Shown here piece by piece: positions 1-64,000 of a stretch of DNA of 64,000 bases (positions are counted from its first letter, which is position 1; each line of letters opens with the position of its first letter). The stretch covers positions 100,032-164,031 of IMG/VR virus record IMGVR_UViG_3300009702_000016; one strand, written 5' to 3'. The stretch comes from a virus. Both the position numbers and the translations under genes were made by a program. Below the pieces are notes generated by a model. It was not told where the DNA came from, made no database searches, and saw nothing but the letters and a program-made list of their open reading frames with translations.

Positions 1-57
1 ATAGCAGTCGAGCAGACGCAAGAGCTTTCCGAGCGCTTGTGGGGAATACGAAAATGA
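1..57 (+). CDS. 3' end of an upstream gene (partial)
   Basis: Frame 1 is open from the left edge of the window and ends at TGA 55-57; the visible tail is IAVEQTQELSERLWGIRK. It shares the ATGA junction with the next gene (ATG at 54), the same tight coupling seen across this window, which supports it as a real coding end. The function cannot be judged from 18 residues. Confidence 0.5.
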   Translation: MAVEQTQELSERLWGIRK

Positions 58-488
58 GCGACCCTGAATCTCCTTTAGAGGATAGCCTATACTCCTTCTC
101 TGTCGAGAGGGATAACCGTAATTTAGCAACTGAGCAGGTTCGGAAGATAAATACCGTCTTACGTAGAGTGCGACGGCTGAACAAGGATTCTCAACGAATG
201 CAACGTGTAGACCCCGGTACTTTGTCCTCCGAACCTAAAGTGGAGGTAAAGGCTTCTTCTATTCCTAACGTAGTGGAAATCCTGCCCCCTTCTCTTGCTC
301 GGCCCGTCAGGCGCCCATCCAGAGAGGATGATGCCACAGAGGATTTCCTAATCCCGGAGCCTACTGACTCCTCCTTTGTTGCTTCCGCCTTTAGAAAAGC
401 GTTTGAGGCACTAGAGAAAGAGGAACTTCAGACAAGAAGAAAGAACGGAGAGGGATCCGCTGTTGTTAAGACTTGGAAGCTCCTGTGA
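54..488 (+). CDS. hypothetical protein, 144 aa
   Basis: Not recognised. The ATG at 54 is chosen over a GTG at 39 because it forms an ATGA overlap with the preceding stop and has a G-rich stretch about 9 bases upstream. The protein is highly charged, with an acidic N-terminus, a basic patch around residues 35-50 (LRRVRRLNKDSQR), a Pro/Arg-rich middle and a Glu/Lys-rich C-terminal helix. No membrane segment or enzymatic motif is visible. It is followed 6 bases later by the next gene, so it is probably co-transcribed with it. The composition suits a small structural or scaffold-associated protein, but that is only a guess. Confidence 0.6.
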   Translation: MSDPESPLEDSLYSFSVERDNRNLATEQVRKINTVLRRVRRLNKDSQRMQRVDPGTLSSEPKVEVKASSIPNVVEILPPSLARPVRRPSREDDATEDFLIPEPTDSSFVASAFRKAFEALEKEELQTRRKNGEGSAVVKTWKLL

Positions 489-494
489 TTCCTA

Positions 495-1436
495 ATGACT
501 AGCCCTAAAGAGATAGTTAGCGACCTCCAGAGTAAGCTCGGGGAGTCGTTGTCTTCCGTTATCAAACCTGGAGGGTCTATAGCGGATCACAACCGAAAAA
601 GAATAATAAAGGCAAATGCCAAATTGCGTAGCTCCCTTATCCCCTATAAGGAAGCACTATCTCTGGTTTCTCATGTGCGTCCAGAGACGAAAGACGACAT
701 TATAAAGGAAATCGCCTATCGAAGGAAGGTACCTCCAAACTACATTGATAAGGCGTACAAGAAGTTTCTCTGGAAGAATGTTCTTGATCGTATTATTCCA
801 TGGTCACGAGCCAAGAACAGGTCAAATGCTGTCATTAAGGAGAAGTCTCAGGGCTCGCTTCTTATATTCAAGATACTGTTCTCTCTGACGACAAGCGCTG
901 TTTCCCGCCTGTTAGACGACTATCCTTCTGCTGCTGCCAAGGAGGAGGAAGAGCCCAGTTCCAAGTCTGCCTATGAGGATGATGACCTAGAGAAGAAGGT
1001 ACATGGGATCGAAAAGGACATCGGTATGCATGGCTCTAAGAGCCCAAAAGAGGCTTCTGTTGAGGATTTTTCCTCCTATGTCTCAAAACACAAATCCGAT
1101 CTTTCTAACCCTGCTGACCTGCTAGAGAAGTACAACAAAGTGATTGCGAATACGCTACGCTTTGCTTCCCCAGAAGCCTTTAGCGTGATCTATCGGTCTT
1201 CCCTCCGTGCGAATACGTTGGCTCTGGTCTTGGCTGAAACGGCAGTAGACGCGAAAAAGGAGTCAGATCCTGTTGTATTTGTGGCGTGCACTGCTATCTA
1301 TCGAACGCTTCAGGTTTCTGGGTCTATCGTGAAGGAGTCCGTTCCCCTTAATAGGAAGCAGAGGAAGGAGCTTAAGGAAGAGTTTAAGATGATTGAGGAA
1401 AATACCAACTTACTAGAGAAGGCAAATGACAACTAA
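495..1436 (+). CDS. hypothetical protein, 313 aa
   Basis: Not recognised. The protein is predicted to be largely helical and is rich in Lys, Glu and Ser. A hydrophobic stretch near residues 120-140 (LLIFKILFSLTTSAVSRLL) is followed by an acidic segment (KEEEEPSS) at about 150. The C-terminal half is regular alpha-helical sequence ending in a Lys/Glu-rich helix. No signal peptide or catalytic motif is seen. It overlaps the next ORF by 11 bases, indicating translational coupling with a beta-rich virion-type protein, so a virion or assembly role is possible. Confidence is in the ORF, not in any function. Confidence 0.7.
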   Translation: MTSPKEIVSDLQSKLGESLSSVIKPGGSIADHNRKRIIKANAKLRSSLIPYKEALSLVSHVRPETKDDIIKEIAYRRKVPPNYIDKAYKKFLWKNVLDRIIPWSRAKNRSNAVIKEKSQGSLLIFKILFSLTTSAVSRLLDDYPSAAAKEEEEPSSKSAYEDDDLEKKVHGIEKDIGMHGSKSPKEASVEDFSSYVSKHKSDLSNPADLLEKYNKVIANTLRFASPEAFSVIYRSSLRANTLALVLAETAVDAKKESDPVVFVACTAIYRTLQVSGSIVKESVPLNRKQRKELKEEFKMIEENTNLLEKANDN

Positions 1437-2544
1437 GCACATGAGCCATGTAGTTACCACGGGTCCTGCCGTTCAGGCTCAGGTTTTATACCATTGGCTG
1501 ACTTACGTAAACTCTTTTATCGTGGTAGAGGCGCACGGCGCAAATTGGACCTCTACGGACTTCTCCGGTTCTACGGGAGCAATCAATAGCTTGACTCCTT
1601 TGTCTTTCTATGACGCGAATCCTGTCTTTGACGCCACTTTCGTCGGAAAGTACATCGCAATAAAGGACGGGACAAATCCTAGGAACAGCACAGTCGCCAA
1701 GATTGCTAACTTTGTGTCCGCCACTGAAATCGTGTTAGAGACGGCCTCTCTGTTTGATACGGATTCGTCTGACCTTTCCTACGTTGTGTTTGATACGGTT
1801 GCTTCCCCTATCTCTACCGGTGATTTCCTGGTACTTCAGACCCCGATTTCTTCAGGACCTCAGTGGCAGATCCGATGTGAGCTTACTGCTACTCCAGAGC
1901 TTAAGTGGACCATGGGATTTCTTGGAGGCTGGAACGTTGGAACAAGTACGTGGGACCTTCCACAGGTCTCTTCTGACTTTTTCTCCTCCCCTACTACCTA
2001 CTATACCTATTGTGTAGCCGATGATGCTGCGGGCTACTTCTACATGTGGACAGACTCGACAAATGTCGGATCTTTGGCACCTAAGAACGCAATGTGGGCT
2101 GGGAATCTCAGTCCTTTTCACTCTCCGGTTGAGCCCGGAGTTCCAAAGGACTTATCTTACTCCGCCATTTTTGGTAGCACTACTTCTTTGACTACTGCCA
2201 ACGTGTCCCGGGATACCTCTGTAGCGAATAACTTCTCCGTGGGAGAGACTGTTGGAGCCTCTGGCTTGGTAATCCCCTTGTACTTTGCACAGAAGGCTTT
2301 ACTTTCGTCGGGCGTAGATACGATGTCTCACGCTATTACTACTAACCCAAGATCTGGCCAGATTGATGACTACGACGCCATCTGTTTCTCTCCTCCTCCT
2401 GACTTAGGTTGGCGAGGAAGAGTTCTTGGGGTTCGACTTTTGAACGATAACGTAGCAAACCGTACCCCGATCAACTCCAATGATACCTACGTTGTTGGCG
2501 GTGGGATCGGCGCTTCGTGGAACGGTAAGGCTCCCAATCCGTGA
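1426..2544 (+). CDS. beta-rich putative virion protein, 372 aa
   Basis: Not assigned to a family. The sequence is rich in Ser, Thr, Gly, aromatic residues and short beta-type segments, with almost no long charged helices, as is typical of phage tail or baseplate components. It starts at ATG 1426 inside the end of the previous gene; a second in-frame ATG lies at 1441. It ends with a GTGA overlap into the next gene. The N-terminal stretch VLYHWLTYVNSFIVVEAHG and the aromatic-rich centre give no motif I can name. The role as a structural protein is inferred from composition and from similar neighbours downstream. Confidence 0.7.
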   Translation: MTTKHMSHVVTTGPAVQAQVLYHWLTYVNSFIVVEAHGANWTSTDFSGSTGAINSLTPLSFYDANPVFDATFVGKYIAIKDGTNPRNSTVAKIANFVSATEIVLETASLFDTDSSDLSYVVFDTVASPISTGDFLVLQTPISSGPQWQIRCELTATPELKWTMGFLGGWNVGTSTWDLPQVSSDFFSSPTTYYTYCVADDAAGYFYMWTDSTNVGSLAPKNAMWAGNLSPFHSPVEPGVPKDLSYSAIFGSTTSLTTANVSRDTSVANNFSVGETVGASGLVIPLYFAQKALLSSGVDTMSHAITTNPRSGQIDDYDAICFSPPPDLGWRGRVLGVRLLNDNVANRTPINSNDTYVVGGGIGASWNGKAPNP

Positions 2545-2930
2545 CCGATAAACTACCAGAGTTGCAGTTTCTTTCTAGTTCTTCTCCTTTTAGGGCGGAC
2601 CCCTCCTCTTTCTCTGCCCTTTTTTCAGTATTCAATCGAGCAAAGAAGGAGCGCGCACGGCAGTTTACAGCCGCCTCCAACTCGGTTTCGACCATGGTGG
2701 ACAATCCTCCTTCCTCTTACCTTGGGGGAAAGCTGGACGACTACTTTCGTGACGTGATCTTGGGCTCAGTTCCCGAGACGTCATGGTATGATGACGTTTT
2801 TTGGTGCTGTTTTCTGTGTTTGGCAGCAGGCACTGACATCGAGGAGTGCTATCTAGGAGGACCCCTGCACTGTCTTGTGTACGAGGTTTACGATGACTTC
2901 GATCCCAGGGACGTAGCCTCCGATGACTAG
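2541..2930 (+). CDS. hypothetical protein, 129 aa
   Basis: Not recognised. The start is GTG 2541, overlapping the previous TGA (GTGA). The N-terminal third is Ser/Phe-rich with a basic patch (NRAKKERARQF). The C-terminal part is acidic and contains four Cys residues in a hydrophobic stretch (VFWCCFLCLAAGTDIEECYL) and an acidic tail with repeated Asp. It overlaps the next gene by 8 bases. The Cys cluster could bind metal, but the spacing matches no motif I know. Confidence 0.6.
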   Translation: MTDKLPELQFLSSSSPFRADPSSFSALFSVFNRAKKERARQFTAASNSVSTMVDNPPSSYLGGKLDDYFRDVILGSVPETSWYDDVFWCCFLCLAAGTDIEECYLGGPLHCLVYEVYDDFDPRDVASDD

Positions 2931-3486
2931 TTTTTCCTCATCCTTTGGTGCCTCTTCCTCCTATATTGGGTCTGGAACTGCACTAGACTCCTCGTTTTTC
3001 GCGCATTGGCCTCCTGAGGCTGGCTGCATTGGTTTGTCCTTGTCTGGTGTGGGTGGGGGAGTTTCTTCCATCAGCGCTGCCGTTACTGACGTCGCTCGTC
3101 AGTTCATGGCCAGGTCCATTACAGATGGAACCTCCTTTCAGATCACCCATTATGCAGTAGGAACGTCGGGGTATGATGTCTCAAATCCGGTATCTGCTCT
3201 TCTCGTAGACCCAACTTCTACCTCTTTGATGTCTGAAGTCTACCGGAAGCCTATCGATTTAGTGGAAACTGCTACATTGGACGCAACAGCTAAGAGTTTT
3301 GTTGCCCGTATCGGTCGAACGGACTTGGCGGCAGGTATAGGTGAGATTGCGCTATTCGCTACGATTCTAGACAGTCCATTCATATCTGAGATAGGCACGC
3401 AGTTTATGTATGCAGTGGCACATCAGCCACTAAACACGAAGACATTGCATCACGTTGTTTCGTATCGGATAATTGTGGCGCTGTAA
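2923..3486 (+). CDS. Ser/Gly-rich putative virion protein, 187 aa
   Basis: Not assigned. The first 50 residues are Ser/Gly-rich (GVGGGVSSISAAV), followed by a compact beta-type domain that ends in regular short strands (VVSYRIIVAL). The phrases ISDG.SFQITHYAVGTSGYD and IGEIALFATIL resemble tail or baseplate proteins in which an N-terminal attachment domain sets copy and position, but this is similarity of style rather than a named family. It starts 8 bases inside the upstream ORF and is followed after 13 bases by a beta-propeller-like protein, consistent with a virion-protein operon. Confidence 0.6.
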   Translation: MTSFSSSFGASSSYIGSGTALDSSFFAHWPPEAGCIGLSLSGVGGGVSSISAAVTDVARQFMARSITDGTSFQITHYAVGTSGYDVSNPVSALLVDPTSTSLMSEVYRKPIDLVETATLDATAKSFVARIGRTDLAAGIGEIALFATILDSPFISEIGTQFMYAVAHQPLNTKTLHHVVSYRIIVAL

Positions 3487-3499
3487 CGAGGATAAATTG

Positions 3500-5059
3500 A
3501 TGGCCCTGTTCGAAAACTTCAAGAAGCTACTACAGCTAGTGCTGTCTAACTCGCAGACAGTGGGACAGAACGCCGTTCTTTCGGATGCCGCCTACTCTCA
3601 GGAGTTATCTGACCACATCGAAGCGCTCACCTCTGACCAGAATCTACATCTCAATACAACGAATGTGGAATTAGCGTCTGGGCTTCTCGTTTCCGACGCA
3701 AACAAGCGAGAGATTCGCTTTGAGCCGAAGGGATCAGGCAAGATTGTCCAGGGTTTCTTAGAGGCTAACATCTCCGACGTTAGGAAGATCTGGCAGCGTT
3801 CGGATGACTCCTTAGGCACAGCGACCACAGTTCCTTACGGTACCCTATCAGACGGAAGGCGTTACTACGTCGCTGATGCGGGATCCGGGGTGCTGTACCT
3901 GAACGAATACGGTCAGGTGACAGGCGCCGTTCCCGGATTTGGTGACACTGTGACAGGATATGGTACTCCTGTCTCCTGCCTAACCTTCGACATCTTAGGA
4001 GTGGAGTACGTCGCCGTTCTTGCGGCGGAGCACTACCTGAGAGTCTATCTATCCTCAGACTTTTCCTTGGTAGCAACCTTTGGTACGCCAAATACCATAG
4101 GTTTACCAAACGCCTCACTGTTGGATACGCCTACAGACATGGCTTTTGACGAGGGAACCTCCACCTTGTATGTATCCTGCTCAGGTGCTGCGGGTCCCAG
4201 CATTCCGGCAGGAGCTACGGGCTCTGGGATCGTGTTTTCTCTTGATCTGTCCTCTCTTCCCGCCATTACCTTCGGTTCCTACTTGGCTTTGGACAACGGA
4301 GGAGCCCTTACCCAGGGTCAGGTTGTTCTCCCTTCGGGCCTGTTCTTCGACACTTCTGATAATGCGTTGTGGGTACTAACGGGAGACTCCTCGAATCCTT
4401 CTCTTCCCTTTGAGGTTGGTGGACTTAGTGTCACTGGACTCCTAAGTGACGGTTACCTTAAGGGGTACATCGAGTTTAGAGGAACTGGGTTTTCTACGGT
4501 TGCCGCTTCCAAGATCCATATTGACATTGATAGAAGGCGCTTGTACTTGACGAATAGCCCGAGTGTTGAAGTGTTCGATCTGGTCACCATGAAGCACTTG
4601 TACACCTTTGGTAGGTACGGGAGTGACGAGAGCGCTCTTACTACGTCCGCTGGTGCCTTCTACCCCACCACAGGACAGGTGGCCGCCGTTGGTTCTGACA
4701 TCTTGGCTGTGGATGGCATCACTCTCAACTTTGCTCTGTTCTACGACGCCACAAACAACCGGATTGTTCGGGTGGGTGAGAGCCTTTACGAGGGGTCAAA
4801 CGTGGTTTCGTTCTTGGGCGAGACTTTTACTGTTCCTCTCAGCCTTCACGGGTACTTGGTGAAGGGAACATTGTCTTCTGACAGGGTCCAAGTAGAGTAT
4901 CGAACCTCATCTACTGGAACATGGCAGCTCCTAAGCCAGACCGATAGTGTTCCCTCCTCTACTTACTTCCAGTTTAGACTGCAGGTTGTGGCCGACCTTT
5001 CTGACGTCATTCAGAATCGCTCTATCCAGGAGATTTTGGTTATCGGGGAGCAGGAATAA
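3500..5059 (+). CDS. beta-propeller-like (NHL-type) virion protein, 519 aa
   Basis: The start is ATG 3500, preceded by GAGG at 3487-3490; a longer reading from TTG 3473 is unlikely. After an N-terminal helix (ALFENFKKLLQLVL) the protein shows repeated blades with motifs such as YVADAGSGVLYLN, LRVYLSSDFSLVATFG, MAFDEGTSTLYVSCS and LYLTNSPSVEVFDL, which resemble NHL or SMP-30 type propeller blades (about 40-50 residue spacing). The C-terminal about 100 residues (VSFLGETFTVPLSLHGYL onward) look like a beta-sandwich. This suggests a carbohydrate- or ligand-binding tail or fibre protein. The propeller reading comes from sequence pattern; the binding role is inference. The stop overlaps the next start by one base (TAATG). 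Confidence 0.65.
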   Translation: MALFENFKKLLQLVLSNSQTVGQNAVLSDAAYSQELSDHIEALTSDQNLHLNTTNVELASGLLVSDANKREIRFEPKGSGKIVQGFLEANISDVRKIWQRSDDSLGTATTVPYGTLSDGRRYYVADAGSGVLYLNEYGQVTGAVPGFGDTVTGYGTPVSCLTFDILGVEYVAVLAAEHYLRVYLSSDFSLVATFGTPNTIGLPNASLLDTPTDMAFDEGTSTLYVSCSGAAGPSIPAGATGSGIVFSLDLSSLPAITFGSYLALDNGGALTQGQVVLPSGLFFDTSDNALWVLTGDSSNPSLPFEVGGLSVTGLLSDGYLKGYIEFRGTGFSTVAASKIHIDIDRRRLYLTNSPSVEVFDLVTMKHLYTFGRYGSDESALTTSAGAFYPTTGQVAAVGSDILAVDGITLNFALFYDATNNRIVRVGESLYEGSNVVSFLGETFTVPLSLHGYLVKGTLSSDRVQVEYRTSSTGTWQLLSQTDSVPSSTYFQFRLQVVADLSDVIQNRSIQEILVIGEQE

Positions 5060-5319
5060 TGGCTGCTCCTAGAGGTGCTTCACTCTCTACGATGGTTACA
5101 GACACTACAGTCTCCAAGACCGCTGCTGTAGTTCTTGAGACGTTCGATTCCTTATCTGATCCTTGTGCCTTTCTCCAGGATCAGCTTCTTGACCAGATTC
5201 TTTTGGAGCTTGGTGCTCCTTCTGGATCTAGTTTGTCTTGTTCAGTAGACTCCGTATCTATACTGGACAATGCTCGTCGGCAATATCGCTGGACAGTGAG
5301 CACAACTTGGATGGAGTGA
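5059..5319 (+). CDS. hypothetical protein, 86 aa
   Basis: Not recognised. The start ATG 5059 overlaps the preceding TAA by one base. The protein is Ser/Leu/Val-rich with a central helical segment (DPCAFLQDQLLDQILLELG) and a C-terminus rich in Ser and aromatic residues (RRQYRWTVSTTWME). There is no membrane helix or catalytic motif. It sits between a propeller-like virion protein and a membrane protein and ends 4 bases before the next ATG. Confidence 0.6.
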   Translation: MAAPRGASLSTMVTDTTVSKTAAVVLETFDSLSDPCAFLQDQLLDQILLELGAPSGSSLSCSVDSVSILDNARRQYRWTVSTTWME

Positions 5320-5323
5320 TCTC

Positions 5324-5716
5324 ATGGAAGACTTCTTTAGTATGATCAGTAGCTATGTTCTACCCCACTGGCCCTTTCTAACTGTTGGTGTAGTTTTCGC
5401 TGTCATCGGTCAATTTACGAGTCGTAAGGTGTTCACTCGTGAACGTGCGTATAGGAAGACTGAAAAGAAGCTCGTCCAGAGCTTTTGGTGGTGGGGAAGA
5501 GAAACTCTTTCGCTCCATCCCCTCGTTATAGGCGCTGTAGTCGGTCTCATGTGGCACAATCCAGAGTCCGCCTCCCCGGCCTGGCCTTTTGCTGCTTCCG
5601 TAGCCTATTTTGCGGGTGCAGGTGCCGCTTCTTTGTTCGCTTGGTCCCTTCTTCGTGGGTACCTTAAGAAAAAGGGAGTGGATCTTACGCTTCCAGGTGA
5701 CGAATCTGCTGAGTGA
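5324..5716 (+). CDS. membrane protein, 130 aa (holin candidate)
   Basis: Three hydrophobic segments are visible: about residues 13-31 (VLPHWPFLTVGVVFAVIG), 62-77 (HPLVIGAVVGLMW) and 86-110 (AASVAYFAGAGAASLFAW), separated by a basic loop (RKVFTRERAYRKTEKK) and followed by a short charged tail. Small size, three membrane helices and charged termini fit class I holin-like proteins, but holins share no reliable motif and other phage membrane proteins look the same. The two following genes are an acidic soluble protein and a signal-peptide protein with a C-terminal anchor, so a lysis cassette is possible but unproven. The end forms TGATG with the next start. Confidence 0.55.
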   Translation: MEDFFSMISSYVLPHWPFLTVGVVFAVIGQFTSRKVFTRERAYRKTEKKLVQSFWWWGRETLSLHPLVIGAVVGLMWHNPESASPAWPFAASVAYFAGAGAASLFAWSLLRGYLKKKGVDLTLPGDESAE

Positions 5717-6099
5717 TGCTTCTGCTCTCCAAGAAATTAGCGCGTACGGCTGGCCTTGCTTTAGATCGAGGCCAGCCTGAGCTGTTTAAGCGAATTCGTC
5801 GTGCCGCTATTCTTTTAGCTGAGAATGAGAGAGACGACTACTTCGACACGGATTCTGATCTCAACGATACTATCAAGCAAGAGAGATCAGAGGAGCCTCC
5901 TCCCGAGGAAATACCAGGTACTGAAGATCCTGATGGGCTTGGAGACGAAGAAGAGGAAGACGAAATAGACGAAGAGGAAGCGGAAGATAAGAAAGGGGAC
6001 TACGGAGCGTTTCCAGTAGGAGCTGTTGGAGTTAAGGAGAGGAGAAGAGGACCCCAGCCTTGGGGAGTAAGTACGAAACCTAAGTGGTGGAAACCATGA
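5716..6099 (+). CDS. acidic hypothetical protein, 127 aa
   Basis: Not recognised. The ATG at 5716 overlaps the previous TGA (TGATG); an in-frame GTG at 5713 is the alternative. The N-terminal 40 residues are a basic helical region (LLSKKLARTAGLALDRGQPELFKRIRRAAIL). The middle (about 45-105) is extremely acidic, with Glu/Asp runs, and the C-terminus is basic and Trp/Pro-rich (RRRGPQPWGVSTKPKWW). A basic head with an acidic linker resembles several other unknown proteins in this window (40675, 47758). It shares ATGA with the next gene. Confidence 0.6.
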   Translation: MLLLSKKLARTAGLALDRGQPELFKRIRRAAILLAENERDDYFDTDSDLNDTIKQERSEEPPPEEIPGTEDPDGLGDEEEEDEIDEEEAEDKKGDYGAFPVGAVGVKERRRGPQPWGVSTKPKWWKP

Positions 6100-6515
6100 A
6101 GTGCCTTCTTTTCATTCTGTCCCTTCTTTTGGTTTCCTCGACCGCTTATGCACAGGAGGAATCCTCGAACTCTACTACCTCGGATACTTCCGTTCCCCAG
6201 CTTTCTGTTCCACTTCTTCAAGGGACTCCCGCTCCTTTCTCTGGCCTCTTGATTACAGAAGGTCACGCAACTCAGTGTATTGAGGATGCTGCGGCTGTTT
6301 CTAGGCTCCGGGTAGAGACGTCCGTGAGAACTCGGCAGTTGTCACTTTCTACACACCTTTATGAGGCATTCATAGAGGATCAGCGAGAAAGAATAAGAGG
6401 ATTGATTCAAACGAGTTGGTGGGATCGTAATGGCAATGTATTTATGCTTGGCGTTGGGCTTGTACTTGGCGTTGTAGGAAGTGCCTTGCTCGTGGGTTTG
6501 GCAAACAACAACTAA
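6096..6515 (+). CDS. secreted/membrane-anchored small protein, 139 aa
   Basis: The ATG at 6096 overlaps the upstream stop (ATGA) and gives a clean signal peptide: MKCLLFILSLLLVSSTAYAQ with likely cleavage after AYA. The mature part is Ser/Thr/Pro-rich, then helical and charged (about residues 65-115). A C-terminal hydrophobic segment follows (VFMLGVGLVLGVVGSALLVGLA), so the protein is probably exported and anchored by its C-terminus with a short tail. An exported helical domain next to a holin-like gene could suit a spanin or other lysis accessory, but no spanin motif is evident. Confidence 0.6.
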   Translation: MKCLLFILSLLLVSSTAYAQEESSNSTTSDTSVPQLSVPLLQGTPAPFSGLLITEGHATQCIEDAAAVSRLRVETSVRTRQLSLSTHLYEAFIEDQRERIRGLIQTSWWDRNGNVFMLGVGLVLGVVGSALLVGLANNN

Positions 6516-6532
6516 GATTTCGAGGTAGGTAG

Positions 6533-6745
6533 ATGGCTGTATTTAGGTACATCGGTAACAATGGGCTCTATGACCAGGCAGGGACGTTTTCGGTTTCAGC
6601 CTCAGACACTGCAGGAGTGACGCAGACGTATTCCTTCGCTCCTAACGTAGACTTCACCGTAGCTACGGATGACGCGATCATTGCTGCCCTAGAATACCAT
6701 ATCGACCCGTTTTCCAAAGAACTTGATTTCCTGAGGATTTCGTAA
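6533..6745 (+). CDS. small protein with MAxFRxIG-type start, 70 aa
   Basis: Not assigned. The ATG at 6533 is preceded by GAGGTAGG. The N-terminus MAVFRYIGNNGLYDQAGTF resembles the first residues of the two giant repeat proteins downstream (MADFRLIGQN at 7061 and MASLRIVGID at 9777). The protein is otherwise short and beta-like and ends in FLRIS. The shared start suggests a common docking element or a shortened paralogue. The next gene begins on the last base of the stop (TAATG). Confidence 0.55.
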   Translation: MAVFRYIGNNGLYDQAGTFSVSASDTAGVTQTYSFAPNVDFTVATDDAIIAALEYHIDPFSKELDFLRIS

Positions 6746-7047
6746 TGACCTACCTTTTGTATCATGGGTCAAGCTTGGCGCTTAAGATTCCTACGAATGA
6801 TGGCGGGTCTCCCTCTCCAGCATCTGGCGGGTCGCCTGACGTTCAAAACTTTTTGGTGTGGGATAACATTCCAGTTGCCGGTGACATTGTTATCGGGCTA
6901 GATGAAGTAGCCTACCCCTATGCGTATAACTACGCGATTTCAAAGACTAAAACAGATGGAACTCCGTTGTGGACGACCACAGCTGGCCCCGCTACCGCTG
7001 CTGCTCCCGCACTTCACACTCCTATCATTTCTTCGGCTACTCTCTAG
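6745..7047 (+). CDS. hypothetical Gly/Pro/Ala-rich protein, 100 aa
   Basis: Not recognised. It begins with TAATG coupling to the preceding gene. The N-terminus (MTYLLYHGSSLALKIP) is followed by a Gly/Ser/Pro linker and a segment with aromatic residues (VAYPYAYNYAISKTKTDG). The C-terminus is Ala/Thr/Pro-rich. There is no membrane helix. It lies directly before the first giant repeat protein and is probably part of the same transcript. Confidence 0.5.
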   Translation: MTYLLYHGSSLALKIPTNDGGSPSPASGGSPDVQNFLVWDNIPVAGDIVIGLDEVAYPYAYNYAISKTKTDGTPLWTTTAGPATAAAPALHTPIISSATL

Positions 7048-7060
7048 AGGTTAATACACC

Positions 7061-9625
7061 ATGGCAGACTTTAGACTAATTGGACAAAACACAGCCAGCT
7101 ACGGACCTCAGGCCCTAGCTGCTCAGGGTGATACCCTACTTATCAGCGGGATTACTCCTACTACCACCTTGACTGTTGGTGGCGACTTGCAGGTCAACGG
7201 TACCGTAACAACAACGGGGGCTGCTGTTGTTGGAGCAGGTGCTTCCTCTGTTACGGGGGCTATCACCTTCAATAATGACGTCACCTTTGGTGATGGTACA
7301 GGCCCTGACGCGGTTACCTTCGCCAGCGTCTGGGTCGCAGGAACAGGAGTAGATTACTCTAAGGCTTTGAGCCTGGCTCCGGGTGGAACCGTTTCTGCTA
7401 CTGGTGCAACCACCACAGGTGTTGACATCCTTATAGCGTCGGGAACTGCGGCTCCCGACGTAACCGCCGCCAAGGGTTCGTTGCTCTTGAAGAACACGGA
7501 CGGTACTGCCTGGATTAATACAAATGGTGCTGCTGCATGGTCCCAACTGGCAACGGGTTCAGGTAACAGCCTGCAGGCTGCTTACACTGTAGGTTCTAGC
7601 ATTACTACGGACGGCACCAACCTTGTTAGTATTGATGGTTCTGCAGGTGGACCTGCCCTTACTCTTGACATAGGTAACTCTACAGGGGATATCCTTACTG
7701 CTCACTCTGGGATATCAAGTACGCCTGTTTTTTCCCTTGGTGGTACGGCTTCTGGGTATTCTCTGGCTCCTGCGGGCTATGGTCCCTTCAATGTATCTGG
7801 TCTGTCCTTGGATATTGCTGCGGGCGCTGCGGGAACCTCGTCAGGAACTGGTGGCGCTCTTTCTTTGTCCGGTGGTTCTTCCCCCAACTCTGGTATAGGA
7901 GGTTCCGTTACGATCACTTCTGGTAGTGGTGTAGGTAACTTTGCTGGTGCCATTGACATCCAGACGGGAACAGGAAACTCTTCCGCTATTAGCATTGGTA
8001 CGACTAACAACGCTACAGTTACCGTGGGATCGGCTTCTAACGCTTCCACCCTCTACCACGCAGAGGTCACTAGTTCTCCGGGTAATGCTGTTGTTGCCCT
8101 TAATGCGAGCGCTACAGGTGGGTCAAGTACTGCTGTTGGGTCTTATGCCATCGGTGTTGATTCTGGTGACCTGTCACACATTGGAGCCATTTCTAATGCC
8201 AACTTACAGACAACTCTCATCGCTATTGATAGCACCATTGGTACACTGTCCACCAGCGCCGCTCATACTTTGCAGAAGGCGTATGACGGGGCAGGTTCGG
8301 GAGCAGGTGCCGCGGTAACTCTTGCAAATAGCGCCCCTGTTACTTTCACGCATGCTTCAGGCGCTGGCGGTGCTTTCTCTATCACTGATGCAGGAACAGG
8401 CGGAACTTCCTTCTTACTGAACAACACAGGTGGTTCCAACACGATCCTAGACGTTCAGGACGGTGGAACTTCAGTCCTTGCTATCGACAACGCAGGCGCA
8501 TTCACGGCTACTCCCACCTCGGGGCAGGCAGCCACGATCACTGCCGCTGGTGCGGGTACGATTGATGTAACATCCGACACGGGTGCTATTACTGTATCGT
8601 CCTCAAGCGCTGCAGCCGCTGGTGCTGTTAGCGTGACTTCGTCCTCAAGTGCGGCAGCCTCTGGTGCTATTACTGTATCATCATCAGGTGTCACTTCTTC
8701 TGGTAACGTTTTGGTATCCACGGGAACTACTGGTGCCACTGCAACTTCTGGCACGCTTACTCTTAGCTCCACCGCCTCAGGCAATGGATCCACTTCGGGT
8801 GCTGTTTCGATAGCCTCCTCTTCGACTGCGGGTCCTGCAGGTGACGTCAAGCTGTATTCGTCTACTTCTGGTTTAGGTCAGAGTGGGGGAGATGTATATG
8901 TTTACTCGTCAAATAGCAATGGAGGAACTTTGGGTGGTGTTACCCTATCCACGGGAACTCCTTCTCCTGTAGTTCCCTCTTCTGGTAACATAGAGATACG
9001 TTCGAGTGCTGATACGGTTGTAGCGTCCTCAGGCGCCATTACTTCTACTGCCGCAACTGGCATTACCTCAACTACGTCCCTAGGTAACATTGCTATAACT
9101 GCGACTGCTGGCGAGATTACGTTCTCCTCGGCGGGCACTGCTGGACCTACATACAGCCAGACGGGTGACCGTTCGTTGTCTGGATTTGATGTGGGCATTA
9201 CCTCCATTGTTGGTGCCCTTAACGATCTAAAGTCCACAGCTGCTACGGATGCAGCTACGACTACGTTTGTGATAAAGAATCTCCAAACCATCTCTGCAGG
9301 GGATGTGGTGGCATTGGACGGCAGCGGAGCACTTCGTGCCGAAGCCTTAGGCACTATAACTCCTGCTGTGGTAGGAATTGCCCTCACAGGCGGGTCAGGT
9401 AACGGATCAGTTACTACTACTGTGTTGCTCGCTGGTAAGTATACTTACACTGCAGCAATACCTACTGCTACTGCTATGGGACAGGCGGTGTACCTGGGCG
9501 CGGCGGGTGCGTTGACTACGACTGCTCCTACGGCTTCTGGGGATTACCTAATCCGTATAGGCTACGTCGGTGACACCCTTAAAAAGGAGCTTGTTATCCG
9601 TATGGATTCTGGAACTCTGCTCTGA
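7061..9625 (+). CDS. giant Gly/Ser/Thr/Ala repeat protein, putative fibre, 854 aa
   Basis: The protein has a conserved N-terminal block (about residues 1-35, MADFRLIGQN...LAAQGDTLLI) shared with the 9777 gene, then a long low-complexity, beta-strand-rich region of short Gly/Ser/Thr/Ala repeats (for example SGAITVSSS and SSAAAAGAVSVTSSS, 540-700). A distinct C-terminal domain of about 130 residues follows (FVIKNLQTISAGDVVALDG ... RIGYVGDTLKKELVIRM). The repeats fit a beta-helical or triple-stranded fibre shaft with N-terminal attachment and a C-terminal tip. Known fibres share this design; the fibre role here is inference. The start has GAGG 11 bases upstream. The gene is followed immediately by an intrinsic terminator, so expression of the upstream operon probably ends here. 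Confidence 0.7.
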   Translation: MADFRLIGQNTASYGPQALAAQGDTLLISGITPTTTLTVGGDLQVNGTVTTTGAAVVGAGASSVTGAITFNNDVTFGDGTGPDAVTFASVWVAGTGVDYSKALSLAPGGTVSATGATTTGVDILIASGTAAPDVTAAKGSLLLKNTDGTAWINTNGAAAWSQLATGSGNSLQAAYTVGSSITTDGTNLVSIDGSAGGPALTLDIGNSTGDILTAHSGISSTPVFSLGGTASGYSLAPAGYGPFNVSGLSLDIAAGAAGTSSGTGGALSLSGGSSPNSGIGGSVTITSGSGVGNFAGAIDIQTGTGNSSAISIGTTNNATVTVGSASNASTLYHAEVTSSPGNAVVALNASATGGSSTAVGSYAIGVDSGDLSHIGAISNANLQTTLIAIDSTIGTLSTSAAHTLQKAYDGAGSGAGAAVTLANSAPVTFTHASGAGGAFSITDAGTGGTSFLLNNTGGSNTILDVQDGGTSVLAIDNAGAFTATPTSGQAATITAAGAGTIDVTSDTGAITVSSSSAAAAGAVSVTSSSSAAASGAITVSSSGVTSSGNVLVSTGTTGATATSGTLTLSSTASGNGSTSGAVSIASSSTAGPAGDVKLYSSTSGLGQSGGDVYVYSSNSNGGTLGGVTLSTGTPSPVVPSSGNIEIRSSADTVVASSGAITSTAATGITSTTSLGNIAITATAGEITFSSAGTAGPTYSQTGDRSLSGFDVGITSIVGALNDLKSTAATDAATTTFVIKNLQTISAGDVVALDGSGALRAEALGTITPAVVGIALTGGSGNGSVTTTVLLAGKYTYTAAIPTATAMGQAVYLGAAGALTTTAPTASGDYLIRIGYVGDTLKKELVIRMDSGTLL

Positions 9626-9631
9626 TACCGG

Positions 9632-9671
9632 GCAGGATAATGGGTAATAGATTGCCCGTTATCCTGCTTTT
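9632..9671 (+). terminator. rho-independent terminator after the first giant repeat gene
   Basis: The 14-bp stem is formed by 9632-9645 and 9654-9667 (GCAGGATAATGGGT against GCCCGTTATCCTGC, with two G-U pairs in RNA), around an 8-base loop, followed by TTTT at 9668-9671. It starts 7 bases after the stop of the 7061 gene. Confidence 0.75.
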
Positions 9672-9704
9672 AGGGTCACTATATTGCTCGTTGAGCCCTA
9701 TGAA

Positions 9705-9740
9705 GAACGAAGCCGAGTAATCTTTTGCTCGGTTTTGTTC
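9705..9740 (+). terminator. second hairpin, possible terminator
   Basis: A 13-bp stem (two G-U pairs) is formed by 9705-9717 and 9728-9740 (GAACGAAGCCGAG with CTCGGTTTTGTTC) around a T-rich loop, followed by only a short T run. It lies 36 bases upstream of the 9777 gene. It could be a backup terminator or a 5' leader structure for the next gene. Confidence 0.45.
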
Positions 9741-9776
9741 TTTGGCCCCTAGACACTTATGTAAAGACCGTAAGAG

Positions 9777-12140
9777 ATGGCATCACTTAGAATAGTAGGT
9801 ATTGACCCGGTCACCTCCGGGAGTAACCAGCTGGCCGCCCAAGGCCTAGATACTGTTCTAATTAACGACATCCACGGGTCAACCGCCCTTAACTTGGTAT
9901 CCACCTCAGGGACGATTGATCTCTTTACGGGTGGAACAGCGGCATCCAATGCTGTTCTATCCCTAGGCACAGGATCTGCCACATTCAATCCTAATAGTCA
10001 GGCCGCCTTCAACGGCGTCACCATTGAGAGTGGTACAGGAACCATAGGCTTAGAGGTACTCTCTCCCGCTACCACGAATAAAACTACTTTGGTAGTTAAG
10101 CAATTAGGAACTGCCGCCGCTTTGGAGGTGTTTGGTACAGGATTAGCCCTCCTGCAGATGGGCGATAGCGGGACCTTCCTGTACAACAAGACTGACAGTG
10201 ACATGGAGTTGTATACGTCAGGGGCAGGCTTACTTACCATAAATAGTGGGGCTACGGGAGGTACTGATCTTACTGTTGACACCAATAGTGCAGGTCAAGG
10301 TTCAGCTATCACTCTTACTGCAGGAGCATCAACTTCAGGTGCCAATAATGGTGGAAACATATTACTTACTGGTGGTTTAACTAGTAGTGCTAGCGTTTTA
10401 AACCACGGTGGTGAAGTTTCCCTGACGGGGGGTGGTGCTACCAGCGCTACTGGTTCCGCCCAGGGTGGGACAGTCCGTGTAACGGGCGGGTCCAGTACTT
10501 CTGGTATTGGTGGTGCTGCTGCTGTTAGGGGAGGAAGAGGAAAAGCTGGAGGTGGTTCTGCTTCCTTAGTTGGAGGAGATAGCACTGACGCTACTACGGC
10601 AGGTGGTAGTGTGTCCGTATTAGCGGGTGGTAACTTAGCTAGCCCTATTTCTGACCATTTTGGTTCTATAACCCTTGGGAATTCTAATACTAGGGACATC
10701 ATAATTGGTGGCGTAACTAACGCCGGTATTCCTGGGACGATCACTGTAACAGGGCAGGGTACTACCGGGGCTAACTCCGGTGGAGCCATATCTGTTGTTG
10801 GTGGAACTACTACTGACGTAAACAGTTCTGGTGGCTCTGTGTCTTTGTTGGGAGGAACGGGCGCTAAACCTGGAGGTCCTGTTACAGTAACAGGAGGCAC
10901 CTGTTCTGTAAGTGGTAACTTGGGTGGTGCGGTTTCAATTAACGGAGGAACAAACTCTGTTAGCGCTATTTCTGACAACTTCGGTTCTATAACGATTGGA
11001 ACAGCAACCACCAAGAACATCGATATTGGTGGTGTGAGTAACTCTGGTGTTCCAGGGACCATTACTGTAACAGGGCAGAGGACCACAGCGAACACATTTG
11101 GTGGGTCTATCCTACTTGTTGGAGGGATTACTGATAGCACCAACAGTGCTCACCACGGCGGTGGTGTATCTGTAACTGGGGGCGATTCTAATTCTAGTGC
11201 TGGTGGTGGGAAGGCAACCCTTACTGGAGGTCACAGTAAATTAGGATCAGGGGGTAATGCCTCACTTGTTGGTGGACCCTCTGACGCCTTTACGGCTGGA
11301 TCAGTAGTTCTTTTCGGGGGGATAACAGCTTCAGCTTCTTACAGCGGTGGAGATGTTATTATTGACGCTGGGTACTCCTCTGATGACTCCTCTCCTGATC
11401 GTCTTGGATCCATTGTTGTTGGTACACAGTTTACTGGTGCTATCACTATAGGAGGATCAACCTCGGTTACGAAAAGCGCAAGTGGGGCCGCTCCCAGTGT
11501 AACTATTCAGGGGTTTAATCACATGGGAGGCTCAGGTGCAGGTCTCGCCAACGGTGGTAATGTTGTAATATCTGGTGGAACCGGAACAGGTCAAATCCTT
11601 AGCGGTACAGGGGGGCCAGGGGGATCTATTCTTATTGATCCTGGAGTTGGTGGAAATATCTCTGCTGATGGAATTATCAGTCTGTTCTCACAGAACGGAG
11701 ATACCCTTTCCATTGGCAATGGGACAGTAGTACCAAAGGTTAACATCAGAGACGGGTACCTGTCCTTCACGGATACTACCTCGACTTCTGACTCCAACCC
11801 GGCTTCTGGGGCCACCACTATAAAGAACTCCCTGTATGCCAAGAATACCCCTGACTCTTGGCTATTGGCGTTTAGTAATGTGTTGCAGGATAGTTTTGGG
11901 ATATTATCTATTGCTAACTTCAGCCTAGGTATACGGGTGACTTTCCAGCATTCTGCCACAGCCTCGTTGTCACAGAGCTTTTTCTTGACGGGTCATCCTT
12001 CAACTCCGTTTTATTTGACAGTTAGTCAATATGCTGTTAATATGGTTACAGTCCGTGGTTGGAATACTTCAGGAGTCGAAGTTAATCTCACGACTGGATC
12101 CCTTGTGTGGCAGTTGCTTAGAATGGCAGAAATCGCATGA
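9777..12140 (+). CDS. giant GG-repeat protein, putative fibre or decoration, 787 aa
   Basis: The N-terminus (MASLRIVGIDP...NQLAAQGLDTVLI) matches that of the 7061 protein, indicating paralogous attachment domains. From about residue 170 to 620 it is built from short units of the pattern GGxVxVxGGxxxx, with a longer internal duplication of 107 residues (FGSITxGxxxTxxIxIGGVxNxGxPGTITVTGQ at about 294 and 401). The C-terminal about 120 residues form a different, non-repetitive domain (DSWLLAFSNVLQDSFGILSIANF onward). The repeats suggest a stacked beta-helix or glycine-rich shaft. Location after two hairpins suggests its own transcription start. It overlaps the next gene by ATGA. Phage adhesins with GG-rich repeats are known; whether this one binds the host is unknown. 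Confidence 0.7.
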   Translation: MASLRIVGIDPVTSGSNQLAAQGLDTVLINDIHGSTALNLVSTSGTIDLFTGGTAASNAVLSLGTGSATFNPNSQAAFNGVTIESGTGTIGLEVLSPATTNKTTLVVKQLGTAAALEVFGTGLALLQMGDSGTFLYNKTDSDMELYTSGAGLLTINSGATGGTDLTVDTNSAGQGSAITLTAGASTSGANNGGNILLTGGLTSSASVLNHGGEVSLTGGGATSATGSAQGGTVRVTGGSSTSGIGGAAAVRGGRGKAGGGSASLVGGDSTDATTAGGSVSVLAGGNLASPISDHFGSITLGNSNTRDIIIGGVTNAGIPGTITVTGQGTTGANSGGAISVVGGTTTDVNSSGGSVSLLGGTGAKPGGPVTVTGGTCSVSGNLGGAVSINGGTNSVSAISDNFGSITIGTATTKNIDIGGVSNSGVPGTITVTGQRTTANTFGGSILLVGGITDSTNSAHHGGGVSVTGGDSNSSAGGGKATLTGGHSKLGSGGNASLVGGPSDAFTAGSVVLFGGITASASYSGGDVIIDAGYSSDDSSPDRLGSIVVGTQFTGAITIGGSTSVTKSASGAAPSVTIQGFNHMGGSGAGLANGGNVVISGGTGTGQILSGTGGPGGSILIDPGVGGNISADGIISLFSQNGDTLSIGNGTVVPKVNIRDGYLSFTDTTSTSDSNPASGATTIKNSLYAKNTPDSWLLAFSNVLQDSFGILSIANFSLGIRVTFQHSATASLSQSFFLTGHPSTPFYLTVSQYAVNMVTVRGWNTSGVEVNLTTGSLVWQLLRMAEIA
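10650..11291 (+). repeat. two 321-base in-frame modules inside the GG-repeat gene
   Basis: The segment starting at 10650 (encoding SDHFGSITLGNSNTRDIIIGG) recurs 321 bases later at 10971 (SDNFGSITIGTATTKNIDIGG), an exact 107-codon spacing. Similarity is strongest over the first 40 codons of each module and fades into looser GG repeats, indicating an old internal duplication. Confidence 0.7.
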
Positions 12141-12532
12141 CTGAGACTTTAGTAACTTCATTCGCGCCTTCTGGCGTTCATGGTGTAGACCTTTCTTTAT
12201 CTATCTCTGGTCTTACGCTAACGGTACCTGCAGCTTCTGTGATGTACAAGTCTTCTTCCTATGTCCTTGCGCTGGATGAGGTACATACAGTAGGTAGTTA
12301 CGTAGTAGACTGTGTGGTTGCTGGGTATCTAGTTATTGACACAGCAAACTCGAATGACCTTAGGGTTTTTGTTGATGAGTTTCTGCAGGATGGTATAGAT
12401 GCTCCCTACGAGTTTGAAAATAGCCCCTACGAGCTAATAACCTGCCTATATCAGTTCACCGTACCTCCAGGAACTACTGACTTGTCTACGCTAGATTGGT
12501 ATCGCTGGTCTATTGCACCGGAGCCGAACTGA
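12137..12532 (+). CDS. hypothetical beta-rich protein, 131 aa
   Basis: Not recognised. It is coupled by ATGA to the GG-repeat gene and by TGATG to the next gene. It is predicted to be beta-rich (VDLSLSISGLTLTVPAASVMY; VGSYVVDCVVAGYLVIDT), ending in an aromatic-rich segment (LDWYRWSIAPEPN). A small beta protein encoded directly after a fibre-like gene may be a cap, tip or assembly partner; this is inferred from position only. Confidence 0.6.
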   Translation: MTETLVTSFAPSGVHGVDLSLSISGLTLTVPAASVMYKSSSYVLALDEVHTVGSYVVDCVVAGYLVIDTANSNDLRVFVDEFLQDGIDAPYEFENSPYELITCLYQFTVPPGTTDLSTLDWYRWSIAPEPN

Positions 12533-12735
12533 TGTCACAGCCTGCCTTGTCTTCTAAGTTTTTGCCCCTTTCGGCTAAGGCTCAGAAAGAAAGAGATGTG
12601 CGTTCTGCTCTAAAGTCAGCAGAGCTTCTGGCAGCCCCTTTGAGTACGAAGACGTTCGCTCAGCTTACTGCTGCAGAGAAAGATACGTTGCTTGAGGTTA
12701 TCGCTTTGCGCCTCGGCCTTGTAAAACCAACCTAG
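12532..12735 (+). CDS. small helical protein, 67 aa
   Basis: Not recognised. The ATG at 12532 overlaps the previous TGA; a longer reading from TTG 12496 is less likely. The protein is Ala/Leu/Lys-rich and helical (KAQKERDVRSALKSAELLAAP; LTAAEKDTLLEVIALRLGLV). It is the last gene before a short hairpin and a new, strong ribosome site at 12778. Confidence 0.55.
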   Translation: MSQPALSSKFLPLSAKAQKERDVRSALKSAELLAAPLSTKTFAQLTAAEKDTLLEVIALRLGLVKPT

Positions 12736-12750
12736 GGACATTACCCTAGG
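12731..12750 (+). terminator. hairpin without U-tract at operon end
   Basis: The perfect 7-bp arms CCTAGGG (12731-12737) and CCCTAGG (12744-12750) flank a 6-base loop and overlap the stop of the 12532 gene. No T-run follows, so it is either a weak or factor-dependent terminator, or a processing or stability element. Confidence 0.4.
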
Positions 12751-12793
12751 CCCTAAAGAAAATCCAAAATACCTTAGAAGGAGATAGTACCCA

Positions 12794-13234
12794 ATGGCTA
12801 CTAAGACCGTAGAAGTAGATCGCAAGAGCCTGTCCACGTCCGATGCCAAGGAGCTTCAGGAACTGATGGCCAGTCTAGACTCCCTGCGTGCTCAGTATGG
12901 GCAGCACCAGTTCAACCTTGACTACCTTCGTGCGCAGTACGAGAATGCAGTCCAGCAGACTGCAGAAGATGGCGACAACCTGCGTAAGGGCATCCAAGAA
13001 GCACAAACAGCTGTTCAGGAACGCAGCCAAGAGTTGTTGACCTCTTATGACATCGACACCTCGGGTGGCGGCTGGTCCCTGGATACCGCCGTGGGAGCCT
13101 TTGTCCAGTACCGTGAAGAGGAAGTCAAGCCGAAGCGTCGTGCACGCAGCGCAAAGCCTCGTAAGTCCCGGAAGAATGGGAAGGCTACTAAGACTAAGCG
13201 CGCTCCTCGGCGTGCCGCGAAGAAGTCGGCGTGA
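12794..13234 (+). CDS. coiled-coil protein with very basic C-terminal tail, 146 aa
   Basis: A strong ribosome site (AGAAGGAGA, 12776-12784) precedes ATG 12794. Residues about 18-90 form a long charged coiled coil (ELQELMASLDSLRAQYGQHQ ...). The C-terminal about 38 residues are histone-tail-like, dominated by Lys, Arg, Ala and Pro (KPKRRARSAKPRKSRKNGK and onward). This suggests nucleic-acid binding through the tail and oligomerisation through the coil. No family is recognised. It shares GTGA with a small membrane protein gene. Confidence 0.65.
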   Translation: MATKTVEVDRKSLSTSDAKELQELMASLDSLRAQYGQHQFNLDYLRAQYENAVQQTAEDGDNLRKGIQEAQTAVQERSQELLTSYDIDTSGGGWSLDTAVGAFVQYREEEVKPKRRARSAKPRKSRKNGKATKTKRAPRRAAKKSA

Positions 13235-13548
13235 CCTCTGGGGTTCCTTTCGAGGTAGCTCTTTTGGCGATGTATGGGATCACCTTCTTTGTGAGGGAGT
13301 CCCATATATTTACGCCGATTCGAGCGCGTCTAACCTCGTTCAAATTTTTCTCCGACATGCTGTCCTGTGTTTACTGCACAGGGTTCCATGCGGGGTGGGT
13401 AGTTTTCTTGCTACTTGAGCCTTTCCCTAGCCCTGAGTCATTTTCATTTTCCTTTGTTGGTGACCTTTTAGTCTATGCATTTGCTGGAATGGCTTTTTCT
13501 GGCGTCATGGATGCCTTTGCTGTACGGTTAGAGGGAAACGGTTTCTAA
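13231..13548 (+). CDS. DUF1360-like small membrane protein, 105 aa
   Basis: The GTG start at 13231 overlaps the previous stop (GTGA). There are three hydrophobic segments (about 7-22, 45-62 and 75-95). The segment KFFSDMLSCVYCTGFHAGW resembles the CxxCxGxW signature of the DUF1360 family of small membrane proteins, which occur in bacteria and many phages and whose function is unknown. The Cys pair lies at the start of the second membrane segment. The family call rests on this motif and the topology only. Confidence 0.5.
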   Translation: MTSGVPFEVALLAMYGITFFVRESHIFTPIRARLTSFKFFSDMLSCVYCTGFHAGWVVFLLLEPFPSPESFSFSFVGDLLVYAFAGMAFSGVMDAFAVRLEGNGF

Positions 13549-13579
13549 CCCGTATGCGCCGTTGGTTATTTACGCGGGT

Positions 13580-14371
13580 ATGCTACAGCCAAGAACAGCT
13601 GCTCAGCTATTTTCTAACGTGTCACCTATTACTGTGAAGTATAGCAGGAATCACGATTGTGGTGTCTCGCTCAAGCAGGAACCTGGACTTTACATGGCTC
13701 CTCCAGATTACCCTGCACTTCATAATCTTGGGCCAGTTTACCGTCAATTTTATGGTGCACAGTGCCATAACGTGTCCTATGACGATGGACGGAAGCCGAA
13801 GGAAGGGAAGCCTCATCTTGTCATCCTTTGTTGGGCCGGTGAGCCCGTTCCGGGGGTTAGTTCAGACGAGAGGGAAGATCCTCGTCCATCTTTGAATAGT
13901 CCTATTTGGGTGTCCTGCTCCTGTGAGTTTTTCCTCTATACCTGTGAGTGGGCACTAGCTCGTTACGGGTCTTCCGACATCTTGTACAGCAATGGAAAGG
14001 CTGCTCGGATGAGGAACCCCAGAGGGATTCCTGTGGTGTGTAAACACATCTATTTGGCATTGAAGCAGGGGCTAAGGGACTACACCCCTGTTCCAAGGCA
14101 GGAGCAGGAACCGCAGGAACCGCAGGAAGTCCAGCAAGAGGAGCAGGCTCAGCCCCAAGAGCCGATCCAGGTGCCGCAGGAAGCCCTCCAAGAGGAACAG
14201 ACAACTCCTCCCGAGGAAGCCGATGTGGGCTCCCCTCCCCCCGTTACTCTGGATAATCTAGATAAGCTGGAGCTATTTTCATCCTATACTCCTCCGAGAA
14301 TAGATAGGTATACCTCTAGTTCGATGTTTCTTCGTTCTCTGGCTTTTCCTACATGTCCGTGTGACGATTAG
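13580..14371 (+). CDS. SWIM-type zinc-finger protein with Gln/Glu/Pro repeat tail, 263 aa
   Basis: A central motif WVSCSCEFFLYTCEWALARYG ... VVCKHIYLAL contains the CxC...CxH pattern of SWIM zinc domains, with an unusually conserved insert (SSDILYSNGKAARMRNP) between the two halves. Similar proteins occur in other large phages from memory of the motif style; their function is not established. The C-terminal third contains an EPQEPQEV/QEE/PQEP repeat of about 50 residues, then a short folded tail rich in Ser and Tyr. The ATG at 13580 is chosen; TTG 13562 is an in-frame alternative. The end overlaps the next GTG start (TAGTG). SWIM domains bind DNA or protein partners; the target here is unknown. 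Confidence 0.6.
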   Translation: MLQPRTAAQLFSNVSPITVKYSRNHDCGVSLKQEPGLYMAPPDYPALHNLGPVYRQFYGAQCHNVSYDDGRKPKEGKPHLVILCWAGEPVPGVSSDEREDPRPSLNSPIWVSCSCEFFLYTCEWALARYGSSDILYSNGKAARMRNPRGIPVVCKHIYLALKQGLRDYTPVPRQEQEPQEPQEVQQEEQAQPQEPIQVPQEALQEEQTTPPEEADVGSPPPVTLDNLDKLELFSSYTPPRIDRYTSSSMFLRSLAFPTCPCDD

Positions 14372-16149
14372 TGGGCCGTCTCAGGGAAATATTCAAGATT
14401 GCGAACGGAAAGCTTCCTAGTCAGAACTCCGCATACGTAAAGTTGCGAGGTATTGCCTATCCCATCGATGTATTCCTTTCTGGGTCTCTTCGGTTCGCTA
14501 GAAAGATTGGAAGTCCGCTACCGATTTGGCTTCCTGATAATCAGACTACTCTAGCTTCCGATGCTTCCCTCAGCAGCGACCAGATCTCTCTTTCGCGTCC
14601 TCTGTCTTGGTTCACACTGGGAAGTAAGGTCGTTATTGGCGAGAACTTCTACACGTTTGTTGATGACATCTTGGATGAAGGTCTCACGCTGTCCTTGACG
14701 GATAAGACTACTTTGTCTTATGCAGCTGGATCTACAGTGGACCTTTATGGCCATCCTTTAGAGATCAACGGTACCTTTCCCTATCTGAGCGATCTTCCTC
14801 CGCTTCCAGATGAGTTTGTCCACGATCTTGTTCCTCGATCTTCTGTTGTTGCTTTGGCGGATACGAACCAGGTTCTCTCCGGGGAGCCAACGATTGACGA
14901 TGTTTTGGCTGTTGCAGGGGATCGTGTTCTTCTTCTGAATCAGGCTGATCCTACAGAGAATGGTATTTGGGAGGTTTCAGTATTTGGGTGGACCCGACCT
15001 TCAGACTTTTCTCCCGGTACTCATGCAAGCAAGGCACACGTCTTCGTCCTCGGGGGAACGGTTTACGCTGTGTCCTCTTGGGTGTGCACAGCGTCATCGT
15101 CCTTGGACACCATCGACACTGACCCTCTTACGTGGTCTAGGTTTTCAAACGTCACAACTTTTGTGGTACACAGCGAGTACTTTATCTACCCAGGAGATGA
15201 GATAAATTACGGGTTTTCTGACTACAGGGTGGCTGAGGCATTAGATGTAGGGACTACCACAGATGGTAGGACCACCTACCAGATTACGATTGATCTGGGG
15301 ATTCCTGCTACCCTTACTGATGGGGCATCTGACCAGGTGTACTTGAGGGCATACCCTGCTTATGCATCGACCCCACGTCCCCTTCCTAAGATCCCAATGA
15401 CAAACAGTACGATTGGACCCTTCCTGTACGATAGAGTTAGTGGGAGCTTTTTTGAAGATCTGTACGTGGAAGAAGTGGACGTTGTGAACTTGCACAGCTC
15501 TTCCGGGGATATCACATCCCGAACATTAGACGCGGGGAAGAACAGTCTTGTTTATTCCATCCCCCTTTCTTCTGATTCCTTTCTTTTCTGGGATAAGACT
15601 CGTGGAAGCCTAAACTACAGTCGGTCACTACAGACCTTCGTTGCTTTTACGGACACGAAGGGTAAGTTCCACATGTACTTTGAGTGTGTTCCTAAGATGG
15701 CCCACACAGCAGGGTTTGAGGGATGGAGAGTCAAGGTAAAACCTGACAGGGATGTTCATATGGTGGTGGAGTTGGAGCCTAATCCACTTCCAGACGCTAT
15801 TCCTCCAGCTACTCGAAGAGGTACGTCCCTCACAGGGGGTCTTGAAACCTACGTAAACATTGATTTCCCCGAGGGAAGTGACCCCATCTCTAGGATACAT
15901 GTGTCTTTTGACTCTGAGATCGTATCAGGAGACTATCACGAAGGGACTCGTATTGACATGGGAAGTTGGGAAACCCGTGGGGTACCGTCTCTCTCCTTCA
16001 TTTCACATGCTACCATCGCTAAGGTTGTTGGGGGACATGTTTGGGCTTCGGGATCCGCTATGGCTAAGCCTTATTGGTTACGTCTAGCGTATCTAAAAGT
16101 GCAATCAGACTTGTATGCTAGATTTAATGGCGGCCTACTTTCTACTTAA
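14371..16149 (+). CDS. putative baseplate/tail structural protein, 592 aa
   Basis: The GTG start at 14371 overlaps the preceding TAG. Residues about 165-225 (VVALADTNQVLSGEPTIDD ... GDRVLLLNQADPTENGIWEV) match the recurring phage tail-protein phrase 'SGxxTIDGxxxxxGDRVLVxxQxxxxxNGIYxV'. The remainder is a series of beta-rich domains with no enzymatic motif. It heads a run of five similar beta-rich genes (14371-20906), supporting a baseplate or fibre module. The exact protein in a reference myovirus cannot be named. Confidence 0.6.
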   Translation: MGRLREIFKIANGKLPSQNSAYVKLRGIAYPIDVFLSGSLRFARKIGSPLPIWLPDNQTTLASDASLSSDQISLSRPLSWFTLGSKVVIGENFYTFVDDILDEGLTLSLTDKTTLSYAAGSTVDLYGHPLEINGTFPYLSDLPPLPDEFVHDLVPRSSVVALADTNQVLSGEPTIDDVLAVAGDRVLLLNQADPTENGIWEVSVFGWTRPSDFSPGTHASKAHVFVLGGTVYAVSSWVCTASSSLDTIDTDPLTWSRFSNVTTFVVHSEYFIYPGDEINYGFSDYRVAEALDVGTTTDGRTTYQITIDLGIPATLTDGASDQVYLRAYPAYASTPRPLPKIPMTNSTIGPFLYDRVSGSFFEDLYVEEVDVVNLHSSSGDITSRTLDAGKNSLVYSIPLSSDSFLFWDKTRGSLNYSRSLQTFVAFTDTKGKFHMYFECVPKMAHTAGFEGWRVKVKPDRDVHMVVELEPNPLPDAIPPATRRGTSLTGGLETYVNIDFPEGSDPISRIHVSFDSEIVSGDYHEGTRIDMGSWETRGVPSLSFISHATIAKVVGGHVWASGSAMAKPYWLRLAYLKVQSDLYARFNGGLLST

Positions 16150-16161
16150 CTAGGACTACTC

Positions 16162-18429
16162 ATGCGTAGAATATTACTAGCTGCTCCGGTCTCCATAGAC
16201 CTGTTGAATTTCGAACGAGAAGCGTTTATCGACGAAATTCTTAATAGGACACGTCTGCTGTTTGCTAGCTATGATCCCGCTCTTGGTCGGTTCGGTATCG
16301 TAGACAAGGATGACCCTAAAACTGCGCTGTCCGGTGACACTTCACGTTCCTTTGTGGTATCCGTGAATGCGACAGATTCTACCGCCATCGATGTGAGTGG
16401 AGGAACTGCTGTTTTTTCAACGGGAGAGGTGCTTGTGCTGGACACCGGGGTGGAGCGTCGTTCCGTTCCCGGAGGCATCGGTACGACGAGCGTAGTCTAC
16501 CTAGAGTTCTCGGAATTGGAGACAGCTACCCGCCTAACACGATGGGATACGCCAGCCAACACGATGGTTGACTTCTTGGCCTCCTCCGCAGACTACATCA
16601 AAGTGGATCTGAAGAGTACCTATGACGCGCTAACGATTGCCGAGAAGGACCTTACAATCCCTCTTGCAGTGGTCTCCGTTCAGGAAGTTGTTACGGGAGT
16701 TGGAACAGCTTCGACGCTTGTCGTTGACCATACGACTACTCAGTTGAGTGTGAACCGCCCTTGGTTTAGCCCTGTGGACATCGAGCACAGAAGCTACCAT
16801 GGATCGGGGGTTGCCTCTACAAGCAACCCTCATGCGATTTCGTTGAACGACGTATCTGCTTCGAGCACCCAGACGCTGTTCCAGATCCAGTTAGATCACG
16901 GAATGATTGTTTCGAAGGACAAGTCCCTCGCAAAGGTTCCTGGAAAGCTGTGCGTGGAGACCATCCTTGAGGCCGCGATTACTGAGGATACGACAGGGTC
17001 GGTTACAGGCATCGTGGGAGGTTATTGGTTCGCTACTTCTAACTTCCCCACGCTTGTGATTAGGGCTACTGATACTTCCACTGGTTTTGACTACGCTCCT
17101 CTTCAGATCAAGAGGACAAACAAGGTTTTCCTCCTTCCTAGTGATCAGTACGTTTCAGGAACCGACATTGAGGTAACGTATCTTACTACAGATGCCGCCG
17201 AGCCTTCCACCGCAACGCCCATAACTAGCCTGTCTTTCAAGCAGGTTGGGGATCGAGAGACAGTTATCTCCGAAGGCTTGGTGGTCAACTCGATCACTGC
17301 GGACACCCTGTCCTTTTCGGATGCGGGTCCTGTTCCTCAGCGTTTCATCGTTTACATGAACTCCTCCGGTGAGTTCAAGCGCTATCCTCAGACTTGTGCT
17401 TCCTACGTCAAGCTGTCCTCTATCGGAACAACACCACAGTCTTTCACTCAGGATTTACTGGGTGCCGCTCCTCTTAAGCTTGCTCTTCAGGGAGCCGTTC
17501 CTTCTCCCACACTGACAGTCACTGTTCAGGTTTCTGGATTGGACCAGAATGGGTCCACTATCAGTGAGGATGTGACATTTACTGACGCTACTTGGACGGA
17601 CAATGCGGCAGGTACCTGTACGGAAGAGCCTCAGCAATTCGCTTATACAATCAATACCTTCACTTCGGTCTTCAACTACATTGTAACGACAAACATAGAC
17701 TCTGGTCCTGCGGCCTCGCTTGCTATTTACGGTGACATCACTCCTGAGCTAACACCGGAGCTTGCGGACATCCTCCCTGTTGTTGATATTCTGTGGGATG
17801 GACTTCAGGTTTGTGAGCTTGAGGATATCCGCCCCATCAACACTCAGATGTCTCTTCCTAGAGTTACGAAGTATTCCGGGTCTTCCGTGGCTTCTGCGGA
17901 GGGAACGTTAGTGTACACGGCAGGTTCCTTGTTCAATCATTGGGTGGAAGACTTTGATCAGCCTAAGTTCATCACGAACAAATGGTCTGACGATGCAGCA
18001 GACACGCTAGCCGGAAGTGTCGCCTTTCCTCCATTTGACACCAAGATGCGAAAGATTTTTGATGGCTTAGACCTGCGCGATGTCTACGTGAGCAAGCCGA
18101 TTGCCGTCAGGCCGCACCTCGATGCGCCAGTGGCTCTAAGGTTTATCCCTATCGAGCCTGGTCGCGATTTTAAGCTGTACGCACGCTACTTTGATGGGAC
18201 CGCTCTTTGGTCTCCATGGTTGGATTCTGGAAGCATGTTTATGCCTCCCTACAAGGTATCTCTGACTGGGGCTGTGACTCCTCTCGTGAAGTGGCAGATG
18301 GCTGTTTCTGGTCAGTGCAAGGGCATGATTATTGTCTATGTCGTTGACTCCGTTCCTGGGGCCGGTGGTGGTCTTCCTCCTGAGTTCGCCTGGGACGTTG
18401 GTGTCTGGGACGATGGTGCTTTCTCTTGA
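16162..18429 (+). CDS. putative baseplate/fibre structural protein, 755 aa
   Basis: A large protein without charged low-complexity regions. The N-terminal helical segment (SIDLLNFEREAFIDEILNR) is followed by a beta domain (about 60-105: AIDVSGGTAVFSTGEVLVLD) of the type found in tail fibre and baseplate proteins, then several beta-sandwich-like domains. The C-terminal part (DFKLYARYFDGTALWSPWLD) looks like a ligand-binding beta domain. It is preceded by AGGA and is 12 bases after the previous stop. No specific homologue is recognised. Confidence 0.6.
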   Translation: MRRILLAAPVSIDLLNFEREAFIDEILNRTRLLFASYDPALGRFGIVDKDDPKTALSGDTSRSFVVSVNATDSTAIDVSGGTAVFSTGEVLVLDTGVERRSVPGGIGTTSVVYLEFSELETATRLTRWDTPANTMVDFLASSADYIKVDLKSTYDALTIAEKDLTIPLAVVSVQEVVTGVGTASTLVVDHTTTQLSVNRPWFSPVDIEHRSYHGSGVASTSNPHAISLNDVSASSTQTLFQIQLDHGMIVSKDKSLAKVPGKLCVETILEAAITEDTTGSVTGIVGGYWFATSNFPTLVIRATDTSTGFDYAPLQIKRTNKVFLLPSDQYVSGTDIEVTYLTTDAAEPSTATPITSLSFKQVGDRETVISEGLVVNSITADTLSFSDAGPVPQRFIVYMNSSGEFKRYPQTCASYVKLSSIGTTPQSFTQDLLGAAPLKLALQGAVPSPTLTVTVQVSGLDQNGSTISEDVTFTDATWTDNAAGTCTEEPQQFAYTINTFTSVFNYIVTTNIDSGPAASLAIYGDITPELTPELADILPVVDILWDGLQVCELEDIRPINTQMSLPRVTKYSGSSVASAEGTLVYTAGSLFNHWVEDFDQPKFITNKWSDDAADTLAGSVAFPPFDTKMRKIFDGLDLRDVYVSKPIAVRPHLDAPVALRFIPIEPGRDFKLYARYFDGTALWSPWLDSGSMFMPPYKVSLTGAVTPLVKWQMAVSGQCKGMIIVYVVDSVPGAGGGLPPEFAWDVGVWDDGAFS

Positions 18430-18441
18430 TCCCGGTATTCT

Positions 18442-19473
18442 ATGTCTAATCGTATCGTACTTAATAGCAATGAGATTGCCACCAACGAGGATGTCCAGAG
18501 TGCCCAAGACTGGCTGTCTCGTGACCTTAGTCGTGTTCTAGAGGGACTTACATTTGGTTCGTTAGACCATAAGCCTTCATCGGGATTCGAAGGCGGTGCG
18601 ATTGTATCTGGACTCGAAGTTAGTTTGTCTTCCTCAAACTTGACTGCTGTCATATCTCCCGGTGTTGCTGTTTTCTTTGATGAGTCAGTCGACACAACGA
18701 AAGATAGTCCCTACAAGATAGGGACACTCACAAGCCCTCAGACTGTCACCCTAAAGCCAGCTTCTCCGGTGTCTCGTTGGGACCTCATAGAGATTTCTCT
18801 AGGGGAAGTGACAACCTCTGAGATTAGAAGGGTAAAGGGACCCTCTGGATTCACTGATACATCAGTTCCTAAGGTAGTCACTAGGTCCATCACGGCCAGA
18901 GTCCGCCAAGGTGAAGCTTTTTTTCAGACTTTGCCTGTCATAACCTTGGCTGGATATCTTCCTCTTGCAGGATTAAAGGTTACCGTTGGGGCATCTACGC
19001 TAAGTAATAGCGTACCAATTGATTTCCGTAAGATGGCAAGTAACTTCTCCCCAAGTGCTTCCTATACTGAGCCGTTTGGTTTGGATGGATTTTCTAGGCC
19101 TGTGTCTTTCCGTGTCAAAGAGGACAACTTTACTGTATCCACTTCCAGAAATACAGCTATAATCGGACAGTATCGGGGACCCGTAGCCTCTTCGTTGTCC
19201 ATCTCTGCCCTCGGTCTAGCTACGGAGCTTACTGAGTCTCCGCTGGTAACCCTTGACGATTCTTCTCCTGACAGTTTTCCGGCTTCTTCTTGGCGGTACT
19301 TGTACGCCTATCGTCCCTCTTTTTTGTGCGGTTATACTTCCCTGTGTTTCTCTCCGGTACCTCCCAGAGTTCCTGGCTCTTCTGGCTTTGGTCCAGTTGA
19401 TAGTATACGTCCTTCGTCTGCTTTTAGTCCCCCTGCTCCGTTCAATCCAGCAGAGTTGATAGGTGTTGGGTAA
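18442..19473 (+). CDS. putative baseplate/fibre protein, 343 aa
   Basis: The N-terminal helical segment (NEDVQSAQDWLSRDLSRVLEGL) is followed by a beta domain with the phrase GLEVSLSSSNLTAVISPGVAVFFD and PVSRWDLIEISLGE, a pattern (value at a default, 'xxRWDLI') common in phage baseplate or tail-fibre attachment proteins. The C-terminal 60 residues are Pro/Ser/Phe-rich. It lies 12 bases after the previous gene and 9 bases before the next, so it is co-transcribed. Structural function is inferred. Confidence 0.6.
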   Translation: MSNRIVLNSNEIATNEDVQSAQDWLSRDLSRVLEGLTFGSLDHKPSSGFEGGAIVSGLEVSLSSSNLTAVISPGVAVFFDESVDTTKDSPYKIGTLTSPQTVTLKPASPVSRWDLIEISLGEVTTSEIRRVKGPSGFTDTSVPKVVTRSITARVRQGEAFFQTLPVITLAGYLPLAGLKVTVGASTLSNSVPIDFRKMASNFSPSASYTEPFGLDGFSRPVSFRVKEDNFTVSTSRNTAIIGQYRGPVASSLSISALGLATELTESPLVTLDDSSPDSFPASSWRYLYAYRPSFLCGYTSLCFSPVPPRVPGSSGFGPVDSIRPSSAFSPPAPFNPAELIGVG

Positions 19474-19482
19474 GCACTCTAC

Positions 19483-19989
19483 ATGGGGGCCTTTCTCACG
19501 TACACGGACTCCGTGTCTTCGACAACTAAAATTCGTCCCTCTGTGAAGTCTGGCGGGTTCACTCGGCAGATCTATCTGGCAGAAGCTCCCAGCACTCCTC
19601 CCTCCGCTTCTTCCGCTACAGGAGGAGAGATTATTGATCCCAACTCTTCTATTGTGTCCTCCATTCTCGTAAACCCAAGAGATCTGCTAGTTGGGGCACC
19701 ACACCCTATGTCAGCTACCATGGTCCGGGTGGATGTTCGTCTTCGCTCCTCTTCCTCCTTTCCGGTGGGAACGCTCCACACTTTCCGGTTCCGTTTGGTT
19801 TATGCCGGTTCATCTGACGAATCTGTTCTTGATATTAGAAGGCTTGATTCCGGCGAGGTTGTTAGCTTCATGGTTGACATCCCTCTGCCTGAGACGTCCT
19901 ACAAATCACTGATAGTAGACACTGACTCCACTGCGGTTTCTGGTAACATTATTACCTTACGCGCCGTTGGCTTTTTCGAGGCCGTCTGA
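19483..19989 (+). CDS. beta-rich hypothetical structural protein, 168 aa
   Basis: Not recognised. After a Ser/Thr/Pro-rich N-terminal part, the C-terminal 100 residues form a compact beta-sandwich-like sequence (MVRVDVRLRSSSSFPVGTLH ... IITLRAVGFFEAV). It is embedded between two baseplate/fibre-type genes and coupled to the next by TGATG. It could be a small wedge, adaptor or decoration protein. Confidence 0.55.
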   Translation: MGAFLTYTDSVSSTTKIRPSVKSGGFTRQIYLAEAPSTPPSASSATGGEIIDPNSSIVSSILVNPRDLLVGAPHPMSATMVRVDVRLRSSSSFPVGTLHTFRFRLVYAGSSDESVLDIRRLDSGEVVSFMVDIPLPETSYKSLIVDTDSTAVSGNIITLRAVGFFEAV

Positions 19990-20906
19990 TGACACAGACC
20001 AGAATTTGGAACTACGGTGACACCTTTACTTCGTTCAGGGGAAGCTCTGCTTTGGGTGAGCTTCATTCCCCGGGTGTCTTCTCTGGTTATGACTTGTCTG
20101 TCACTGACGTAGACAAAGTTGAGGTGAGCACGGGCTTTCTGCTACTCCCTAGTGGAATCTTGGTAGGGGAAGACGTTGCTCTAGAGTTCATCATAAACCC
20201 TCTTCCTGCGGCTGCGACGACCTACACACTGACAGTGCGCCACACTGATTCAGATGTGATTGGAGGCCAGGCAGCCGTTTATGCAATGGAAGTAGGTGAG
20301 CTTGCTCCCGCTGATATCTCTGACGGAATACCCATCGCTTACATCCATCACCCTGGCGGAGCGGTGGCCTTAGATGCCTCACAGATCGTCCCTGTTCGAA
20401 AGGTATTGGACTCCGCATCTGACGCTGTTTCTATTGATCCTACTTCCTTCCTGGCACCTTTCTCGTCAGCATGGGTTGTCGACACGCTTGGGACAGACAC
20501 TTCCGTTACAAGTAGTTACGACGGTGCCGCCACTGTGTACTCCAGCGTCTCGACAGGAGGTGCTTCTCCTCTTGTCCCTCCCTTTTTTGAGACGTCCGTA
20601 ATGGTAATCCCCATCGAAGCAAAGGCGTTTCGTCCGAGGTCTTTCTCCGTTCGTTCTCGCATTGCTACCATCAACTCTAGCCTTGTGGTTTCTGCCATGG
20701 ATACGGATGGAAATCCTGTTTCTTTGTCTTCCTCTACAATTAGTGGCCCTTCTGCTGTGTTTTCGGCCTCTACAGTTACTGTTGACTCCTCTTCGGGGGT
20801 ATTTACTGAGGGAGATTTGTACACTCTTGTTCTAGAGTTTAGAACCCCTCAGTCTGAATCCATCGACATTCAGTCTTTCACGGTCATCTATGACCCACTT
20901 CCTTAG
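19989..20906 (+). CDS. putative baseplate/fibre protein, 305 aa
   Basis: The protein is beta-rich. The N-terminal domain (VEVSTGFLLLPSGILVGEDV ... YTLTVRHTD) resembles that of the 18442 protein in order of features: a domain that sets a default value, then a strand ending in a 'pIAYIHHPGG' loop. The C-terminal half is a Ser/Thr-rich beta domain (FRPRSFSVRSRIATINSSLV). It is the last gene of the beta-rich block; the following gene is of a different, soluble type. Structural role is inferred. Confidence 0.6.
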   Translation: MTQTRIWNYGDTFTSFRGSSALGELHSPGVFSGYDLSVTDVDKVEVSTGFLLLPSGILVGEDVALEFIINPLPAAATTYTLTVRHTDSDVIGGQAAVYAMEVGELAPADISDGIPIAYIHHPGGAVALDASQIVPVRKVLDSASDAVSIDPTSFLAPFSSAWVVDTLGTDTSVTSSYDGAATVYSSVSTGGASPLVPPFFETSVMVIPIEAKAFRPRSFSVRSRIATINSSLVVSAMDTDGNPVSLSSSTISGPSAVFSASTVTVDSSSGVFTEGDLYTLVLEFRTPQSESIDIQSFTVIYDPLP

Positions 20907-20915
20907 AGATTTTCC

Positions 20916-21401
20916 ATGATCAGTATTCTTAAGTTTTTCGAAAACAGCAACTACAAAGGAGGCAGCGGTAGTGAGAACGAAAACAAGGTAATCAGCCGTA
21001 CTCTGCTAAAGATTGCTGTTGTATCTCGTCATCACAGCCAGAAGCACCCAGAGAAGACGCCGAAGCACGGAGAGCTTTGGAAGTGTCGTATTGTTAAGGA
21101 GATTTCGTCCGGGCAAAACCGTGGATGCTTCATTGTAGAGCCCATTGAAAAGATTGACGACCAATCCATCGTTCATCTGATCCCTGGATGGTATGATACC
21201 AAGGTTGTCAACGGTAGGATGGTTATTGTTCCTAGGAAGCAAGGTGTAAACTGGATTCTTCCTCTGACTCACAAAAGAATGTTATCTGAAGAGCATAAGG
21301 CCTATTGTGTTCTTGTTTTGTTGGATGAGTTGCCTATGGCAGATGTTCCTTCCAACATCCCAATGCCAAAGACCGAAGCAGACGCTAACGAAGACGTGTA
21401 G
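20916..21401 (+). CDS. hypothetical soluble protein, 161 aa
   Basis: Not recognised. The N-terminal 30 residues are Gly/Ser/Asn-rich. Residues 30-140 form a basic folded domain with strands around KCRIVKEISSGQNRGCFIVE and VNGRMVIVPRKQGVNWILPL. The C-terminus is acidic (TEADANEDV). Lys, His and Arg content with a small beta core could suit nucleic-acid binding, but there is no diagnostic motif. Confidence 0.6.
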   Translation: MISILKFFENSNYKGGSGSENENKVISRTLLKIAVVSRHHSQKHPEKTPKHGELWKCRIVKEISSGQNRGCFIVEPIEKIDDQSIVHLIPGWYDTKVVNGRMVIVPRKQGVNWILPLTHKRMLSEEHKAYCVLVLLDELPMADVPSNIPMPKTEADANEDV

Positions 21402-21412
21402 AAGGAGATATG

Positions 21413-21829
21413 ATGGAAAAGACTGCCAGTGACAAACAAATTTCAGAGGAGGCAATGGCTAAGCTTCGGCTTAAGCTTGAGGAGTTCACTCCTTCTCTGC
21501 TGTCGTTGTTCAAGAGCCCTGAGATTGTATCCAGGCTTGAGGACTATGTGAAGCTGTTGGTTGCTGCCATCAAGGAACCTAATCTTATGCACGCACGAAT
21601 GGCACTTGGTCAGATGCTGTCAACAGCGGACAAGAACAAGGAAGCTGCAAAGGACCCTGCTAAGATATCAGAACAGATCAGGCTTCTTGTAAACCCAATG
21701 TTCGAGGCTGTAGTTAGCGCTGTTGGACGGAAGATGGTAGCGTCGGCTTCCCTACGTAGGCGCCTTGCTCGTGTCAGGTCTTCAGTTAGAAAACTAGCAG
21801 GCCTTAGAGATCTTGTTGGGGCTTTGTAG
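21413..21829 (+). CDS. helical hypothetical protein, 138 aa
   Basis: The site GAAGGAGA (21401-21408) precedes two adjacent ATGs at 21410 and 21413; the second gives the better spacing. The protein is all-helical with Lys/Glu-rich N-terminal heptads and a strongly basic C-terminus (SLRRRLARVRSSVRKLAGLRD). Similar basic 'RxLARxxxSxxxLA' helices end several unknown proteins of the tail module. No family is recognised. The stop overlaps the next GTG start (TAGTG). Confidence 0.6.
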   Translation: MEKTASDKQISEEAMAKLRLKLEEFTPSLLSLFKSPEIVSRLEDYVKLLVAAIKEPNLMHARMALGQMLSTADKNKEAAKDPAKISEQIRLLVNPMFEAVVSAVGRKMVASASLRRRLARVRSSVRKLAGLRDLVGAL

Positions 21830-22104
21830 TGTACAAGTACGGAATCATTAAGTATGAGAATGCTTCCCCTGGGTCTCCCGTTCGATACGTAGAAGGGTCC
21901 ATCGGAAAGCCTGGTGTGATCCTTGAGGCTCGGGGACCTCACGAAGTGAACGCTGTCCTTGTCCGTGTTAAGGGAACGATGGGCTACGTGGAGTACAAGC
22001 CCCCTTCTCCACTTTCTCCTTCCTCCTCCCAGACTAGTGGAAGTGCTTCTTCCATCCACATTCGATCTGACATTTCTGCGAAGGCGGGCCTTACTATTTT
22101 ATGA
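21829..22104 (+). CDS. hypothetical protein, 91 aa
   Basis: Not recognised. The GTG start overlaps the preceding TAG. The N-terminal 60 residues form a small beta-type domain (YKYGIIKYENASPGSPVRYV ... VNAVLVRVKGTMGYVEYK), followed by a Ser/Pro-rich linker and a short C-terminal helix. It is coupled by ATGA to the next gene. Confidence 0.55.
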   Translation: MYKYGIIKYENASPGSPVRYVEGSIGKPGVILEARGPHEVNAVLVRVKGTMGYVEYKPPSPLSPSSSQTSGSASSIHIRSDISAKAGLTIL

Positions 22105-22727
22105 ATCATGAGGATATGACGGAGCTTGCGGAGTCTCTCAACAGGAAGCTTAAGCTCGTTGGGTTGGAGCACACTTACGCTCGTGTCAAGCCTTTGTCCT
22201 CTGGGGAGTATGAGGTGAGGGTTGTCGTACACCCCGACGAAGAGAGTTACCTTCCTGACCTTCCTTCTTCTGTGGTTACCTCACCCTGGGTAGAAACTTC
22301 TAACAGTAACTCTCCTTATCTTAAGATTACACCGAGAACCCCACTACCAAAAACAGATGATTTTGGTTTCTACCCAAGCTGGAGCCGTCGTAACACAGAC
22401 GGTCCTGCGCTTTCCCCTGACGTGAACCCTGCAGCCTCTGGCCTTCGTAGAATTCCTGAACTTCAGGACCTAGTTAGAGTATCCTCTATGAATAACGACC
22501 TAAAATCTCGTATATCTCATGTCATCAACTCGCTAACTGCCGCATCCAGGCTGCAAAAGGTGGCTTTGGCAGGAAGCGGGTACGCGAAGGAGTCGGAGCA
22601 TCTGATATCCGAGCTTCTGGAGCAGTTTGTGTCCGATGGGTATACCGGGAGGCACAAAATCGTCAGGTTGGTCAAGGCTCTAAAGAAGGCTATGCAGAGT
22701 GATGGCTATTCCTTCATGGGAGATTGA
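22101..22727 (+). CDS. hypothetical protein, 208 aa
   Basis: Not recognised. It has an alpha/beta N-terminal domain of about 70 residues (LNRKLKLVGLEHTYARVKPL; YEVRVVVHPDEE), a Pro/Ser/Asn-rich linker, and a C-terminal helical domain (residues about 125-208) that is Lys/Leu/Ser-rich. Start by ATGA overlap. The next gene begins 3 bases after the stop. No catalytic pattern is seen. Confidence 0.6.
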   Translation: MNHEDMTELAESLNRKLKLVGLEHTYARVKPLSSGEYEVRVVVHPDEESYLPDLPSSVVTSPWVETSNSNSPYLKITPRTPLPKTDDFGFYPSWSRRNTDGPALSPDVNPAASGLRRIPELQDLVRVSSMNNDLKSRISHVINSLTAASRLQKVALAGSGYAKESEHLISELLEQFVSDGYTGRHKIVRLVKALKKAMQSDGYSFMGD

Positions 22728-22730
22728 TAA

Positions 22731-23081
22731 ATGTTGGAGAATCGTCCACAGACTTCTATACCGGGTCTCATCATCGCATGGCGTATTGATAAGTATCTTG
22801 CAGAACTAAAGGAGAATGAGAAGGAGAAGACGGCTTTTGTTGGTGTCGATTTTAGTTCCATTTCTGAGAGCGACGTTACTGCGAAAGACATCTATAGAGC
22901 ACAGTACGAGTGGGGACCTACCGCTTTGACTCGCCTGGTTACTGATCGGCGTGTTGCTTTGTGCACACTACTTAGGAAACTTGTGAAATCTTTGACTCCT
23001 GAGCTGGAGTCCTATCGGATGTACGAATATTGGGGTGACGTTATTTCGTCACCTACGATTGTGTACATTGATTACCCTTGA
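22731..23081 (+). CDS. hypothetical protein, 116 aa
   Basis: Not recognised. It is a soluble alpha/beta protein with a charged helix (IDKYLAELKENEKEKTAFVG) and a C-terminal segment of Tyr, Trp and Ile (YEYWGDVISSPTIVYIDYP). It lies directly upstream of the SNF2-type helicase gene with a 15-base gap, so it may be expressed with it. Confidence 0.55.
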   Translation: MLENRPQTSIPGLIIAWRIDKYLAELKENEKEKTAFVGVDFSSISESDVTAKDIYRAQYEWGPTALTRLVTDRRVALCTLLRKLVKSLTPELESYRMYEYWGDVISSPTIVYIDYP

Positions 23082-23096
23082 GCGTAGGGACTTGGG

Positions 23097-26000
23097 ATGT
23101 CTAATCCAATACTAAACTACTTTGACGCGAGTCGCCTGTACTTTACTTCCTACGGAAATGCTGTCTACCTTCCAAAGGTTGACAAGAAGCTTAAGTACAA
23201 CCCAGAGGACAACAACTACCATGTGACAATCCCTGCACATAGGCTCGATGAAGAAGGGAATGTGTATGACACGGAAAGACTGAATGACAAAGATGGAAAT
23301 CCACTTGGTGACGTAATTCCGGCTTCTACTAAGACTTTTCCGGCTGTAAATCGGATAGGCTATGAGAACTCTGGGATTGTAAGGTATTTCGACGCTAAGA
23401 GTAAGCTCCGAGTTACATCACTTCCAGGTCTTACTCCTGTGACTAAGAGTCCTCCTCTTTTGGCTGTAACCTTGGGGTCTAAGATCCCGGTAGAATCAGT
23501 AATCTATGATCAGAATGGTAGGGTAACGGACGAAGAGTGGGACCCTTCTGAGTTGTCTGAGGAGTACTATGTAGACCCCGAGGACACCACGAAGGCGAGC
23601 AGGTCTCGTCGTCGAGAGATTGCCAAGATATGTGTAACTAACACTGACGATAAAGGAATACCCCTATTCCTGTACCACACGAACACTGCTTTTCGTAAGT
23701 ACGTGAATGGGGAGATTGCTCGTTTGTTTAAGCTACTGTCTTCTAGCTCTCTCCCTGTGCTATCGCCCTCAGACGGTCCCCGTAGACCCTCACAGCTGGG
23801 ATCCTATCTGGGAAGTCTGCTCGTGGCGGCCTTTCACTCTAAGGACCACCCAGAGTTCCTAGAAGCACGAAGAGACGCAGTCAGGAAGGGAAGGGTGGAC
23901 GCTAGCACTGCCCCCTCCGTACCTCATCTTGATGAGGATACTCGTTTTCTGTCCCATCAGGTGTACGCTGCAGCGTTTCTGAAGGACAAGAAGGTCGCTC
24001 TTATGGATGCAGACCCGGGTGCTGGAAAGACCCTGATGATGCTTGCGGACATGCTTCACAAGATGACTACGGGAGAGGTTAGGCGCCCTTGTATCGTGAT
24101 GCCAAACCCCCTCCTTGGGCCGCAGAAGAGGGAGTTGGAGTCGTGGACGAACAACACTGTTAACTTCATCGTCCTAAACACTGCCACAGTTTCCAGAATG
24201 GACCCCAACGCTAAAGAGGGTACTCGGGGAACTAATAAGACCGTACGTAAGAAAGGTAACCATGAAGCGGGTCTTGTTGAGGCAATTAAGCTAGTAAACT
24301 CAGCCCCTCGCAACACTATAATCCTGACCAGCTATGCCTGGCTTCGAGGCTACCCAAAGGGTATTGATGTTCCCCCTTTCCCCAGGCCGAACATACTAAT
24401 CGATGATATGGGAGTTGACATGCTCTCCCTGGATGAGTCTCACTTCGTTCGTTACAACTCTAAGGGCGAAATTTCAATGAGGGCACAGGCCGTCATGCAG
24501 ATGGCTCCAATGGTGGAGTATAAACGTTGTTACTCTGGAAGCATCGCGCCCAATACACCGGAGGACGTATTCCTTCAGTCAGCCTTCTTGGACCCTTCTA
24601 TTTTCGGATCTATTGATAACTTCAGAGGACGGTACGGAAGCTTCTTCAACGACAGGTCTCATAAGGTCGAAGTCTGGAAGACTGGGGCCATAAAGATGAT
24701 CAGAGAGGAGCTTGGTAAGACAGTAGGCCTGTCTATCCGTCGTTCTGCCTGGTTGGATGAGCTTCCTGAGCTTGTCACTCACCATCATTTTGTTGCGCTT
24801 GATAACTTCCAGGAGCGAGTGTACGAGCACATATTGGACTGGTCTGACTCCGACTCCATCCTGTCGAAGTTGAAGGCTGACCCAAGAACAGTTGCTCAGG
24901 GATTGGTTGCTACACTTAGGCGTTTTGTGGATGACCATCCTGAGTTTTCTGACTCTGAAGTCATGCGCGTGATACGGGAAAACAACATTCCCGATACGTT
25001 TACCGTGTACGACAAGATGGGAGATGTTCGTTACAATGCAGAGCATCTACAGATGGTGGAACTCATTCGTGGCGCCTCAGATTTCGACCAGCTTATCGAC
25101 CTTGCCTATGCCTATCAGGCTGAGCAAGAAACTGCCTATGATAACAAGATTAATGACGGCACACTTGAGCCCGTAGACTCTCCTGCCATTTTGGCTAAAT
25201 ACCAGGCGTTTGAGATCTTCCTAGGCGCCCCCTCTGAGGATCCCATGGGGTCTCAGATGCTAACTGGAACGAGCCGGATCAGTCCCAAAGTTTCAGCAAT
25301 TGATGCCATACTTGACTCACACTTTTCTGACCCGGACTCTGGAAAGGTCCTGATATTTTCCAACACCAAGGTTGTAGCCCACCATATTCATAACCATATA
25401 AAGAGGTCCTCAGAGGCTCTCTATTATGAGGCGGCGGAGCAGCAGGCGTTAGATAGGTTCAAGGCGGACCCCAAGATTAAGATTATGGTTGCTGTGGTAA
25501 ACTCCCTTACAGAGGGACATAACCTGCAGATGGCAAACCGGATTATTCATGCGGATTTGCCTTGGATGCCTGGTTCTTACGACCAGTCTGTGGCTCGTGC
25601 TTATCGTCTTCCTCCTAGAGGCGGCGGAGTCAGTTACCCCGTTGTCCATGTTGACATATTGTTAACGAATAGGACGTTTGAGGTTACCAAACACGCCAGG
25701 CTCGTAAGCAAGATGATGATGACAAAGATGCTCACATCTAGCTTTGACTCTACGACTAACTTGCCTCTTGTGTCTATGCATCCAAGGGAGATTGCCCGCT
25801 TAAACGAAGAGTCGAAGACTATTGAGTATCGCAGGGTGTTCGACGACATTAGGGACATCGACCGTCAAGAGGCGAAAATAGCTGCTCTCAAGTTCAAGAC
25901 AGAGCCGAAGTCTCTGACCACAGGAAAGTTACTTCCAGGAAGCGAGCACATTGTAGTTCCGTACACTGACGCTGATATCAGGCGCTCTCCTCGTATGGAA

Positions 26001-27404
26001 GGACCTACAACTGCACGTATGGGAGTCTTGGATCCTGAAATTATGTTTCTGAACTTCGGGTGGTGGTTGGCTCTCGATTACGGGACACCTGTGTCCGTGC
26101 TAACGAAGGGAATCAACGGCTCCCTTCTTATCAATCGCTACTTTCCGAAAACAATGGCTCGTGAATTCTCAAACGTAAAGGAATACAACGACATTGTGTC
26201 CGAGCTGGACTCTGGGACCCCACCTGTCAACATTTCTAACCTTCAGCTTCTAAATGCTCAGGTCAACGGTAAGGCACCGCTTCATGTTAACTTTCCCACT
26301 GCAATGATAAAGTATGCAGGGGTGGTTAAAACAGGAGCTGTGAGACTACAACCGGTCGACCGAACGACGACTTCCCAGATCCTACGAAACGGAATTCCAG
26401 ATGATGCCAGCTTGCAACAGATGCATGCTATGTTGTCTGAGGTTTCGGAAGGCGAGGAGGTGTCTCCCCTTCAGGCTGTATTTGCTGTATCTTACTTGAA
26501 CGTGACCAAGCAGAAGATCCCAAAGAAGGCAGAGGATCGCCACGAGTTTTTGTCCTTACTGTACACACAGTCTAAAACACTCCCAATTCGTACACGTAAG
26601 GCATTACTTTCCCTTGTGCCTCCTTCCTTCTCTTTCTCAGCTACCCCTGCTCCTCCGCCTCCTTCGGTTGACGTCGCTGTTCCTGCGGGCGCTCCTGCTT
26701 CTCCCTCTGTTCCACCTTCGTCTTCCTCTGTTGACGGATTGACGATGGAGCCAAGCAGTAAGGCAGTCACTAAGGATGGAAACTTGTTCGTTGATCTTGA
26801 GGTGATGTCCCTAGGGTCTGGTCCTCCCTCTTCCCCTGCTGGACGTTCTAACTACCTGGCGTTCTCTGGTAAAAGCGCTGACGCCTTCTCTTCCTTGACG
26901 TCCTTTGGGTTTTCTGAGATTCCTTCCTTGTCAGGTAAGGTATTGTTCTTTCTGGGGGAGGCTTCTGCTGCGGTCAAGAAGAGCTTGGATGACTTTTCTA
27001 GAAGAATCTATCCCAATGGCTATTCCTTGAAGGATTTGGACTCCTATATTGAGACCCTTAAGGCGTATGGAATGTCAGAGAACGAAGTTTCTTCTATCTT
27101 TGGCTCAGAGACAAGTAGCCGTGTTGTAGATCTGGACGTGGACGAGGACAACGAAGACGTTTACGATGACAATGGGCTAGGAGAGATAGCGAGGGAGCTA
27201 GAGGAGGAAGATCAGGAAAATGAGCTTAGGCTTCCTGAGAGCCCGAATATTCCTGCTATGTCTATTTCCGAGAAGCCTCCGGGGGAGGATGCTCTGTCCG
27301 AGAAGAACAGACTGCCTTCTTTCTCCGACGAGGAGTTAGGAGAGATGATACCGAAGATGAGTAGCTATGAGGAACTCACGCGAGAGATTTTCAGCAACGA
27401 CTGA
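23097..27404 (+). CDS. SNF2-type DNA/RNA helicase-like ATPase, 1435 aa
   Basis: Superfamily 2 helicase motifs are visible in order: Walker A DADPGAGKTLMMLADML (about 303-319), motif II DESH (446-449), motif III-like RCYSGSIAPNTPEDVF (about 480-495), and the C-terminal lobe with KVLIFSNTKVVAHHI (about 755), motif V-like NSLTEGHNLQMANRIIH (about 802-818) and motif VI-like QSVARAYRLP (about 829-838). These fit the SNF2 branch that remodels or translocates on double-stranded DNA. An N-terminal extension of about 280 residues and a C-terminal extension of about 500 residues, including Pro/Ser linkers and acidic stretches, go beyond the helicase core and match nothing I know. It stands at the head of the replication block. 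Confidence 0.8.
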   Translation: MSNPILNYFDASRLYFTSYGNAVYLPKVDKKLKYNPEDNNYHVTIPAHRLDEEGNVYDTERLNDKDGNPLGDVIPASTKTFPAVNRIGYENSGIVRYFDAKSKLRVTSLPGLTPVTKSPPLLAVTLGSKIPVESVIYDQNGRVTDEEWDPSELSEEYYVDPEDTTKASRSRRREIAKICVTNTDDKGIPLFLYHTNTAFRKYVNGEIARLFKLLSSSSLPVLSPSDGPRRPSQLGSYLGSLLVAAFHSKDHPEFLEARRDAVRKGRVDASTAPSVPHLDEDTRFLSHQVYAAAFLKDKKVALMDADPGAGKTLMMLADMLHKMTTGEVRRPCIVMPNPLLGPQKRELESWTNNTVNFIVLNTATVSRMDPNAKEGTRGTNKTVRKKGNHEAGLVEAIKLVNSAPRNTIILTSYAWLRGYPKGIDVPPFPRPNILIDDMGVDMLSLDESHFVRYNSKGEISMRAQAVMQMAPMVEYKRCYSGSIAPNTPEDVFLQSAFLDPSIFGSIDNFRGRYGSFFNDRSHKVEVWKTGAIKMIREELGKTVGLSIRRSAWLDELPELVTHHHFVALDNFQERVYEHILDWSDSDSILSKLKADPRTVAQGLVATLRRFVDDHPEFSDSEVMRVIRENNIPDTFTVYDKMGDVRYNAEHLQMVELIRGASDFDQLIDLAYAYQAEQETAYDNKINDGTLEPVDSPAILAKYQAFEIFLGAPSEDPMGSQMLTGTSRISPKVSAIDAILDSHFSDPDSGKVLIFSNTKVVAHHIHNHIKRSSEALYYEAAEQQALDRFKADPKIKIMVAVVNSLTEGHNLQMANRIIHADLPWMPGSYDQSVARAYRLPPRGGGVSYPVVHVDILLTNRTFEVTKHARLVSKMMMTKMLTSSFDSTTNLPLVSMHPREIARLNEESKTIEYRRVFDDIRDIDRQEAKIAALKFKTEPKSLTTGKLLPGSEHIVVPYTDADIRRSPRMEGPTTARMGVLDPEIMFLNFGWWLALDYGTPVSVLTKGINGSLLINRYFPKTMAREFSNVKEYNDIVSELDSGTPPVNISNLQLLNAQVNGKAPLHVNFPTAMIKYAGVVKTGAVRLQPVDRTTTSQILRNGIPDDASLQQMHAMLSEVSEGEEVSPLQAVFAVSYLNVTKQKIPKKAEDRHEFLSLLYTQSKTLPIRTRKALLSLVPPSFSFSATPAPPPPSVDVAVPAGAPASPSVPPSSSSVDGLTMEPSSKAVTKDGNLFVDLEVMSLGSGPPSSPAGRSNYLAFSGKSADAFSSLTSFGFSEIPSLSGKVLFFLGEASAAVKKSLDDFSRRIYPNGYSLKDLDSYIETLKAYGMSENEVSSIFGSETSSRVVDLDVDEDNEDVYDDNGLGEIARELEEEDQENELRLPESPNIPAMSISEKPPGEDALSEKNRLPSFSDEELGEMIPKMSSYEELTREIFSND

Positions 27405-27427
27405 CTACAGCCGTGTAAATAGTTCTT

Positions 27428-27799
27428 ATGGGATGTAATTGTAGGCACGGAGCTAGTTCTGTTCCCCGTAGGCGACGTTCTGCTAAAGCTCAGACTCCAC
27501 GTCGATCCTTCGCCACTTTGTGCCCAGAGATAGAGAGGAACGGTAATGACATCTCTCTTCGTCTAGGTTCTAGGTACCACACTCTGTACTTCATAACGCC
27601 AGTTGCCTCAACCCTTTCCGTTGGCTCCTTTTTGTCCTCTAACGGCTGCACGGGTCCTTTTGCCTCTGCGCTTGAGGCCGCTGAGTTGAAGCTGGCGTAC
27701 GTGTCTCTGTCTCCTTCAGGTCTCGCGAAGCTAAAGGAGCTTATTCCCTCTGGTGTCGTGTCTCTGGGGTACTTGAGAGATGTCCTACGGGCTCTGTAA
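27428..27799 (+). CDS. hypothetical protein, 123 aa
   Basis: Not recognised. The N-terminus has Cys and His (MGCNCRHG) followed by a very basic stretch (RRRRSAKAQTPRRS). The C-terminal 70 residues form an alpha/beta domain (LRLGSRYHTLYFITPV; ALEAAELKLAYVSLS; LKELIPSGVVSLGYLRDVLRAL). It sits between the SNF2 helicase and DNA polymerase, so a role in DNA replication or binding is possible. Confidence 0.55.
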   Translation: MGCNCRHGASSVPRRRRSAKAQTPRRSFATLCPEIERNGNDISLRLGSRYHTLYFITPVASTLSVGSFLSSNGCTGPFASALEAAELKLAYVSLSPSGLAKLKELIPSGVVSLGYLRDVLRAL

Positions 27800-27808
27800 A
27801 CAAGGAGC

Positions 27809-30652
27809 ATGAGGTCCCTACTCCGACATGACCAGGACTACTGTTATGGTTGTCCTCTGTCCAAGGATCAGCGTCATTTCACTACTTACCTGCCTACTGA
27901 CGTCTATTACTCAGACACTCAGAGTGACGGCGAGACTCCTGTCGTGGACGTGCTGGTCGTTGGGGAAACGCCTAGTGTATCCGAAGACAGGATAGGCTTC
28001 CCCTTTGCAGGGGCGGCAGGCTCGGACATAAAGAACGCCCTCTCTCGTGCGGGGGTGGAGAACTACGCTATCGTTAACGGAGTCCGTTGCCGATGCACAG
28101 ATTCTAAGGGTAAGCACAGGGAGCCCTCTATTGAGGAGTTGTCGGCTTGCAAGAATTACCTCCTGAAAGACATTGAGATGCTGTCCCCCAAGGCGATTGT
28201 CCTTGCGGGGACGTTGCCCGTTAGGATGTTAGGGGAGGATCCCTCGTGGAAAAATAAGTCTGCCCACGCGCTAAAGGGGCACGCCTACACCACGAAAGAC
28301 GGAGTAACGCAGCTCGTCACAATCAATCCTAACTACTATCTTCGCTCCGAGGATGCAGTTGAGCGTAGGAGGTTCTTTCGCCATATCAGTTCTCTGAAGC
28401 AGATTCTTACAGGGAAGGAGACAAAGTGGTCACGGGAGGGGGAGGTAAAGCTGATAACAACTCTTCCTGAGTTTGACGAGTATATTGATCATTTGCAGTA
28501 CGAGTGCTCTCGCCCCGTCGCTTTCGATACAGAGACTAAGAACTTGAACATGGTGGCCAAGAATAAGCTGGCTACCGTTCAGTTTTCTGACGATCCTGAC
28601 TTGGGATACGTTATTCCTATCGACCACTGGGATACTCCATTCAAGGACAAAGAGAGTCGGATACACATTAAGAAGAGGCTGAACAGGTTATTTTCTGACC
28701 CAAATACGAAGATTCCTTTTTGGGTGATGCACAACTACCCATTCGACATTCATAAGGTTCTTCGTCATCTCAAGGTAAAAAAGCAGCCTCCAAAGCTCGT
28801 AATCGACACTCAGTTCCTGGCCTATCTCGAAGATGAGAACCAAGCAGGAGGAGACGACGAGTCTAGCGGTGGTTATAACGCTTTACGACTTAAGGACCTT
28901 GTTCGTGAGCTTCTTGGATTTCGAGTCTATGACACTGAACTTACTGACGCTATGGCTGCCCGTTCTGGGGCCTCTGGTGGGAGCCTGTGGGATCTTGATT
29001 TTGACACTCTCGCTCGGTACGGAGGAACAGACGCCTACGTTACCTTGCGGCTCTTCTACTTCTACCAGCGGAGACTGAAGGATCAGGGGTACACTACTGC
29101 TCTAAAGTTCGCTCATCGTTGGTACGGAAGAACAGCCTATCCACTACTAAAGATGTCGGAGAATGGGTTTCCGCTGGATACTGACCAGCTGGCTTACCTT
29201 AGGTCAGAGGAATCCCCTATCATTTCTAGACTAGCGGAGATTCCGAAGCTTATCTACGCTACCAAGGAGGCCAAGGAAGCGAATCGAGTTCTTCTGGGAT
29301 CAGACGCTCGCACTAAGGGAATGCGTCCGCTCTTTGGAAAGAGCCCGTGGGCGCTGGATATCTCGAAGAAGAAGCACCGGATTCACTTGTTTGTGGACGC
29401 CTGTGGCCTAGAGCCTCTCAGTCATGGAAAGGACGGAACGGCAGGAATCAATAAGGCGTACTTCGACCATTACAAAAATCACGATATAATCAAACTGTAC
29501 CAGGAATACAGTGGCCTCTATAAGCTGAGTACCTCCTATCTGAATAGCGTGGACGGTCTCCTGGTGTCTAAGCCTGACAACGTAGCAGATGGTAAGATAC
29601 ACGCCAACTTCCACCTTATGCGTACAGTGACCGGGAGAGCTTCGAGTAGCAACCCGAACCTTCAGCAGCTTCCAAAGGGAGATAAGTGGACCGCAAAGGC
29701 CCATATTAGGTCACTTTATGGTGTTGACTACGGACGTATGATTCTTGAGGCCGATTACGGTCAAGCGGAGGTTCGATGGTGGGCGCAGATATCGGGGGAC
29801 AAGGCGTACGCAAAGCTGTTCCACGAAATGAAGGCTCTTCGCGATCTCTACAAGAAGACGGGGGATTTGGATCTTAAGACGAGAGTTGGATTGGAGTGTG
29901 ACATCCATAAGAAGGTCGCCTCGATCATGTTCCAGTGCTCCCTTTCTGACGTAACTTCTGCGATGCGAAAGAAGGCCAAGAGCCTTTGTTTCGGTTCCAT
30001 CTTTGGTCAGCACTATAAGACACTCGCCTCGATTCTTTCTATCACCCCAGATGAGGCTCAGGATCTACAGAACACGTTTATCCAGGAGTTTGAACGCGCC
30101 GGTCGGTGGCTTACCGATGTAGAGGTTCAGGCGATGCAGACGGGTATTGTGACTACTCCTATGGGACGAGTCCGCCACCTCGCTGATGTTTATGCCCGAG
30201 ATGAAGGGTCAGGAAACCGTAGAGCAAGGAACTCGCCTATCCAGGCCGCTTCCTCGGACACAACGGCTCTTGCTGCTTGGAGAATGCAGAGGATTATCGA
30301 AGAGGAGAAGCTTCCTTTCCGTATGATAAACTGTGTGCATGACGCAATCACGCTAGACATTCCTTTAGATTACGACATGCTTGCACGGGGAGTCTATCTT
30401 ATGGACCATTGCATGGTGAATGTGGAAGGGTTCCTGAAGGAGGAGTTTGGTATTGATATGATCGTTCCGATGGAAGTTGACTACGATATCGGTATTCGTT
30501 GGGGTCATCTGTTGAACTTCGATGGTGTGGAGCGTAACTTGAAGCCCATCTTTGATAAGTGTGTGGGCTGGGATGACCGACTTCGTAAGGGAGAGAAGTG
30601 GCATAACATTGCCAATGAGGAATGGCCAGACCCTTCTCAAAAAGCTGCCTAG
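27809..30652 (+). CDS. family A DNA polymerase with N-terminal uracil-DNA-glycosylase-like and 3'-5' exonuclease domains, 947 aa
   Basis: Residues 1-205 resemble a family 4/5 uracil-DNA glycosylase: Cys12 and Cys15 plus a later CRC...C set as in the iron-sulfur type, motif A-like VVGETPSVSEDRIGFPF (about 50-66), and NPNYYLR where the glycosylase motif HPxxLLR has His. The exonuclease has DTE (240-242), MHNYPFD and a late TDAYVT. The polymerase has motif A EADYGQAEVRWW (Asp649), motif B RKKAKSLCFGSIFGQ and motif C VHDAITLD (Asp845). Phage SPO1 polymerase is a known case of this glycosylase-polymerase fusion. Odd points: motif C has Ala846 where Glu is usual, and the spacing between AAGGAG and the ATG is only 1 base. 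Confidence 0.85.
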   Translation: MRSLLRHDQDYCYGCPLSKDQRHFTTYLPTDVYYSDTQSDGETPVVDVLVVGETPSVSEDRIGFPFAGAAGSDIKNALSRAGVENYAIVNGVRCRCTDSKGKHREPSIEELSACKNYLLKDIEMLSPKAIVLAGTLPVRMLGEDPSWKNKSAHALKGHAYTTKDGVTQLVTINPNYYLRSEDAVERRRFFRHISSLKQILTGKETKWSREGEVKLITTLPEFDEYIDHLQYECSRPVAFDTETKNLNMVAKNKLATVQFSDDPDLGYVIPIDHWDTPFKDKESRIHIKKRLNRLFSDPNTKIPFWVMHNYPFDIHKVLRHLKVKKQPPKLVIDTQFLAYLEDENQAGGDDESSGGYNALRLKDLVRELLGFRVYDTELTDAMAARSGASGGSLWDLDFDTLARYGGTDAYVTLRLFYFYQRRLKDQGYTTALKFAHRWYGRTAYPLLKMSENGFPLDTDQLAYLRSEESPIISRLAEIPKLIYATKEAKEANRVLLGSDARTKGMRPLFGKSPWALDISKKKHRIHLFVDACGLEPLSHGKDGTAGINKAYFDHYKNHDIIKLYQEYSGLYKLSTSYLNSVDGLLVSKPDNVADGKIHANFHLMRTVTGRASSSNPNLQQLPKGDKWTAKAHIRSLYGVDYGRMILEADYGQAEVRWWAQISGDKAYAKLFHEMKALRDLYKKTGDLDLKTRVGLECDIHKKVASIMFQCSLSDVTSAMRKKAKSLCFGSIFGQHYKTLASILSITPDEAQDLQNTFIQEFERAGRWLTDVEVQAMQTGIVTTPMGRVRHLADVYARDEGSGNRRARNSPIQAASSDTTALAAWRMQRIIEEEKLPFRMINCVHDAITLDIPLDYDMLARGVYLMDHCMVNVEGFLKEEFGIDMIVPMEVDYDIGIRWGHLLNFDGVERNLKPIFDKCVGWDDRLRKGEKWHNIANEEWPDPSQKAA

Positions 30653-30682
30653 TTCTTTTCTAATGGGTCCTTATCTACACTT

Positions 30683-31069
30683 ATGGACCGAGATGAAGAT
30701 CTAGACCCCAGTCTCCTGCACTTTCTTGAGGAATTCCGAAAGAAGTCAAACGCTTCTGTGTCGGTAGAAGACGGAAGCGTGATCATTGGTGTGGTCCCGA
30801 ACTGCGCCATTGTCACTTCGGACCAAAGCTTGGACAAGATTGTAATCTCTTTCCATTTTGACTGCCACCCTCTTAGTGCAGTCAACCTAACGAATATCTC
30901 CAACGATGTCCTTGGAAAAGAAAATGTAGCCTTCTCCAACTGCTTTTTGTCCGATGCTAACGGGGTATTGGTTTACGAGACGGATACAGGGTTTTCCCTG
31001 ATGAATATTCAATACCTTAGGGATGTTCTTGCTTCCTTAGAAAAGAGATCAACCGCCTTTTTGTCGTGA
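30683..31069 (+). CDS. hypothetical protein, 128 aa
   Basis: Not recognised. It is a small alpha/beta protein with strands VIIGVVPNCAIVTS and KIVISFHFD and a C-terminal helix ([17 protein letters not shown]). It lies 30 bases after the polymerase gene and shares GTGA with the SGNH hydrolase ORF. No motif indicates a function. Confidence 0.55.
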   Translation: MDRDEDLDPSLLHFLEEFRKKSNASVSVEDGSVIIGVVPNCAIVTSDQSLDKIVISFHFDCHPLSAVNLTNISNDVLGKENVAFSNCFLSDANGVLVYETDTGFSLMNIQYLRDVLASLEKRSTAFLS

Positions 31070-31689
31070 CATTAGAAGGGAGAGCAGGGTGGCTCCACCC
31101 TATAGGTGTGACCTTATTCCTGCTTACTCTGCTCTGCAGTTCTCCTGCTCGCGCGCTCTCCGTACTTGTTATCGGGGACTCTCATACTGGGGCTATAGGT
31201 CCGCAAGTATCTTCTCTCCTACGCTCCTCGGGCAATTCCGTTCGTGTGGTCTACCACAACGGCTGGTCGGTAAAGAGTTACTTGGAGAGGCCCGGTGGGT
31301 TTCCTCATGGTCACCCTGACCTTGCCATTGTTCTTCTTGGAGGGAATAATAGAGAGCTGTCCCTGGACCGATACACTCCCTTGGTACTTTCCATGCTCCG
31401 CCGTTTGGGTGCCCGTCACGTTCTGTGGGTGGGGCCTTTTCCTGCAGAGCCAGCACACACTAGGTCTCGGCATCAGCGTACTAGGAAGATGCAGCTGTAT
31501 GTTTTTGCTTCTAGGCCCGATGTGACTTGGCTTGACCCTTCCTACGATTTTAGGGGCATCGACCATGTACGGGATGGGGTTCATTACCGTGTCCCTTCCT
31601 ACTCTGGGTTTTCTTCTGTTTTGTACAGGTATGCCCACTTTCTAATCCAAATGTTAGAGGACGATTTATTAGATGACAACGTCTTATGA
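31066..31689 (+). CDS. secreted SGNH/GDSL-type hydrolase, up to 207 aa
   Basis: A hydrophobic signal segment [16 protein letters not shown] is followed by SGNH blocks: block I VIGDSHTG (Asp38-Ser39-His40 counted from 31066; GDSH instead of GDSL), block III-like LLGGNNRE (Asn94), and block V DGVHY (Asp170, His173). SGNH enzymes are esterases or deacetylases, including cell-wall and polysaccharide O-acetyl esterases; export points to the periplasm or envelope, but the substrate is unknown. The start is uncertain: GTG 31066 overlaps the upstream stop, but a repeated intergenic-type element (31070-31101) would then be coding, so GTG 31108 may be the real start. The 3' end overlaps the topoisomerase B start. 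Confidence 0.65.
31070..31101 (+). promoter_or_regulatory. repeated palindromic element, copy 1
   Basis: CATTAGAAGGG is followed, 5 bases on, by AGGGTGGCTCCACCCT (31086-31101), a hairpin with 6-7 bp arms. Copy 2 at 34184-34213 shares the same flank and core; copy 3 at 62323-62338 shares only the palindromic core. Like copy 2, it begins at an upstream stop codon. A control element (operator, RNA processing or mRNA stability hairpin) is inferred. Confidence 0.5.
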
Positions 31690-31852
31690 TGCATCGAGCA
31701 TTCAGGTCCTAGAGGATCTGGAACACATACGATTACGCCCTGGAATGTATATAGGGTCACAGGATTCTGAAGGCATCCGTCAGATCTTGAAGGAGTTAGT
31801 CGATAACGTTTTACGAGTGGATGGAAGGTCATGCCACCTCTCTGCTCGTTGA
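31673..31852 (+). CDS. topoisomerase II subunit B, 5' part (before apparent frameshift)
   Basis: ATG 31673 opens a frame encoding the conserved first 46 residues of a GyrB/ParE protein, including [14 protein letters not shown] and the ATPase N-box LKELVDN (Glu41, Asn45). After codon GTT 31808-31810 the homology leaves this frame, which stops at 31850-31852. The continuation lies in the frame of the next entry. Reading D-N-V and then Y-E-W-M-E-G-H-A requires skipping one T in TTTT (31809-31812). See the paired entry and finding. Confidence 0.7.
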
Positions 31853-33527
31853 GATAGACACGAAGGAGCATTCCTTTCGAGTAACTGACGATGGTCGAGG
31901 AATCCCCGTCGAGAAGCATGAGAAGACCGGGGAAAGCACACTAACTACGGTATTCACAAACCTCCAGGCAGGCGGGAAGTTCTCCAAGGACAGCTACGCT
32001 ATCTCTGTGGGACTTCACGGCGTCGGACTAAAGGCGACGAACGCGCTTAGTGACAGACTCCTAGCTCGCGTATGGAGAAAAGGGCATTGTTATGAGCAGG
32101 AGTTCGTGCAGGGAGACCCAACTACCAAGAGGCCCAGGAAAAACAAGGGACTAAACAAGAGAGGAAAGCACGGTACAGAGATATTCTTCCATCCAGATCC
32201 TCTCATCTTTGGGGATAGCCAAATTGATATCTCTCACGTTGTTCGGTGGTTAGGTGAGTGTGTTCATCTTTGCCCCGGTCTAGCTCTTAAGCTGGTGGTT
32301 GATGGGGAAGTAAAGAAGGATATGCGCAGTGGCGGTTTGGATCAGATGGTTGCTGACATGGCCTCTGCGGGTTCTGATTCTGGATTGCACGTTCCTGTCG
32401 TGATATCCTCTGAATCGAATGAAGTATCTGCTTCTTTCTTGTGGAGTGAAGGCGAGGGGGACCATTGGTTCAGCGCATGTAACGCTAGCTCTACTCCAGA
32501 GGGAGGAAAGCATGTAGAGGGGTGTCTAAAGGCAGTTGGGGCGGCGTTGGGTCCTTACGCAAAGAAGAGAAAAGTGGACGCTAGGGACCTTGTAGATGGC
32601 CTGTACGCAGCTGTCCATGTGCTTGTTCCTGAGCCCCAGTTCAAAAGCCAGACGAAGTCCCGGTTGCTGAACACCGAAGTCAGAGACACGGTGTACGAAG
32701 TGGTGTACCCGCAGCTAAAGTCATTTTTTGACCTGAACAAGAAGCTGGCAGATAGAATTGTAGTCAGGGCGTCTCAGATCAGGAAAGCCCGGGATAGCTA
32801 TAAGAAGCTAAGGAAAGCGATAAACACAAAGGTCGTAAAGCGAGATGCAAAGGGAGTTTTGCCTGATAAGCTGGTAGAATCGATGCACTGTAAGCCCGAG
32901 CATCGTGAGCTTTTCCTCGTGGAGGGAGACTCCGCAGGTGGAAGTGCGAAGCTCGCAAGAGACCCGTCATACCAGGAGGTTCTTCCTTTGAAGGGAAAGA
33001 TTCCCAACGCCATACAGCGCCCTGACTCCCTGGTGATGAAGAACTCGGAGATATCGTCTATTATTACGGCCACAGGGGTGCGTCTAGGGGATGACGGAAA
33101 GTTCAGTGACCTGAGCAACGTCAGGGTTGGTCGCATCTTACTCTTGATGGACGCAGATCCAGACGGTGGGCACATTTCTAGCCTAGTTCTGTCCTTCTTC
33201 TGTAAATGGATACCTGATATCGTACGTGCCGGTTACCTCTATATCGTGGATAGTCCTTTGTTTTTGGGAACGTATAAGGGAAAGCAGTGGTTTTCCCATA
33301 CGCTGGCTGAGTTGGAGAAAGAGGTGGGAGTTTCCTCTTCGAAGATGCAGGTTTCTAGGATTAAGGGACACGGAGAGGTAAACTATCCAGTGCTTAGGCG
33401 TTATGCTATGGATCCCGACACTAGGAAATTGTGGAAGGTCACACTCGGTGATACAGATACGAACGTCATAGCCTCTTTGATGGGGTCTGACTCTAGTGGA
33501 AGAAAAAGTCTGTTTGGAACTGTTTGA
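31821..33527 (+). CDS. type II topoisomerase subunit B (GyrB/ParE-like), main part, apparent +1 frameshift
   Basis: The protein contains the GHKL ATPase G1 box DDGRGIPV, G2-like [11 protein letters not shown], and the toprim domain with [11 protein letters not shown] (Glu) and [15 protein letters not shown] (Asp-x-Asp). It is the ATPase/toprim subunit that works with the 34747 product to pass DNA strands. It lacks the N-box residues because these lie in a different frame upstream (31673-31810). The full reading would be about 617 residues, close to ParE size. A start at ATG 31821 alone would give an ATPase without its catalytic Glu, so a frameshift, either real or a homopolymer error, is the better explanation. 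It is followed by a membrane metalloprotease gene, a separation from subunit A uncommon in bacterial pairs. Confidence 0.85.
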
Positions 33528-33535
33528 GGTGCAGA

Positions 33536-34189
33536 ATGAAGAAGTGGTTTAAGGGTCTCGGAGTTGGTGACAAGATTATGGTTGTAGGACTGCTTCTGCT
33601 GTTCCTAACCTCGGGTTCACTCTTGATCTACGGAGTTCTCCATCATCATGAGCAAGGTCTTTTAACTGCTTGCGACTCTCCTGGGGGTTCTTTGGACTAC
33701 AATGGGGAGTGTTTCGAGGTTAGGTGGAACCAGAGTCAGTTTCCCCTCCGAACCTACCTCTCCAGTACGAATCCTTCTCCCCCTCTCAGCCCTGATTCGG
33801 AACTCTCCAGCCTTATATCCTACGTGAATCGGTCCCTTGGTTTTAGGGCTCTCACTCCAACGTCAGATTCTTCCTCGGCAGACATCGTAATTGACTTTGC
33901 AGGAGCGCTTGACGTGGGTTCGCTTCGCATGAAGAACGCTTATGGTGGTGCGCTTCATCATCGTAGAGCCGATGGGTCCCTCTGGTGTGAGGTGCACACC
34001 TGGAACACCGGAACGGCAGAACTGGCAGACAAGGCCCTCACGCATGAACTAGGTCATTGCCTTGGTCTGGCCCATGATGATTTCCAAGCTTCTGCTATGT
34101 ATCCCTCGATTGTCCAGGATGGAAATCGGCCCACGCGACTTCGTTTTACGGATTCTGATGTCCAGTTGCTTCGTACTCTCTACCATTAG
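33536..34189 (+). CDS. membrane-anchored matrixin-like zinc metalloprotease, 217 aa
   Basis: The ATG at 33536 follows GAGGTG. An N-terminal membrane helix (about 14-34, IMVVGLLLLFLTSGSLLIYGV) anchors an exported domain that contains the metzincin motif HELGHCLGLAHD (His170, Glu171, His174, His180) and a Met-turn SAMYP (Met188). The order and spacing match matrixin-type peptidases. A few phages encode proteases for processing, but a membrane-anchored matrixin is unusual; it may act on envelope or periplasmic proteins. A second repeated palindromic element begins at its stop codon. The target is unknown. Confidence 0.75.
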   Translation: MKKWFKGLGVGDKIMVVGLLLLFLTSGSLLIYGVLHHHEQGLLTACDSPGGSLDYNGECFEVRWNQSQFPLRTYLSSTNPSPPLSPDSELSSLISYVNRSLGFRALTPTSDSSSADIVIDFAGALDVGSLRMKNAYGGALHHRRADGSLWCEVHTWNTGTAELADKALTHELGHCLGLAHDDFQASAMYPSIVQDGNRPTRLRFTDSDVQLLRTLYH

Positions 34190-34213
34190 AAGGGAACAGG
34201 GTGGCTCCACTCT
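34184..34213 (+). promoter_or_regulatory. repeated palindromic element, copy 2
   Basis: CATTAGAAGGG, 3 further bases and AGGGTGGCTCCACTCT (34198-34213) begin at the stop of the metalloprotease gene. It matches copy 1 at 31070 over both flank and core. A ribosome site (GGAAGGTG, 34220-34227) and the ATG of the next gene at 34232 follow, so the element lies in a 5' leader. Confidence 0.55.
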
Positions 34214-34231
34214 AGTCATGGAAGGTGTCAT

Positions 34232-34423
34232 ATGAACGATAGGGTAAAGTCAGTATGGAAGGGGCCTGTAACTCGGTCCACCCCTGGACTGGGCTACAGT
34301 CAGGAGTCGCTGGAGGTTTGGTATGGTAAACATGTCCGTGTAACTACCATATTCACCCCCTCAGGTCCAAGCATTCGGTACTTCCCGGACTTGGTATTTT
34401 CATCAGCATCTTACGGAGTTTAG
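34232..34423 (+). CDS. small hypothetical protein, 63 aa
   Basis: Not recognised. ATG 34232 has a good ribosome site (GGAAGGTG). It is a small Ser/Val/Tyr-rich protein with basic patches (DRVKSVWKGPVTRS; WYGKHVRVTTIF). It lies downstream of the repeated palindromic element and between protease and topoisomerase A genes. The leader element and clean ribosome site support it as a real gene. Confidence 0.55.
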   Translation: MNDRVKSVWKGPVTRSTPGLGYSQESLEVWYGKHVRVTTIFTPSGPSIRYFPDLVFSSASYGV

Positions 34424-34455
34424 AAGATCGTGGAGTAGTCAGTTATCTTAGAGGC

Positions 34456-34737
34456 ATGAAACACTCCACTCAAAATAGACTACGAATTGCCTCCTATCGT
34501 TTGCGGGTTTTAGCTAAGGCAAGCAAATGGGTACAGAAAGCGGTGGAACATCCGGGTCGTTTGCACGAGCATTTTGGTATTCCGAAGGATGAGACGATAC
34601 CGAAAGCAAAGATTAATAAGGAGATAGCTCGCCTTCACAAGAAGAAGGAAAAGGAAGGCAAGCTGTCGAAGGAAGAGACGAGTCTTCTCCGTGCACTGCA
34701 GTTGGGCTTGCGTCTAAAAGGAATGAAGAAGAAGTAA
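34456..34737 (+). CDS. small basic helical protein, 93 aa
   Basis: Not recognised. It is Lys/Arg/Leu-rich throughout, with an amphipathic N-terminal helix (NRLRIASYRLRVLAKASKWVQKA) and a Lys/Glu-rich C-terminal region ending in RLKGMKKK. The N-terminal motif resembles the basic 'RxxLARxA' helices of other small proteins in this phage. It precedes topoisomerase subunit A by 9 bases. Nucleic-acid binding is possible. Confidence 0.55.
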   Translation: MKHSTQNRLRIASYRLRVLAKASKWVQKAVEHPGRLHEHFGIPKDETIPKAKINKEIARLHKKKEKEGKLSKEETSLLRALQLGLRLKGMKKK

Positions 34738-34746
34738 GGAGTCTTA

Positions 34747-36963
34747 ATGGCGAGAAAGAAGTCGAAGGGATCTACCCTTCGAAAGCTAGGTTCCGCTACT
34801 GGTATTTCACTTGGAGAGTTTTCGACACGGGCCATGCGAGAGTATGGCTCGTTTGTTCTTATGGACAGAGCGGTGTCCGATGTTCGAGACGGGCTAAAGC
34901 CTGTACAGCGAAGGATTCTTTGGGCTATGCATCAGCTCAAGGCTACAGCAGATAAGGGATTCAAGAAGTCAGCGAAGGTTGTTGGCGATACCATGGGAGG
35001 ATATCACCCCCATGGTGGAGAGGCCATCTACGGGACTCTCGTGACAATGGTCGGAGCACGGTATCCTTTGATCGAGGGACAGGGAAACTTCGGAGGACCT
35101 ACCGATTCCCCTGCCAGCATGAGGTATACGGAGGCTCGCCTTACTCCGCTGTCTAATCTCCTGATGGAGGACATTGCAGTAGGTGAGTTTGTTCCTAACT
35201 ACTCAGGAGACTTGAAGGAGCCGTTGGTTCTGCCCTCTCGTTTGCCTCTTCTGTTTCTAAACGGATCGTCGGGTATTGGAGTCGGCATTCGTGCCGTTAT
35301 TCCTCCTCATAATCTTCGAGAGCTGATTAAGATCCTGGCCTACGTATTGAAGAAGGATAATCCTTCTCTCAAGACTGCGCTAAAGCACCTAAAGGGTCCA
35401 GACTACGGTTATGGTGTCCTTTTGTCCTCGAAGGAGGATATCTTCTCTTTGTACTCCACCGGATCCGGGACCCTTCGATTTAGGTGTGAGTACGAGTATG
35501 AAACTGCGAAAAACGGAACCCATGTTCTACTGGTCAAGGGGCTTGCTCCCGGATTCAATATGGCGGGGTTTCTTAGGAAGATGAGGGACTTGCAGGAACA
35601 GGGCCTGATAGACTACTGCTCAGATGACACTCGGGCTGAGGGGGTTCGAATTTACATCGGATTCAAGGACTCTGGGGTGATCAAGGAACGTGTACTTCCA
35701 GAGATCTACACAACCCAGAGTTATCAGTTCTACGTTGTGAAAAGAAACGGTGAGTCCTCCCTGACAGATGAGACTTTGTTTTCGGGAGGGTTGCTTCATC
35801 TTCTGAGGGAGTTTATCGACTTCAGAAGGGAAGTGGAGAATTCTCGTCTTTCTCTTGCTCTTAGGATGGAGCGAGTCAAGCTTCATCGAGTCAAGGCAGT
35901 ACTGGCGGCTCTTGCTCATCTCGACGTTGTGTACGACGTTCTGCGCTCCCCGCATAAGGACTTGGCGTCCATGCGTGAGTCTTTGTCTTCCTCCCTGTCG
36001 ATCACTGATAAGCAGGCAGGCCTTATTCTGGATATGAAGGTTCATCGTCTTGCACGAATGAATGCATCCATCCAGAAACAGGAGCAAGTCACCATTCGTA
36101 AGACAATGAAGGAAATCAAGAAGGATCTAGACAATATCGATGACGTAATTTTGAGGTCACTCAAGGAAGTCGTAAAGCTATCGGATGCCCGAGGGACACG
36201 AGTGGTGGAAGTAGACGATGCTCCTAAGCTTCCAAAGTGTTCCTTAGAGAAGTACGTTATCATTCAGGGAACGAAGGCTACTAGGCTTGACCGTGCTCCT
36301 TCCCGTCGTCATAAGTTCGACCTCCTTGGGGTGGACTCTTCCTCCGTCTTGTTTGCGTACCGGGATAACAGTGTAACAACATTTAGTCTAAGCTACTCTG
36401 TGGAGGAGGCCCTTCCCTCTCTTCCTGTCGGGGTTATCTCTGGTTCCTCCCCCTTTCTGTGTGCACTAGACGACAGGGGGTTACTGTCGACCATCAAGGT
36501 TCCTTCGAAAGGTTCGTTCAACGTGATGAGAGGAGCAACTGCTTTGTTATCTGCCGTAGGCGCAACCGAGGACACGACTCTTGTGGTCCTGTCTTCTTCA
36601 GGACTATGCAAGACGATTCCTCCCTCTGGGATAAAGGGATCACGAGCATTCTCCCTTGGGAAGAAGCCCTTTCCTTCTAACGCAAAGTGGAAGTCTCAAG
36701 ACCCTTGCACCTTGTATGCAGTGGACTCGGACACTAAGTTGTATTCCTCAAGGGGTCGGTGTGTTGCTCCGCGTCTAGGGGAAGAATACATGTCCAAATC
36801 GATTAGCTTCGATTCAAAAAAGGATCCTCTGTTCACGATTGGGGACGAAAACTTCGTACTCCTAGCGAAGGAGGACAAAAGGGATATCGTAGATCGAAAA
36901 TCTGCGGTGTTGCTTCTCAAGGAGGACAACCTCCGTAGTTGCTGGCCTCTTCACTCTTCATAA
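34747..36963 (+). CDS. type II topoisomerase subunit A (GyrA/ParC-like), 738 aa
   Basis: N-terminal breakage-reunion domain: SVLMDRAVSDVRDGLKPVQRRI region (about 36-58), VVGDTMGGYHPHGG (about 79-91), and the catalytic ASMRYTEARLTP with Tyr127 and Arg126, followed by LLFLNGSSGIGVGI. A coiled region and a tail domain with beta-type repeats (from about 515: FAYRDNSVTTFSL; LCALDDRGLLSTI) follow, as in the C-terminal DNA-wrapping domain. The length fits ParC or a short GyrA; subunit type cannot be decided. It forms strand passage activity with the B subunit at 31673-33527; jumbo phages commonly encode such pairs. Confidence 0.85.
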   Translation: MARKKSKGSTLRKLGSATGISLGEFSTRAMREYGSFVLMDRAVSDVRDGLKPVQRRILWAMHQLKATADKGFKKSAKVVGDTMGGYHPHGGEAIYGTLVTMVGARYPLIEGQGNFGGPTDSPASMRYTEARLTPLSNLLMEDIAVGEFVPNYSGDLKEPLVLPSRLPLLFLNGSSGIGVGIRAVIPPHNLRELIKILAYVLKKDNPSLKTALKHLKGPDYGYGVLLSSKEDIFSLYSTGSGTLRFRCEYEYETAKNGTHVLLVKGLAPGFNMAGFLRKMRDLQEQGLIDYCSDDTRAEGVRIYIGFKDSGVIKERVLPEIYTTQSYQFYVVKRNGESSLTDETLFSGGLLHLLREFIDFRREVENSRLSLALRMERVKLHRVKAVLAALAHLDVVYDVLRSPHKDLASMRESLSSSLSITDKQAGLILDMKVHRLARMNASIQKQEQVTIRKTMKEIKKDLDNIDDVILRSLKEVVKLSDARGTRVVEVDDAPKLPKCSLEKYVIIQGTKATRLDRAPSRRHKFDLLGVDSSSVLFAYRDNSVTTFSLSYSVEEALPSLPVGVISGSSPFLCALDDRGLLSTIKVPSKGSFNVMRGATALLSAVGATEDTTLVVLSSSGLCKTIPPSGIKGSRAFSLGKKPFPSNAKWKSQDPCTLYAVDSDTKLYSSRGRCVAPRLGEEYMSKSISFDSKKDPLFTIGDENFVLLAKEDKRDIVDRKSAVLLLKEDNLRSCWPLHSS

Positions 36964-36977
36964 GAAAGTTGTTTGTT

Positions 36978-37211
36978 TTGAATACCATAACCTTTATCAT
37001 TGCTATCGCCTCCTCTTTCCTTCTGGGACTAAACCTCCTAGTGTTTGTTAGTCTTCGTCGTAATCAGAGGATTCTTCAGGATAAAATCAACAGTATCGAT
37101 GCTGTAGGGGAAGAGGCTGTTCGTATTTATCAGGATGCAGAGAGCCTGTACCTGCACACCTTGACAGGTATCCCCCATAAGGGCAAGACGGATCATTCTC
37201 TTTCGAATTGA
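36978..37211 (+). CDS. small membrane protein, about 77 aa
   Basis: Not recognised. One N-terminal membrane helix is visible (TITFIIAIASSFLLGLNLLVFV) followed by a soluble, helical charged tail (RNQRILQDKINSIDAVGEEA). The frame is open from TTG 36939; TTG 36978 is chosen because AAGAAAG lies 9 bases upstream and it avoids a long overlap with topoisomerase A, but 36939 and 36969 are also possible. The end overlaps the TTG start of the longer reading of the next gene. It may pair with the exported transglycosylase; this is from position only. Confidence 0.4.
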   Translation: MNTITFIIAIASSFLLGLNLLVFVSLRRNQRILQDKINSIDAVGEEAVRIYQDAESLYLHTLTGIPHKGKTDHSLSN

Positions 37212-37264
37212 CTGTCCTCCCTCGTTTTACTTATGCTGCCTCCCAAGGAGGTTTGGAGATTGTT

Positions 37265-38047
37265 ATGCGTTTTTCACTTGCTTTGTTTTTTGGTTTCGTT
37301 CTTGCGTCCTTTCCATTGTACGCGCAGGCACCAACTCATACAGGGTCTGAACGAGATCTAGCTTCGGCTATATTTAGGTTCAAAACAGGTCCGAACGGTG
37401 TGATGAGGTGGAACGAGTGCGGTTCTTCCTTGCGGGGAGAAGCAGCCCAGGAGAGGGCCGATGAGTATGCGGGGTACTTGTGGCATGAGAAGTCTCTCGA
37501 CCCTTCTTTCGACCCCTGGATCGCAGCAGCAATCATGGCACAGGAAAGTAGCTTCAATCGGTGTGCTCTTTCGGGAGAAGCTATGCACATGCTCAGGCAG
37601 CACCTAGAGGAGGAAGCAAACCGAGAGCCCAATGAGAGAGACATCTCCCACCTTCTCAGAAGCGCTGCCTACCGTAGACAGGTAGATGTGGGGCGCTTTG
37701 ACGTGGGTCTGGCCCAGTTCCGCTGGCCCGGGACTGCAGCCCGTCGAGCGGGTCTTACGCGCCCAGAGTCATTACTCACGGCTAGCGTCAGCGTTCATCT
37801 TCTTGCTGTCTCTCTAAGGAGTTACCGTAGGGCGTGTCAGACTACGCCCAGGTATCGAGGTGTCTATTTGGTGAATCGTCGTAATGGGACAATCCGTGTC
37901 ATCAACTACTCCGTTCCATGCACTGACGGATATTGGGTGCAGCACAACAGTCCCTCCCGGTTCAACTACAGGTACTACAGCAATGTCAAGCGAAGGTATG
38001 ATGATTTGCTTGAGTTTTCACGGTCCTCTTCTGTAAATGCTTCTTAG
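37265..38047 (+). CDS. secreted lytic transglycosylase-like protein, 260 aa
   Basis: ATG 37265 is preceded by GGAG at the right distance and gives a signal peptide (MRFSLALFFGFVLASFPLYAQ, cleavage near YAQA); a longer frame from TTG 37208 would bury it. The mature protein has the SLT-type pattern AAIMAQESSFNRCAL (Glu94, catalytic acid) and VGRFDVGLAQFRWPG, where the G-L-A-Q-F motif is typical of these lysozyme-fold enzymes. Basic, Arg-rich C-terminal part. It would cleave peptidoglycan in the periplasm, at lysis or during infection. The signal peptide implies export by the host Sec system rather than release by a holin alone. Confidence 0.75.
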   Translation: MRFSLALFFGFVLASFPLYAQAPTHTGSERDLASAIFRFKTGPNGVMRWNECGSSLRGEAAQERADEYAGYLWHEKSLDPSFDPWIAAAIMAQESSFNRCALSGEAMHMLRQHLEEEANREPNERDISHLLRSAAYRRQVDVGRFDVGLAQFRWPGTAARRAGLTRPESLLTASVSVHLLAVSLRSYRRACQTTPRYRGVYLVNRRNGTIRVINYSVPCTDGYWVQHNSPSRFNYRYYSNVKRRYDDLLEFSRSSSVNAS

Positions 38048-38060
38048 ATCAGGAGACACT

Positions 38061-38513
38061 ATGCAGCAGCAAGATTCCCGCAAAGTTGACTTGACTGGCT
38101 ATTTCTACGCCATCAATGAAGATAGTGACATTGATATTCCAGCTGTGTTTTTGGACGATACCACAGGCACTGAAGCCATTCTCATCTTCAGTAGCATAGA
38201 GACTGCAAAGAAGTATTGCTATGTGACCCGGCCTGAGGCTTCCCCCGCCATCTATCAGCTGGATCGCAAAACAATGGAAATCGAGGGGGAGAGAACTGTG
38301 GTTCAGACGGGACTGATTCGCATTGCACGAAACGTGAAAAAGCATCGCATGAGTCAGATCGCGCATTTTGTGCTGGACCATCCTGGAACCGTGGGCAGGG
38401 CAAGCTACATTGAGGTGGATAACATTGCGCAGTACGGTCGTCGTCCGATTCCTTCCGGCATAGCCACGGTTGATGACCTTTCCTCTTTCTTGGAGAAGGA
38501 GATGGAGGACTGA
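38061..38513 (+). CDS. hypothetical protein, 150 aa
   Basis: Not recognised. ATG 38061 has AGGAGA 6 bases upstream; an earlier in-frame ATG at 38037 overlaps the previous gene and lacks a ribosome site. It is a soluble alpha/beta protein with hydrophobic strands (TEAILIFSSIETAKKYCYV) and an acidic C-terminal helix (LSSFLEKEMED). No catalytic or binding motif stands out. Confidence 0.6.
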   Translation: MQQQDSRKVDLTGYFYAINEDSDIDIPAVFLDDTTGTEAILIFSSIETAKKYCYVTRPEASPAIYQLDRKTMEIEGERTVVQTGLIRIARNVKKHRMSQIAHFVLDHPGTVGRASYIEVDNIAQYGRRPIPSGIATVDDLSSFLEKEMED

Positions 38514-38551
38514 CTTCCTATCGGCGTAGTTACTCCTTATTTCAAGACTAA

Positions 38552-39610
38552 ATGACTGTCAACGAAGAAAAGCCTGACGATTGGATCTATAACGCTGTAC
38601 CTCGATCCAAGGTTGAGTCTGTTGCGAAGGATGCAGAGGCTCGTGTTACTGAGACGGTCAAGAACGCAGTAGCCTCCTACCTTGGCCTGTATCTAAGCAG
38701 TGAGGGACTTCACCGGAAGCTGTTGAACCTGACCGCTGGGTTCTCCGTGCAGTTTGACACACGCATTAGAGGACCAAGGGACCCCGACGATCCCTCTGTA
38801 TACGACATCCAGCTGGCTCGTTATTGGTCCGAGTTGCGACAGAGGTTACCTTGCATCTTGGTGGTTGACACGGGATTCAAGTATGTGAACCCAGGTCTAG
38901 GAGGGATTACGGACTCGTTCCACGTAAGTACTACGACGTCCTCGGTTCAGCTTACTATGCTAGCTGAGATCCCCCTGACTCTAAATGTTGCTGCTCTGGA
39001 CGAGACTACCTGCGGAGACATTAGGGACTTGCTTGTTCACATCCTGGGTCCGCTGTCCCACCTTACGAAAGGTCATGTCATTCGAAGTACGAGGCCAGAA
39101 GACACTTGGGAGGTGCGTATGCCCCTAAACTTTGAACCCTCGGGGCTGACGCATAAGAGCATTACTCAGGATACGAAAGATCAAATGTGGACTACCACGA
39201 TCTCTCTTACAGCTACCTTTGAAGGCCTTATCCGAGTTGCGTTTGATAACCAGCTTCACCCTGACTTGTTTTCAGGCGTGTTCGGAAATGTGGATAAGCC
39301 TGGATTCGCTTATAACCTGGGAACGGGACAGCTGCTTCCTTCCACTGGAACGTCACCCATAGACACGACCATAAACGTTCCCTCTACAATAAAGCTTCAT
39401 CAACATGCGCCAATCGATGTCTCTTGGATTCCCTCGAACTCTTACTTCACCTCTACTGACCCCAGAATCGCTCTGATTAATCAGAGTAACTGTTCTATCA
39501 TACCCAAAAAGCTGGGGTCTTTTCAGGTCAAGCTGGTTCAGACTATTCCCGGCGCAAATAGCGGTCCTAGGATTTTGTTTTCTTGGGACGTAAAGGTAGT
39601 TGCCTCTTGA
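38552..39610 (+). CDS. hypothetical protein, possible virion component, 352 aa
   Basis: Not recognised. It starts with a charged helical segment (SKVESVAKDAEARVTETVKNAV) followed by beta-rich domains (VQFDTRIRGPRDPDD; SVQLTMLAEIPLTLNVAAL; MWTTTISLTATFEG). The C-terminal 80 residues look like a single beta-sandwich of the Ig or Big type (TINVPSTIKLHQHAP ... FQVKLVQTIPG). It would fit a neck, connector or baseplate part of the virion, but nothing specific is seen. It overlaps the methyltransferase start (TTGA). Confidence 0.55.
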   Translation: MTVNEEKPDDWIYNAVPRSKVESVAKDAEARVTETVKNAVASYLGLYLSSEGLHRKLLNLTAGFSVQFDTRIRGPRDPDDPSVYDIQLARYWSELRQRLPCILVVDTGFKYVNPGLGGITDSFHVSTTTSSVQLTMLAEIPLTLNVAALDETTCGDIRDLLVHILGPLSHLTKGHVIRSTRPEDTWEVRMPLNFEPSGLTHKSITQDTKDQMWTTTISLTATFEGLIRVAFDNQLHPDLFSGVFGNVDKPGFAYNLGTGQLLPSTGTSPIDTTINVPSTIKLHQHAPIDVSWIPSNSYFTSTDPRIALINQSNCSIIPKKLGSFQVKLVQTIPGANSGPRILFSWDVKVVAS

Positions 39611-40476
39611 CCCTTAAGAACTTAGTTTACTACGCAGACAATCTTTCTGTCTTATCTCGGATTGAGGATGAATCCATTGATTTGGTGTACATCGACCCTC
39701 CTTTCAACACGGGGAAGGTTCAATCTCGGAAGAATACGAAAGCAGTTAAGGCGAAGGACGGGAAAGGATCACGTAAGGGATTCTGTGGAAAGGGGTATGA
39801 TCTTGTGGATATGGGAGACGTTTTATCCTATACCGACTCCTACTCTGACCAGTACCTGACCTTCTTGAAGCTACGGCTGTCTCACGTAAAGAGAATCCTG
39901 AAGCCGTCTGGGTCTGTGTATCTTCATTTGGACTACCGAGAAGTTCACTATGCCAAAGTGCTTGGTGACAGCATATTTGGGAGGGATAACTTCCTCAACG
40001 AGATTGTGTGGGCCTATGACTACGGCGCAAAGCCAAAGACTCGATGGCCCGCTAAGCACGATACTATTCTAATGTGGGTCAAGTCAAAGGGAGACCATCT
40101 GTTCAACGTCGAGGACATTGACCGAATACCCTATATGGCACCTGGAATGGTTAGTAAGGAAAAGGCAGCCAGGGGTAAGCTACCCACTGATTGTTGGTGG
40201 CACACGATTGTAGCCCCTACGGGGAAAGAAAAGACGGGGTATCCAACACAGAAACCTCTTGGGGTACTTGAGCGCATTATTAGGGCTTCTTCTCCTGCTG
40301 GGGGTACGGTATTGGACTTCTTCGCTGGGAGTGGGACTACCGGAGAGGCTGCGTTGAAGCTAGGCAGGCAGTTCATTCTAGTGGACTCTAATGACCAGGC
40401 GATAAAGGTGATCCGTAAGCGTTTGGCTCCCTATGTGGCTGAAGGTCATAAAGTATCGTTCATTAAGAAGAAATAG
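39607..40476 (+). CDS. DNA methyltransferase (N6-adenine or N4-cytosine type), 289 aa
   Basis: TTG 39607 overlaps the preceding TGA. Motif IV IDPPFNTG (Asp30-Pro-Pro-Phe) lies near the N-terminus and motif I VLDFFAGSGTTGEAAL (about 236-250) near the C-terminus: the order typical of the beta class of amino-methyltransferases (N6_N4_Mtase family). A segment KPKTRWPAKHDTILMWVKS matches the 'KHD.iL.Y.KS' region common in this family. It transfers methyl groups from S-adenosylmethionine to DNA; phage copies often protect against restriction or mark phage DNA. No restriction enzyme lies beside it, so it is an orphan. A strong terminator follows. Confidence 0.8.
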   Translation: MTLKNLVYYADNLSVLSRIEDESIDLVYIDPPFNTGKVQSRKNTKAVKAKDGKGSRKGFCGKGYDLVDMGDVLSYTDSYSDQYLTFLKLRLSHVKRILKPSGSVYLHLDYREVHYAKVLGDSIFGRDNFLNEIVWAYDYGAKPKTRWPAKHDTILMWVKSKGDHLFNVEDIDRIPYMAPGMVSKEKAARGKLPTDCWWHTIVAPTGKEKTGYPTQKPLGVLERIIRASSPAGGTVLDFFAGSGTTGEAALKLGRQFILVDSNDQAIKVIRKRLAPYVAEGHKVSFIKKK

Positions 40477-40502
40477 TAACAGAACTCCCTATTTTGGGTA
40501 AA

Positions 40503-40536
40503 GGGTGCTGGACGGCTTTGTCCAGCACCCTTTTTT
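40503..40536 (+). terminator. strong rho-independent terminator
   Basis: A perfect 11-bp stem (GGGTGCTGGAC at 40503-40513 with GTCCAGCACCC at 40520-40530) around a 6-base loop, followed by TTTTTT at 40531-40536. It ends the methyltransferase transcript and separates it from the tail module. The remaining region to 40674 holds no gene that I can support; it probably includes promoter sequence for the tail module. Confidence 0.85.
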
Positions 40537-40674
40537 CGTTTCTGGGTCCTAGACCCCTGGCACTTTGCTGTTATCTAGGATTTGTCCTATGACATTTCAT
40601 ATTTTAGGGTTACTTTCTCCCAAGCTATCTGGTTGACTGCTACACCTTACTCATATCGCCAAGGTCATTTGTTG

Positions 40675-41157
40675 ATGCCTACCATAAAAGAAAAGCTCCT
40701 TCGCCTTGCCTCCGAATCCGAGAAGCGAGGCTTCGACGACATCTCCTCGAAGATTACCTCCATTCTTCGAGAGACTCGTGCTCATGGGTTGCTTCTTCGC
40801 CTTGCGGCTAAGAGTGACCAGATTGAGATTGACTCCTGGCCTGACTTCTTGTCTTGGTGGAATAACAACAGGGGCCAGAACCTGTCATACATCTTTGTGG
40901 ACACCTACGGTGCAAACTCAGAACAGGTTAAGTTGGTGAAGCGTTTAGTAAAAGACGCAGACAAGCACGAGAAGGATCTTCATGAGTTCTACATGAAGCT
41001 AAGAGACCTTGCTTCTTCCAATAACCTCCCGGGTGCTGAGGAGCCACAGGCTGCCCCTGCGGGAGGAGACGAGAATCCTCCAGAGCCTTCTGGTGATGAT
41101 CTACCCGATCTCGACGTTGATAAAGGCGATGACGACCTAGAAGGACTTGATATTTGA
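40675..41157 (+). CDS. hypothetical protein with acidic C-terminus, 160 aa
   Basis: Not recognised. ATG 40675 is used; the frame is open upstream to 40582 but that part lacks protein-like sequence. The N-terminal half has basic helices (KEKLLRLASESEKRGFDDIS; RETRAHGLLLRLAAKSDQ), the middle is helical, and the last 50 residues are a Pro/Gly/Asp/Glu-rich acidic tail ending in DDLEGLDI. It is the first gene after the terminator and lies before the sheath gene. Confidence 0.55.
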   Translation: MPTIKEKLLRLASESEKRGFDDISSKITSILRETRAHGLLLRLAAKSDQIEIDSWPDFLSWWNNNRGQNLSYIFVDTYGANSEQVKLVKRLVKDADKHEKDLHEFYMKLRDLASSNNLPGAEEPQAAPAGGDENPPEPSGDDLPDLDVDKGDDDLEGLDI

Positions 41158-41198
41158 CCTTATCTTAGACTACCTTACACTATTTCGCTAAAGTAAAT

Positions 41199-41230
41199 CT
41201 TCGCCTACTGGGGTATACCAGAGTACGAAG
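41199..41230 (+). other. hairpin in the 5' leader of the sheath gene
   Basis: CTTCG (41199-41203) pairs with CGAAG (41226-41230), and TACTGG pairs with CCAG..TA across a 6-base loop with a small bulge. It is located 16 bases upstream of the tail sheath start (ATG 41246). It could stabilise or regulate the leader of a highly expressed gene; no T-run makes it a terminator. Confidence 0.35.
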
Positions 41231-41245
41231 TCCTCTTGAGGAAAA

Positions 41246-44200
41246 ATGGCAGACGTTCTCACTACAGACAGGGCTACTCGTCCCGGAACATATATTGGTA
41301 GGGTCAATAGGACAAATCCAACGGGACTTACTGGGTACGCCCGTCTGCCCGCTTACGTGGGTAAGGGAAGTCGTTTGCGCACTGTGTTCAACAGTGCAAT
41401 TCGAAGGAGCTACCTTTCGGATGTTACACTGACTTTTCCTACTATTGCTCCTCACCTGGTTACTCTTGTCTATCCGGCTCTGAATGACCAGACGACCGCG
41501 ACCATGTTTAGGACAGATGGTACAATCGTACCCGCGAGCAAGTGGGAGTTCCTAGAGTCAACGCCTGGAAGTGGCATTTTTGATTCGGTTTTACTGCTCC
41601 CTGAGGAGTACTCCATTACTGTCGGGTATTCCCTCGACTACCAGTCGACCTCTCGCCTGATTCAGGATGTGATTCCTTTTGATAGCACTCGACAGGTTCG
41701 TTTTGTGGGAGACACGGAGAACCAGAATCAGTACCAGGAGTTCGTCCACTACTACATTCCAATCACGGTATCTGCGATCACTCCGGGTGCTTCCAACGCT
41801 AACTCAGCTGTTACTGACGTTGGGTTTGAGCCTGCACGGGTTATCGGTTCCGTTACGGACGCTGCGCCTTATGCGCTGACTGGAAAGACCCTTGATTTCA
41901 AAATCGACGGTGTCGCTCAGCCTACAGTTACCTTTAGTGCCACTGCTACAACAGCAGCACTTGCTGTTGCTGAAATCAATGCTGCAGTTGGGTCTACAGT
42001 TGCTTTCGCTCACACGGTGGGCACCGCACAGTCTGTGGAGATTCGATCTCCAAGTGTTGATCCGACTCTATCCGCTGTGGAAGTTACAAGTGTTGGAGCT
42101 GCTGAAGCAGTTTTGGGCATGACTGCGGCTGCCCTCAACTCACAGTTCCCCACTGTCGCAATGGTCGGGGCTGGTACACTTACGGGCGGCTATATGAGGG
42201 ATTTGTCTTCTGTTGCGTCGAACGCACAGATGGCAATTACTGGGGGGTCTTCCCACGACTACAACCGACGTTACAGACTGACAGTTACTAGCGTTACTCC
42301 CAACATTTTAATGGATCTTGAGGTGTTTGAGGACTCTGGAGCGTCGCTGACAGAGTTTGCCGAGGGCGCAACCCTCTCGGCTTCTGATGTTTTCGGACCC
42401 ACTGCTGGGGGTAGTCAGCCTCAGGTTCCATTTCATAGCTCTGTTGCAACCACCGCTACTGCGCTAGACTTCGGCACAGTTATCGCTGGAGGTGGTGTAT
42501 ACACTGCTGTATCTTTTACGGACATAACAGGAGATGTTGTCAGCTTCGTATTGGATGCGTTGGCTGCGGGTCTAACTGCTGGGTCTGTTTTTGAGGGTAC
42601 CTCTCTTGGTCAGTCCATCGTTGAGTTGGATTCTGCTCTAACGAATACGAAGCAGCATGCAAGTTTCTCTGCGGTTGGGCAGGGTACTCTGGTGCAGTCA
42701 GGTGCTACACCTAACTACTCTGTCTCTGTGGGAGCAGCCTCAGCGGGCACAGGGTCTGTCGCTCTTCGCTTCGATTCGGAGTACACGGGATCTTATAACC
42801 GTAGATTCCTTTTGTCCTGCACCGCTTCAACCGGAGCAGGAGCAACTGCTACCTTCGCTTGGCAGTCGTGGGGAGAGTTTGACGACCTTCAGTTCAATGG
42901 TGCTTCTCGCACTGTTTCTATTTCTCTGGCTCTTGGTACTAATACCAATATAGACCTTGGAGATGGCGTCCATCTCGATTTCGATTTCGGATCGGGTGCT
43001 GGATTCATTGTTGACGACCTGTTCTGGTTCCAAGCGAATGCCGATAGGTCATTCGTTACCGCAAAGGATGACCGAGTATACGCACTTGAGGTAGCCGCTG
43101 TGGGTGCCTCCTCAGGAGTCAACCAGACTTCCATTAGCTATACAACAGGAACCCCCGAAGGAGGATTCGGTCTTCTTGCTATCACAGGGCCGCAAGGTAA
43201 GATGTTCTTCACGGGAGGAATCAACGCCTGGCTTCGTAACGTCGGGTCCCAGACGACTGCTGCGAACAGGTTTGCCATCGGGGATACCTGGGATTTCAGC
43301 ACTGTAAACGATGACGTTCTAGACTGGTCATTGACGACTCTTGTAACCGAGACGATTGATCCCACCCAGGTTGTAACAGATACCCTTGGTGTAGTCACTG
43401 GAACTGTGGGAATGAAGTACGCGGTACTGTCCAACGTTCCCTCCGCTGTGCTCTATGTGAAGGACACAGTGACAGGCGCTTCAGTTTCCAGTGGTGCAGT
43501 TTCCACTACCAGTCCTTACGTCTACTTTACTACCGCTCCTACCTCTCCTGTAGAGGTTAGGTACTCGTACATCGGTGAAGAGCCATCCCCTGCCCAGCTT
43601 TTCTACTTCACGGCGAATGCAGTTCGACCTGTGGAGTTGTACAACATTCCTATTCGAGTTCTTGACTACGATACTGCTGCTCAGCTTCTTGGTCCATCCT
43701 CGACTCAGAATGATCTTCTGATCATGGCGCAGATTGCTCTAGACGACAATAGTGCTCCCGGTGCTTACTTCGTTCAGGCGTACGACAGCGATGGCGATGG
43801 AGTCATTACGACAGTTGATGTGGACAATGCAATCAAGGCGACTGAGGACCAGAGGGCTTTGACCGATGTTATTGTCCTCAGTAGCTTTGGCTCGCTATCG
43901 ACTGCTTTGGCTAACAATGAGAAGATGAACGACCCCTTTGAAAGAGGGGAGCGCGCTCTTTGGGTGGGAGCACCCAAGGGGACTGCCATTGGTGCCACAG
44001 ATACTGCAGGAACCTTGGCCTTCTTGGCTACCCGAACCCTGCAGGTATTTGGTGATAGTCATGCCCACGGTAGGCGAGTTCTTTGCGGCAATACGGAGGC
44101 TACAAAAACCATCACGCTTACGGATGGGACTCAAATTGCTGTAACTCTCGATGGGTCGTTTGTCGCGGGTGCTCTGGCAGCACGAAACGCGAGCTTTACA

Positions 44201-44743
44201 GACCCAGGGGAGACCCTCCTTCGTAAGAACCTGTTTGGGTTTGACACCATCAAGGTGTACACGGAGCCTGAGGAGCTTCAGCTTATTTCTTACTCCATCA
44301 TCTATGTGTCAAACACTGGTGATGATGTAGCCCCTGTTTATCGCATCGAGGAGTCTACTACGGTCGACCGTACGAGTGACGACAACAACGAGATTAGTGT
44401 TGCTATCAACCAGAAGGATTTTGTAACACGAGAGATCAGGACCAACATGGACTCCTCTCTCATCGGAATTGTTCCTCCCAGCGAGCAGGCTGGGGTTGCG
44501 CTTATTCAGGCTTTCCTTGTTTCCAATCTTAAGGACCTTTTGGCCCGTGGAAGAATTGGAGATTACACCGATTCCTCTGGCGCTTCTCGCGCTCTCGATC
44601 CTGATGAGGATGTGAGAGTGTTCCGTGCCAAGGACAGTAAAACTGCCTACAACTTCCAGTACTTCTGGCACGGTAGGTACCCCCTTAAGCGTCTTTTCGG
44701 CCTCTACTCTGTGGACCGGAAGTTCTTTGGTAGCCAGGTCTGA
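41246..44743 (+). CDS. tail sheath protein, 1165 aa
   Basis: The N-terminus RATRPGTYIGRVNRTNPT is the 'rPGvYi' opening of contractile tail sheath proteins, followed by LPAYVGKGSRL. The C-terminal about 350 residues, with a core of SSLIGIVPPSEQAGVALIQAFLV, LKDLLARGRIGDYTDSSGA and the closing YNFQYFWHGRYPLKRLFGLY, fit the conserved C-terminal sheath domains. Between them lie long beta-rich inserts (residues about 175-600), making this far larger than the 400-700 residues usual for myovirus sheaths; the inserts probably form surface-exposed domains. It polymerises around the tail tube and contracts at infection. It is followed by unknown small proteins and a tube candidate. Confidence 0.75.
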   Translation: MADVLTTDRATRPGTYIGRVNRTNPTGLTGYARLPAYVGKGSRLRTVFNSAIRRSYLSDVTLTFPTIAPHLVTLVYPALNDQTTATMFRTDGTIVPASKWEFLESTPGSGIFDSVLLLPEEYSITVGYSLDYQSTSRLIQDVIPFDSTRQVRFVGDTENQNQYQEFVHYYIPITVSAITPGASNANSAVTDVGFEPARVIGSVTDAAPYALTGKTLDFKIDGVAQPTVTFSATATTAALAVAEINAAVGSTVAFAHTVGTAQSVEIRSPSVDPTLSAVEVTSVGAAEAVLGMTAAALNSQFPTVAMVGAGTLTGGYMRDLSSVASNAQMAITGGSSHDYNRRYRLTVTSVTPNILMDLEVFEDSGASLTEFAEGATLSASDVFGPTAGGSQPQVPFHSSVATTATALDFGTVIAGGGVYTAVSFTDITGDVVSFVLDALAAGLTAGSVFEGTSLGQSIVELDSALTNTKQHASFSAVGQGTLVQSGATPNYSVSVGAASAGTGSVALRFDSEYTGSYNRRFLLSCTASTGAGATATFAWQSWGEFDDLQFNGASRTVSISLALGTNTNIDLGDGVHLDFDFGSGAGFIVDDLFWFQANADRSFVTAKDDRVYALEVAAVGASSGVNQTSISYTTGTPEGGFGLLAITGPQGKMFFTGGINAWLRNVGSQTTAANRFAIGDTWDFSTVNDDVLDWSLTTLVTETIDPTQVVTDTLGVVTGTVGMKYAVLSNVPSAVLYVKDTVTGASVSSGAVSTTSPYVYFTTAPTSPVEVRYSYIGEEPSPAQLFYFTANAVRPVELYNIPIRVLDYDTAAQLLGPSSTQNDLLIMAQIALDDNSAPGAYFVQAYDSDGDGVITTVDVDNAIKATEDQRALTDVIVLSSFGSLSTALANNEKMNDPFERGERALWVGAPKGTAIGATDTAGTLAFLATRTLQVFGDSHAHGRRVLCGNTEATKTITLTDGTQIAVTLDGSFVAGALAARNASFTDPGETLLRKNLFGFDTIKVYTEPEELQLISYSIIYVSNTGDDVAPVYRIEESTTVDRTSDDNNEISVAINQKDFVTREIRTNMDSSLIGIVPPSEQAGVALIQAFLVSNLKDLLARGRIGDYTDSSGASRALDPDEDVRVFRAKDSKTAYNFQYFWHGRYPLKRLFGLYSVDRKFFGSQV

Positions 44744-44770
44744 AGACCCTAAAAGAGAAGGTATTTGAAC

Positions 44771-45439
44771 ATGTCTGTTAGTAAAAGTATGCGTGACCGA
44801 GTGGCTAGAACGAAGTCTCTTGCCCGTAGGAAGATGATTGCTCAGCTGGAGAAGGAGGCTTTTGCTGAGGCCAAGACTCTCCCTATGTCTGGAGACGACG
44901 GTTCTGGCCCTAAGGCTAAGGACTCGGCCAGCGAAGAGTACTCCCGAAGTGATAATCAGCCCAAGCCGAAGGGTGATAAAAGCCAGGCCCATCTTGACCT
45001 TGTCAATGACAGAGGCGGTTACCCTGGTGCGGGTCGCTCTCCAAAGAGTCTAGGCAAGGGAAGCAAGACAGAGAAGTCCGACTCGGAGCAGACGCTACAG
45101 CAGGCATTGGACGAGGCTATGGGTCATATTGATGATCTCACTCACCCGCCTAGGGAAGAGAGGGATAAGAGTAAGCTTCGGGTTGACCGTAGGGCTGCTT
45201 CTGTGCTTTCTAATCTTAAGAAGTCGAATGACTATCTTGACTCCGCTGTCACAGAAGGAAACGCACGAAAGATCTATGCAGGGTTCAAAAACGTTGCCAC
45301 TTGCCTGTCCTTCTATGAGAACAAGGTACGTAGCACCATTAAGACTGCATCGGTTAAGAAGACGGCCTCCTCGATTCGTCGTGAGGTAAAGAGGTCGAAG
45401 ACTCTGGTTCGCCTCGCCTCTTCTCACATTTCTGCGTAA
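44771..45439 (+). CDS. hypothetical helical protein, 222 aa
   Basis: Not recognised. ATG 44771 has AGAGAAGG upstream; TTG 44765 in frame is less likely. The N-terminus is a basic helix (SMRDRVARTKSLARRKMIAQLEKE), the middle is a Ser/Gly/Lys-rich disordered-looking part, and the C-terminus is helical and basic (SSIRREVKRSKTLVRLASSHI). The ends again show the phage's 'RxLAR' helices. It sits between sheath and other tail genes and is coupled by TAATG to the next gene. Confidence 0.55.
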   Translation: MSVSKSMRDRVARTKSLARRKMIAQLEKEAFAEAKTLPMSGDDGSGPKAKDSASEEYSRSDNQPKPKGDKSQAHLDLVNDRGGYPGAGRSPKSLGKGSKTEKSDSEQTLQQALDEAMGHIDDLTHPPREERDKSKLRVDRRAASVLSNLKKSNDYLDSAVTEGNARKIYAGFKNVATCLSFYENKVRSTIKTASVKKTASSIRREVKRSKTLVRLASSHISA

Positions 45440-46281
45440 TGTCTAAGGAAGTCTTAAATACCCGTCAGCGGATAGCTAGTATTCTGTACAAGCTGGCTAT
45501 TCGTAATATGCAGCTGGCCTATCGTACTCTGTACACAGAGAAAGATAGAGCCGACCTCGGGGATCTCTCAAGGAAGTTTGCAGACTTATCGGCGTACGCA
45601 ACACCAAGAAGGCTTCCCAATGCGGCTGAGATTGGGGGCTCCCCTGTTCCTAGGCTGCTGTTTCTGGCTGCAGCACGGACAGTGGCTTCTGGTTCCTCTT
45701 CGGGAGGGTCAGATGCTGTCAAAGTCAAGATGGTATTTGGGCCAATTTACGCATCCTTCCGCTCTGGCGTTTCTAAGATCCTAATAAGTTCAACATCCCA
45801 TAACGTCCCTTCCTCCTACTCTGATCTTAATGACTTGGAGAAGCGTCTAGGCGAGGTGTTTGGCAGCACAGGAAAGCTTAGCGTTTTGTACAGGAGTCTC
45901 ATTAGGGAAGACCAGAACAGCTACAGGATTGAGCTTACTACTACGCAGAAGTCCAGTAACAGCCAGTACGCCATAGTTCATAACGGTGGAAAGCAAGAGG
46001 GTAAGGTGATCAAGATCCGGTTCACCAACAAGAGTGGAAAGGAGTCCTATAGAGATGCAATCTACCCTACTTCATCCCTCGCTATTAAGGCTCTGAGCGA
46101 GGTGGCTACGGGCCTCCCCCTAAGCTCTAAGTCTGTGTCCCCTCAAGACGCTGCATCAGGGGGCCGGTATGTGCAAATGCTGCTTCAGTATGAGGTTATC
46201 CTACTAGGAGAGGAGGGGTCTCCTTCCTTCGATGCCTATGGGATCATTGATTCCTCACTTTCGTCAGTAGACGGCCAATGA
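45439..46281 (+). CDS. hypothetical protein, 280 aa
   Basis: Not recognised. An N-terminal helical region (RQRIASILYKLAIRNMQLAYRTLY) is followed by a Pro/Gly-rich linker and a folded alpha/beta domain (residues about 85-280) with strands (VKVKMVFGPIYASFRSGVSK; GKVIKIRFTNKSG). The end shares ATGA with the next gene. Position between sheath and tube suggests tail assembly or a tail terminator, but there is no motif to confirm. Confidence 0.55.
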   Translation: MSKEVLNTRQRIASILYKLAIRNMQLAYRTLYTEKDRADLGDLSRKFADLSAYATPRRLPNAAEIGGSPVPRLLFLAAARTVASGSSSGGSDAVKVKMVFGPIYASFRSGVSKILISSTSHNVPSSYSDLNDLEKRLGEVFGSTGKLSVLYRSLIREDQNSYRIELTTTQKSSNSQYAIVHNGGKQEGKVIKIRFTNKSGKESYRDAIYPTSSLAIKALSEVATGLPLSSKSVSPQDAASGGRYVQMLLQYEVILLGEEGSPSFDAYGIIDSSLSSVDGQ

Positions 46282-46763
46282 CTGAACTAAGCAAAGAGGA
46301 GAAAGGTCAGCTTAAATCTGATCTTGAAAGCACACGGTCTTCCATTCGTAAGCAGGAAGGAAAGTACATACTGTACCGCATGGGACATGAATCGAGTAAG
46401 GGCGTTCTTGTGGACTCTCTAAAGGATGCCGTCACGTTCATGGACTACTACTCAAGGATGTGGGCCAACGGAGAAGTGAGTGTCTCCACAACCCCAGTTT
46501 CTTTACTCGACTCTGTATACATTGGTGTACTTGACTTCCCTGCCGAGGAGACAATCAACAAGGTTGAGCCTTCTTCCTCCTTCTATGGGTTAGGGTCCTC
46601 TCGGTTGTCCTCATTTAATCGATCTTTGCTCTACTCAGTCTCTCAGAGACTTGATAAGGAAGCAGAGTTTCTTGTTTCACTCCTTCCTCCTGAAGGGACC
46701 ACTGCTTCCGAGATTCAGGAACAGACGATCATGAAAAAAGTGGCCCGGGTGTTGTTTAAGTAG
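46278..46763 (+). CDS. hypothetical protein, 161 aa
   Basis: Not recognised. It starts by ATGA overlap. It is charged and helical at both ends (SKEEKGQLKSDLESTRSSIRK; SEIQEQTIMKKVARVLFK) with a folded centre (YILYRMGHESSKGVLVDSL; SVYIGVLDFPAEE). The C-terminal basic helix is again of the 'KKVARVL' kind. A 103-base gap follows, in which I see only a T/A-rich leader and the ribosome site of the next gene. Confidence 0.55.
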   Translation: MTELSKEEKGQLKSDLESTRSSIRKQEGKYILYRMGHESSKGVLVDSLKDAVTFMDYYSRMWANGEVSVSTTPVSLLDSVYIGVLDFPAEETINKVEPSSSFYGLGSSRLSSFNRSLLYSVSQRLDKEAEFLVSLLPPEGTTASEIQEQTIMKKVARVLFK

Positions 46764-46866
46764 GTAGTTCTTTCTTTAGACTTAGAGGAGACAGTTACGT
46801 CTGTTAATTTAGTAAGCAAAGCTTATTGGCATCAAGTAACTTAGCTTTTGCATGTAGGAGTTCATT

Positions 46867-47385
46867 TTGGCTAGCCCGACACCATTCGCATCGAATCCCC
46901 ATGGAGTTAGAGTCCGTCCCCTGGACTTTGATGCTCCTGGTGCTCCTACGATTAAGACCTACCACGGGATTTCTATCATCGTTAATGGAAGGGTCGTAGG
47001 CCGCATTGGGTCGTGGGCTCCTCAGATGTACACACGGGTTGGAAAGCTGGTGTATGAGCTTAACCATCTTACCTTTGGTAGGCCTGTTGACTACGTTCCT
47101 GGGATCAACTCAAGCTACACAATTACGACAGAGCACACTGAGGTGTGGAACCAGGAGTTTGAGCTGGCTCTTGGCTACCCTGCAGTGTGGGCTGACTTGA
47201 TTGACCAGAACCGCCCCTTCTCTGTTCAGGAATACCTGTTTAGAGGGCCTGCGGTGTACCGTGTGTGGCTGTACTCGGGGTGCTGGATGACTGCTCGTAA
47301 TGAGGATCCGTATTCGGCAGAAGGAACCGCAATCGTTTCTGCAAAGGGAACGATTGCCTTTGTGTCCCGAACGAGGGCTGTGTGA
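46867..47385 (+). CDS. putative tail tube protein, 172 aa
   Basis: TTG 46867 is supported by AGGAG at 46856-46860, seven bases upstream. The sequence has the character of myovirus tube proteins: a beta-rich domain (IIVNGRVVGRIGSWAPQMY; VGKLVYELNHLTFGRPVD) followed by FRGPAVYRVWLYSGCWMTARN and a closing strand (GTIAFVSRTRAV). Its place between sheath and chaperone genes matches the usual sheath-tube-chaperone-tape measure order. Tube subunits form hexameric rings inside the sheath. The assignment rests on order and overall pattern, not on a signature motif. Confidence 0.5.
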   Translation: MASPTPFASNPHGVRVRPLDFDAPGAPTIKTYHGISIIVNGRVVGRIGSWAPQMYTRVGKLVYELNHLTFGRPVDYVPGINSSYTITTEHTEVWNQEFELALGYPAVWADLIDQNRPFSVQEYLFRGPAVYRVWLYSGCWMTARNEDPYSAEGTAIVSAKGTIAFVSRTRAV

Positions 47386-47708
47386 TGTCAACACCCTCTG
47401 GCAAACTCAATAGAGTAATAGACTTGGTGCTTGCGAAAGCTGCACAGGAAGACACGGAGTCCCCTAGGTCTCCTTACGTGTCTCCTTCTAAGTCTAGAGG
47501 GCAGAGGGATCGACTTCGAGTAGCCGTGCGAGAGAACTATTTGTCCCTGGATGAGTTAAATCATGTGTTCCAGGACATTACTTCTGCTGCTTCTCTTAGT
47601 TACTTTGACGAGAATGATGCTGACTTGATTCGTCAGGCGGCTTCTGGTTTATCTGATGCGAGACGAGCGATTCGCAGGTTAGCGAGTCGTAAGTGGGTAC
47701 AAAAGTAA
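47385..47708 (+). CDS. hypothetical protein, 107 aa
   Basis: Not recognised. ATG 47385 overlaps the previous TGA (TGATG); GTG 47382 is the in-frame alternative. N-terminal and central helices (NRVIDLVLAKAAQEDTES; LDELNHVFQDITSAASLS), a Ser/Pro/Arg-rich linker and a basic C-terminus (DARRAIRRLASRKWVQK) are seen. It lies in the tail module between tube and the Asp-rich gene. Confidence 0.55.
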   Translation: MSTPSGKLNRVIDLVLAKAAQEDTESPRSPYVSPSKSRGQRDRLRVAVRENYLSLDELNHVFQDITSAASLSYFDENDADLIRQAASGLSDARRAIRRLASRKWVQK

Positions 47709-47757
47709 GCCAAACCAAAACCCCAAACATTGTTTCTGTTCGATAGAGGTAATCGCC

Positions 47758-48990
47758 ATGGCGCATAAGACACGACCCAATCTAGTTCTTGCTGAGCTGG
47801 ATGATATTGCAATGGAGCTGGAGAGGACGGGTAACCCCGACCTGGCTGGTCTGGTTGATGAGGTCTCTTCTGACCTTTCTTCCGCACGGCCCCGTAGAGC
47901 TTCTAAGAAGAGGGCCTCCAAGAAGCCTTCTCGCCGCAGAAGTAAGAAGAATCGGTCCAAGACACGCAGGACTGCGCGCAGCAATAAGCCTTCCCGTAGG
48001 GCTCGTATTGCTTCCGCAATGCGTAAGATCGCTAGCTCTCAGGTAACTGAGCTTGAGGATATCGCTGCTGAGCTTCTCAAGGAAGGCGACAAGAAGTCAG
48101 CTGTCGAGGTTCTGAAGATTGCTGAGGACCTTGATTCCGAATACTGCTACAGCGAGCCCGGGAAGCGTAAGGAGCCAAAGTCTAAGGGCGACGCAAGTAA
48201 GCTCTACGACCGCTCCAAGGCTAACAAGCCCAACGCAAAGATGGACAAGGAAGATCAAGATGAGCTTGATGCCTTGTACGAGGAGGATTTCTATCCTCTG
48301 GACATGGAAAAGAAGGAAGCTTCCTTCGATACCCGTCTTGCTGAGCTTCTTCACCTTGCCATGGATGACGATATGGCTGCTGATGACGATGTCGATGCAA
48401 TGGATCGTCAGTACGGTTCCGACGACGCTGACCCCGATATGGAAGACGACAAGTTCGACCCCGACATGGACGGTGATGACGACTCCGAAGACTCTGATGA
48501 TAACCCTGACGAGGATGAGGACGACTTTCTAGAGGGCGACGAAGACGAAGACGAAGACGAAGACGAAGACGAAGGCGACGAAGGCGACGAGGACTTAGGT
48601 CTTGACTTTGGAGACGATGAGGAAGAGCCCGACGACATGAAGGCCGACTCTGACATGGACGATGACTCTGACATGGACGATGACTCTGACATGGACGATG
48701 ACTCTGACATGGACGATGACTCTGACATGGATCCTGAGGACATGGACGATGACTCTGACATGGACGACATGGAAGATGCCGCTCCTGAAGACGAAGAGGC
48801 AGGCGTTATGAGTGCCCTTGGTGGTGGTGCTGCCGGAATGGCTCTGGGAGGTCCTTTGGGCGCCCTCGGCGGGGCTGCACTGGCGGCTTCTGTAAAGGAC
48901 AAGAAGAAGGTGATGTCCCTTGCTCGCAAGATTGCGGCACGAGGAGACAGGAAGCTGGCACGCAGGGTTGCTAGCCTTGTGAAGAAGTAG
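47758..48990 (+). CDS. Lys/Arg and Asp-rich repeat protein with C-terminal hydrophobic segment, 410 aa
   Basis: Modular and low-complexity: residues about 45-90 are histone-like (KKRASKKPSRRRSKKNRS and onward), 190-340 are dominated by Asp and Glu including five tandem D-S-D-M-D-D units, then a Gly/Ala-rich hydrophobic segment (GGGAAGMALGGPLGALGGAALAAS, about 345-375) and a C-terminal basic amphipathic helix (SLARKIAARGDRKLARRVAS). This alternation of strong positive and strong negative blocks is unlike the usual tail proteins. It may be an internal virion protein or scaffold, or bind DNA and basic partners. No homologue recognised. A strong terminator follows, so it ends the first tail transcript. 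Confidence 0.6.
   Translation: MAHKTRPNLVLAELDDIAMELERTGNPDLAGLVDEVSSDLSSARPRRASKKRASKKPSRRRSKKNRSKTRRTARSNKPSRRARIASAMRKIASSQVTELEDIAAELLKEGDKKSAVEVLKIAEDLDSEYCYSEPGKRKEPKSKGDASKLYDRSKANKPNAKMDKEDQDELDALYEEDFYPLDMEKKEASFDTRLAELLHLAMDDDMAADDDVDAMDRQYGSDDADPDMEDDKFDPDMDGDDDSEDSDDNPDEDEDDFLEGDEDEDEDEDEDEGDEGDEDLGLDFGDDEEEPDDMKADSDMDDDSDMDDDSDMDDDSDMDDDSDMDPEDMDDDSDMDDMEDAAPEDEEAGVMSALGGGAAGMALGGPLGALGGAALAASVKDKKKVMSLARKIAARGDRKLARRVASLVKK
48646..48735 (+). repeat. tandem 18-base repeat encoding D-S-D-M-D-D
   Basis: The unit GACTCTGACATGGACGAT occurs four times in succession (48646-48717) followed by a degenerate fifth copy (to 48735), all in frame in the 47758 gene. Identical bases rather than merely identical amino acids indicate recent expansion by slippage or unequal exchange. 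Confidence 0.85.
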
Positions 48991-49017
48991 AAGTCTTCCC
49001 TTTTCTACGACAGCTAG

Positions 49018-49049
49018 AAAACCCCTAAGGTGCTTTCCTTAGGGGTTTT
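49018..49049 (+). terminator. strong rho-independent terminator
   Basis: A perfect 13-bp stem (AAAACCCCTAAGG at 49018-49030 with CCTTAGGGGTTTT at 49037-49049) around a 6-base loop, in which the 3' arm supplies the T-run. It follows the 47758 gene. The 95 bases to the next gene hold a leader and a ribosome site (AGGAG near 49132). Confidence 0.85.
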
Positions 49050-49144
49050 CTTGCATCTTTTCTTCTACGATCTGTACAAGGGTAGAGAGTTAGCCTTATC
49101 TAAGGCAGCCAGTATTTTCATAAAAACTCAGGAGTGTTCTACGA

Positions 49145-49972
49145 ATGTCTAATAGTGACAAGCTTGGTGATCGAGTTAACGTGCCTTCCATGGCACAGGG
49201 TGTAACGGGAAGCCTCCCCCATCCTCAAGATCCGTGGGGTACGTCGTCCTCTGTGGAAGACCCTTATGACGCGGCTCCTAAGTTTAGAAACAGGTCTGAC
49301 GTTCCTGTAGCTGAGGCGACAGCATACGACCCTACCAGTCCTGCTGCTCAAGCGGCTCCTGCTCCTGCTGCTCCTGCTCCTGCTCAAGCGGCTCCTGCTC
49401 AAGCGGCTCCTGCTGCTCGCGCTCCTCGGCCTCTTCCCCCGACTACGTCGGCCACAACACATGAGTCTAAGGTAATCTCTCGTTTCCGTGAGGTTTTCGG
49501 AATTGGTCGTGTGAAAGAGGTACCGCTGACGATCACTCGCAGGGACCCTAAAAACACAGATAAGAACGCCTCCATGGTGTTTGGTGTACGCGCCGTAAAC
49601 TACGAGGATTATCAGTGGATTCTGGAGATGACGCAGGAGTTGCAGCAATCTCCGCGTCTCGCTTCCTTCGCTTGGAAGATTGCCTTTATGTCGATGGTAG
49701 TCTGCAGCCTGGATAAGGAGCCGATTTGGAAGTCCTTTGGGTTCGTACCCGGGGACCCTTCCGAGGTGACTGACCCCCTCTATCCTCATATGGGTTTACG
49801 TTTCCAGGCAGCTGGGCGTATGTGTGAGTTGTTTAAGTCTGCTTTCTTCTACTTGGTTGATGAGTTGTACACAGAGTACGAGTCGCAGGTAGACTCCAAC
49901 TATATTGCAAAGAAGCCTAAGAGCACGGAAGAGGCTGCCGTCCCTTTAGCTCAGAGCGGCTCCGAGAGCTAG
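49145..49972 (+). CDS. tail assembly chaperone G-type, 275 aa (zero-frame product)
   Basis: The N-terminal third is Pro/Ala/Gln-rich linker sequence (APAPAQAAPAQAAPAARAP), then a folded domain (about 100-245) with helices (YEDYQWILEMTQELQQSPRL; AAGRMCELFKSAFFYLVDEL). The gene lies two genes upstream of the tape-measure candidate. In lambda and many tailed phages this position holds the G gene, whose end overlaps a T frame read by -1 frameshift; a canonical slippery site is present here (49942-49948). I therefore call it the G-type chaperone, which keeps the tape measure soluble during tail assembly. The homology is positional rather than by sequence. Confidence 0.65.
   Translation: MSNSDKLGDRVNVPSMAQGVTGSLPHPQDPWGTSSSVEDPYDAAPKFRNRSDVPVAEATAYDPTSPAAQAAPAPAAPAPAQAAPAQAAPAARAPRPLPPTTSATTHESKVISRFREVFGIGRVKEVPLTITRRDPKNTDKNASMVFGVRAVNYEDYQWILEMTQELQQSPRLASFAWKIAFMSMVVCSLDKEPIWKSFGFVPGDPSEVTDPLYPHMGLRFQAAGRMCELFKSAFFYLVDELYTEYESQVDSNYIAKKPKSTEEAAVPLAQSGSES
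49942..49948 (+). promoter_or_regulatory. -1 programmed ribosomal frameshift site CCCTTTA
   Basis: In the zero frame the bases read C CCT TTA, the X XXY YYZ pattern of -1 slippery heptamers. The -1 frame is open from 49921 to the stop at 50484, and the zero frame stops at 49970-49972, 22 bases after the heptamer. Possible stimulating stems lie just downstream (AGCTC 49948-49952 with GAGCT 49966-49970, and GGAGC 49977-49981 with GCTCC 49986-49990). Confidence 0.7.
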
Positions 49973-50484
49973 ACTGGGAGCTTTGGCTCCGTGGCACGGT
50001 AGCAGCCAAACTTAAAACCACGGTTACAGACCGTCGTATACTTAACGCAAGCTTAGATGAGCTAGAATCAACACTACTATTCCTTAATTGGGAAGAGGAT
50101 AGTTGGTTTTACCGATGGGAACGTATGCTAGGCTTGGTCTGGACAAAAGCTGATATCGATGCGCTAACTCGCATGGCTGCGGAAAAGGAGGCACGGGAAG
50201 ACGATGCTGAGCCTGTTCCGCTTCCTGATGTTGTGCGTTATCCGCTGTCTCTTCTCGTTCGACCGGAGCTTCTCGACACTCTTACAGGAGGAGGCCTTCC
50301 TGATCAAGAAAGCCTATCGGGTATGATGCATGTTCCGAAGGGAACGTTGTCCCTTGCTAATGTGAGTAAGGAGGAGTTCCTTAAGCGTGTAGGCGCGGCT
50401 CCTGCTACTTCTGTTGACCTGGCGGGAGAGGATAGGGACCCGTTCAGGAAGGCTGAGCAGGCTTCCTTCCGCAACCGTAGATAA
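49948..50484 (+). CDS. T part of tail assembly chaperone GT (made by -1 frameshift)
   Basis: This frame has no start codon with a ribosome site in the overlap and encodes protein-like sequence from the slippery site on (LRELDWELWLRGTVAAKLK ... EEDSWFYRWERMLGLVWTKA), which is not explained by initiation at ATG 50125. Read by a -1 shift at CCCTTTA it fuses to the G-type protein to give a GT product of about 446 residues (268 codons of G plus 178 of T). The GT fusion is known to recruit the tape measure in lambda. The C-terminus is acidic and Leu-rich, ending FRKAEQASFRNRR. The tape measure starts 4 bases later. Confidence 0.65.
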   Translation, partial: SSERLRELDWELWLRGTVAAKLKTTVTDRRILNASLDELESTLLFLNWEEDSWFYRWERMLGLVWTKADIDALTRMAAEKEAREDDAEPVPLPDVVRYPLSLLVRPELLDTLTGGGLPDQESLSGMMHVPKGTLSLANVSKEEFLKRVGAAPATSVDLAGEDRDPFRKAEQASFRNRR

Positions 50485-50487
50485 GAG

Positions 50488-53022
50488 ATGCCTGGTAATC
50501 CTTTCGACCCTGGAAGTAATGGGAACCTAGATAGGGAAGCGCAAGGACTTCGCAGTCTTGCGGAGTCTAGGAGACGCCTGTCCGCCTCTATTGGTGATCA
50601 GACCCGTAGCGTTCGTTCTCTTGCGGATGCACAGCGTGCAGCGGGGGAAACAGCGGCATCAAACCAGAAGCTGTATTCCTCTTCGGCAGAAGAGGCCGTC
50701 CGTCAGCTTCGAGCCCAAGGGGATGAGCTTTCCTCCTTGGATAGCACCCGTGCTAGGTTCCACGATGCTGAGATGTCGCGGGCGGAAGGATTGCTCAAGA
50801 CGTATGAGAAGATAAAGAAAACTTTGAAGGAAATAGGGGAGGATTCCGACGACACAGGCACCGTTTTGGGGTCGATGTTACAGGATGTACACCAGGGGTA
50901 TGAGTCCTTCCAGCGCTATGGGGAAGTCGCCACGGAAAATACCAGGGTCATCGGGGACCTGAACCTGTCCTTCGATGATTTAAGGGGATCAGTTGTACGG
51001 ACTGCGGTTGCCTCTGTCAACCTTGCCCATAACATGCATGAGGGTGTGTCATCCGTTAGTTCTTACGCGCATGCTGCACAGGACCTTCGTGTTGGGCTTG
51101 CTAAGGTCACTATGGACTTGGGCCTTCAGGCGGGGACCGCACAGAAAACAGCTTCCGCTCTGGTGAAGATTGCTAATATCGACATTAGCAATCCGGGTGC
51201 CGCAAAGGGGGTAGCGGACATTACGAGGCAGTTGGAGACCCTTCGTCTGCGCGGCGTAGATGTCCAGACCGCTATGGCCGCAATGGATGAGCAGTCACGT
51301 CGCACTGGGGTAAGCTACGAACAGAGTGCCAGTGACGTTTCTACGCTTACTACACAGTCTTTGCAGTTGAAGAACAGCCTTTCCTCCACCAAGAATGTTC
51401 TTCAGGGGTTCGCAGGGGTGATTCGTGACGGGTTTGTTCGCGCTGTGGCAGAAGCTACAAGGGGGCTTGATTCCCAAATTTTATCGATGAAGGACGCTGG
51501 AGCGATGTATGCTGTGCTGACACAGAAAGCAGCAGCTTACGGTCTGTCAACGAAGGGTGCGAATAAAGTCGCCACTGCATTAGGCAGAAGCTTAACTTCC
51601 GAACATAAGGATACGACTGTCGGGTTCATGGCGGGGCAGCATGAGTCGGCCCGATTAAACTCGGAGTTGAATCGAAGAGCGAAGGCGAAAGGATTCAAGA
51701 GCTTTTCTGACATCCATGACGAAAGACTAAAGAAGCAGATTTCGGAGGGTGCATTCTCCTCAATGGGAGTGTCTATAAACGCGGGAACGCAGAGCACTCG
51801 TGACCTGATCATGAGGCTTCGCAATAAGGGCGGGCTGTCCAACGTGGATATCGACAATCTACTATCCGGGACAGAGGCTGGAATAACGGGTCGAATAGGG
51901 GCGGTTCGTGAACTCGCGGGTAAGGTTAAAGACCCAGCTGTTAGACGTCGTCTTACGAATCAGATGTTGGGAACGACAGGCCTGACTACGCTTCAGCGGG
52001 ATACCATCGATACGATGGTTCAAGGAGGAAGCAAGGCGTCAGACATTGGAAAGATGATAAAGAAGTTCAAGGACGACGCGGAGAAGGCAGAGAAGGCTGC
52101 GAAGAAAAATAGGGACGAGGCAGTGGCGACGATAAACCACATGCGTCATCCTATTGACACATTGTTTGCTATCAAAGACTACCTTAAGTCCATTTTGCTT
52201 AGCACTGTGAATCTTTCTGGATACGTCGGAAAGATCATGGGATTCCTCACAGGAGAGACTCCTTCAACGGGATCCCAAGTCGATAATATGGTTAGCAGTG
52301 ACGAGGGAGTTGTTGCTTCTAACAACGCACTAGAAGCTGCAAAGAAGGCGTCAGGAGAAGCCTCTGTTGAGTATGGAAGGGTGTTGAGCAACCCAGAGTC
52401 CACTGAGGAGCAGAGGAAGAAAGCTAGGGACAAGCTCAAAAAAGCGACCGATCACCAAGCTGCAGCAATAAGCCAAGCGACTTTAGACAGAACACGAGCC
52501 ATACACGAAGCGCAGGAGGCGACAGGGGTCACAGTCAATGGGGAACCGGCCCCCGAGGGTCCGTCTATGACTCAGCGTGCTGCGCAACTAGGACAGCACG
52601 CTGAGTCAGCGATTATTCGTTCTACGCTTGGGGACCGAGCCGCCAACACGTTCGACGATCTGTCCTCCTCCCTCACGCACTTTTTTTCTGGTGGTGGTGG
52701 AAATCAAAGTGAGGAGGGCAGACAAGCAGGAGTTAACCAGTTGGCTCAGCAAAATCAAGAAGCACACGCTGCTGCCACAGGTTCCTCCACTGCTGCTACT
52801 CCAGGAACACATGCTCCAGCCAATAGCTCCGCTCAGCCTGCACTTCCTTCCACTGCTCCTGGGGAGGGAGAAGCCGAGGGCGCCGGTTTGGCTAACGTGG
52901 AAGTCGACTCTACTGGACAGGCAAGTCTAGCATTTAGGGTCAAGATCAATAACTTAGGTGACGCTGTGGCTTATCATAACAGTCAGCAAACAGGAACAAA
53001 TCGCCTAAACGGAAGCTCTTAA
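50488..53022 (+). CDS. putative tape measure protein, 844 aa
   Basis: A long, mostly helical protein following the frameshifted chaperone pair, the standard place of the tape measure. The N-terminal half is rich in Gln, Ser and charged heptads (LRSLAESRRRLSASIGDQTR), the middle has a hydrophobic stretch (RHPIDTLFAIKDYLKSILLS, about 552-571) and the C-terminal part is Ala/Gln/Pro-rich linker followed by a short folded end (ASLAFRVKINNLGDAV). Tape measures span the tail tube lumen and set its length. At 844 residues it would predict a tail of roughly 125 nm by the usual 0.15 nm per residue rule. Assignment is by position and composition. Confidence 0.55.
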   Translation: MPGNPFDPGSNGNLDREAQGLRSLAESRRRLSASIGDQTRSVRSLADAQRAAGETAASNQKLYSSSAEEAVRQLRAQGDELSSLDSTRARFHDAEMSRAEGLLKTYEKIKKTLKEIGEDSDDTGTVLGSMLQDVHQGYESFQRYGEVATENTRVIGDLNLSFDDLRGSVVRTAVASVNLAHNMHEGVSSVSSYAHAAQDLRVGLAKVTMDLGLQAGTAQKTASALVKIANIDISNPGAAKGVADITRQLETLRLRGVDVQTAMAAMDEQSRRTGVSYEQSASDVSTLTTQSLQLKNSLSSTKNVLQGFAGVIRDGFVRAVAEATRGLDSQILSMKDAGAMYAVLTQKAAAYGLSTKGANKVATALGRSLTSEHKDTTVGFMAGQHESARLNSELNRRAKAKGFKSFSDIHDERLKKQISEGAFSSMGVSINAGTQSTRDLIMRLRNKGGLSNVDIDNLLSGTEAGITGRIGAVRELAGKVKDPAVRRRLTNQMLGTTGLTTLQRDTIDTMVQGGSKASDIGKMIKKFKDDAEKAEKAAKKNRDEAVATINHMRHPIDTLFAIKDYLKSILLSTVNLSGYVGKIMGFLTGETPSTGSQVDNMVSSDEGVVASNNALEAAKKASGEASVEYGRVLSNPESTEEQRKKARDKLKKATDHQAAAISQATLDRTRAIHEAQEATGVTVNGEPAPEGPSMTQRAAQLGQHAESAIIRSTLGDRAANTFDDLSSSLTHFFSGGGGNQSEEGRQAGVNQLAQQNQEAHAAATGSSTAATPGTHAPANSSAQPALPSTAPGEGEAEGAGLANVEVDSTGQASLAFRVKINNLGDAVAYHNSQQTGTNRLNGSS

Positions 53023-53040
53023 CAAAGGAAAATAACGATC

Positions 53041-53268
53041 ATGTCTGCAAAACTTCTTAAGTCTCTTGCATCCGGTAAGTGCACAGTGATGAATCCCGAC
53101 ACCAGCGAAGTAATTGTCTACTGGAAGGGCGATGGTGGACATATGCAGCACTTCGTCATACAGTCCATGATGACTGTGGATCTTACACAGCATGCCACGA
53201 TTGCTCAACTTCGAAAGTCTCCAAACCTCATGTACTTGTTCAACAAGCGGCACCTCAAGGTAGTGTGA
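53041..53268 (+). CDS. hypothetical protein, 75 aa
   Basis: Not recognised. It is a compact alpha/beta protein (AKLLKSLASGKCTVMNPDTS; HFVIQSMMTVDLTQHATIAQL) with basic C-terminus (FNKRHLKVV). It is preceded by AAAGGAAA and is followed directly by the HNH gene, its stop being adjacent to that gene's GTG start. Confidence 0.55.
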   Translation: MSAKLLKSLASGKCTVMNPDTSEVIVYWKGDGGHMQHFVIQSMMTVDLTQHATIAQLRKSPNLMYLFNKRHLKVV

Positions 53269-53736
53269 GTGACCAGTTCCTCAGGATTTGTCACCTGTTA
53301 CATAGAGGGAGTCAAGTATCCTGTCGCAACCTGCCATCGGCATCATCTTAACCCGAGACATGCGGGAGGATCGGATGCCCCAACGAATCTTGTGTGGCTG
53401 TCTGCTAATGCTCACCAGATGGTTCATAGGGCCTCACAGATGATCAAAGCGAATAGGAAGGGAGAGGCACTCGACCTAGCCTCTTCTGCCTACGCCCTTC
53501 CTATTCAGCGAAAGCGCTTTTTGGATGTGGTTCAAGAAGAGGTACGCTCCTCTATCCAGGCGAAGGAGGAGGGAACGCTGCGTAAGGAGGTAGTTGTAGA
53601 GGTTCCCATCCCTAGGGAAAGTTACAACCGACTAAAGCTTCTTATCTACGACCGAAATGCGGGAAGAAAGAGGATAAGTATCTCCGATTATGTGTCACGA
53701 GTTGTCCAGAATCACATCCGTAAGTTCTCCTCCTAG
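53269..53736 (+). CDS. HNH endonuclease, 155 aa
   Basis: The central motif YPVATCHRHHLNPRHAGGSD ... PTNLVWLSANAHQMVHR matches the HNH pattern: HHxxPxxxGGxDxxxNLxxLxxxxHxxxH, with His pairs and Asn in the expected order. The C-terminal half is helical and basic. It starts at GTG immediately after the previous stop. HNH enzymes in phages act as homing nucleases or in DNA packaging; here it sits between unrelated genes, without a visible host intron, so a free-standing homing nuclease is plausible but unproven. Confidence 0.75.
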   Translation: MTSSSGFVTCYIEGVKYPVATCHRHHLNPRHAGGSDAPTNLVWLSANAHQMVHRASQMIKANRKGEALDLASSAYALPIQRKRFLDVVQEEVRSSIQAKEEGTLRKEVVVEVPIPRESYNRLKLLIYDRNAGRKRISISDYVSRVVQNHIRKFSS

Positions 53737-53756
53737 TGTAGGTTATGTAGGCAATT

Positions 53757-54110
53757 ATGGAAACCGGCTTCCGACGACTAACGTTGAACATCGTTGTGGT
53801 TCAGGCAACGATTGACACTCGTCACTACGCTGCTGTGTATCTCGGTGACGACAAGAACGGGAACAACTATTTCAAGTTCTACCTCAACGGAGAGGCAGTG
53901 TCTTCCATTGTGTGGGACCGCTCGATGAAGGGCTTTAGGAACCTGCAGTGGACTCTCAACGCTAGGAATAAGGGTCTTGGTGAGAGTTTTGTATGGCCTA
54001 ATGAGGTTAGAAAGAAGCTGACTCGGAAGTTGACTGAAAATAACTTGTTCCGACTGGTCAAGATCAGTGTAAAGACTCCTGGTACGATTGACCCCCGGAA
54101 GAAGCACTAG
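53757..54110 (+). CDS. hypothetical protein, 117 aa
   Basis: Not recognised. It is a basic beta-type protein (FRRLTLNIVVVQATIDTRHY; NYFKFYLNGEAVSSIVWDRS) with a Lys/Arg-rich C-terminal part (VRKKLTRKLTENNLFRLVKI). It could bind nucleic acid or be a small structural protein. It follows the HNH gene with a 20-base gap. Confidence 0.55.
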   Translation: METGFRRLTLNIVVVQATIDTRHYAAVYLGDDKNGNNYFKFYLNGEAVSSIVWDRSMKGFRNLQWTLNARNKGLGESFVWPNEVRKKLTRKLTENNLFRLVKISVKTPGTIDPRKKH

Positions 54111-54136
54111 TTTTCCGAAGTATTAGGTGTCCGTAA

Positions 54137-54730
54137 ATGAGGATCGACTTTTCCCTAGAGGACTCTCCTTTTCGTAACTTTCTTAAGTTTTCGATGGAAG
54201 AGGTACCCTCTTATCTTGCCCCTCACCTGCATTTACTAGTGCAGAAATCCTATGATGAGACGGGAATGTCGATTCCTCCTGGTGCTTTCATCTTCTCTGC
54301 TACTCGTGGATCCTACTTCTCCTGTTATGACTATGAGTCTCCTGCTTCTTTTATCTCCCTTCTCAAAGAAGAGATAGACCTGATGTTGGCCTCTCGTTCG
54401 GTTGTTTTTAGTAGCGTAGGATCGCTTGTTGGGGGCAGGGGTGCCCGGTACTTGCTAGTGGATGTGCAGAGTTCCTGGAAACATGTACGGTTTGCCCTTG
54501 ATCTAGAGAACAAGGAGGCCATTTACCCTGCGACATCAGGTTGGAACGTTATCCTTCCTGATTCCTTGTATCCGTCTCCGGGAAATAACTTAGAAGAAGA
54601 GTCTGACTTGATCCTTGACGCAGAGCGCCAGTCTTGCATTGTCAGTGGTACGGAGATGTTCGCTCCCCTGTTCCCCCTCCTGCCCTACGTCGAGGAGAAA
54701 GTTCCCTTACGTAACCCTCAGAAACAGTAA
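54137..54730 (+). CDS. hypothetical protein, 197 aa
   Basis: Not recognised. It is a soluble alpha/beta protein with helices (FRNFLKFSMEEVPSYLAPHL; FISLLKEEIDLMLASR) and strands (GARYLLVDVQSSWKHVRFAL). The C-terminus has Pro/Asn/Asp-rich loops and ends in VPLRNPQKQ. It is the last gene before a 128-base region of hairpins. Confidence 0.55.
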   Translation: MRIDFSLEDSPFRNFLKFSMEEVPSYLAPHLHLLVQKSYDETGMSIPPGAFIFSATRGSYFSCYDYESPASFISLLKEEIDLMLASRSVVFSSVGSLVGGRGARYLLVDVQSSWKHVRFALDLENKEAIYPATSGWNVILPDSLYPSPGNNLEEESDLILDAERQSCIVSGTEMFAPLFPLLPYVEEKVPLRNPQKQ

Positions 54731-54745
54731 TAAAATCAAACACTT

Positions 54746-54830
54746 GCAACTGTTTTCAACAGGTGCTTGACGACGCTACAGGTCCCTGCTAGCGTCGGCT
54801 ACCTCCCCTTCCACTCTGTTGGGTGGAAGG
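54746..54830 (+). ncRNA. three consecutive hairpins in an intergenic region, possible structured RNA or leader
   Basis: Hairpin 1 pairs 54746-54754 with 54758-54766 (GCAACTGTT/AACAGGTGC, one mismatch). Hairpin 2 pairs 54771-54781 with 54786-54797 (11 bp with one bulged C, loop GTCC). Hairpin 3 pairs CCTTCCAC (54807-54814) with GTGGAAGG (54823-54830). The three lie in series with short linkers between the 54137 gene and the sigma-like gene start at 54859. None has a T-run typical of a terminator. They could form a folded leader, a small RNA or tandem termination/processing signals. Confidence 0.45.
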
Positions 54831-54858
54831 TTCCTTCAACTGGTGGAGATTGTAATAA

Positions 54859-55932
54859 ATGTCACTAAGCGCTAGTATCCAACCGTACACCGAGGGGCTC
54901 TCACCGGAGAACAAAAAACAGGCTTTGCGTGCCGTTAGTTCTTTTATCCTACTAGGGGACTACAGAACGTACAGAGAACAGATAAAGTCGTTGCCCAAGC
55001 GTCACCACACCCTATTCTACAAAGATGTGATGGGGCTTCTTAAGTCCAGCTTTGAGTGCAGGAACATATGGAGAACGGTGTACTATCGACTAAAGCACCC
55101 GGACAAGAAGACTTCCGTAGTGGCGAAGAAGTTTTACGTGCCCAAAGAGAGCTTGAGGTTAGTGTGGGGATCTCTGCTGTCGGAAGACAAAGAGGCAGTG
55201 CGGGAGAAAGCACGGGGAGAAATGGATTTCGGGCTTCTCACGAAAGAAGAGATGGAAGTTATGGTCAAGTCTCTGACGCGGTATTGTGGCCGCGTTTCTT
55301 ATTTAAAGCTCAGGTTTCTGGCCGATAATGATCATGCTTATGACCTGGCTGACTTCAAGAACGAGTTACTTGCCAAGGGAATACAGACAGTGAGGGCGTA
55401 TGAGCACACCCGTGACCTGAAGATGATCGAGAATTACGCAAAGGCTTCGATTCAGAACTACGCAATAAATCTAATCCAGTACTACACGAGTGAGTCTAGA
55501 GCGTGCGTGAAGAATACGACTGAGGGGTGTGGGACATGCGTCTTCTGCCTCTCGGACATGCCTCAGCGGTGCAAGGATGCTGTGGCTTCCTACGGCCTTA
55601 CAGCAGTTAGTTTGGACTTTCCCTCCCTTTCCTCCTCGGTTCCTTCCGCCATGGATATTGAAAGCAAGGTCGGAGAGTCTCTTCTGGTGAACTACTTGAA
55701 GGAGGGGTCCCCTGATACGACAGCAAAGATTATCGATTTGGTCTTTGGCAAGGAAGTGGACGAGGACTTTGAACTCTGGCTGTTTAGCCACGAAGGAGTG
55801 ACGGTGGACTACTTGCTGAAACGCCCAAAGCGGTATGTAAAGACCCTTTGTTCGTACCTTGGGGTCTCGAACCGAGAAGTTCAGAAGGCTCTTCGCACGA
55901 AGTACCAGAACTACATTAGTAAGGCGGTTTGA
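54859..55932 (+). CDS. sigma-like factor (region 2-like), 357 aa
   Basis: Residues about 140-215 (RVSYLKLRFLADNDHAYDLA, then DFKNELLAKGIQTVRAYEHT and MIENYAKASIQNYAINLIQY) resemble sigma-70 region 2: an acid-led helix (DLADFKNELLAKGI for DLIQEGxxGLxxA), then a Y/F-rich segment with A-x-x-x-I-x-N in place of ATWWIRQAI. A Cys cluster (CGTCVFC, with further Cys) follows, unlike standard sigma factors. The C-terminal part (YVKTLCSYLGVSNREVQKAL) could be a region 4-like helix-turn-helix. T4 gp55 and SPO1 proteins are known sigma-like phage factors that direct late transcription. The family call is from pattern only. It is coupled by TGATG to the clamp loader gene. Confidence 0.5.
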   Translation: MSLSASIQPYTEGLSPENKKQALRAVSSFILLGDYRTYREQIKSLPKRHHTLFYKDVMGLLKSSFECRNIWRTVYYRLKHPDKKTSVVAKKFYVPKESLRLVWGSLLSEDKEAVREKARGEMDFGLLTKEEMEVMVKSLTRYCGRVSYLKLRFLADNDHAYDLADFKNELLAKGIQTVRAYEHTRDLKMIENYAKASIQNYAINLIQYYTSESRACVKNTTEGCGTCVFCLSDMPQRCKDAVASYGLTAVSLDFPSLSSSVPSAMDIESKVGESLLVNYLKEGSPDTTAKIIDLVFGKEVDEDFELWLFSHEGVTVDYLLKRPKRYVKTLCSYLGVSNREVQKALRTKYQNYISKAV

Positions 55933-57029
55933 TGAGTATTCGATTCGTAGACAAATACCGGCCTGATAGCCTGTCCGACGTGGTGGGGCAGGATAAGGTC
56001 GTTGCTCAGTTGGAGGGAATGCTAGCTGAGAAGAAACTCAATGGAAACACTCTTCTTCTGTCCGGTCCTTACGGGGTTGGAAAGACAACCCTGGCTCGTA
56101 TCATAGCTCGTACCCTGAACTGCGATAAGGGCGGTTCCTCCCCCTGTGGGGAGTGTCGGTCTTGCAAGACAAGCGTTGATAGTCACCCCGACATTGTTGA
56201 GATCAATGCAGCTAGCACTCGTGGGATTGACGATATTCGTACTCTGATCGAGACCTCTCGTCTTCGTCCTCGCCACAAGGTTAGGGTGTTCATCATGGAC
56301 GAGTTGCACCAGCTTACTGGTCCTGCAGCCCAGGCTTTCCTCAAGGACTTAGAGGAGCCGAAGTCTCACCTTCTGTACATCCTCTGCACGACTGAGCCCT
56401 ACAGCATCCTCCCAACGATCCGCAGCCGTTCCGTGTGGCTAAAGCTTAAGTCTGTGTCATCACGGGATATTTCTCGTCTTCTCCGAAAGGTATGCAAGAG
56501 GGAGGAACTGGAGACGAGTACCGACGTCTTGAAGTACATTGCTCAGCTTTCGGATGGGCATGTTCGTGATGCACTCACTAGCTTGGACCAGATATCGTCG
56601 GCGCACTTGGCTACAGCTACTGCGTCTGAGATCCAGAAAGCTCTTCCTGAGCTTTCAGAGGGCATCCTAGGTGCTTCTCCTGCGTATTTGGTGCCTAAGT
56701 TTGTGGCGGGCCTCTTTTCAAGAGATCTCTCTCCCCTTATTCACGTTCGTAAGGTAGACAACCACGACTATTTCCTAGGAATGGTTGTCAAGTTTCTAAA
56801 GGAATACTTGATTTTTAGGATCAACCCTGACGCCGTGGACAGCAAAGATGTCATTGCGTTCAGTAAGACGCATACGGCGATAAATTCGAAAGAGTCCTTG
56901 CTGTCTTTGTTAGAGGACATGCTTCAGTTACAGGCCGAGATCAGACGCCATTTGGTGGACCCCATCGATGCGTTTGATGCGTTTATTCTCAAATCCCTCT
57001 TAGTTACACTCTCACCGAAGAGACGATAA
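55932..57029 (+). CDS. DnaX-like clamp loader subunit (gamma/tau type), 365 aa
   Basis: The AAA+ domain starts FVDKYRPDSLSDVVGQD, with Walker A GPYGVGKTTLARI (about 45-57), a zinc-binding Cys set CDKGGSSPCGECRSC (as in bacterial DnaX), Walker B IMDELHQLTG (a DELH box) and an arginine-finger region TIRSRSVWLKL where SRC is usual. ATP-driven opening of the sliding clamp is expected. Its 365 residues are near the gamma form without tau extension. ATG 55932 overlaps the preceding TGA; TTG 55929 is the in-frame alternative. The neighbour order sigma, clamp loader and recombination ATPase suggests a replication operon. Confidence 0.85.
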   Translation: MSIRFVDKYRPDSLSDVVGQDKVVAQLEGMLAEKKLNGNTLLLSGPYGVGKTTLARIIARTLNCDKGGSSPCGECRSCKTSVDSHPDIVEINAASTRGIDDIRTLIETSRLRPRHKVRVFIMDELHQLTGPAAQAFLKDLEEPKSHLLYILCTTEPYSILPTIRSRSVWLKLKSVSSRDISRLLRKVCKREELETSTDVLKYIAQLSDGHVRDALTSLDQISSAHLATATASEIQKALPELSEGILGASPAYLVPKFVAGLFSRDLSPLIHVRKVDNHDYFLGMVVKFLKEYLIFRINPDAVDSKDVIAFSKTHTAINSKESLLSLLEDMLQLQAEIRRHLVDPIDAFDAFILKSLLVTLSPKRR

Positions 57030-57361
57030 TGCCCCATAACCTGCCGAATACGAATAAGGTTCATGTTCCAGTTTTAACTCCCAAGGTGGACTGCTCCTAT
57101 TGCAACGCCCCTTGCTGTAAGTTGATTGTGGAGCTTTCTCCAGAAGAGGCAGAGAAGTACGAATCTGTTCCCTGGGACTTTGGAGAGGGGGAGGCTCAGC
57201 ATGCCCTTGCGCGTCGAGACGACGGCTATTGTGTCTACTTCGTTGTTGGCAGTGGGTGCTACATCTACGATGATAAGCCTAACGTATGTAACGTGTACAC
57301 CTGTGAGAACGACTCCAGGATCACACCCTCCAACAAGTATGGCTCCTCAAGAAAGCTCTGA
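57029..57361 (+). CDS. CxxCxxCC-type zinc/iron-binding protein (YkgJ-like), 110 aa
   Basis: The N-terminal CSYCNAPCCK and later DGYCVYFVVGSGCYIYDDKPNVCNVYTC reproduce the pattern of the YkgJ-type family (CxxCxxCC, then C, then KPxxCxxYxC), thought to bind zinc or iron. Function in the family is unclear. Start by TAATG overlap and end adjoining the next start (TGATG), tightly coupled to the clamp loader and Rad50-like genes, which suggests a link with DNA metabolism. Confidence 0.65.
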   Translation: MPHNLPNTNKVHVPVLTPKVDCSYCNAPCCKLIVELSPEEAEKYESVPWDFGEGEAQHALARRDDGYCVYFVVGSGCYIYDDKPNVCNVYTCENDSRITPSNKYGSSRKL

Positions 57362-58383
57362 TGCACGTTGACTTCCTAAGCTTGACTTTGGACAACGCTG
57401 TGTGCTTCAAGCACGCCTATATGCCCCTGAAGGACCAGGGTCTTGTTCATATCAGGGGCGAGAACCTAGATGAGGGAGGAAGTAACGGGTCTGGAAAGAC
57501 ATCTCTTTTCGAGATGCTATTCTACCTATTCTATGATCGGCTGACAAAGTCCCCACGACAGGTCAAGAAAGACGAGCTTCTCAACGTATACCATCCTTCG
57601 AACTTTGTGCTTCACGCTGAGATTCTTAGGGAGGGTGTGCCTTACGTCGTGGAGAAGTATCGAAAGGTACCGAAGAAATACCAGAAGGTTAAGAACAAGT
57701 CGTCTGGTGTCGACCTGTGGCGTGATGGAGTTCATGTCACCAAGGACGACCCAAGAGAGGCACAGAAGGAGATTGCAGGACTTCTTGGCAGGTCTTGGAA
57801 TGAAACGAAGGGCTCTATTTACCTTGGTCAGAGGCATATACATCAGATGATTGACGGAACTCCGTCTGAGAAGAAGCTGTATATGAGCCGGTACTTTGGG
57901 TTGGACTCTTTGGACGACATGATCTCTACAGTGGATAAGAGGATCAATGCAATTCCACTGCCTGATGAGACTCATCTTAATTCCCTCCTTGAAGGTGTGC
58001 TGTCGGACCTGGAAGCGATAGGGGACCTTTCCTCCTTGGATGAGGAGTGCGAATCTCTCGTCGAAAAGAGGGACTCCCTTCAATCTAAGATGATTGATGC
58101 AAGGTCGAAGCTGTCCGCACAAGAAGAGGCAAGGGATATCCAGAAGGAACAGAAGAGGTGGAGAAAGTTTCTGTCCTCCAAGTTTGACCTGGGGTTGGAT
58201 ACGGATGAGATCAAGGAGGCACTAGAGGAAAGACGGTCCCTTATTTCCTCCTTGTCCGAAGACCTTCGTTCAGTTCAATCCCGGACAACTATTCTTGGGG
58301 AGATTGAGGACTTGGGTGGGGTTCTAGACGATGACCCTAGTGCTCGCCTTGAGTTGTTGGGGGATTCCCTTCGTGACCTATAG
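57361..58383 (+). CDS. Rad50/SbcC-like ATPase, N-terminal part ending at in-frame TAG
   Basis: The N-terminal Walker A is SNGSGKTSLFEMLFYLFYD (about 40-58), with a head domain (to about 200) and a coiled-coil part (DSLQSKMIDARSKLSAQEEA). This frame stops at TAG 58381-58383 (…LRDL), but the same frame continues without a break from 58384 into the second half listed next. The combined protein is about 765 residues if the TAG is read through. In this coiled-coil position a Gln codon CAG differing by one base would be natural. Functionally the head-tail ATPase acts with an SbcD/Mre11 nuclease, which is not seen in this window. Confidence 0.8.
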   Translation: MHVDFLSLTLDNAVCFKHAYMPLKDQGLVHIRGENLDEGGSNGSGKTSLFEMLFYLFYDRLTKSPRQVKKDELLNVYHPSNFVLHAEILREGVPYVVEKYRKVPKKYQKVKNKSSGVDLWRDGVHVTKDDPREAQKEIAGLLGRSWNETKGSIYLGQRHIHQMIDGTPSEKKLYMSRYFGLDSLDDMISTVDKRINAIPLPDETHLNSLLEGVLSDLEAIGDLSSLDEECESLVEKRDSLQSKMIDARSKLSAQEEARDIQKEQKRWRKFLSSKFDLGLDTDEIKEALEERRSLISSLSEDLRSVQSRTTILGEIEDLGGVLDDDPSARLELLGDSLRDL

Positions 58384-58386
58384 CGC

Positions 58387-59658
58387 TTGCTTCCCTCTCT
58401 AGAGAAGAGAAAGCGATTGGAAAAGAAGTTGTCTCGCACAGAAGAAGACGACTTACCCACTAAAAAGTTAGAATCACGAAAAGAGAAGTGGGAGAATCGT
58501 CTCTCGGAGAACTCACCAGAGCTTTCTGTGCTGTCTTCTGAGTTGTCCAGGCTATACAAGGTGGGTGACTCCTGTTACGCCTGTCTGCGCCCAATCTCGC
58601 CCCAGGAAAAGGAAGAGATGATTGCAGAGAGGGAGAAGGCGAAGGAGTCCTTAGAGAAAGTGTGCGAGAACGCTAAGTCTGCCATGAACTCCTATACCGA
58701 ACGTCTAGAAGTTGCTGAGGAGAGGACTGCCCTGCTGCTGGAGTTGGACGACTTGCCTGAGGGGGATGCTGACGAGGTGTCTACCCAACTAGAAGAGGTT
58801 CGAAAGGAGCATCGTAAGCTCAAGTCTCTACAGTCAAAGTTTGTTCGTCTCAGTGTTCTTAACGGTAAGCTTTCTGACCTACCTGAGTGTGAGAAGTCCG
58901 AGGAGGCACTAGCTTCTGAGTTGCAGGAGGCAACTGACGAGAAAGACTTGCTGGATGACGCCTACCAGTGGATTCTTCAGTGTGGATCTGTGACTTTCGA
59001 TGTCTACGCCTATAAGCGGTTACTGAGCGCGATTGAGACCTATGACAGTAGGCTAAGTGCTACGAATGAGCGTCTCTTCTCACTTCAAGAGACACGGGCT
59101 CAGGCAAAGACACTTCAGAAGCAAGAGCAGGAGATCACCAAAAAGTTGAACACTGCTTCACGGGAAAAGACAAAGTCTCAGGCATTGAGCTACGTTCAGA
59201 TTACGCTGAAGGAGCTTAAGAAGATGGGTCTTCGGGAGTCGACCAAGCTACTGACGAGTGTTCTTCCTATCTACTTGGAGCAGTTATTTCCCAAGGGAGA
59301 TATCGAGCTGGCTCCCACTGACAACTCGGATGGGTTCGACCTTGTTTTCAACAAAGGTGGAAAGAATCTACCCTTGACGCTTATCAGTGGCGGCCAAGCA
59401 AAGAGGGTAGGACTCGCCATTGTTTTTGCTTTTGCGAAGATGGGCCGCAATACCTCGAACCTTCTCATTTGTGACGAGCCTTTTCGGGATCTAGATAAGA
59501 ACGGGAGAGAGGCATGCTTCGAGGTTCTTCGTGACTTTGACATGGGTACGATTCTGGTTACTTCGCACGACCAAGACATGAACGCTTCAAAGAAGTACGA
59601 TCAGGTGTGGACTGTGCAAATGAAGAATCATGTCAGTACTCTTTACTTGGATGGTTGA
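58387..59658 (+). CDS. Rad50/SbcC-like ATPase, C-terminal part
   Basis: Same frame as the preceding entry, beginning right after its TAG; the TTG at 58387 could serve as an independent start. It has a zinc-hook-like CYAC (about position 405 of the joined protein, within GDSCYACLRPISPQEKE), long coiled coil, the ABC signature LISGGQAKRVGLAIVFAF and Walker B LLICDEPFRDLD (about 701-712). All C-terminal head elements are present. Whether the halves are made separately and assemble, are joined by readthrough, or result from a mutation cannot be told from sequence. The next gene starts 4 bases later. Confidence 0.8.
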   Translation: MLPSLEKRKRLEKKLSRTEEDDLPTKKLESRKEKWENRLSENSPELSVLSSELSRLYKVGDSCYACLRPISPQEKEEMIAEREKAKESLEKVCENAKSAMNSYTERLEVAEERTALLLELDDLPEGDADEVSTQLEEVRKEHRKLKSLQSKFVRLSVLNGKLSDLPECEKSEEALASELQEATDEKDLLDDAYQWILQCGSVTFDVYAYKRLLSAIETYDSRLSATNERLFSLQETRAQAKTLQKQEQEITKKLNTASREKTKSQALSYVQITLKELKKMGLRESTKLLTSVLPIYLEQLFPKGDIELAPTDNSDGFDLVFNKGGKNLPLTLISGGQAKRVGLAIVFAFAKMGRNTSNLLICDEPFRDLDKNGREACFEVLRDFDMGTILVTSHDQDMNASKKYDQVWTVQMKNHVSTLYLDG

Positions 59659-59661
59659 CAC

Positions 59662-60951
59662 ATGGCAGGACTAGTCGGTATCGCGTTTACTTCCCCCGCA
59701 ATTGCTGTTACGGTAATAGACCATGACCTGTTCCGGGTACACTTCTATCGTAAGAACCCCGGAGCGCTTCATGCCTTTCTTCAGGAGGCGGATGACCGTC
59801 TTCCTATCGTTCTCCTTTCCTCGATGAGAGACCTGAAGAGGGTTGAGAAGGTGAAGGGGGTGCATGCATTTCTTCTGGCAGAGGACCCGAGAGCCTTGTT
59901 TGAGGTGAAGGGGGCCAACATCCTAGATGCTGTCCCTGACGAGAAGCATTTGGGGTACAAGAAGATGGATATCACTCCAGAAGATATCAACTCGGCCCTT
60001 TCCCTTCCTCCCTCTTTTGAGATTACTGAGGAAGCACTAGCTGCTCTTGGTTCATTGGCTGATGACATCTCTTTCTATGAGCTTGTGCATGGCGTCACTG
60101 AGGGGTACAAGGGTCTTCCTGATGAGTACGAGACGAACATCTGTATGTACGTAGTTCGTGCGCTTCAGCGCCGATCCTGGGTGGCTAGAGTGCAGAAGCC
60201 CGGTCTAAAGGCAGGAGTGCCCGTTGAGAAGATGGCGGAGATTGAAAAGTACATTGATACTTCTCCTTTTTCGGATCTTCTTTGGCGTGCATACTATGAC
60301 CACGTTGAGAATAAGGTCCCTCTGGAGGAAGTAGTTTCTCAATATGAGGCGAACAAGAAGGACTTAGAGTACGTGATAAAGGTTCTAGGAGAGAGTGAGC
60401 TGAAGTACTGTAAGCTCCCTGAGGACTCACCCATCGTTTTCAAGAAGAGGAGAAAAGTGAGAAAGCTAAAGCCTATCGCCCCGCATGGTACGTCCGTGTC
60501 CCCTTTGGCACGCAAGTCACCCCGCAAAAAGAAGAATCCAAATTCGTCTGTTCTTGGGGCTTTACTGTCCTCTTTGGACGAGTCACTTGCTGGAAAGGAG
60601 AAGTTCGACCACTGCTTCTCTAGGACTGCCTGCGCCTTTCTGGTGGGTCTGCTCTCTGGGGATGCGTTTTCTGAAGCGAGCCGTCTAGCAGTCAAGCAAG
60701 GCGCAAAGAAGGCTACTGTAGTGGACCTCGTGAAGTTTGTGAGATCGGCCCAGGACTCCTCAAATACCCAGTCAGCCTATTGCTACTATACCTACTCTGT
60801 GGGGGTCACGGCCTCCTCGGCTGCTGAGAAGTACGGTGTGTCTCCTGTCGTTTTGAAGACGATACTTAAGTACAAGCCGTTGGCCCTGGTTTCTCCCTCG
60901 AAGACTACTTTTCTACAGTGGCCTGACGGCTTGGAGCCGTGGTCTATGTGA
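59662..60951 (+). CDS. hypothetical protein, 429 aa
   Basis: Not recognised. The N-terminal part (GIAFTSPAIAVTVIDHDLFR) is an alpha/beta domain of about 150 residues, a helical middle follows, then a basic stretch near 270-300 (KKRRKVRKLKPIAPHGTSVS) and a C-terminal domain (LDESLAGKEKFDHCFSRTAC onward) whose last 90 residues include AAEKYGVSPVVLKTILKYKP, a helix-turn-helix-like segment. It lacks the metallophosphoesterase motifs of SbcD, which would be expected next to a Rad50 gene. A DNA-binding or transcription role is possible from the basic patch and the helix-turn-helix-like end. Confidence 0.6.
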   Translation: MAGLVGIAFTSPAIAVTVIDHDLFRVHFYRKNPGALHAFLQEADDRLPIVLLSSMRDLKRVEKVKGVHAFLLAEDPRALFEVKGANILDAVPDEKHLGYKKMDITPEDINSALSLPPSFEITEEALAALGSLADDISFYELVHGVTEGYKGLPDEYETNICMYVVRALQRRSWVARVQKPGLKAGVPVEKMAEIEKYIDTSPFSDLLWRAYYDHVENKVPLEEVVSQYEANKKDLEYVIKVLGESELKYCKLPEDSPIVFKKRRKVRKLKPIAPHGTSVSPLARKSPRKKKNPNSSVLGALLSSLDESLAGKEKFDHCFSRTACAFLVGLLSGDAFSEASRLAVKQGAKKATVVDLVKFVRSAQDSSNTQSAYCYYTYSVGVTASSAAEKYGVSPVVLKTILKYKPLALVSPSKTTFLQWPDGLEPWSM

Positions 60952-60996
60952 TTTTCAACCCTCCCAATACGAGGACAGGTTAGAGTCCTACATGGA

Positions 60997-61380
60997 GTGC
61001 CCCTAAAGAGGGTATCGCAGGGCACATTATCTACCCGTATGGGCGACGAACCGGACTCTTGGGATCTCCTCCTCATGATCTCAAGATCAGTTGGGGGTCT
61101 ATCCATTTCTCTCCTAAATGGAGTGAGCAGAGGGGCAGTAATGTCCCTTTCGATGTCAGTTTCTGCGCTTCTTGAGGCTAAAGTATCTCCAGAAGCATTT
61201 AGCTCGATACACTCCATGTTCTCAGGTCTTCCGTGTGAGACAGAGGAGTTGGACACCCTATTCTCTGCCTTGCTTTCCGTGTGCCTGCTTGCACAGGACT
61301 ACGAACAGGATAAGGCGAATTCCGTCCTTCTGAGCCTTATTGCCTTATCTCCCGAGTCTCTGTCAAATCAGTACAACTGA
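60997..61380 (+). CDS. hypothetical helical protein, 127 aa
   Basis: Not recognised. GTG 60997 is the first in-frame start after the previous stop (60949-60951); ATG 61039 is an alternative. No clear ribosome site is seen for either. The sequence is a series of amphipathic and hydrophobic helices (LLLMISRSVGGLSISLLNG; SVSALLEAKVSPEAFSSIHS; LFSALLSVCLLAQDYEQDKA). The stop overlaps the start of the next small gene (TGATG). Confidence 0.5.
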   Translation: MPLKRVSQGTLSTRMGDEPDSWDLLLMISRSVGGLSISLLNGVSRGAVMSLSMSVSALLEAKVSPEAFSSIHSMFSGLPCETEELDTLFSALLSVCLLAQDYEQDKANSVLLSLIALSPESLSNQYN

Positions 61381-61544
61381 TGGTTGACAAGGTTCTAAAG
61401 AAGGCAAGAGAGGGCCTACCTGCACTCCTAGACCTATTGGAGAAGGACTTACGTGCAGTTGGCTTCATCGGAACGCACAAGATTTTGAGGCTCCTCAAAA
61501 AGCTACGCCTGGAGGTAGAAAAAGAGCATCCAGACTCGGAGTAG
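61380..61544 (+). CDS. small helical protein, 54 aa
   Basis: A gene shorter than 60 codons. ATG 61380 overlaps the previous TGA (TGATG), the most common coupling mode in this phage, and the frame runs to TAG 61542-61544. The sequence (MVDKVLKKAREGLPALLDLL, then KILRLLKKLRLEVEKEHPDS) is a regular amphipathic helix pattern with strong Lys/Leu/Glu content. The function is unknown. Confidence 0.6.
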   Translation: MVDKVLKKAREGLPALLDLLEKDLRAVGFIGTHKILRLLKKLRLEVEKEHPDSE

Positions 61545-61611
61545 TCGGTAAAGGGTGCTTGGAAGCGTGGAGTGTTTCCTCGTTTTCAATCAAACCTACT
61601 GGAGTCTCAGA

Positions 61612-62250
61612 ATGAGCACAAAAAAGAAGAGCACGGTCAGCGAACTGACTGATGCATTTATGTTGGGAAAAGCCGTTAGTGTTAACGGGCTGCGTCTGTC
61701 CCCGGACGCTCTCAGGGGAGTTATTCTTGGTATGCGCTATCAGGACGGAGATCCTGCGCTCTCCTTGGAGGTTTTCTCATTCATGAAGGGGGAGGCGAAA
61801 GCTTCCGTAGCTCCCGAGAAGGAGGAGGAGGCTCCCAAGAAGGCGGCTCCCAAGAAGGCTGCTGTTAAGAAGGCTGCTGTTAAGAAGAAGGCCGCCACTA
61901 AGAAGGCTGCTGTTAAGAAGGCTCCTCCTGTTGACGACGATGACTGGGAGGACGATGAGGATGAGGAGGAGACTCCTGCTCCCAAGAAGGCCCCCAAGAA
62001 GGCTGCTGCTAAGGCCGCCACTAAGAAGGTTGCTGTTAAGAAGGCTGCTGTTAAGAAGGCTCCTCCTGTTGACGACGACGATGACGATGATGATGACTGG
62101 GAGGATGATGATGACTGGGAGGACGATGAGGATGAGGAGGAGACTCCTGCCCCCAAGAAGGCTGCTGCTAAGAAGGCTCCTCCTGTTGACGACGACGACG
62201 ATGACGATGACGATGACGACGACTGGGACGACGATTTCGACGACGATTGA
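61612..62250 (+). CDS. Lys/Ala-rich and Asp-rich repeat protein, 212 aa
   Basis: ATG 61612 (GGAG at 61600-61603) is preferred over TTG 61555, whose extra residues look non-coding. The first 60 residues form a folded helical domain (STVSELTDAFMLGKAVSVNG; LSPDALRGVILGMRYQDGD). Then alternating blocks of KKAAVKKAA-type and of long Asp runs with Trp (DDDDWEDDEDEEET) repeat three times, ending WDDDFDDD. The pattern of positive and negative blocks recalls the 47758 protein. Acidic tails ending with Phe near the C-terminus also occur in single-strand DNA-binding proteins, but no OB fold is evident. The acidic and basic arms could mediate condensation or bind partners. Confidence 0.6.
   Translation: MSTKKKSTVSELTDAFMLGKAVSVNGLRLSPDALRGVILGMRYQDGDPALSLEVFSFMKGEAKASVAPEKEEEAPKKAAPKKAAVKKAAVKKKAATKKAAVKKAPPVDDDDWEDDEDEEETPAPKKAPKKAAAKAATKKVAVKKAAVKKAPPVDDDDDDDDDWEDDDDWEDDEDEEETPAPKKAAAKKAPPVDDDDDDDDDDDDWDDDFDDD
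61920..62247 (+). repeat. in-frame repeats of basic and acidic blocks
   Basis: Three copies of a module beginning AAGGCTCCTCCTGTTGACGA (at about 61918, 62056 and 62170) are followed by Asp codons of varying number and, in the first two, by GAGACTCCTGC plus Lys/Ala codons. Near-identity at the DNA level indicates recent duplications and length variation of the Asp runs. Confidence 0.75.
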
Positions 62251-62261
62251 TCGTCTACTCC

Positions 62262-62317
62262 CCTAAGAATGGAGCGGGGTGGTGCACTGTCACTGCCCCG
62301 CTCTATCCATTCTAAGG
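62262..62317 (+). terminator. long hairpin after the 61612 gene (no U-tract)
   Basis: CCTAAGAATGGA (62262-62273) pairs with TCCATTCTAAGG (62306-62317) with one mismatch, extended inward by GCGGGG with CCCCGC across a 4-base bulge, with a further inner pairing GTG/CAC. This is one of the longest hairpins in the window. It lacks a T-run. It may end the upstream transcript or be processed; the third palindromic element lies 6 bases downstream. Confidence 0.45.
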
Positions 62318-62322
62318 CGACC

Positions 62323-62338
62323 AGGGTGGATCCACCCT
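62323..62338 (+). promoter_or_regulatory. repeated palindromic element, copy 3 (perfect palindrome)
   Basis: AGGGTGGATCCACCCT is a perfect 16-base palindrome that differs at one base from the core at 31086-31101 and at two from that at 34198-34213. It lies in the leader of the zinc-ribbon gene starting at 62376; a TATAAAG at 62345 and AGGAGG at 62365-62370 follow. Confidence 0.5.
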
Positions 62339-62375
62339 ATTCTGTATAAAGAACTAGCCGCATAGGAGGCCTACT

Positions 62376-62795
62376 GTGTTTATGAATATCAGTGATTTAG
62401 AGCTTTCAGGACCGATAGTTGACCGAACTATGAAATTGTGCACGAGTTGTGGTCAGATTCATGCGAAGGAAGTGTGCCCCTCGTGCTCACATCCAGAGAG
62501 TATCGTGTTTCTAGATAGTCGACCGCTTCTCCTGAGTATGGATCTTAACAACGCGATCCGATACAAGATCAACCAAATCAGCGACCATATCGGAGAGATG
62601 GAAGACGACGAGCGAGAGTTCAACATCCAAGAGTTTATTCCTTTTCTCTCTATTCTCCTGGACGAGTCTACGCTAGCAGACCACCGGAAGCGAGATTGTT
62701 CAGGAGGGTACCGCGAGACAGACCTTAGCACCGTTGAAAGTTTGGAGCTGATCAACTCCATGCAGCTTCCTACAACCCGAGTAGAGAAGGCGTAA
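62376..62795 (+). CDS. zinc-ribbon protein, 139 aa
   Basis: GTG 62376 is the likely start because AGGAGG lies about six bases upstream; the ATG at 62382 is further away. The motif CTSCGQIHAKEVCPSC is a CxxC...CxxC zinc ribbon (about residues 23-38), followed by an acidic and helical region (IRYKINQISDHIGEMEDDER; FIPFLSILLDES). Zinc ribbons commonly bind nucleic acid or proteins. It is preceded by the palindromic element, and so may be specially regulated. Confidence 0.6.
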   Translation: MFMNISDLELSGPIVDRTMKLCTSCGQIHAKEVCPSCSHPESIVFLDSRPLLLSMDLNNAIRYKINQISDHIGEMEDDEREFNIQEFIPFLSILLDESTLADHRKRDCSGGYRETDLSTVESLELINSMQLPTTRVEKA

Positions 62796-63008
62796 ATGTT
62801 TCATTCGGACTGTTGCAGAGCCGTCCCCGCTTCTTCTCGTCTGAGGGAAGTGAAGAACTTAGAAGACGTCGTTAAGGACATGTGCGAAAAGACAGACTCT
62901 GAAATCTTGCACAACCTTGAGGCCCCGCGTTTTTCCCTTGTCTACCGTCAGCTGCTATCCGTTGCTGACCGAATCCGTACCCTGATGGAAGTTAATAATG
63001 AGCAATAA
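62796..63008 (+). CDS. small hypothetical protein, 70 aa
   Basis: Not recognised. It starts at ATG directly after the previous stop (TAAATG). A Cys pair near the N-terminus (SDCCRAVPA) and charged helices (LREVKNLEDVVKDMCEKTD; RQLLSVADRIRTLMEVNNE) are seen. It overlaps the following ORF by 11 bases. Confidence 0.5.
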   Translation: MFHSDCCRAVPASSRLREVKNLEDVVKDMCEKTDSEILHNLEAPRFSLVYRQLLSVADRIRTLMEVNNEQ

Positions 63009-63405
63009 CACGCAGGAAGATGTTTCTCGACATTTTTCAGAACTGTCCTCTAGTTTGAAGCTTACCCCGGTTTTGAAGGATGAGAATGTGTCTAGGGTAC
63101 TTCACGGACTAGAAGCCGCCCTCCATTCGGATGGATTTGACGTGAGTGGGGCCTCGTCTTCTACAGCTGCAAATGACCCTAAAACTTTGGTTTTTCGGGT
63201 GTTTGACACTCTGGCTTCTTCGACCGTGGAGGGATTCGTTTCCCTTCTTGACGGGTGGAAGTTTCGGGCATTGCACCATAAATCCGCTCATTTCGTAGTC
63301 ATTAGTAATGTTCCTCGCCTGACTGAGAAGAGAGTAAAGAAGGCAGTCCGAGACTGCATTCTTGCAGGGAGGGGCGCTAAGGACACGCAAGAGTCGTCCG
63401 AATGA
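62998..63405 (+). CDS. hypothetical protein, 135 aa
   Basis: Not recognised. An alpha/beta protein (SSLKLTPVLKDENVSRVLHG; FVSLLDGWKFRALHHKSAHF) with a basic segment (RLTEKRVKKAVRDCILAG) near the C-terminus. It starts 11 bases before the end of the previous gene and ends by ATGA into the next. Resemblance of overall pattern to the next gene (two similar-sized alpha/beta domains) raises the possibility of paralogy, but identity is not evident by eye. Confidence 0.5.
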   Translation: MSNNTQEDVSRHFSELSSSLKLTPVLKDENVSRVLHGLEAALHSDGFDVSGASSSTAANDPKTLVFRVFDTLASSTVEGFVSLLDGWKFRALHHKSAHFVVISNVPRLTEKRVKKAVRDCILAGRGAKDTQESSE

Positions 63406-63935
63406 CTGATCCTTTTGGTAAGCTCTCTTACGAGAATCACACGTTTGAGACAAGAGCAGAGTGCCTTGTTGTAGCTCTTCAGGCTGCGATGAAGGTTCAC
63501 GGGATAAAAGAGGACGATAAATCGATGAAATGCCTTCGTCGTCTGAAAAAGGCGATGAAGAAGAGCAAGGTACGAAAGTACAGCTTCTCTATCATTTCGA
63601 AGGAAGGGTGCGAATCAGATGATACTTCTCCCTCTCCAGTTCATCCTGTGGAGGAGAACGAGCACTCTGCGGCGCTAATCAAATACTTGTCTTCTTTCCT
63701 TGGTGCTAAATGCGGATTCAAGTGTTTGTCTTCCACCTCTAGTCGTTACCTTGTGTTGAAGGTGAGGTGTGTTGCACTAGAGGGCGTGTTCCCGAAAGAG
63801 ATAAAATTTCCTCCTCTCGCGCCCGTTCTTCGGAAGAAGGGAATCAACTTTGTGTCTTTTTCGGTGGTAAAGAGGGTACCTTTCCCTGACAAGGGTGCCG
63901 AGGGCCTCATTGTTCAGTGCATTTACGGCACCTGA
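63402..63935 (+). CDS. hypothetical protein, 177 aa
   Basis: Not recognised. It starts by ATGA overlap. It is Lys-rich and soluble, with an alpha/beta pattern that appears twice (ECLVVALQAAMKVHGIKEDD with KVRKYSFSIISKE; SAALIKYLSSFLGAKCGFKC with YLVLKVRCVALEG), suggesting an internal duplication of about 90 residues. No motif is recognisable. Confidence 0.5.
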   Translation: MTDPFGKLSYENHTFETRAECLVVALQAAMKVHGIKEDDKSMKCLRRLKKAMKKSKVRKYSFSIISKEGCESDDTSPSPVHPVEENEHSAALIKYLSSFLGAKCGFKCLSSTSSRYLVLKVRCVALEGVFPKEIKFPPLAPVLRKKGINFVSFSVVKRVPFPDKGAEGLIVQCIYGT

Positions 63936-64000
63936 ATGGCTAGAAGAAGAAAACGCCGGAAGAAGGATAGAGATACCCTAGGAGTGGCTCCTGGGAAACC
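63936..64000 (+). CDS. 5' end of a basic protein gene (partial)
   Basis: ATG 63936 directly follows the previous TGA, and the first residues MARRRKRRKKDRDTLGVAPG are extremely basic. The gene runs beyond the window edge, so its function cannot be judged. Confidence 0.5.
   Translation, partial: MARRRKRRKKDRDTLGVAPGK

Follow-up and report, generated by a model that had tools for sequence, protein, structure and literature searches.

An SbcC/Rad50-like gene with one in-frame TAG in a jumbo-phage contig: a stop probably specific to the assembled sequence

Introduction

Among phage proteins, the SbcC-like subunit of the palindrome-specific endonuclease is represented by phrog_77, with members in, for example, Bacillus phage BM15 and Proteus phage Stubb (D13). 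As in the family, an intact protein of this kind would close its two heads on ATP and join its two coils through the zinc hook, and the SbcD subunit would cut DNA ends or hairpins. In the code-15 megaphages, such as Lak, TAG is used in many genes and the phages encode a CTA tRNA and RF2 (PMC6784885; see also PMC13037316). An in-frame stop in a prokaryotic gene is often a polymorphism of short duration, and genes of phages and transposons have an excess of such stops (PMC7918605).

The window analyzed here, the whole stretch of 64,000 nucleotides, corresponds to positions 100032-164031 of a 164,031-bp IMG/VR record. An initial annotation had described in it a Rad50/SbcC-like gene with all its motifs in one frame and a single in-frame TAG at 58381-58383; both points were borne out, the first by translation and by the match of the two parts to phrog_77. 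The comparison with related phages presented below suggests that the gene is probably an ordinary SbcC/Rad50 gene, and that its stop is peculiar to the assembled sequence and shares a contig-specific cause with other lesions.

Architecture of the gene

The frame 57361-59658 (plus strand, as are its parts, its neighbors and the two other broken genes of the window) has 766 codons, with the internal TAG and the terminal TGA counted, and upon translation the TAG was its sole internal stop. The 340 amino acids encoded before it (57361-58380) comprise the half of the ATPase head that bears Walker A, together with the greater part of the ascending coiled coil, as judged by a Pfam AAA_23 match (E 2e-9) and by an AlphaFold2 model. 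The Walker A motif GGSNGSGKT lies at 57475-57501, and its residues N42, G43, G45 and K46 are invariant in 18 homologues. The open frame that follows the stop (58387-59658, starting at TTG, 423 aa), assigned by its PHROG match and conserved to the same degree as the first part, contains the end of the ascending coil, the zinc hook, the descending coil and the Walker B half-head. Here are located the hook motif CYAC (58573-58584; C405 and C408), the ABC signature SGGQ (59386-59397; S676 and G678) and the Walker B motif LLICDEP (59461-59481; D705 and E706), the named residues again being invariant in the 18 homologues.

Both parts matched the phrog_77 profile in order, the first at profile positions 295-592 (E 1e-22) and the second at 561-952 (E 6e-37); judged from the sequence, such an ordered match to one PHROG is not chance. 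Walker A, signature and Walker B of an ABC-type head were all found, and PDB sequence matches were to Rad50. In the AlphaFold2 model of the read-through protein (mean pLDDT 84.5) two coiled-coil arms are connected by a turn at residues 401-413, and the top fold match among solved structures was the Rad50 of 7zr1. By sequence criteria, 57361-59658 is an SbcC/Rad50-like gene, which adds an otherwise ordinary member to the SbcC family of phages. Membership is assigned to the predicted gene and its lineage, not to the product of the sequence as written.

Genomic setting

Gene order in the contig was collinear with that of the 388-kb record G001 and largely as in the 392-kb record G004, and therefore the contig would represent less than half of a jumbo-phage genome of about 390 kb. 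Two genes upstream of rad50 is located a clamp-loader ATPase gene (55932-57029; Pfam DNA_pol3_delta2, E 5e-32), and directly upstream a small CxxCxxCC gene (57029-57361; Pfam CxxCxxCC, E 6e-6) whose TGA overlaps the rad50 ATG. Three nucleotides past the rad50 TGA starts a conserved gene of 429 aa (59662-60951), adjacent and 40% identical in G001, and adjacent and 48% identical in G004. The rad50 locus of G001 (L014) keeps this neighbor order, with clamp loader, CxxCxxCC gene and a gene of about 430 aa. The 429-aa protein gave no Pfam or PHROG match; it adjoins rad50 also in G001 and G004, and it is a possible functional partner of Rad50. A gene for an SbcD-like partner is present on the same contig, at record positions 73615-74655 (Metallophos; phrog_100), not next to rad50. 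Elsewhere in the window, 41246-44743 encodes a protein of 1165 aa with 58% identity in G001 and no Pfam or PHROG match; the sole tblastn match to this protein among annotated phages was in Virus Rctr197k.

Relatives of the gene

Single-protein scans with each Rad50 half or with the clamp loader returned no relatives, and an alignment query was needed. Unbroken homologues of the same clade were found in G004 (locus L127, 49% identity, 760 aa), G003 (L125, 46%, 763 aa), G001 (L014, 39%, 761 aa) and G002 (L015, 31%, 767 aa), and a fifth relative, G015, has an open rad50 frame of 771 aa with zero stops. The frame of the contig is collinear with all five. Comparison with homologues, proposed by the initial annotation as a check, thus gave five unbroken genes out of five, none with an in-frame stop at codon 341 and none split. 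The single continuous polypeptide is true for all five relatives and untrue for the contig as assembled; in the lineage, the SbcC/Rad50 chain would be continuous and about 760 residues long, and would provide an SbcCD (Mre11-Rad50) nuclease with its ATPase and coiled coil.

Identity before and after the stop was 46 and 52% against G004, and 42 and 49% against G003. Since identity after the stop is at least as high as before it, the downstream part shows no decay, and hence the stop would either have arisen recently, be read through, or not exist. There is no conservation at residue 341, which is GAG (Glu) in the two closest relatives, so that the CAG-to-TAG change suggested initially is less well supported. 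An exact DNA scan for other alleles of the stop site, with the codon left open, gave no match in a record set from which near-identical entries may be missing, and the search for alleles in bacterial and archaeal genomes gave just two weak, distant matches.

Other lesions on the contig

Six clade records were compared gene by gene by tblastn, with about 41,000 codons tested in the contig and about 245,000 in its five relatives. The contig (G000) had three in-frame stops, namely the Rad50 TAG, a TAG in a head-tail connector gene and a TAA in a tail-like gene, as well as a frameshift in a topoisomerase II gene. No convincing in-frame stop was found in the relatives by the same screen, which left aside alignments extending beyond the end of a gene as well as, at about 310.8 kb of G015, a short patch with a double frameshift; G004 had one weak frame change. 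With lesions distributed randomly in proportion to codon number, three stops against none would have a probability of about 0.003, and two against none of about 0.02.

The connector gene lies outside the window, at record positions 59631-60767 (L122:631-1767). Its TAG, codon 38 (record 59742; L122:742-744), is directly followed by GTG, and relatives have Ser or Ala at the position of the stop codon; identity to relatives is 54-75%, and homology is intact on both sides of the TAG. In the topoisomerase II large-subunit gene (31673-33527), one continuous frame in four relatives, the frame changes near 31807-31815, right after the ELVDN motif: 7 nt instead of 9 nt separate the DN and E codons, and 2 nt are apparently missing. 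The tail-like gene (18442-19989) is cut by the TAA at 19471-19473 into ORFs of 343 and 168 aa, with an ATG restart at 19483; it is continuous and of about 505 aa in four relatives, with only 29-32% identity. Two of these lesions lie in the window and had gone unnoticed by the initial annotation, and the presence of lesions in other conserved genes points to a cause acting on the whole contig.

Among such causes, an error in the consensus of a metagenome contig with poor coverage seems the most likely, and we favor it tentatively. It is the simplest, since a viable phage would hardly carry both the connector stop and the topoisomerase frameshift. Three observations fit it less well: the gene with the TAA is weakly conserved and might be genuinely split, the loss of 2 nt is not a usual kind of sequencing error, and there is no surplus of radical residue changes in the contig. 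At conserved columns these made up 3.6% of private changes, against 2.7-4.3% in the relatives, a result that rules out only a high error rate. Both well-aligned nonsense cases correspond to a G:C to T:A transversion from the codons of the closest relatives (GAG to TAG and TCG to TAG), although two cases prove nothing. Oxidative damage also yields G:C to T:A transversions.

The second cause would be a recent real nonsense mutation, which we consider rather unlikely but clearly the next to be reckoned with. In that case the TAG would simply inactivate rad50 in this strain, as a recent loss-of-function allele that leaves a half-head fragment of 340 residues. The short life of many prokaryotic in-frame stops and their abundance in phage and transposon genes, mentioned above, agree with it, and so does the fact that in some hosts a phage can do without its SbcC-type gene. 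Taken alone, however, loss of rad50 leaves the connector, topoisomerase and tail-like lesions of the same contig unexplained.

A two-piece Rad50

The initial annotation had also offered a two-polypeptide ATPase with a restart at TTG 58387. In such a case translation would stop at the TAG, and the two chains would assemble through the antiparallel coiled coil. The TTG is start-capable and lies 3 nt past the stop, a spacing that equals that at genuine gene junctions of the phage, and both parts appear conserved. Among the PDB matches were, moreover, the two-chain entries 1f2t and 3qkr, which we take to be Rad50 half-heads crystallized as separate chains. By analogy with these, a split Rad50 could be mechanically workable; no sign of selection for it was seen. 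Against a working two-piece protein, no relative is split, and no Shine-Dalgarno-like sequence precedes the TTG, although such sequences are weak throughout the phage. The stop falls inside helix 327-359 of the AlphaFold2 model, and the nearby coil breaks at 318-326 and 360-366 are not hit. Furthermore, the other broken genes of the contig are not broken at natural subunit boundaries. A literature search for split Rad50 or for phage SbcC genes with premature stops returned nothing relevant. We therefore regard the two-piece protein as very improbable. Given intact relatives, no sign that constraint is relaxed downstream of the stop, the lack of a Shine-Dalgarno-like sequence, a site in the middle of a helix and damage to other conserved genes, the TAG at codon 341 is likely to occur in this assembled sequence only, rather than to mark a split that has evolved in the gene. 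Of the causes put forward initially, sensible as a set, the CAG-to-TAG change and the two-polypeptide ATPase are consequently those with less support.

TAG usage and amber suppression

TAG terminates 50 of the 171 genes called in the whole record (29%), and therefore the standard code applies. The TAG ends listed initially (14369, 21827, 30650, 38045 and 61542) all coincide with ends of called genes, and the opinion that wholesale reassignment was unlikely agrees with the gene counts. With TAG as a common terminator, found in frame just twice in about 41,000 codons, wholesale reassignment was ruled out.

A more restricted possibility is that the TAGs are real and read through, with an amber-suppressor CTA tRNA encoded in the part of the genome outside the contig and full-length Rad50 and connector made from some messages. 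The search for a suppressor tRNA, also proposed initially, gave a divided answer. None was found on the 164-kb contig, whose sole tRNA is Ser(TGA), but more than half of the genome is missing from the record, including the region in which two relatives carry a CTA tRNA. These are G001 (130879-130954; L101:10879-10954) and G004 (105653-105726), where the CTA-anticodon tRNAs have a good cloverleaf and the loop TTCTAAA and lie amid the region with most of the tRNAs of each genome. Four other records of large phages (L158, L159, L166 and L178) also have CTA tRNAs, located close to the same RNA-ligase gene. Suppression would also be in keeping with an in-frame TAG in two conserved genes, one of them structural, with homology intact on both sides, and with the C that follows the UAG. 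UAG followed by C is a leaky context.

The carriers themselves do not behave as expected from such suppression. G001 and G004 use TAG as a normal terminator, and no convincing in-frame TAG was found in their conserved genes in about 133,000 tested codons. In the contig, the share of genes ended by TAG and the lack of any excess of back-up stops after them indicate that TAG is not behaving as leaky. The CTA tRNA was absent from G003, whose tRNA cluster was covered, and from 400 of the 424 kb of G015. No conserved stimulating RNA structure for readthrough was found, the hairpin after the stop being weak (z -1.9, and 0.1 in a larger window), and the TAA and the frameshift would be left unexplained. 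Two scans of IMG/VR records for the missing genome half, with proteins near the tRNA regions of the relatives, gave no fetched locus sharing 31-mers with the contig. On balance suppression is improbable. The broader proposal, that of a standard-code jumbo phage tolerating occasional amber codons in genes for DNA repair and for structural proteins via its own CTA suppressor tRNA, as an intermediate towards full TAG recoding, must be rated slightly more doubtful still.

An RF-1 domain was not found on the contig, which is less than half of a genome, and is present in G001 and G004. In G004 a release-factor-like gene (L206:1435-2437, minus strand) lies in two frames joined at GGAGGGGACTTTGAG. This site resembles the bacterial prfB +1 frameshift site CTTTGA, in a different part of the gene, and the TVAV/GGQ region of the gene looks RF1-like. 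The same genome, with 44 tRNA genes, has a phage tmRNA called by ARAGORN at 130644-131041, with the tag ANNVVSLFGNVVANDNGTAEPLPLAA.

Discussion

Our results indicate that, before a metagenomic phage gene with one stop is declared split or recoded, the stop should be compared with relatives and with the remaining genes of its contig. Should the TAGs be real, this phage would be a useful example of partial amber suppression, given that its relatives have CTA tRNAs and at the same time use TAG as a normal terminator.

The systems to which this locus can be compared differ from it in distinct ways. With code-15 phages (TAG read as glutamine, e.g. the Lak megaphages) it shares large phages and, in two relatives here, a CTA tRNA; in those phages, however, TAG is sense in many genes, whereas here it normally terminates genes and appears in frame twice in the codons tested. 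With phrog_77 it shares the ordered match, the Walker A, CxxC hook, signature and Walker B motifs, and an SbcD-like partner on the contig. Compared with the five GenBank phage members tested, identity is 20-24% and the protein is about 120-150 residues longer, and, in contrast to those phage systems, the SbcD gene is not adjacent and the contig gene has one TAG. A third comparison is with the jumbo phages G001, G003 and G004 and the record G015, of the same clade, which have Rad50 frames of 760-771 residues, all uninterrupted by in-frame stops, unlike the frame of the contig described here.
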